Below are positions 1 to 20,203 of a stretch of DNA of 20,203 bases, in pieces; within the stretch, counting starts at the first letter, position 1; each line of letters opens with the position of its first letter. Source of the stretch: a virus. The translations under genes were made by a program, and so were the position numbers. Under the pieces are notes generated by a model. It saw nothing but the letters and a program-made list of their open reading frames with translations. It had not been told where the DNA came from and made no database searches. The stretch spans positions 1 through 20,203 of the IMG/VR virus record IMGVR_UViG_3300030116_005764, one strand, 5' to 3'.

Positions 1-644
1 TGGGTAGGGTGTGGTAGGATTACCATATTTGATTGACAAAGAGGGTTGAAGTTATTGAATGAAGCGAATAGGGAAGCCCATATCCATGCACCGGGAGTTA
101 CAGTAATATCTTCAGGCCAATCCTCTTCTTTGTAGTGGTCTTGCATGACAAAATCATACGTTCTTAGAACACCCACGTTTTCTACTGTAGGTAGAACGTC
201 TTGTGCAATCATCCAACTCCTCTTCACACCGAGGTCTAAGAGAACCTTGATGATTGACGAATACATGGGGTACATATAGAGCCAGTTAAAGGCATCGTCA
301 TGGCCTTCGCCATCATTTATCGAAGTGGGATGCACATAGTTTACTCTCAGTACGAAAACTCTCACGTTATCGCTATCTCTCATTTCGTACAAATGCCACT
401 CAGGAAATAGAGGGTTCGGTATGCTATTGAACGCAGGTACAGTCTGCAACTTAGAGTAAATCCTTGCGACCAACTTTGGTTCCTCCCCCAAGAATCCCAT
501 CATACTTGCGAAACCAGCCCAACCTTCTTCGTGTTGCACGAATACGATAACGTCGCTATCTTCTTTTTTCAACCACGCATCATGTGTCCAGACGAAATCT
601 GTTTCGTCTACCCTCTCTATTCTTGCCCCTTGCGCCCGCGCCAT
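1..644 (-). CDS. Hypothetical protein, C-terminus outside the window; probably a late/structural gene
   Basis: An open frame of 214 codons runs leftward from an ATG at 642-644 and leaves the window without a stop. It begins MARAQGARIERVDETDFVW and continues as an ordinary mixed globular sequence (blocks such as DVIVFVQHEEGWAGF, NWLYMYPMYSSIIK, VTPGAWIWASLFASFNN). No catalytic motif or membrane segment is evident and I do not recognise the family. It is the first gene behind a 149-bp regulatory region that recurs in front of the portal gene, so by inference it is expressed with the virion genes. A PAC2-like fold was considered but there is no diagnostic motif. Coding status is secure; function is unknown. 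Confidence 0.8.
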   Translation of the reverse strand, partial: MARAQGARIERVDETDFVWTHDAWLKKEDSDVIVFVQHEEGWAGFASMMGFLGEEPKLVARIYSKLQTVPAFNSIPNPLFPEWHLYEMRDSDNVRVFVLRVNYVHPTSINDGEGHDDAFNWLYMYPMYSSIIKVLLDLGVKRSWMIAQDVLPTVENVGVLRTYDFVMQDHYKEEDWPEDITVTPGAWIWASLFASFNNFNPLCQSNMVILPHPT

Positions 645-693
645 ATCACATCGCCTTCTCTAATGCTTATTAATTTGATTCCTTGACTTTTCC

Positions 694-842
694 TACAAAA
701 TTAAAAAACCGTGATACTCCGAGCCTATCCCTATTTTGTTTTATTTCTTCAAAGGTATTTTTTGTTTAGGTTCCAATAAAATCTCTTTGAACAATTGAAA
801 GAATTAACAAAACCGTGATATTGCGAACCATTTATTTTTTCT
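694..842 (-). promoter_or_regulatory. 149-bp late-type promoter region, copy A (inverted copy of 17736-17884)
   Basis: Read leftward, this stretch aligns without gaps over 149 nt to 17736-17884 read rightward. Shared blocks include AGAAAAAATAAATG, TTGTTCAAAG, TTGAAGAAAT and AGTAY followed by a T-rich tract. It contains two modules 104 bp apart: GTTCGCAATATCACGGTTTT (828-809) and GCTCGGAGTATCACGGTTTT (724-705). Each is followed by an AT-rich tract that could act as a TATA element. The downstream gene starts at 644. At its far end an ATTTATTTTTT box (830-840) points the opposite way, into the 3' end of the neighbouring leftward gene. Confidence 0.75.
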
Positions 843-848
843 TGGGCC

Positions 849-1787
849 TCATGCAAAGGATTGAAGGAATAGAGAATATCTTTCTCTCTCCAGACTATTC
901 CTTTGTTTGAATGTCAGATTGGAGGGGTATCCTACGTGTCTTGTGTTAGTAAACGTTCTCAGTACGTGTGGGGTGAGGTAGTCTTCGCTGTCTACAAATC
1001 GTTGGTTCAGTTCAACCAAAGAGTCAATGCACTCATCGACTTTCTCTATGATTTTGTCGGCCTCTACGCTATCCCATGACCCAGTAAAGGATACCGGATT
1101 GCAAGGTTGCATTATGATATTCTCGCCAGCATGGTATCGAGCGCACATAGTAAATGTCTTTGCTTGTTGAGTCAGTTCTAACTCGCAGTTATCCCAAGAC
1201 ATGACTACTCTTCTATGCCATGAGGGTCTATTGGAAGACTTGTATTTTGCCCCAACTAACGACTCTCCTGGCACTCTCTCTTGCACGTATGCTACCAAGG
1301 GTTCGTAGCCCATGTAGGTCACAGTACTACTCTCTTTTCGCACATCATGTATGACCAAGTTTCCCTTCTCATTCTCCTTGGCACCGAACATAAGTGTGTT
1401 ATCATTGTTTTTCAGTATGTCTCTAAGAAAAGTCAGCGGCACAAACGTTTGGATGATACCCTTGAAGTCCTCAAAAGATAATCTCTCAGGAAATAGAATC
1501 TCGTTTACAAATTTGTGGAATACAGATAGATTTAGTATGGCGAAATCATACTTTCCTATTCTTAGGATTACCACAGGTTTCATCCTTCTTGCCGTACTCC
1601 CTCTTGTCTGTGAGGGTGTGAATCTCCTTACTTTTCTAAAGGCATCGCAATACACTGGCTCGATTTCGCTTGCGTTTATCTCGATATTCCGAGTAGCCTT
1701 AGCGTCGTTCTCAGGATGGTTATCGCCAGCATTATCTAACCATTTGGAAATCAGTTCCATGTCCGATGGAAACTCACTCCTCTTCAT
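849..1787 (-). CDS. Hypothetical protein, 312 aa, last gene of the early operon
   Basis: A 312-residue soluble protein beginning MKRSEFPSDMELISKWLDNA. It has no membrane segment and no obvious zinc or nucleotide-binding motif. It is Arg/Lys-rich in places (TRGSTARRMKPVVILRIGKY near residues 61-80) and has a tryptophan-containing central part. The ATG overlaps the end of the upstream gene by 14 nt. A second ATG at residue 10 lies after a GAGGAG purine tract and is an alternative start. It is the largest gene of the small-gene cluster and its last member before the late-type regulatory region. I do not recognise the family. Confidence 0.85.
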   Translation of the reverse strand: MKRSEFPSDMELISKWLDNAGDNHPENDAKATRNIEINASEIEPVYCDAFRKVRRFTPSQTRGSTARRMKPVVILRIGKYDFAILNLSVFHKFVNEILFPERLSFEDFKGIIQTFVPLTFLRDILKNNDNTLMFGAKENEKGNLVIHDVRKESSTVTYMGYEPLVAYVQERVPGESLVGAKYKSSNRPSWHRRVVMSWDNCELELTQQAKTFTMCARYHAGENIIMQPCNPVSFTGSWDSVEADKIIEKVDECIDSLVELNQRFVDSEDYLTPHVLRTFTNTRHVGYPSNLTFKQRNSLERERYSLFLQSFA

Positions 1788-2100
1788 GGGACTTCACCGT
1801 TGCCTTTTTCATGGTGGCGAATCTATCTTTCACGAAACCTTGTGGCCTACCATTCTCTACTTTGACAATCAAGCCGTGACCGTCATTGATGTAAATCCAA
1901 CCGGAGTCAGACTCAATCAATTCTCGTATTCTATCTTTGTCAGAATCGGGGAGACTCTTGGCTCTCATTAGTAGCATATCCTCGTCTACCTTTTCGTGGC
2001 CTATGCGAACATGGTCTCTCCTGTCGAGCAAATGCTCTTGCTTGTAGAAGACTCCGAAAAAGAAGTCGTAACTCGTTCTACCATCAGTACCAGTACCCAT
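1774..2100 (-). CDS. Hypothetical protein, about 108 aa
   Basis: Start chosen at the ATG at 2098-2100, which overlaps the upstream TGA by one base (TGATG); a TTG one codon earlier is possible. The N-terminal half contains an aromatic run (YDFFFGVFYKQEHLL). The C-terminal half has SDKDRIRELIESDSGWIYIN followed by a short beta-rich stretch (GLIVKVENGRPQGFV), suggesting a small alpha/beta fold. It ends in an acidic tail (HEEE), as do many neighbours, because GAGGAG near the stop doubles as the ribosome-binding site of the next gene. No family recognised. Confidence 0.8.
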   Translation of the reverse strand: MGTGTDGRTSYDFFFGVFYKQEHLLDRRDHVRIGHEKVDEDMLLMRAKSLPDSDKDRIRELIESDSGWIYINDGHGLIVKVENGRPQGFVKDRFATMKKATVKSHEEE

Positions 2101-2393
2101 CAACCATCAATCTCCCATGAACAATCAGTTTCAATCTCTCTCTCACAATGTCTGCACCGCACAGTCAAGGTAACATGAACGTTAGTACCATCAACATCGA
2201 CATCGGTATCTCTCCCATGTAGGTCGCACATCGTATGAAAATGCTCCCATTCGCATTCGCACTCTTCTTGCTCCATCTCAGGTTGTGGTAAATCTACCAT
2301 GTGGTTGCCCTCCTTTCTCCTCATGTCATCGCCAACTAATGTGTGTTTATATTTCTTTCTATGCATCAATGCCCAGTACAAATGTGGGTTCAT
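2100..2393 (-). CDS. Small Cys-rich putative zinc-binding protein, 97 aa
   Basis: Begins MNPHLYWALMHRKKYKHTL; the ATG overlaps the upstream stop as ATGA. The C-terminal half is rich in Cys and His: an ECECEWEHFHTMC segment, then RCRHCE and a final C near the end. This fits at least one zinc ribbon with CxxC as one half. No longer catalytic domain is present. It lies directly downstream of a winged-helix-like gene and may be translationally coupled to it. The zinc assignment is from the motif; the biological role is unknown. Confidence 0.82.
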   Translation of the reverse strand: MNPHLYWALMHRKKYKHTLVGDDMRRKEGNHMVDLPQPEMEQEECECEWEHFHTMCDLHGRDTDVDVDGTNVHVTLTVRCRHCEREIETDCSWEIDG

Positions 2394-2749
2394 TGTGCGC
2401 CTCCTCGGTACTTCGGCTTCTCTTTGTTGCCGATTTGATTGGGGTAATGAATATCCAGTTTCTCTATGTTACGCCACTTTTTCTTATCCAGACCTATCCA
2501 TGTGCGAAAGGATTCCCAGTTCTTGAGTTTGTAAGTAGTGGGGTATTTGTCGTTTCTCTCTATGCCATGCGCCCCAAGAATCAAATTAGAGATGCTCCCT
2601 GCATTGTTGAGGTATCTCCTCGTTTGCCTGTACTTAGCAAGCCTATCTGCTATCTCTGCGCTGGTGAGTGGCTCTTGTGCTTCTCTTAGGATGCAACCCA
2701 CGAAGAAGCGAGTCTTGGCGTGTCTCCTTAGTTTACCCTCTTCTCTCAT
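2390..2749 (-). CDS. Winged-helix-like DNA-binding protein, 119 aa
   Basis: Begins MREEGKLRRHAKTRFFVG. Residues about 15-70 (FFVGCILREAQEPLTSAEIA, then a basic YRQTRRYLNN helix and GSISNLILGAHGIER) follow the pattern of a winged helix-turn-helix: helix, the LTSAEIADRL helix, a recognition helix rich in Arg, and a wing. The C-terminus is basic (KKKWRNIEK ... KEKPKYRGG). It overlaps the 39-aa gene upstream by 17 nt. A transcriptional regulator is the natural guess, for example of the early-to-late switch, but no ligand domain is seen and the target is unknown. Confidence 0.8.
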   Translation of the reverse strand: MREEGKLRRHAKTRFFVGCILREAQEPLTSAEIADRLAKYRQTRRYLNNAGSISNLILGAHGIERNDKYPTTYKLKNWESFRTWIGLDKKKWRNIEKLDIHYPNQIGNKEKPKYRGGAQ

Positions 2750-2852
2750 TGTAGACCCTCCAAGCCATATCTTCTAAGTCTTTGCACCATTCGCAGATAG
2801 TCTGACCGACCAAAGCAGGTCTCTCTCGACAGTCTACGCACAAAGTTTTCAC
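2733..2852 (-). CDS. Mini zinc-ribbon protein, 39 aa
   Basis: GTG start in a GTGA overlap with the upstream stop. The 39 residues start MKTLCVDCRERP and contain a second pair, ICEWCKDLED, giving the classic CxxC-x11-CxxC zinc ribbon with almost nothing else. It ends inside the next gene. Support comes from the overlap architecture and the exact knuckle spacing. Known analogues in phages are small host-interaction or regulatory proteins; no specific role can be assigned. Confidence 0.72.
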   Translation of the reverse strand: MKTLCVDCRERPALVGQTICEWCKDLEDMAWRVYNERRG

Positions 2853-3016
2853 TCCTCTTCCTCCAATAATTCTGAGTAAATGGTCATACCAAAGTCATAA
2901 CCCCGCTTGTAGTAATGACCGCCTGGTTGGTCTCTAATGTGACCAGCGATGGCATCATACACACCTTCTTTGAAAGATGCGAAGTCCACCTCTAATGTCG
3001 GTTCTCTTACGTTCAT
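2849..3016 (-). CDS. Hypothetical small protein, 55 aa
   Basis: Starts MNVREPTLEVDFASFKEGVY at an ATG that overlaps the upstream TGA as ATGA, and ends in an acidic LLEEEE tail whose codons supply the GGAGGAAGAGGAG ribosome-binding tract for the next gene. It is probably a short helical protein. No motif recognised. It is supported mainly by the unbroken chain of overlapping starts and stops around it. Confidence 0.72.
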   Translation of the reverse strand: MNVREPTLEVDFASFKEGVYDAIAGHIRDQPGGHYYKRGYDFGMTIYSELLEEEE

Positions 3017-3159
3017 TCGCTCATCTCCAAATGCCCAACGTAATACTTACCTTTTATCTTGACTCGGATTCTATAGTTTTCGGCATACTTAGTTGTCGCC
3101 TCTTGTTTCCATAGGCTGATTATTTCTATATCGTCATCATCGGGGTTGAGAATCTCCAT
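3013..3159 (-). CDS. Hypothetical small acidic/basic protein, 48 aa
   Basis: I place the start at the ATG at 3157-3159 because it follows a GAGGTG ribosome-binding site by a few bases and overlaps the TAA of the preceding small gene (TAATG). A longer frame back to 3261 is open but has no such signal. The protein begins MEILNPDDDDIEIISLW and ends in a beta-like basic stretch (YRIRVKIKGKYYVGHLE), suggesting a tiny beta-barrel or OB/SH3-like piece. Family unknown. Confidence 0.72.
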   Translation of the reverse strand: MEILNPDDDDIEIISLWKQEATTKYAENYRIRVKIKGKYYVGHLEMSE

Positions 3160-3296
3160 TAGAACACCTCGGTGCCACAGGTAGGGAGGGAGGCGAAAAC
3201 GGGGAAGAACGAACAAAAACCCCTTACTCCTTTGTCGGATCTGGAAGCATGACGATTGCAACTCCCTACCATGTGACTCTTACTTGCTGACATCAT
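3159..3296 (-). CDS. Possible small protein, 45 aa
   Basis: An ATG-ATG pair overlapping the upstream TGA (ATGA) opens a 45-codon frame ending in TAA that itself overlaps the next ATG. The sequence (MMSASKSHMVGSCNRHASRS, then a hydrophobic GFCSFFPVFASLPTCG segment) is low in complexity and unremarkable. It is retained because its start and stop fit the operon exactly. The composition alone would not have convinced me, and a non-coding spacer remains possible. Confidence 0.45.
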   Translation of the reverse strand: MMSASKSHMVGSCNRHASRSDKGVRGFCSFFPVFASLPTCGTEVF

Positions 3297-3862
3297 ATCA
3301 GCCCCAATGTTTTGAGGTACGCGGTCTTCTCATCATCGCGTGGCTCCTCTTCTCTCTCTTCGTGCCACCAATCGGGCCAAGAGGTAAGACGGTATCGTAC
3401 ACCGCCCTTGGAATTCGGTTTCTCTCCCCTGTAGTATGCTCGGTACGCAACCACAGGGTCTTCGTGCTTGTACTCATCGGGCATGGCTTGGGCGAAAGGA
3501 GTCAGTTCTCCTTCGGGTAGTAGGTGGGCCATCTTACCCATTTGTATGATAGGGTTGTGGCATGAGTGTCTCTTTCCAACGAATCGGCGCGTGTACTCTT
3601 CGCACAGCCCAAGGCCGTGCTTGTATAACCACATGAAGTTAGCACGATTTCTTGTGGCCCAGATTGTGCATGGGTGATTGGGGTACCCGCCTCGGTACGG
3701 CGTACCTTTTTGGGTGAGGGGCATCATGTCGGGAGTCGCACCATTGACTACGCAAGCCGAAGCCAACATCTGGGCAGACTCTACAGCCATCTTTGGTAGT
3801 CGAACATCATCGACATACGAAGCGGCGATGTGTGGGTCTTGGTCAAGCACAAAAATATTCAT
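3293..3862 (-). CDS. Phage-type conserved 'MNIF.LD' protein, possible pyrimidine-dimer glycosylase-like, 189 aa
   Basis: The N-terminus MNIFVLDQDPHIAASYVDD followed by LPKMAVESAQMLA matches a pattern widespread in phage genomes (MNIF.LD...AA...D...KM..ESAQML). It is followed by the usual NHPCTIWATRNRANFMWLYK segment and an AMPDEYKHEDPVVAYRAYYR block. In my memory these proteins are usually annotated as hypothetical or as pyrimidine-dimer DNA glycosylase-like; I cannot verify the latter from the sequence. Length is typical for the family. It sits directly after a MazG-like gene, suggesting a nucleotide/DNA-maintenance pair. A GAGTGAG purine tract precedes the ATG. Confidence 0.75.
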   Translation of the reverse strand: MNIFVLDQDPHIAASYVDDVRLPKMAVESAQMLASACVVNGATPDMMPLTQKGTPYRGGYPNHPCTIWATRNRANFMWLYKHGLGLCEEYTRRFVGKRHSCHNPIIQMGKMAHLLPEGELTPFAQAMPDEYKHEDPVVAYRAYYRGEKPNSKGGVRYRLTSWPDWWHEEREEEPRDDEKTAYLKTLGLI

Positions 3863-3871
3863 AATTTCAAC

Positions 3872-4087
3872 TCACTCTTCTTCTTTATCAAGGTTGCCTA
3901 ACTGGCCATTATCGTCTTGTAGACGCTCGATGTAAACCGCGCCGTCAAGCAATTCCTCTTGCAAATGCTGTAGCCACTCTAAGATACTTAAATCTTTTCG
4001 GGCCATCGTAGTCCCATACTTTTTGAGACCAATCTCGGCTCGGTTTCTTATCTTCTCAATCACTCTCTCTTCGTACTTGCTCGTCAT
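3872..4087 (-). CDS. MazG-like small helical phage protein, 71 aa
   Basis: The sequence contains YGTTMARKDLSILEWLQHLQ followed by EELLDGAVYIERL. This is the YGT...R.DL...EWL.H.QEEL.D..VY.ERL signature of a common small phage family related to all-alpha NTP pyrophosphohydrolases (MazG-like), with acidic EExxD residues that would bind Mg2+. At 71 aa it is a minimal one-domain form. If active it would hydrolyse (d)NTPs; many of these small forms are uncharacterised. An AGGCG tract precedes the ATG. It overlaps the upstream gene by 32 nt. Confidence 0.75.
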   Translation of the reverse strand: MTSKYEERVIEKIRNRAEIGLKKYGTTMARKDLSILEWLQHLQEELLDGAVYIERLQDDNGQLGNLDKEEE

Positions 4088-4487
4088 TTTTACGCCTCTC
4101 TATCTCTTGCTTTAAGAATTTTGGATAGTATCTCGGTTGCGTTACGGTTTGCTTACCAGCCTCTATCGGTATCATAATCTCATCCATCGGTTTGATTTGC
4201 CAAATATTTACTTCGTATGAAGAAGAGTAACCAGATGAAACACTTTTGGTTCTTGTAACACCTATTTTCTTGAAGTAAGGGCTGGCACTCAGTACAGAGG
4301 AAAGTTGTCGCTTTGTAGGAATTCTCTTTCTTGTGTAAGTCCGATTGTATCTTCGCTCGTAGTCATTTTTCATACGAAAGATTGCTTCATCCAAAGTGAA
4401 GCCGTCTAACCACAGTCCTTCTTCGTGTTGCTTTTGAACCAGTGTGTAAAGGTTGTGATTCAACAGCACATTCCCACCTCTTGGCAT
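4056..4487 (-). CDS. Hypothetical basic protein, possible winged-helix, 143 aa
   Basis: Start set at the ATG at 4485-4487 (MPRGGNVLLNHNLYTLVQKQ), because a GAGGTGG ribosome-binding site lies just upstream; the frame is open to a GTG at 4502. It is basic, with LDEAIFRMKNDYERRYNRTY, then RIPTKRQLSSVLSASPYFKK resembling a helix-turn-helix/wing in DNA-binding proteins, a Ser-rich loop and a basic C-terminus (QEIERRKNDEQVRRESD). It is plausibly a nucleic-acid-binding regulator. The family is not recognised. Confidence 0.78.
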   Translation of the reverse strand: MPRGGNVLLNHNLYTLVQKQHEEGLWLDGFTLDEAIFRMKNDYERRYNRTYTRKRIPTKRQLSSVLSASPYFKKIGVTRTKSVSSGYSSSYEVNIWQIKPMDEIMIPIEAGKQTVTQPRYYPKFLKQEIERRKNDEQVRRESD

Positions 4488-4498
4488 AGTCGTCCACC

Positions 4499-4612
4499 TC
4501 ACACGTTGCTTATAACACCTACGAACACAATGAAAGCAAGTAATGCTGACCCAACTCTTAGGCCAGTAGCAGTAAAGTGGTGATAGTCGAATGGCTCATC
4601 ATCTATTATCAT
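4499..4612 (-). CDS. Tiny single-pass membrane protein, 37 aa
   Basis: An ATG overlapping the upstream stop (ATGATAATAG) opens 37 codons. The N-terminus is acidic (MIIDDEPFDYHHFT) and the C-terminal part is an uninterrupted hydrophobic helix (GSALLAFIVFVGVIS) long enough to cross a membrane. It stops just before the GAGGTGG ribosome-binding site of the next gene. Directly upstream is another tiny membrane protein, so the two may act as a pair in the host membrane (holin-like, superinfection exclusion or channel are all possible). No homolog recognised. Confidence 0.65.
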   Translation of the reverse strand: MIIDDEPFDYHHFTATGLRVGSALLAFIVFVGVISNV

Positions 4613-4692
4613 GCGAACATCAGCCCCATAAACGCTAAGGAAAGTACGCACAGAAGCGTAATCTTCGCGAACAACTTTGTGCTATCTCGCAT
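4609..4692 (-). CDS. Tiny membrane protein, 27 aa
   Basis: The ATG lies inside the end of the preceding zinc-ribbon gene (11-nt overlap). The frame encodes a short basic head (MRDSTKLFAK) followed by a hydrophobic helix (ITLLCVLSLAFMGLMFA) and ends in the ATGA that starts the second tiny membrane protein. It could be a signal-anchor-like micro-protein. Support is the overlap architecture plus the coherent membrane segment. It would be missed by most gene finders because of its size. Confidence 0.6.
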   Translation of the reverse strand: MRDSTKLFAKITLLCVLSLAFMGLMFA

Positions 4693-4906
4693 CTGGCACC
4701 CACTCTCCTATCTCGGTATCACATTGAAAGCAACTCAGCGTATCGGGTGCTTGGAATCGAACCATCCACGAAACACTCAAAGAAGTCTCGCCACAGTTGC
4801 GCCAGTTGGGGCATTTGATACCGGTGTTCTTCTCTCTCTTTTCAGGATGGGAGAACCTCACACGTATGCGCTTTCCACTCACGCCGTGTATCCAACCATT
4901 CCGCAA
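4682..4906 (-). CDS. Zinc-ribbon protein, 74 aa, TTG start
   Basis: TTG start at 4904-4906, a few bases after GGAGGAG; an ATG alternative in this region is lacking. The protein has two Cys pairs, CPNWRNC (residues about 32-38) and CFQC (about 59-62), consistent with one structural zinc ribbon, in a basic N-terminal context (SGKRIRVRFSHPEKREK). It lies between a 111-aa unknown and two tiny membrane proteins. It is probably a small nucleic-acid- or protein-binding factor; no specific role can be given. Confidence 0.78.
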   Translation of the reverse strand: MRNGWIHGVSGKRIRVRFSHPEKREKNTGIKCPNWRNCGETSLSVSWMVRFQAPDTLSCFQCDTEIGEWVPDAR

Positions 4907-4909
4907 AGG

Positions 4910-5245
4910 TCACTCCTCCTCTTGTCGGGCCTTCTCTACGGCTCGCCAGGCTCGATATTCTTCTACGCTCACGAAACCAAGGTCTAACGATATGGCTCGT
5001 ATATTTCGGGAACTCGACATTTTGAGAATGTTGTCTTCTCCACTCACTTCTAACAACTCATCCCAGCATTCCCAGAACTCGTCTTCAGTATCGAAAAGAC
5101 CAAATCTTTCTCTCTTAGAAATCGTGAAGTCGGAATACACAGTACAACCGTACTTTATTTGGTGATGCCCTCGCTCTCGGTATTTCTCTCTAATCTCGTT
5201 CAATCTCCTCGCAAACACATCATCATAATCTTCTTCCAAAGCCAT
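4910..5245 (-). CDS. Hypothetical charged helical protein, 111 aa, first gene of its unit
   Basis: I choose the ATG at 5243-5245 (MALEEDYDDVFARRLNEIRE) over a GTG two codons upstream, because the TTTAAATA box at 5267-5274 places transcription start within a base or two of this ATG, i.e. a leaderless message. The protein is strongly charged and helical, with an acidic DTEDEFWECWDELLEV segment and a C-terminal EEYRAWRAVEKARQEEE helix. No family recognised. It heads the leftward unit that runs down to 849. Confidence 0.82.
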   Translation of the reverse strand: MALEEDYDDVFARRLNEIREKYRERGHHQIKYGCTVYSDFTISKRERFGLFDTEDEFWECWDELLEVSGEDNILKMSSSRNIRAISLDLGFVSVEEYRAWRAVEKARQEEE

Positions 5246-5266
5246 ATTCACCCGTACCCCCTACTG

Positions 5267-5274
5267 TATTTAAA
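5267..5274 (-). promoter_or_regulatory. Archaeal TATA box for the 5245-to-849 unit
   Basis: TTTAAATAC on the transcribed strand, about 26 bp (centre to start) ahead of the ATG at 5245. It overlaps the last bases of the preceding gene, so the unit is promoted from inside a tight gene junction. Unlike the boxes near 6024, 8535 and 10690, it lacks the CAGTAATGGCCAG element upstream. Confidence 0.65.
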
Positions 5275-5275
5275 C

Positions 5276-5635
5276 CTAATTATTGTCCTTCTCAAAGCCC
5301 CAATAAGCACGTGGAATTTTGTCCTTTTCACCCAAAGCCTCTTGTAGAATATCGGTAGCAATCTCTAAGCCCTCAGTCTTACCTACCAAAAAAGAGAGAT
5401 GTGGGTGGTCTTTTCTATTGGCATTAACCAATTTTCCTTTCAGTTTCTTTGCTTCTGCAAAGAGTCGGTCGGCTAAATAACTACCCAATCTATTGATGCC
5501 TATCTTTACCCATTCATTTGAATGCTCAGCATCATACGTGCTATCGACACCCCAATCTTTGACTTCGTTTCCATACTGGAAAACCTTGACGGGTCTACCA
5601 GTCTCGTCGCACTCTATTCTAATCGTCAATTTCAA
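5276..5635 (-). CDS. Hypothetical protein, 119 aa, TTG start
   Basis: The frame begins TTG AAA TTG within the end of the upstream gene (17-nt overlap), after a GGAGTGA ribosome-binding tract, giving MKLTIRIECDETGRPVKVFQ. The N-terminal 30 residues look like a beta hairpin; the remainder is helical (LGSYLADRLFAEAKKLKGKL, TEGLEIATDILQEAL). No motif is diagnostic. It ends the three-gene unit started by the promoter at 6024. Confidence 0.8.
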   Translation of the reverse strand: MKLTIRIECDETGRPVKVFQYGNEVKDWGVDSTYDAEHSNEWVKIGINRLGSYLADRLFAEAKKLKGKLVNANRKDHPHLSFLVGKTEGLEIATDILQEALGEKDKIPRAYWGFEKDNN

Positions 5636-5876
5636 TCACTCCTATCTCACACTCTCTTCGGTGTAGTATAATCGAGTATCTCGCGAAACCACCGATGACA
5701 CCTCGGTACATCCACTTCGCGTTGTGTGGGTAGCCCCAATCATTCATCTCAGCATCGGGTATTTCGGCCCTTGTCGGTAGATTCATCAGTTGAGTTTTGG
5801 TGAAACTCTTTTGGTGGTGTACGCAAGTGCATTTTCTCGCGTCTTCTCTAAAGCATAATTGTCTAACCATATTCAC
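5619..5876 (-). CDS. Hypothetical Cys/His-containing protein, 85 aa
   Basis: GTG start at 5874-5876 in a GTGA overlap with the upstream stop; an ATG two codons later is the alternative. The N-terminus carries C...C.CVHH (QLCFREDARKCTCVHHQKS), a possible metal site. The rest is a mixed small domain with several aromatics (NDWGYPHNAKWMYRGVIGGF). Function unknown. Confidence 0.75.
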   Translation of the reverse strand: MNMVRQLCFREDARKCTCVHHQKSFTKTQLMNLPTRAEIPDAEMNDWGYPHNAKWMYRGVIGGFARYSIILHRRECEIGVIEIDD

Positions 5877-5998
5877 TCTTCCTCTTCAATTTCCGTTATG
5901 TGGTCAATGAATTCTTTGTCCTTCATCGCCAGCATGGCATTCACGAAGTCCCACTTATCAATAGCGACCATTACTATTCTCAATTCGTATGTTTTCAT
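5873..5998 (-). CDS. Hypothetical small protein, 41 aa, leaderless
   Basis: Begins MKTYELRIVMVAIDKWDF, with a beta-strand-like N-terminus, a helix and an acidic EIEEEE tail. The ATG at 5996-5998 sits at the predicted transcription start of the TATA box at 6021-6028, so the mRNA should have no leader. Its TGA overlaps the next GTG. The promoter geometry, identical to that of the 8510 gene, is the strongest support for this short frame. Confidence 0.75.
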   Translation of the reverse strand: MKTYELRIVMVAIDKWDFVNAMLAMKDKEFIDHITEIEEEE

Positions 5999-6020
5999 GT
6001 ATTCCCCTCTTATGTCAAAG

Positions 6021-6051
6021 TATTTAATCTTTATTTAACTGGCCATTACTG
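6021..6051 (-). promoter_or_regulatory. Early promoter: TATA box plus CAGTAATGGCCAG element
   Basis: On the transcribed strand, CAGTAATGGCCAG (6051-6039), then exactly 10 bp, then ATTAAATA (6028-6021), then the ATG of the 41-aa gene at 5998. The same element with the same 10-bp gap occurs at 8532-8562 and 10686-10716. A shared activator or repressor site placed just upstream of the TBP/TFB footprint is the simplest reading. Confidence 0.8.
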
Positions 6052-6303
6052 TCAATCGTCTTGCATCACTTGTTCCCAGAGTGAGGTTTCTCCATGCAAG
6101 CCTGGCACAAACTTTTCTGCCAGAGCCCACATAGGTAAGTGATAATGCATATCTCTATCTGGTAGTTTTCGGTTTTGCGAAACCAAGTAGTCTATCTCTT
6201 TGCCCCAGCAATCTTTACAGATGAACAAGCCTAACTTACTATTGGGGCTGACAGAAAACTTTCTCAGTTCGTCTGCGTCGTGACCCCAATCGCATCTAAC
6301 CAT
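6052..6303 (-). CDS. Zinc-binding small protein, 83 aa
   Basis: Begins MVRCDWGHDADELRKFSV and has a following ICKDCWGKE pair, giving Cys4...His...CxxC, a treble-clef or ribbon-like zinc site in the first 40 residues. The C-terminal half is Trp-, His- and Met-containing (MHYHLPMWALAEKF). The start overlaps the upstream stop by 8 nt. The stop directly abuts the promoter element of the next unit, so it is the last gene of the 8510 unit. Confidence 0.8.
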   Translation of the reverse strand: MVRCDWGHDADELRKFSVSPNSKLGLFICKDCWGKEIDYLVSQNRKLPDRDMHYHLPMWALAEKFVPGLHGETSLWEQVMQDD

Positions 6304-6523
6304 TGTAACAGTCCTCGCACACCATCATCTCTTTCTCGACCATCTGGTTAGTCTGTTCGCATATCGAAAGCATCACAGTCTCCAGAGGCGGAGGAGAGTT
6401 TGGGTCGGCAAGATTTTTACCACATTGGTCGCAAGAGACCAGTTTGGTCAGGTCTTCATCGGATAAGTTGAGTGCGTCTATAATGAACTCTCTGTAGTCT
6501 TCTGGAAGGTCATCTAAATTCAT
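6296..6523 (-). CDS. Zinc-ribbon protein, 75 aa
   Basis: Begins MNLDDLPEDYREFIIDALNL, an acidic helical head, then SCDQCGKNL and, near the C-terminus, VCEDCYNG: two CxxC knuckles about 36 residues apart with a further Cys between them. The ATG overlaps the upstream TGA by one base (TGATG), after a GAGGAGGTGA ribosome-binding site. It and the next gene (6052-6303) form a tandem pair of small zinc proteins. Confidence 0.82.
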   Translation of the reverse strand: MNLDDLPEDYREFIIDALNLSDEDLTKLVSCDQCGKNLADPNSPPPLETVMLSICEQTNQMVEKEMMVCEDCYNG

Positions 6524-6669
6524 CAGTTCACCTCCTCATAACGCTCATCAAATTGTGTGTGATTATTCAGTTCAAAGAGCAACCACTCGCAATATTCTCT
6601 CAGATTGTTGAACGTCGTGTACTGCCACTCTTCAAAGTGTGGCGACCATCTACGGATTGTCTTTTTCAT
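6523..6669 (-). CDS. Hypothetical small aromatic-rich protein, 48 aa
   Basis: The ATG at 6667-6669 follows the stop of the 170-aa gene by three bases, and the upstream AGGAGG is a strong ribosome-binding site. The sequence begins MKKTIRRWSPHFEEWQYT and continues as an amphipathic helix rich in Trp, Tyr and Glu. It has no known motif. The last codons (GAG GAG GTG) double as the ribosome-binding site of the following gene. Confidence 0.75.
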   Translation of the reverse strand: MKKTIRRWSPHFEEWQYTTFNNLREYCEWLLFELNNHTQFDERYEEVN

Positions 6670-6672
6670 GTC

Positions 6673-7185
6673 TTAGCCTCCTGGTATGTATTCCACATCT
6701 CCATTTTCATCGTATTTAATCTTACCCTTTCTGGCCATTTCAGCCTCATGCTCCTTGTCTAATTCAGTTCGTTCCACTTCCCAAGGCCCATAGGTCGGGT
6801 CATCCATGACTTGCGCCAGTGCCTTTTCTTGCGTGTACGTTACCGGTGGGAAATCCATCTTAGCCAAGGCGTAGTAATTCCCTCGCTCCATCACAAGGAA
6901 TCTCTTGCTGGATAAATCTATGACCAGTGCGCTTGCATTCAGGCTCTTTGGGCCTAACTCTTCGTACACCTCCACCCATGCGTGAGTCATCCAGCCCATC
7001 TTGTGACCGTTCCAGACTACTCCATGCGCCAAGTAGTGGTGTGGAAACACTTCTAATATCTCGCGTAGGGAATCCCATTTTGAGCCGGGCTTTCTTTCTT
7101 CTCTGAAGTCGATGTATGATTCGCCGTGCATCAGCAAATTGAAACTGGCTACAAAACAATCTCCTATCTCAGGCTCTCGGAACAT
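6673..7185 (-). CDS. Putative papain/transglutaminase-like protein, 170 aa
   Basis: The order Cys10 (EIGDCFVASFNLLM), His68 (GWMTHAWVEV) and Asp90 (ALVIDLSS) reproduces the Cys-His-Asp triad layout of papain-like/transglutaminase-like enzymes: Cys at the start of a helix, His and Asp on successive strands. Residues beyond about 110 form a charged helical tail. The family could cleave or cross-link amide or ester bonds; substrate unknown, and a peptidase or a deamidating/acyl-transfer toxin-type activity are both possible. The ATG overlaps the stop of a 34-aa zinc-finger gene by one base. The fold is inferred from motif spacing only. Confidence 0.72.
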   Translation of the reverse strand: MFREPEIGDCFVASFNLLMHGESYIDFREERKPGSKWDSLREILEVFPHHYLAHGVVWNGHKMGWMTHAWVEVYEELGPKSLNASALVIDLSSKRFLVMERGNYYALAKMDFPPVTYTQEKALAQVMDDPTYGPWEVERTELDKEHEAEMARKGKIKYDENGDVEYIPGG

Positions 7186-7289
7186 TACTCGTCCACCCCC
7201 ACACAGAATGCTTCGTGGGTGAGTCTGTCCAGTTTGTTTTTACAGAACAAACCACACTTTCTGCACTTAAACTCATCTTTCAGTTTCAT
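7185..7289 (-). CDS. Mini zinc-finger protein, 34 aa
   Basis: A 34-codon frame beginning MKLKDEFKCRKCGLF with a CxxC knuckle, followed by LDRLTHEAFC. Together this is C-x2-C-x12-H-x4-C, a C2HC zinc finger of classical spacing and practically the whole protein. Start and stop both overlap neighbours (ATGA and TAATG). Likely a nucleic-acid- or protein-binding peptide; partner unknown. Confidence 0.7.
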   Translation of the reverse strand: MKLKDEFKCRKCGLFCKNKLDRLTHEAFCVGVDE

Positions 7290-7573
7290 CGAATCTTACC
7301 TCCGTCTTTATACAACTTTTGTTCCAGTCTCCTTATCTTACATGGTATCTCATGCCACCACTCTTCATGCACATCCGTTATATCGTGAAACAGTAGGGTT
7401 CTCAGTACACTTGCCTTACGTGTATAATATGCGCGAGCGTTTATCATCTCTTCTCTTTCGGTCTCTAAATCCTCTATTCTTCTGGTCAGTCCATCCGTCA
7501 TTTCTCTGGTTTTCTCCAGTATGGATTCTATCTGTTTACGGATTCGTTCTTTGTCAGTCTCATCTGCGGTCAT
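7286..7573 (-). CDS. Coiled-coil protein, 95 aa
   Basis: Begins MTADETDKERIRKQIESILE and keeps a heptad-like pattern of hydrophobic and charged residues through about residue 60 (LTRRIEDLETEREEMINARA), then an aromatic stretch with FHDITDVHEEWWHE and a basic tail. It is probably an elongated dimer. Its ATG overlaps the DUF2958 stop as ATGA. No specific family recognised. Confidence 0.82.
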   Translation of the reverse strand: MTADETDKERIRKQIESILEKTREMTDGLTRRIEDLETEREEMINARAYYTRKASVLRTLLFHDITDVHEEWWHEIPCKIRRLEQKLYKDGGKIR

Positions 7574-7860
7574 GCTATCTCCTCAATGTCTTTCTCCACC
7601 CAGTATCTATCTCTCTCGATTAGTTTGAGTTGCCTACCCTCGTTGGCTTTCTCCAGTTCGTCCAAGGAAAAGGAGCCATACTCAGGATAGAGACCCTTCA
7701 CGTACCCAAAGAATATCTTTGTCTCAGGGTCATATTCTAAAGCGTACCAGTCCCAATTACCAAAGGGGGTGAAGTAGTGTGCCAGTACAGTTGTATTCTC
7801 GGAGCCGGGGTAGCCCTTGGATGCGAACCGCTTGAGCAGTTTGACGGTCATCAACTTCAT
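7570..7860 (-). CDS. DUF2958 family protein, 96 aa
   Basis: The pattern MKLMTVKLLKRF ... AHYFTPFGNWDWYALEYDP ... IFFGYVKGLYPEYGSFSLDE ... LKLIERDRYW is the DUF2958 signature: F(F/T)PxGxWxWYAxE(F/Y)DP, FFGxVxG, ExGxFSLxEL, and a C-terminal IERDxY(F/W). These proteins are common on plasmids and phages; their function is not established. The start at 7860 is preferred over 7878 because it follows GGGGTG at good spacing and overlaps the stop of the 28-aa gene as ATGA. Confidence 0.88.
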   Translation of the reverse strand: MKLMTVKLLKRFASKGYPGSENTTVLAHYFTPFGNWDWYALEYDPETKIFFGYVKGLYPEYGSFSLDELEKANEGRQLKLIERDRYWVEKDIEEIA

Positions 7861-7943
7861 TGTCTGCACCCCACACATAGAACCCCACCGGGGGTAATCT
7901 CGGTCTCTTCGGTCTTACAGAATAGATTAGCGCACTTATTCAT
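7857..7943 (-). CDS. Mini zinc-ribbon protein, 28 aa
   Basis: A 28-residue frame beginning MNKCANLFCKTEE and ending GVLCVGCRQ: Cys-x4-Cys and a CxxC knuckle, almost nothing else. The ATG follows an AAGGTGAT ribosome-binding tract and the stop is an ATGA overlap with the DUF2958 start. Its size puts it below usual gene-calling cut-offs. Confidence 0.65.
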   Translation of the reverse strand: MNKCANLFCKTEETEITPGGVLCVGCRQ

Positions 7944-8037
7944 TTGCATCACCTTGGTTGTAGTAAATCTTGAATGTCGGCGCCCATATTGTCGGCTTCC
8001 ATCCCGGTCGTGACGGAGTTATCTTAAATCGGTTCAT
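7936..8037 (-). CDS. Hypothetical small basic protein, 33 aa
   Basis: ATGA overlap with the upstream stop, preceded by a GGGGGGAGAAAG purine tract. The protein begins MNRFKITPSRPGWKPTIWAP and is basic, Pro/Trp-rich and probably extended. Its end supplies the GGTGAT ribosome-binding site of the 28-aa gene. No family recognised. Confidence 0.62.
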   Translation of the reverse strand: MNRFKITPSRPGWKPTIWAPTFKIYYNQGDANE

Positions 8038-8270
8038 TCTTTCTCCCCCCTTATGTTTCCATCCTCATCCATGAACCCGGCATACTCAACAGTCGTGCTG
8101 GCCCCGTCTTCATGCTCGCCAGTCCTCACGGCTACATACCATGAGAAATCGCATACGGAACAAGAGAAGAAGGAGTCGGTCAAGCCAGTCTCACCACCAT
8201 CAGTAGTGCTTAGTGGTATCTCATCGCTACCACATTCAACGCAAATGGAATGTCCTTCGTAGTCTGTCAT
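8034..8270 (-). CDS. Zinc-ribbon protein, 78 aa
   Basis: Begins MTDYEGHSICVECGSDEIPL and has a second pair SCSVCDFSWYV, i.e. CxxC-x22-CxxC, a typical zinc ribbon followed by an acidic beta-rich C-terminus (HEDGASTTVEYAGFMDEDGN). The overall look (ICVECGS...) resembles the zinc-ribbon heads of many viral and archaeal small proteins. Start overlaps the upstream stop (ATGA). Role unknown. Confidence 0.82.
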   Translation of the reverse strand: MTDYEGHSICVECGSDEIPLSTTDGGETGLTDSFFSCSVCDFSWYVAVRTGEHEDGASTTVEYAGFMDEDGNIRGEKE

Positions 8271-8338
8271 TTATTCCTCACCTCGACCCACTTTGGAATG
8301 GGGAAGCATACCGAACAGTAACACGGCTCAGAGTGCAT
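8267..8338 (-). CDS. Very small Cys-rich peptide, 23 aa
   Basis: An ATG inside the end of the 60-aa gene opens 23 codons (MHSEPCYCSVCFPIPKWVEV...), with C-x-C-x2-C and a ribosome-binding GAGGTGAG close to its end for the following gene. The exact ATGA junction at its stop is its best support. It is at the limit of what can be called a gene. Confidence 0.5.
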   Translation of the reverse strand: MHSEPCYCSVCFPIPKWVEVRNK

Positions 8339-8510
8339 CATCTCTCTCCTCCTTCCATCTGATAGAACTGAATGCGTTGGCAAGTTTCTTCTTAATGTTA
8401 CGCGCATACGGAATGTCCGAATTGCGAATAAATGAGTACAGGTACTCGGCCTCGGCGTGTCTCAATGAAACCGCCTTGGCTTGGGGTTTGGAACGTATTT
8501 TTCTTGTCAT
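8328..8510 (-). CDS. Hypothetical basic protein, 60 aa, leaderless first gene
   Basis: Begins MTRKIRSKPQAKAVSLRHAE and is highly basic and helical (YARNIKKKLANAFSSIRWKE), possibly DNA- or RNA-binding. The ATG at 8508-8510 lies about 25 bp from the centre of the TATA box at 8532-8539, so translation should begin at the first transcribed base. An upstream ATG at 8520 is too close to the TATA box and in another frame. It heads the twelve-gene unit that ends at 6052. Confidence 0.72.
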   Translation of the reverse strand: MTRKIRSKPQAKAVSLRHAEAEYLYSFIRNSDIPYARNIKKKLANAFSSIRWKEERDDAL

Positions 8511-8531
8511 AACAAGCCATAGTAGTTCAAG

Positions 8532-8562
8532 TATTTAAAGATACCTAAACTGGCCATTACTG
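8532..8562 (-). promoter_or_regulatory. Early promoter: TATA box plus CAGTAATGGCCAG element
   Basis: On the transcribed strand CAGTAATGGCCAG (8562-8550), 10 bp, TTTAAATA (8539-8532), then the leaderless ATG at 8510. CAGTAATGGCCAGTTTAG at this site is identical over 18 nt to the copy at 10716-10699. It drives the cluster 8510 to 6052. Confidence 0.82.
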
Positions 8563-8652
8563 ATTTTTGATAGGATTTTCGGCCCGCCTTCTCTTCTCCT
8601 GAATTCTGACTCTCTCGGCCCTGTCAAACTGAAGAGGATTTTTGCTCAGTTA

Positions 8653-8777
8653 TTTGTTACTGCCAGCTGAAGGGGGCCGGGCTACGGTAACATATTTGTT
8701 ACTGCTATCTGGATTGGCTGAAAAAAATCTGGCTGAACTGACGCTGAAACTGTGGCTAGAATACGGTAACAAATTAC
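8653..8777. repeat. Small cluster of GTAACAAA-type repeats and CTGGCTGA motifs
   Basis: TTTGTTAC at 8653-8660 and 8695-8702 and GTAACAAA at 8766-8773, the second within a near-palindrome GTAACATATTTGTTAC (8687-8702) and the third within GTAACAAATTAC (8766-8777). CTGGCTGA (8729-8736) matches, in reverse, the TCAGCCAG repeats of the central region. It is a satellite of the large array at 10820-11603, on the other side of the DUF932 gene. Confidence 0.7.
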
Positions 8778-8784
8778 TGACTGA

Positions 8785-8890
8785 CGAAAAAAATTAACGA
8801 CGATTGCTGGTGATTGAGAGGGGCCGAGCGTGTACGCGCCCGACCCCAATCGCACACCCGTTTCTCCAGTCCAACCACGCTTCTTCTCAG
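8785..8890 (-). ncRNA. Candidate structured small RNA
   Basis: A TATA-like AATTAAATA (8912-8920, transcribed strand) would start a leftward RNA near 8890. It would contain a strong hairpin at 8847-8820 (11-bp stem GGGGTCGGGCG/CGCTCGGCCCC with two G-U pairs and a 6-nt loop) and reach a run of seven T near 8791-8785, a plausible archaeal termination signal. No convincing ORF covers it. The promoter is weak, so this is only a candidate; the hairpin itself is certain. Confidence 0.3.
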
Positions 8891-8927
8891 ATGCTTGTTT
8901 GCTCCACACTATTTAATTTGGCCTCTA

Positions 8928-9122
8928 CTAACCCTCGGTAATCTGAAGGTCTTCGTCCGCCGTGCGCCGACTTCTCGTCCGTAGGCTTTCGCCACGCATA
9001 TGAGACCGAGACTCACTCTCGGCTTTAGGTCGCCCGGTCTGGGCAGTTATCCGTGTGGTCGGTGTCTGGAAAAATGAGGGTTGCTCCCTTTCTTCGTCGT
9101 GGGAGCGAGGACACCCCATCAT
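8928..9122 (-). CDS. Doubtful small ORF after DUF932, 64 aa
   Basis: Begins MMGCPRSHDEEREQPSFFQT, 26 bp downstream of the DUF932 stop and after AGGGG. It is rich in Arg, Ser, Thr and Glu with no motif, and would be disordered. The underlying DNA also contains several short hairpins, for example CCGAGA/TCTCGG at 9007-9023 and GCCC/GGGC near 9031-9043, so the stretch may instead be a structured 3' region. Kept as a low-confidence call. Confidence 0.3.
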   Translation of the reverse strand: MMGCPRSHDEEREQPSFFQTPTTRITAQTGRPKAESESRSHMRGESLRTRSRRTADEDLQITEG

Positions 9123-9147
9123 GCCCCTAAGCAGAACGACTATCAGT

Positions 9148-10371
9148 TCAAACGGTCTGGGCGTCGGTCAGGAACTCTTGAGCGTCAGCCAGAGTAGGCT
9201 TCGGGTCGTAGGTTCCGGACTTGCCACGTGCCAAGGCCAGTGCGAATGTTAGCGTCTTCCTCTTAGCCAGACCACCCATCATCGTTGATGCCAGTTTGTC
9301 AAGCCGAGTGTCGCCTTGTCGCATTACCTTGTTCGTGCGGTGTACCATGTTGCCGTCTTTGTCCTCTTCGTTGCGAGCCTGGATGCCCTCGCGAGCATCT
9401 AAGGCGGTGTCACCGTAGGAGAAGTCGGGAATTAGGCTCCGGCTCTTGGTCTCCTTGTGGTCGGTAACGTTAGTCATGGCATTAATCAGACCCCACAGAG
9501 TCTTTCTCATGCCGTTCACACCGTTTGTTGGGTCGGTTAGCCAGTTGTCCATCAGGTCATCGACTTGTCGGCGCTTGATGGAGGATATCTGGGGGTCGCC
9601 CTTCAATAGAGAGGATTCTGTCGGCTTGGCATCGAGCGCATCTAAGAAGAATTGCTCGCCTTGCTTCTTGGTAACCTTAACCGTTGTCAGCAGGTCGGCT
9701 TGCTCGCCGAACTCAACGAATCTCTCGTTCACGATACCCAGAGCCCGACGGGCTTGGTCTATCCTGGCAGAAACGTCGCCACGGTGTGGGACGGTAATGC
9801 CACCCTTACCACGAACACCGCCACGTAGGGCCATGCCGAGGGTGTTAGAGCAGACAACACGCACAGTCGTGGGCAGAATCTTTACTGCACCAGCGCCGTC
9901 GTGCCGAGTCGTGATGAGTAGGTATGGAGCGAGAGTGTCTCTGTCAGAGCCACCAATCTTGATGTGGCCGGGTAGTCTAGCCATAACCCATACCTCGTTG
10001 CCGTTGTGTAGCGCACCGCAAGTTTCGACAATGCCGTCTTGCTCTTGCACCAGGTCATCAATGAATCCGAAGATTTGATTGTTCTGGATAGGCTGGTAGG
10101 CGCCGGTTGCCGTGTAACCGTTGGCCGAAAGTGCGATGTAACCGGACTCGCCGGTCAATTCTCCAGTCTCGGGGTCTCGGTAGTCAATGCGACGGTACGA
10201 CCCGTAGGTGTTGTGCATTAGCAACTCTTCTCCAGTATGAGTCCTGATGAAGGTTTCGCCCATCTGAACAGGCCAATCAAGGCCCGCTCGCTCAAGTGCC
10301 TGAGTGGTAGTCATCAATGACTCGCTCTCGTTACCGAGACCGTGCCAAGGGACGTTGCCGTGCCAGGCCAT
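9148..10371 (-). CDS. DUF932 phage/plasmid-like protein, at least 407 aa
   Basis: The N-terminal AWHGNVPWHGLGNE is the DUF932 hallmark (PWHGLG). It is followed by the family's long alpha/beta body with IKIGGSDRDTLAPYLLITTR, DGAGAVKILPTTVRVVCSNT and a helical C-terminus. The length is normal for the group (about 300-420 aa). Members are found on phages and plasmids; their function is unresolved. The first ATG (10371) leaves out residues usually present before the PWHGLG motif. In frame upstream, the codons from an ATA at 10408-10410 read IPADLSIQNGFVE, which resembles the family N-terminus and lies 3 bp after a full GAGGTGAT ribosome-binding site. The true protein may thus start at 10410. The gene is visibly GC-richer than the clusters around it. 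Confidence 0.9.
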   Translation of the reverse strand: MAWHGNVPWHGLGNESESLMTTTQALERAGLDWPVQMGETFIRTHTGEELLMHNTYGSYRRIDYRDPETGELTGESGYIALSANGYTATGAYQPIQNNQIFGFIDDLVQEQDGIVETCGALHNGNEVWVMARLPGHIKIGGSDRDTLAPYLLITTRHDGAGAVKILPTTVRVVCSNTLGMALRGGVRGKGGITVPHRGDVSARIDQARRALGIVNERFVEFGEQADLLTTVKVTKKQGEQFFLDALDAKPTESSLLKGDPQISSIKRRQVDDLMDNWLTDPTNGVNGMRKTLWGLINAMTNVTDHKETKSRSLIPDFSYGDTALDAREGIQARNEEDKDGNMVHRTNKVMRQGDTRLDKLASTMMGGLAKRKTLTFALALARGKSGTYDPKPTLADAQEFLTDAQTV

Positions 10372-10414
10372 TTCAACGAAGCCGTTCTGTATGCTTAAAT
10401 CAGCAGGTATTTTA

Positions 10415-10573
10415 TCACCTCATTTTGGTACTGCACCGGGGGTCTCCGAAACCACACTCCCTCTCGGCAGGTAGGCCGAAACCGCTTCTTGATGGGCCGG
10501 TGTGAATCCACTTGTGGTTCTCCAGTCCTCCATCTTCCACGATGTAGGGTCGGTCGGTGCAGGTCTTTTGCAA
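10415..10573 (-). CDS. Possible small protein upstream of DUF932, 52 aa, TTG start
   Basis: An open frame with a TTG start (10571-10573) and consecutive TGA TAA stops at the DUF932 ribosome-binding site. The sequence looks protein-like (RPYIVEDGGLENHKWIHTGP, then ERECGFGDPRCSTK), with three Cys. Two other frames are also open here over part of the length (one contains MEDWRTTSGFTPAHQEAV), so frame choice is uncertain. If real it would be translationally coupled to DUF932. Confidence 0.35.
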   Translation of the reverse strand: MQKTCTDRPYIVEDGGLENHKWIHTGPSRSGFGLPAERECGFGDPRCSTKMR

Positions 10574-10685
10574 TCGTCGTTACTTCTCGTTTCCCGGTCG
10601 TACCCGGTACTCCTTCACATCGCCACCGATGTGCGAAGAGGAGTCGGTCTTTTCCCCCGCTCCTACATACTGATATAAGTGCCTG

Positions 10686-10716
10686 TATTTAAACTTAACT
10701 AAACTGGCCATTACTG
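10686..10716 (-). promoter_or_regulatory. Early-type promoter of the DUF932 unit
   Basis: CAGTAATGGCCAG (10716-10704), a 10-bp gap, then TTTAAATA (10693-10686). Transcription should start near 10663, about 250 nt before the DUF932 reading frame. Unlike the other two copies of this promoter, it produces a long leader or serves a small ORF in between. It faces away from the repeat-rich central region. Confidence 0.75.
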
Positions 10717-10790
10717 GGATTTCTCTCTATTAAACGCTATACGCGCGTAATAGATAATAGGATTTCTTTCCCCCTGAAATCGTGTCAGCA

Positions 10791-10798
10791 TATTTAAA
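10791..10798 (-). promoter_or_regulatory. Second TATA box upstream of the DUF932 promoter
   Basis: Another TTTAAATA on the leftward strand, 105 bp upstream of the first. Instead of the CAGTAATGGCCAG element it has a GTAACAAA repeat at 10827-10820 about 20 bp upstream. It may be a tandem promoter regulated through the central repeats, or the transcription start for a leader/primer RNA. Confidence 0.45.
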
Positions 10799-11190
10799 CG
10801 GAGCCAAGTCTCACAGTTATTTGTTACCCTACGCTTTCGGTGTGTTTTTCGTAACTCTATGGGGATGTTCGGTGGGACTGATTTTTGATGGGGAAAAATA
10901 ACTACCCCTATTTCAAATTTGTTACTCGGTATCTTCTCCCACACCCGGTGTAAATTTGTTACCGAGTTACCAACGCTACATCGTGCCAAGATTTTTTTCG
11001 GTCAGCCAGGCCAGAAATTTGTTACTCTTTTTCAGCCAGGGTCAGCCAGAAGGGGTTCAGCAGACCAGCCTCTCTTTTCAGCGCACGGATTACGGCCACA
11101 GTAACAAATTCGTTACCGGATTACTGAAAATCAGCAAAAATGTGGTAACAAATTAATCGGTAACAAATAAGGTAACAAATTTGGTCTTTC

Positions 11191-11210
11191 AAAACCGACG
11201 TACTGCGGGG
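11191..11210 (-). repeat. Dispersed 20-bp late-type promoter motif, central copy 1
   Basis: Read leftward: CCCCGCAGTACGTCGGTTTT, nearly the same as the module in the 149-bp late promoter regions and as the copies at 11332 and 11610. It is flanked by GTAACAAA repeats on both sides. No gene follows within reach, so here it may be an operator, a promoter for a non-coding RNA, or part of the origin. Confidence 0.6.
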
Positions 11211-11331
11211 CTATAGAAGTAATTTGTTACCTTTCTGGCCCCCGTTTCCGACTATACTATGCTATGCGGAACTGACCCATAGAAAGGTAACAAATATGAA
11301 TTGTGGTATATGGGGTAATTGTGGTGGACTT

Positions 11332-11351
11332 GCCCGCAGTACATCGGTTTT
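11332..11351 (+). repeat. Dispersed 20-bp late-type promoter motif, central copy 2
   Basis: GCCCGCAGTACATCGGTTTT, divergent from copy 1, followed by TATGTGG and an A-run. It lies between GTAACAAA repeats at 11287 and 11397. It differs from the module at 17854-17873 at only two positions. Any transcript would run toward 12055 through about 700 bp of non-coding DNA. Confidence 0.6.
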
Positions 11352-11609
11352 ATGTGGTAAAAAAGTGGCAAATACCACAATTAAACTGACCAGTAATTTG
11401 TTACTGCTGAAATCAGCAAGTTTAGGTCGCCCTAAAAATATCGGTGCAAAAAGTAAACTAAAGAGCAAATTTTACACTTAGTTTTTTTCTTACACCGCGT
11501 CAGTAACAAAATGGGGTAACAAATTTGTTACCGCGTAAATTAATAATATTGCAAAAAACCCAGTAAAACGCCAGAAAACGGGCATTAGCCAGTAATTTGT
11601 TACTCCATA

Positions 11610-11629
11610 AAAAACGCTATACTGCGGGC
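11610..11629 (-). repeat. Dispersed 20-bp late-type promoter motif, central copy 3
   Basis: Read leftward: GCCCGCAGTATAGCGTTTTT, directly followed downstream by a dyad GTAACAAATTACT site. A weaker relative, TACGCGCGTATAGCGTTTAA, lies at 10749-10730, upstream of the DUF932 promoter. Confidence 0.6.
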
Positions 11630-11674
11630 TTGTGGCCCAACTGTCCGCTTCGCAATCACTCGGTTATTGAGTAA

Positions 11675-11976
11675 ACTGCCCGTAGATTGCCAGCTAGCGC
11701 CTCATACTGAATTCGTCCGCTAAAAAATGTCGAAAATTAATAGGAAGAAACTGGATTCCAAAATCAGAGTTAGGTAAGCCCTAAAGAATCAAAACAGGGA
11801 AATGCAAATTCCCCCATACTACCCGCAGATGACCAGATAAACGTGTCGGCTATGTCGGCTGGTATCGTGCTGATAAGCCTTAGAATATATACTTATGGTG
11901 TTCATGCGTATGATGCAAATAGAAACCGAAAATTGAGAAATTCGTTACTAATGAAATCTGGCCGTTTACGGGTAGT
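11675..11976. repeat. Three copies of a 19-bp motif upstream of the 12055 operon
   Basis: ACTGCCCGTAGATTGCCAG (11675-11693), ACTACCCGCAGATGACCAG (11818-11836) and, on the other strand, ACTACCCGTAAACGGCCAG (11976-11958). The last copy lies about 40 bp upstream of the TATA box of the operon, so these are candidate operators. The rest of 11630-12010 shows no ORF or RNA gene that I can support. Confidence 0.5.
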
Positions 11977-12012
11977 ATGACCCAAATTCCTGGCCAAACT
12001 GAAATAGCCAGA

Positions 12013-12047
12013 TTTATATTCGCTCACGCATAGACATCTCACGGAGG
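12013..12047 (+). promoter_or_regulatory. TATA box and ribosome-binding site of the 12055 operon
   Basis: TTTATATT at 12013-12020 predicts a start near 12042. GGAGG at 12043-12047 precedes the ATG at 12055 by 7 bases, giving a very short leader. Upstream is CTGGCCAAACTG (11991-12002), which shares the TGGCCA core with the leftward early promoters but not their exact element. Confidence 0.6.
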
Positions 12048-12054
12048 CAAAAAA

Positions 12055-13305
12055 ATGTCCGACAAGAAAGAAAATGTTCTGGGGTTCATACCCCTGGACG
12101 CTGACCTGGTGGGTGAATCACCAGACGGAGCATCAGCCGCACTGATGCAGATTGCCAAAGCTGGTTCTGTGAGAATGGAAGAAGTGAGAACGGTTGCCGA
12201 GATGGCCCCGCTTGGATTGAACAACGGTCACGATTCGGTGACCATGCTCACCGAGGCATCCGCCATCGCGGTTGAGTCGATGAACAGGACTCAACTAACC
12301 CGCCTCATTCGCCAACTCCGCCGAGATGGTTGCCCCATCGAGGCTACGCAGAGGGGAGAGAAGAACGCAGACCTACGAGCCCGCATAATCCATTGGGCTG
12401 GTGTACCTCGTCAAGTCCCGGTCATCAAGGCCCACGACGAGAATGCTGGCGTAGGGATTGAGCCATTGACCATCGCTGCCGTAGTCAAGTTGGGCCAACT
12501 TGGAGTACTCGGAGAAAGGCCCGGACACGTCCTCAACATTGAGGTCGAGAAGAGTTCGGGAGTCCACCACCGAGTTATCATCGAGGAGGGAACGAGAACC
12601 AAGGTTCGCCAATCCAACTGGATACAGACCGTCAATGATACGGGGCGACATGGTGCCCGCAGAGCCGACCAAATTGCGGTCGAGATGACGTCCCGAAGGA
12701 AGAGGGGCCACATCACCACCGTACCGAGGTTTGGATGCAACCACAACGAGGCATTCCTACTGGATGGGAACAAGCCACCGAAGTGCGTATCCGAGAAGAC
12801 CGGGATTGAAGGCTGGGCGAAGGAGGGACGCGATACCTGCCAAGTATGCGGCGGGCCGGCAGAGATTGAGATTCACCGTGCTGGTGGGTCAAGAATCAAT
12901 GCCACGTTCAAGCCTATGCTGGCCATCAAGCCCGATGGCAAATTCGTGAGGAGGGGCAACGGTACCGCACAGGTGAAAGTGGTTTACACCCACCAGCAGA
13001 AGAAGTCGAGGAGGCACCAATTCAAGATTGACGGAAAGCCTCGATGGATTCACGGCACGGCCATGAGAGTTGAGGCACCACTGGCACCGGAAGCCCAAGC
13101 GGTATTCAACGGCGAGACCATCCCCGTCTGGTGCTTCGTGGCTACCGGCGAGAAGTCCGGCGACTATGACCCAATGGCGCTCAATGTGGCCGAGGAAAGG
13201 ATGCTCCGCACCCTGCTCAACGTAGCCCGCAAGAGCAAGAATGCCGACTATCTCAACATGGAGTCCAAGATTATCCGCAAGCACATCAACACGGGGGCGG
13301 TGTGA
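12055..13305 (+). CDS. SAP-like and zinc-motif DNA-binding protein, 416 aa; candidate replication or regulatory protein
   Basis: Begins MSDKKENVLGFIPLDADLVG. Residues about 76-112 (MNRTQLTRLIRQLRRDGCPI, then KNADLRARIIHW) have the helix-turn-helix layout of SAP-type DNA-binding motifs. A central basic segment (RHGARRADQIAVEMTSRRKR) precedes a Cys/His set: C228, H230, C244 and the CQVCGGPAE knuckle at 262-270 with H274. The C-terminal 140 residues are basic and mixed. I do not recognise a polymerase, helicase or nuclease motif. It is the first gene downstream of the repeat-rich region, so an origin-binding or autoregulatory role is attractive but inferred. GC-rich, with codon usage unlike the packaging genes. 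Confidence 0.85.
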   Translation: MSDKKENVLGFIPLDADLVGESPDGASAALMQIAKAGSVRMEEVRTVAEMAPLGLNNGHDSVTMLTEASAIAVESMNRTQLTRLIRQLRRDGCPIEATQRGEKNADLRARIIHWAGVPRQVPVIKAHDENAGVGIEPLTIAAVVKLGQLGVLGERPGHVLNIEVEKSSGVHHRVIIEEGTRTKVRQSNWIQTVNDTGRHGARRADQIAVEMTSRRKRGHITTVPRFGCNHNEAFLLDGNKPPKCVSEKTGIEGWAKEGRDTCQVCGGPAEIEIHRAGGSRINATFKPMLAIKPDGKFVRRGNGTAQVKVVYTHQQKKSRRHQFKIDGKPRWIHGTAMRVEAPLAPEAQAVFNGETIPVWCFVATGEKSGDYDPMALNVAEERMLRTLLNVARKSKNADYLNMESKIIRKHINTGAV

Positions 13306-13715
13306 GCATGGGAAGACCACGCAAAATCAAGCCCTGTGGATGTGCCACACGGATGAACGATGGGGTCCGCAAGAGGCATCGAGATTCATGCCCCCTCGCC
13401 GGTCGAAAGGGCGGGCCAATATCGAAGGCCGAGCGGGCCCGTGTGTCCAATGTCAAGGTCGAAGCAAGGAGACAATCGAAGGCCGAGAAGGAGGCTCAGA
13501 TGCGGGCTCGGGCTGTGAGGAAATTCAACTTCTCCACGCTTCACCTCGTCCCATCGCAGGGAGCCTCCCAAATCCCAGGATTCAAGTGGGCTACCCTCGA
13601 CCATCAATGTGCTGTGTGTGGCGAGGAAACGTCCGCTAACGTCGATTTACGGACACTACGGGTGGTTGTCTGTGATGCTTGCAACCTTATCGCCGAGAGG
13701 GGGGTTCAGAGATGA
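13302..13715 (+). CDS. Two-zinc-motif small protein, 137 aa
   Basis: GTG start in a GTGA overlap with the preceding stop, or the ATG at 13308 (MGRPRKIKPCGCATRMNDG). The first metal site is C12, C14, H26, C30 in a strongly basic context; the second is a CAVC (103-106)/CDAC (124-127) zinc ribbon. A charged helical linker (RARVSNVKVEARRQSKAEKE) connects them. It is probably a nucleic-acid-binding partner of the 416-aa protein. Family unknown. Confidence 0.83.
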   Translation: MSMGRPRKIKPCGCATRMNDGVRKRHRDSCPLAGRKGGPISKAERARVSNVKVEARRQSKAEKEAQMRARAVRKFNFSTLHLVPSQGASQIPGFKWATLDHQCAVCGEETSANVDLRTLRVVVCDACNLIAERGVQR

Positions 13716-14065
13716 GCGATATCTGGACTCCCCTGGGGCTTAGGCTGGAAAACGGATTCAAGGTCGAGGTCGTGGAATGTGCTGGAATGTCCGTAATCCC
13801 TGACTCTGGGCCTAAATCTATCAGATACTGGTCTCCACCATCTACTGTGGAAACGTGGCATTGTGTCGCCTACAGTCGCCGAAGTCGTCAATTCATGGCA
13901 GTAACTGTCAGAATCTGTGACAATGACCCTCAGAAGTTAGAAATCACTGACGAGATTACAAGTCCCAGAAGAGCGTTTACGGACAGTATTCACCAGTTAC
14001 GGGTCAGAGACGCACGGCACAGGATTCTAAACCAAATGCTGAGAGCAATTCAACGCCTGCCGTAG
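13712..14065 (+). CDS. Hypothetical protein, 117 aa
   Basis: Start at the ATG at 13712-13714, which overlaps the preceding TGA as ATGA; the frame is open further upstream but without a start signal. Begins MSDIWTPLGLRLENGFKVEV and contains a beta-rich core (WHCVAYSRRSRQFMAVTVRI) followed by a basic C-terminal helix (QLRVRDARHRILNQMLRAIQ). Third and last gene of the rightward unit. Family not recognised. Confidence 0.78.
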   Translation: MSDIWTPLGLRLENGFKVEVVECAGMSVIPDSGPKSIRYWSPPSTVETWHCVAYSRRSRQFMAVTVRICDNDPQKLEITDEITSPRRAFTDSIHQLRVRDARHRILNQMLRAIQRLP

Positions 14066-14303
14066 TCTTGACTGACCAGAGAAATCCAGAATCTGGTACC
14101 ATACGGACTGACCCTGCTTGAAAGTATCAATACCTATGCATGGGTACCCCCGAACCAGATGTCCTCAGCAGACACCACTATCTGGCCCGCATTTGCTATG
14201 TCCCAGAACTGACAGAAAACTGGGTTGCCAAAAATCCTGAGATGGCCCCCCACCATAAGGGCTACCCCCTCAGTCAGTTGCTGATAAATTTTTGAAAAGG
14301 GGT
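14066..14303. other. Intergenic region between convergent operons
   Basis: No coding frame is supported. Contents: short inverted repeats (CCAGAATCTGG at 14086-14096; CTGAG...CTCAG around a C-rich loop at about 14239-14274) and T-rich tracts next to 14290. The two operons on either side converge here, so termination signals for both are expected, but none is clear-cut. Confidence 0.4.
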
Positions 14304-14612
14304 TTATAATCTTTTACGCCAAACCCAAACTAAATACCTATTGCCGGGTTGCCCAGAGGAAATCTGTCGAGCGTAGAGATTGCATAAGTCGATGTACTTG
14401 TCTCCGCGCATTCTACCAGATATAACATTCGTGGTTACAGGACTCCAATGCTTACTCATCTTGTTATTTACCTTACTCGCTATCTCGCCACTTGTTCTCC
14501 ACTCATCTAAAAAATCACTCGATAAAACCTCTACCATTAAATCGTGAATTAACTTGTTTCTTTTCTTTGGCCCCGACTTTCTACCTTCAGGTGGTGTTTG
14601 TCCTTTACTCAT
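14304..14612 (-). CDS. Small winged-helix-like protein after TerL, 102 aa
   Basis: Begins MSKGQTPPEGRKSGPKKRNK, a disordered basic head. Residues about 22-80 (LIHDLMVEVLSSDFLDEWRT SGEIASKVNN, then WSPVTTNVISGRM) are helix, helix, recognition helix and a short wing. The general outline resembles the 119-aa protein at 2390-2749. The ATG overlaps the TerL stop by 8 nt. Known small terminase subunits are DNA-binding and adjacent to TerL, so TerS is one candidate; a late regulator is the other. Confidence 0.8.
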   Translation of the reverse strand: MSKGQTPPEGRKSGPKKRNKLIHDLMVEVLSSDFLDEWRTSGEIASKVNNKMSKHWSPVTTNVISGRMRGDKYIDLCNLYARQISSGQPGNRYLVWVWRKRL

Positions 14613-16113
14613 TAGACCAACCCCTTCTAACTATTTTACCACTAAAACCACTACCAGAACGTTGGATACCTCTGCTACCACCCATCCACTCACCTCTATT
14701 CAAAGTGCTAAAAATTGCCGGCATACCTTTATCTCTATATTGAAATTGGTCTATAGCATGAGCCAAAGCCATTACACAGTCATTGTGCCTACCTAAATCT
14801 ACTATGTCTCCAGATTTCCAAGCATGAGTCTCTAACTCATTTAGTATAATATTAACTTGCTTTCTTGTGGCATCGTCACCAAATGGGAATATGATTAACT
14901 CTCTTTCAAACCAAACTCTAAGTCGGTTTAGTAAACCTTGCTTCAAAGTTTTGTTACTTACCTTGCTTGCTTTGTAATCTATAACTGCACCCTTCTGCGC
15001 CAATAGACTTTCATACATTTGTTGAAACCCTACCGCCTCAACTGCAAATGACGGCATTTTGTACCTTTTGTTCCACTCTATCATTACGTCTGCTTGCTTG
15101 TCAGGAGGAAAGTCGTTTCTGCGCCAAATATTTACCAAATGCACAAACCCTTCGCTATCTTGTCTTAGTACAACCATAACAGAATAATCTTGCCCTAATC
15201 CATGTGCAGGGTCAAACCCAATAGAATATAACTCATCGTGTAACTTCTCGGCCTCAAATGTTCTATCCAAGTCTAAGTTTCTTCTTATTAACTCTCTGGG
15301 GTAGACCGATGCTTCGTCATCTACAACTTTACAGAGATACTCTTGTATAAAAGCCAACTCACCCATAGCATTCTTTTGTTCTAATAAAAAGTCTATAGGT
15401 CTAAACTCAGGCCACAATTCTTCAGGCTTTACATTTTCGGGGTCTGCCTTATACTCATCCCAGTTTTTAACTGCCGACCACGTACCACTTTTCCAAGTTG
15501 GGTTATCTAACATTTCAGTATGATACAAATCTGTCATAGCCATAGGAGTACCTACGCAGTATATTGCAGTACCAGGACTTAGCATTGGTGTAATCTTCTT
15601 ACGAAACCAATGAGTTAGGTTATCCCACGACATATCACCCATATCATCGAGAACGTCGTCAAATGCTATACAAGCCGGATGCTCCCCACGAATAGCAGAA
15701 CCAACAGATGTAGCACGAATCCATGCACCATTTGTTAGTCTTAATTCAAGTTTGTTACCCCTCTTTTTATCTAAATATTGGGAGAGTTGAGGGTGCGTTT
15801 TCATATCCTCTCTTATCTCCTCTAATCTTCTTACCGCTAAGTCTTTACTCGCAGAAAACAACCAACACGTAAAGGGTCTGTTTCTCCAAGTAGTAAACAA
15901 CGCCTCATGCAATAGTTTGATTCTAAGCGTAGTAGATTTACTATGGTCTCTTGGAGCAATCACACAAACACGGTGTACCGAGGCATCGCCCCTTTCACCA
16001 TACATCTTCATCCATTCGCCGATGTGGTCTCCCCAAGTATATCCTAACCAACGGTAAAAATAGGAAACGTCGGCGCGAGAACGCTCCATAGCAAGATTAG
16101 TAGTAGCCCTCAT
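14605..16113 (-). CDS. terL: Terminase large subunit (TerL), 502 aa
   Basis: Packaging ATPase/nuclease that drives DNA into the prohead. The ATPase domain has a Walker A-like PRDHSKST (residues 54-61) after VCVIA, Walker B ACIAFDDV (147-154) and a coupling-type VGTPMAMTD (188-195). The nuclease domain shows SIGFDPAHGLGQDYSVMVVL with D301 and D309, FAVEAVG with E359, and HNDCVMALAHA with D445, the expected acidic cluster for two metals. The length fits the family. It begins 2 nt after the metallophosphoesterase stop and its end overlaps the small wHTH-like gene. Confidence 0.95.
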   Translation of the reverse strand: MRATTNLAMERSRADVSYFYRWLGYTWGDHIGEWMKMYGERGDASVHRVCVIAPRDHSKSTTLRIKLLHEALFTTWRNRPFTCWLFSASKDLAVRRLEEIREDMKTHPQLSQYLDKKRGNKLELRLTNGAWIRATSVGSAIRGEHPACIAFDDVLDDMGDMSWDNLTHWFRKKITPMLSPGTAIYCVGTPMAMTDLYHTEMLDNPTWKSGTWSAVKNWDEYKADPENVKPEELWPEFRPIDFLLEQKNAMGELAFIQEYLCKVVDDEASVYPRELIRRNLDLDRTFEAEKLHDELYSIGFDPAHGLGQDYSVMVVLRQDSEGFVHLVNIWRRNDFPPDKQADVMIEWNKRYKMPSFAVEAVGFQQMYESLLAQKGAVIDYKASKVSNKTLKQGLLNRLRVWFERELIIFPFGDDATRKQVNIILNELETHAWKSGDIVDLGRHNDCVMALAHAIDQFQYRDKGMPAIFSTLNRGEWMGGSRGIQRSGSGFSGKIVRRGWSNE

Positions 16114-16115
16114 AT

Positions 16116-17711
16116 TTACTCCACAGGAGCGAATAGGTTTCCAATCAAGCCTAACTCCTTGTCGATAAGATGGGCCATTAGGCCAGGTCGAGATAAAACA
16201 TGACCCTTTCTATAATGCCACCTATCGTTACCAGCCAGACTTGGTAGTTGGATTACCATAGCCCCTCCCTTCTCTAACGTTTTTTGATGATGAAGGTGAC
16301 CATGAAACCAGACTTTGTGCTTGCAGTTACCCCACTCCTCCCACATTTCATCTGCCATCAAAGCAGGTAAATCTAACCCACTTACACCGTCACCGTGCGT
16401 AAAGCCAATTATATTGTTACCCCATACGATGTATTGCCTAAGCATGGGGTTTAGCGTAACTTCTACGTCTTCTACGTTTTCGTAAACTGCGTGAAGATAA
16501 AGCATAAGAGCCAAACTCATCTGTCTATCGTGATTGCCTCTACCAAAGATAACTTCTATTGGTGCCACACCTCTAAGCATTTCTATATGCTCTCTTGCTA
16601 AGAAACAACCATCCATGAATATTTGTGTGGGGCTTACAGACATATCTTGTGGTGTCATTTTAGTAGTGGAGCCTTCGTAGTTATCTATGTGAAACCAATC
16701 ACTACCAGTAGCAATAATTAGTTTTTCAGGATTACCTGGTAGTCTATTAATTAGATTGTGGGTTCTATTTATGAGTCTACCTCTTGCCTCTTCGGTATCA
16801 TAATGTTCTCCAGTCTCGTCTACCCAAGCCCCTGCACCAAAATGTAAATCTGTTGGGGAAATCACTACGGCAAATGGGCTTGCTTTACCTAAGTCAATCT
16901 TCTCCTTTTTTTCTGGAATATGGTCTTCGCTTAAGTGCTTTCTAAAATCGTTTAAAATCTCTTCCTCAAAGTTGTCCCACTTGATTGCCTTCTTTGAATT
17001 ACTGGCCTGATACGACCTTTTGGCTCTTTCTTGTACTGCCGTTCTCTTTGCCTCGATATAGTCAAAGACCAACTCATCTTCGCTTTTGTCTAATATTTCT
17101 TCATCTGTATGGGGAGACATAGGGTGCTTCCACTCATGCGCCCTAATATAGTCCCTCATCCATAGTGTAGGTAATTCATACTTTATTGACATTTGCTCTA
17201 CAGTAAGTCTTGGGCCAGTATCAGAGTAATCAATTCTCATCTTTCGATGTTGCTCGCCCTCTATGTGAACCATTCGGTCTGCACTTGGCACAAACGTAAC
17301 ATACATATCTGCCTCTTTGTCATAATACTTTAGTGATGTAGTTGGTAGGTTAATAGCGTATTTTTCTCTAAACTCTTTAGGTACCTTAGCGACATCTTGA
17401 ATTCTATCTTCTTTGGTCTTTTTTCTACCGTTCCAAACGGTGTAGGTTATTTGACCTCCGGCTTTCTTCCATCTACCTATGGCATTTCTCCAACCATCTA
17501 CACTTCTTGTAGGCTCTATTTCGTTAAGGAAACGAGCAAAGGCACTCTCACTTTCAAAGTCTCTATCATTGGCGTACTTAGTAATTAATTCTTGACCGCC
17601 CTTAAATTTTACTCTACCCGAAAAGTTTCTTTTAGGGCCACCAGCCGCTTGGTCGTGTTGTATCTTGGTCACAAAGATAGCCACCCCGCGTATGCTATTA
17701 AAGGTTGTCAT
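16116..17711 (-). CDS. Calcineurin-like metallophosphoesterase with N-terminal extension, about 531 aa
   Basis: Numbering from MTTFNSIRGVAIFV at 17711, chosen because the TATA-like ATTTATTTTTT at 17748-17738 puts transcription start close to it (the frame is open to 17762). The C-terminal domain carries the full motif set: SPTDLHFG (D288, H290), GSDW (D338), GRGNHDR (N393, H394), THGD (H439) and GHLHH (H472, H474). This is a two-metal phosphoesterase or nuclease of the Mre11/Sbc-type superfamily. The roughly 280-residue N-terminal part includes a helix-turn-helix-like LTVEQMSIKYELPTLWMRDY segment. First gene of the packaging operon, so it could process DNA ends or concatemers; the substrate is inferred only. 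Confidence 0.9.
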   Translation of the reverse strand: MTTFNSIRGVAIFVTKIQHDQAAGGPKRNFSGRVKFKGGQELITKYANDRDFESESAFARFLNEIEPTRSVDGWRNAIGRWKKAGGQITYTVWNGRKKTKEDRIQDVAKVPKEFREKYAINLPTTSLKYYDKEADMYVTFVPSADRMVHIEGEQHRKMRIDYSDTGPRLTVEQMSIKYELPTLWMRDYIRAHEWKHPMSPHTDEEILDKSEDELVFDYIEAKRTAVQERAKRSYQASNSKKAIKWDNFEEEILNDFRKHLSEDHIPEKKEKIDLGKASPFAVVISPTDLHFGAGAWVDETGEHYDTEEARGRLINRTHNLINRLPGNPEKLIIATGSDWFHIDNYEGSTTKMTPQDMSVSPTQIFMDGCFLAREHIEMLRGVAPIEVIFGRGNHDRQMSLALMLYLHAVYENVEDVEVTLNPMLRQYIVWGNNIIGFTHGDGVSGLDLPALMADEMWEEWGNCKHKVWFHGHLHHQKTLEKGGAMVIQLPSLAGNDRWHYRKGHVLSRPGLMAHLIDKELGLIGNLFAPVE

Positions 17712-17735
17712 ACGTTTGATATACCCTATGTGCTT

Positions 17736-17884
17736 AGAAAAAATAAATGCTTCGGAGTACAACGGTTTACTGAATTAATTTTATTGTTCAAAGGCATATT
17801 TTTGGGTCGTTATCAATAAATGCCATTGAAGAAATTAAATAAAATACTTGATGGCCCGTAGTACATCGTTTTTTTATTTTTGTA
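17736..17884 (+). promoter_or_regulatory. 149-bp late-type bidirectional promoter region, copy B
   Basis: Aligns without gaps to 842-694 in inverse orientation. Two modules 104 bp apart: CTTCGGAGTACAACGGTTTA (17750-17769) and GCCCGTAGTACATCGTTTTT (17854-17873), the second followed by a TTTTTTATTTT tract that can serve as TATA for the portal gene. The left end (AGAAAAAATAAATG, 17736-17749) read leftward is a TATA-like box for the metallophosphoesterase-TerL operon. The region therefore separates two divergent virion/packaging units. Confidence 0.75.
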
Positions 17885-17951
17885 AAATACCTAAAATAAG
17901 TAAAATAAATGGGCGAAAGGTTCAAAAACCACCGATTATGTGAAAATATTA

Positions 17952-19328
17952 ATGGCCGAGCGTAAGTGGTATAATTTCTTTGCACCAACAAAAGTAGAGG
18001 CTTCACAAGAAGTAAGTAGGGTAGGCACTAACAAGCCCTTTTCGGCAATTGCTGGGGTTCCTGACTTAATGCGTGATACCGAAAGATTACAAAAGGATAG
18101 CAAATACGATAACGAGTTTGACTTATTCGACAATATGCTAAAGTTAGACCCCGAGTTGAATGGCGCAGTAAGAGCAGTAGCATTAACGGCAAATAACTAC
18201 GAAATAAATTACAAAAAGGCCAAGAATGAAACCATACGCTCGCACATACGCGAGATGGTAGAGAAAATAGAAATGGATGACTTCTTGATAAACGCCATGA
18301 GGGGGCTTATGGTGTACGGTAATGACATCAACAAGATAGTAGGGCGCGAGGGTATGGGAATTACCGCACTACAAAGTCTGCCTGTAAAGCAAATGACAAT
18401 AGTAGACGAAAGGGGCGCACTAAACACGATATTTGCCGCTGGAGAAGATGAGCCAATTACCGAGGCGGCAATCTATGTTCTTAGAGAGCAGAAACTACAA
18501 ACTAAGTCATTCCCTGCAACAGAAATACTACACGTAAAGATAGATGCTAGAAGCAATTGGTTTGTTGATAACTTAGGCCGACATACTTACGGTGTGTGGG
18601 GTGCATCAAGATTTACCGCACTGAAACAAGCCATACGCATGAAGTATAATACAATGAATAACAGACTTTCCTTAGAGGATGCTATGACAAAGCAATACAT
18701 CACAATAAGTCAAGAGGCAATTGCTCATATCCAAGACCCCGCCGAGCAAAACGAAAGACTTACCCATATTATGGATGAAGTTATCAAGTTGTTTGAGGGT
18801 CTACGTGGCGACCAAATTCCTGTACTACCACACTATGTAGAGTTGCATCATATTGACCTTGAAAACTCACTTCCTAATAGTAGCGAGTTTTTGGATAGCG
18901 TAAACGCAGATATAGCGGCTGTACTACAAGTACCGAGAGTTGCTGCTGGTCAAGAAAAGGGTTCTACATTTGCGGCAACCTTTAATGCTAATATGTGGGC
19001 CGTCCAAGCAATTAGTAGAATGCATAGAATTCTACGTGAGGCTTGCATGAAGTTATTTTCCATGCACCTTACTCTTATGGGAGTCGAGCATAGGCTACAA
19101 GACTTGCCTGTTGTAGAGTTTGATAAAATGGATACTGAAACGCCTTTAAATGTAATGCAAAGAGCGACTATGGGTTACCAAAGTGGTATATTGACACTTA
19201 ATCAAGCATTAGAAATGCTAAATCTACCTACGGCAAGTGGTGGCAATAGTAGAGATGGTAAGCCCATAAAGATAGAATCTGAGTTACCACGCGAAAACTC
19301 TCAACCTGGCGCGTCTGATTCAAAGTAA
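17952..19328 (+). CDS. Phage portal protein, about 458 aa
   Basis: The dodecameric portal forms the DNA entry/exit channel of the capsid and docks TerL. Typical features in order: an N-terminal helical segment (NEFDLFDNMLKLDPELNGAV, AVALTANNYEINYKKA), VYGNDINKIVG, the EILHVKIDARSN and YGVWGASRFTALKQAIRMKY blocks, a long stem/clip region (IPVLPHYVELHHIDLENS), then the VPRVAAGQEKGSTFAATFNA and helical C-terminal parts. An in-frame GTG at 17940 gives four extra residues; I prefer the ATG at 17952 (MAERKWYNFFAP). The only upstream signal is the 149-bp late-type region. Confidence 0.92.
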   Translation: MAERKWYNFFAPTKVEASQEVSRVGTNKPFSAIAGVPDLMRDTERLQKDSKYDNEFDLFDNMLKLDPELNGAVRAVALTANNYEINYKKAKNETIRSHIREMVEKIEMDDFLINAMRGLMVYGNDINKIVGREGMGITALQSLPVKQMTIVDERGALNTIFAAGEDEPITEAAIYVLREQKLQTKSFPATEILHVKIDARSNWFVDNLGRHTYGVWGASRFTALKQAIRMKYNTMNNRLSLEDAMTKQYITISQEAIAHIQDPAEQNERLTHIMDEVIKLFEGLRGDQIPVLPHYVELHHIDLENSLPNSSEFLDSVNADIAAVLQVPRVAAGQEKGSTFAATFNANMWAVQAISRMHRILREACMKLFSMHLTLMGVEHRLQDLPVVEFDKMDTETPLNVMQRATMGYQSGILTLNQALEMLNLPTASGGNSRDGKPIKIESELPRENSQPGASDSK

Positions 19329-19366
19329 GCAAATATTGATGTATCAGAATAACACTTCTGATATTA

Positions 19367-20203
19367 GTGAGTGGTGACGAGGAACAAAATATCATACAAG
19401 AATTAAATGCTCGGTTTCAAGAATTACGAGCATTGATGATAACAATTGGTTCAGTTATCGCTATGCTACTTGCAGGTCTAAACGAGGTAGGGTTTATTTC
19501 CTTTGCAGTAGACAGCCTTGTTGATTGGGTCGAAGATAACCCCGACAAGAACCCATATGCCCCATGTGAAGAAAGTTGGTTAATAACAAGTGACCACTAT
19601 ATTGTTGATGGAGACTTGTATATTACTGTAGATATTCTTGATGACGCATGGTGCAACACCATACACACCGTTTGGTTTAACGCTACCATGTCGGGACAAA
19701 CACAGTCAGAGGAAAGCGCACCTTTCCGTAATGCGGCTTCGGCTTTGTTTGAGTTTCCCAGTATTGACGAAGGTACGCACAGAATTACAATTACAGTAGA
19801 GAACGGTAGTATATTCTTGTTTGCTATGGAGGTCATAGACTTTGAGTATGACCAAAGCGAGGAAGAAAATGCAGTATATGGTTGCACCGACTCTGCGGCT
19901 ACTAACTACAACGAAAGTGCTACACACGAAGACGGCTCTTGTGAGTACGCAGAAGAAGAGGAGGAAATAACCGAAGATTGCTACGCCTATATTTATGACG
20001 CGGTCTCTTATTGGAACGAAACTAACGAATCGGTTTACAACGAGTTTGACGTTGATTTCTCTTGTCAAGCCAACATTACTTTTACCATGAAGATAGAGTT
20101 ACTTGACTCAAGCAACAAGTCAGTAGGTTTAGAAATAGAGGATAACTTTACTACCTATCACATGGAATGGGACTACAAGTATTTGGACTTTTATGGTGTG
20201 TAC
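19367..20203 (+). CDS. Membrane-anchored surface protein with GCTD motif; truncated at the window edge
   Basis: A continuous open frame from a GTG at 19367 to the end of the window (279 codons); ATG at 19436 is an alternative start. After a short cytoplasmic helix (NIIQELNARFQELRA) there is a hydrophobic segment (LMITIGSVIAMLLAGL), then an acidic, beta-rich ectodomain with several N-x-S/T sequons. Around residues 171-194 is GCTDSAATNYNESATHEDGS followed by CEY, the calcium/disulfide-type GCTD...NY...A...DGSC.Y motif seen in many marine bacterial and Poseidoniales surface proteins. It follows the portal gene and could be a host-attachment or spike protein. The homology is to the motif only. 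Confidence 0.72.
   Translation, partial: MSGDEEQNIIQELNARFQELRALMITIGSVIAMLLAGLNEVGFISFAVDSLVDWVEDNPDKNPYAPCEESWLITSDHYIVDGDLYITVDILDDAWCNTIHTVWFNATMSGQTQSEESAPFRNAASALFEFPSIDEGTHRITITVENGSIFLFAMEVIDFEYDQSEEENAVYGCTDSAATNYNESATHEDGSCEYAEEEEEITEDCYAYIYDAVSYWNETNESVYNEFDVDFSCQANITFTMKIELLDSSNKSVGLEIEDNFTTYHMEWDYKYLDFYGVY

Follow-up and report, generated by a model that had tools for sequence, protein, structure and literature searches.

Two copies of one conserved, virus-specific DNA element stand at the starts of the replication and virion operons in a group of uncultured marine tailed viruses, probably of archaea, and we interpret this element as an upstream cis-regulatory region to which a single regulator, probably encoded by the virus, would bind and so switch both operons together. 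We infer its regulatory role, as well as binding, direction of effect and timing, and give this reading a probability of about 0.65. The window analyzed is an entire 20,203-bp IMG/VR contig, and element copies were counted within that length only. The PolB of the group is closest to haloviral PolBs (23-27% identity). Elements were searched with R1, a sequence-only model of the element, and core sites were scored with a 21-bp PWM trained on the portal-side copies plus copy B of the window. The two copies and their parts are the following.

684..849, minus strand: element copy B, at the head of the replication operon (R1 match 683-848, E 1e-29; nhmmer)
706..726, minus strand: core AGGCTCGGAGTATCACGGTTT, module 2 of copy B (PWM 23.5 bits)
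748..791, minus strand: central inverted repeat of copy B, TTCAAAG...CTTTGAA (alignment A1)
810..830, minus strand: core TGGTTCGCAATATCACGGTTT, module 1 of copy B (PWM 21.0 bits)
17728..17908, plus strand: element copy A, between the TerL/nuclease operon (minus) and the portal gene (plus) (similarity to copy B, R1 model, same place in ~30 related contigs)
17748..17768, plus strand: core TGCTTCGGAGTACAACGGTTT, module 1 of copy A (PWM 21.5 bits)
17787..17830, plus strand: central inverted repeat of copy A, TTCAAAGGCAT...ATGCCATTGAA (alignment A1)
17852..17872, plus strand: core TGGCCCGTAGTACATCGTTTT, module 2 of copy A (PWM 22.4 bits)

As stated in the preliminary description, positions 842 to 694 and 17736 to 17884 align end to end without a gap, with 110 identities over 149 positions (74%), against a mean of 54 and a maximum of 67 identities for 500 dinucleotide-shuffled pairs taken at the best of 41 shifts. 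BLASTN gave 75% identity (E 1e-23) for 842-694(-) versus 17736-17884(+), and the inverted repeat formed by copies B and A reaches 670-842/17736-17908 (~173 nt, 71%). The description was also right that each copy contains two modules 104 bp apart. This period is clear upon self-comparison of the left copy (28 nt, 79%), while the modules of the right copy are too diverged for it to be visible in this way; there, it follows from the alignment register together with PWM hits at 17755 and 17859, the latter resting on both alignment and PWM. Each element is built of two quasi-palindromic 21-bp cores (consensus TGGCTCGCAGTATAACGTTTT) with A-rich dyad arms, flanking an inverted repeat TTCAAAGG...CCTTTGAA, and we read the dyads as probable DNA-binding symmetry.

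A portal search returned 45 related loci, and the element was found directly upstream of the portal gene in ~30 contigs (portal identity of roughly at least 67%). Furthermore, the R1 search against 56 full contigs recovered, in 16 contigs of which the window is one, two strong outward-facing copies separated by 16-21 kb, such that the layout of the window is shared by related viruses. Copy B alone was kept in the more distant relatives G018 and G020, in which TerL and portal lie in one operon lacking copy A; some other long contigs gave weak matches only, and the same search found no element copy in several contigs picked by a single core match. Within a genome, copies A and B resemble each other more (mean similarity of 0.638) than between lineages (0.578), the true pairing being the best of 40,320. 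This likeness fits either a common binding protein or gene conversion, and part of it could come from genome composition or gene conversion. Conservation across relatives and the co-variation of A and B within genomes rule out a recent, decaying, non-functional duplication. We found no account of this element in the literature searched, and direct DNA matches to named phages were chance hits only.

The genes beside the elements were those previously described, namely a truncated open reading frame at the left and the portal gene (PF04860, E 2e-12) at the right.

3..644, minus strand: gene immediately following copy B, incomplete at the contig edge, predicted PbaB/PAC2 fold
14605..16113, minus strand: large terminase (PF17289, phrog_38)
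17952..19328, plus strand: portal (PF04860); the listed ORF starts at GTG 17940, and the N-terminus MAERK is as in relatives

Copy A separates a minus-strand operon bearing TerL from the plus-strand virion operon (portal, protease, MCP, and tape measure), although in G033, G041, G043, and G047 it lies ~0.5 kb from the portal gene and not directly before it. Copy B heads an operon running in the opposite direction and encoding w3, an AAA ATPase, an RFC clamp loader, PolB, a PD-(D/E)XK nuclease, and an ERCC4-type nuclease. The same site is present at two divergent operons, as in paired phage operators with a shared regulator. The family of the 3-644(-) gene occupies first or second place in the replication operon of 17 out of 18 contigs, with ~21-35% identity between lineages. 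Its members had no match in Pfam or PHROG, and the 3-644 protein is predicted to adopt the fold of the archaeal proteasome activator PbaB and of the assembly chaperone PbaA, from the PAC2 family (Foldseek E 1e-7, pTM 0.87); a viral proteasome modulator is a possible identity for this family. A gene of the pyrimidine dimer DNA glycosylase family (3293-3862, minus strand; PF03013, phrog_624) is a near neighbour of copy B in 12 of the 18 contigs. The 16-21 kb block between the copies holds mostly small, fast-changing genes, and one early-block gene (9148-10371, minus strand; DUF932/phrog_1221) is conserved in 13 of 18 contigs. A 33-44 bp repeat at 6015, 6707, 8526, and 10680 (minus strand CAGTAATGGCCAGTTTAG..TTTAAATACTT) precedes several minus-strand early genes and looks like a shared early promoter.

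The 104-bp spacing had been taken as a fixed, helically phased geometry serving cooperative binding, and this part of the preliminary description did not withstand comparison with relatives, which keep the sequence while varying the distance, the very outcome that the description had named as refuting it. Among 37 elements, the cores are spaced by 99-113 bp (n=30) or 142-156 bp (n=7), helical phase preference is absent (Rayleigh p of 0.26-0.97), and in G004 the spacing is 105 bp in copy B versus 143 bp in copy A. One core is inverted in several contigs, in keeping with the near-palindromic nature of the site. Given the variable spacing and the inverted cores, cooperative binding is unsupported. 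The longer spacing class (G004, G008, G018, G020, G035, and G044) carries an extra ~40 bp at the tip of the central inverted repeat.

The term "promoter region" applied to the element proved only partly accurate: it is a conserved element upstream of operon starts, but, where visible, the TATA-like box lies downstream of it. In most relatives, a TTTATA/TTTATG box precedes the portal ATG by 25-31 nt, with the second core 81-101 nt ahead of this ATG. The window has a weaker version of this box, as follows, and no clear common TATA was seen at the copy B promoters.

17920..17930, plus strand: weak TATA-like box of the portal gene, GTTCAAAAACC, ~30 nt before ATG 17952 (read from sequence)

Since the element lies upstream of the TATA-like box, an activator would suit this position better than a roadblock repressor.

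Further copies of the core, missed in the earlier description, were present between the two elements. The 21-bp core CGCAGTAYARCG recurs in the window at 11205(-), 11337(+), and 11624(-), where the A-rich arms of the elements are missing.

11192..11212, minus strand: central core AGCCCCGCAGTACGTCGGTTT (21.3 bits; outside the PWM training set)
11330..11350, plus strand: central core TTGCCCGCAGTACATCGGTTT (23.6 bits; outside the PWM training set)
11611..11631, minus strand: central core AAGCCCGCAGTATAGCGTTTT (27.3 bits; outside the PWM training set)

The PWM also recovered the copy B cores of relatives and their between-copy sites, none of which were in the training set. Across the 16 contigs, 79 sites reached at least 17 bits, of which 52 fall inside elements, 25 in the DNA separating the two copies, and 2 in 567 kb of outside sequence, against 0 in 869 kb of reversed sequence at the same threshold. 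Central sites are common, not universal: no central site of at least 17 bits was found in 3 of the 16 contigs (G026, G035, and G040). The core pattern matches 46 stretches in viral contigs, while a pattern one base longer had two matches, in Mesorhizobium and Pontibacter, in 257 Gb of prokaryote genomes (84,980 species), which is about the number expected by chance. In the distant relative G025, a near-perfect core palindrome ATAAACGCAGTACAGCGTTAT lies beside the ERCC4 gene (~30385-30392), which suggests that the core site may have moved in this lineage. In addition, ~15 copies of GTAACAAAT, many as the palindrome GTAACAAATTTGTTAC, occur at 8644-11956 of the window, within the ~1 kb intergenic stretch surrounding the central cores and also close to 8.7 kb, and relatives carry GTTACAAA-type repeats in the same region; possibly, these repeats represent a replication origin or the operators of a second regulator.

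This distribution could also be expected of replication-initiator or partition sites (iteron-, ORB-, or parS-like), for which the position at operon heads would be secondary. Core sites are indeed concentrated in the early block and its surroundings, many GTAACAAAT repeats surround the central group, and one element copy heads the replication genes. However, two positions are fixed before operon starts with a TATA-like box downstream, a family-wide initiator was not seen in the block, and GC skew tracks gene strand and marks no origin; we thus consider this explanation improbable.

Under the favored reading of an upstream regulatory region, one dimeric DNA-binding protein, probably virus-encoded, would bind the cores at both elements, upstream of the core promoter, and would most likely activate transcription from there, switching the replication and virion operons together. 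At the central sites, the same protein would regulate early promoters, possibly including its own. The "one late regulator" proposed in the preliminary description is thus retained as one regulator, which best explains the paired sites, but not as a regulator of late virion genes only, as copy B heads the replication operon. A weak candidate for this regulator adjoins TerL.

14304..14612, minus strand: winged-helix protein adjoining TerL, weak candidate regulator or small terminase (AF2 pLDDT 84.8, fold matches)

A homologue of this protein accompanies TerL in 15 contigs, and six contigs bearing sites lack one, such that the candidate is not universal; a small terminase is an equally likely identity for it. 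The product of 12055-13305, which adjoins the central sites, was set aside as it is fast-changing and has no family match. The 3-644 family is near-universal (17/18) but has a predicted PAC2-like fold and not a DNA-binding one; its PbaB/PbaA-like fold therefore makes it a target-operon gene rather than the regulator. Stf76 of pSSVx, a small archaeal winged-helix viral regulator, is reported to bind two sites in a promoter (PMC4027180), and may serve as an analogy only for the putative regulator.

Among the protein families restricted to the early block, none was universal across the contigs, and a family-wide viral regulator was not found, as might be expected if the virus had borrowed the sites of a host regulator. 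We give this alternative little credence, as the core pattern had only the two chance-like bacterial matches among the 84,980 species genomes.

A more ambitious version of the favored reading is a genome-scale switch, in which one viral protein at both elements and the central sites would turn on both operons and shut the early block, perhaps by bridging loci. Bridging is conceivable because the spacing inside each element is free, but we consider this switch as a whole tentative and rather unlikely.

Copy A lies between TerL and portal, its paired sites around a central repeat are reminiscent of lambda cosB, and the 14304-14612 product is a small winged-helix protein adjoining TerL, all of which would suit packaging (pac/cos) sites for a small terminase. 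This is nevertheless very unlikely, given that there are two opposed copies per genome where one site is expected, that G018 and G020 retain copy B while their TerL-portal junction has no copy, and that the ends of long contigs lie several to 22 kb away from the copies (contig ends may not equal virion termini). Similarly, the dyad arms, the central inverted repeat, and the folding of single sequences would suit a structured leader RNA or attenuator, but RNAalifold yielded 0 consensus pairs, shared pairs were weak with double-change pairs no more frequent than in shuffles, no Rfam match reached the gathering score, and the TATA-like box lies downstream of the element, leaving this idea scarcely credible. 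Finally, wherever both copies are present they bound a 16-21 kb segment in inverted orientation, as would sites of recombination or the termini of a mobile or invertible segment; this explanation is hardly plausible given that cores differ between the two copies of one genome, that inner and outer neighbours are constant in all contigs, and that a flipped state was not seen.

The arrangement has parallels in known systems. In lambda, oL and oR place one short site, in several copies per operator, at outward operons flanking a control block. The present group likewise has one short site at outward operons ending a control block; in contrast to lambda, both outward operons are lytic, the sites lie upstream of the promoter, and there is a candidate regulator only. 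Closer in role are the intergenic repeats (IRs) of HF2 and other haloferacalesviruses, which carry promoters and are conserved in position and orientation (PMC8707807). IR3 of HF2 starts an 18-kb transcript with PolB, IR12c starts a 35-kb morphogenesis transcript, and virus-coded factors were proposed to time IR transcripts (PMC8707807). The role appears alike, measured for the HF2 IRs and deduced from sequence here. However, HF2 IRs are 58 or 29 bp long and include both the TATA box and the start site, whereas the element described here is ~150 bp long, with two cores and an inverted repeat, and most of its portal-side copies have their TATA-like box outside, 25-31 nt ahead of the ATG. Moreover, HF2 uses different IR classes for early-middle and late transcripts, while the same element stands here before both operons. 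The HF2 Class I motifs showed no enrichment: TCTTTAAGTC had 0 matches, and CTAAAGACTTAGAA had 4 versus 2.3 expected, none in elements. The element therefore differs from HF2 repeats in size, in anatomy, and in its presence before both operons.

The opposed layout of replication and virion clusters is shared with Magrovirales (Aoguangviridae and Apasviridae), marine archaeal tailed viruses in which the two clusters are transcribed oppositely (PMC10768690, PMC12999244). Their genomes measure 90-110 kb (PMC10768690, PMC12999244), against 64-74 kb for the contigs studied here, which resemble them in layout. Magrovirales profiles do not mention a shared control element (PMC10768690, PMC12999244), and the word "promoter" is absent from a magrovirus survey (PMC10160649).

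Gene control in uncultured marine archaeal viruses is little known, and the present work provides a precise virus-specific DNA site together with two predicted target operons. The core site tags contigs belonging to these viruses and shows where both operons begin, and the site positions in 16 contigs make co-switching testable without a cultured virus. Moreover, the predicted proteasome-activator fold of the 3-644 protein points to a possible interaction of these viruses with the host proteasome.
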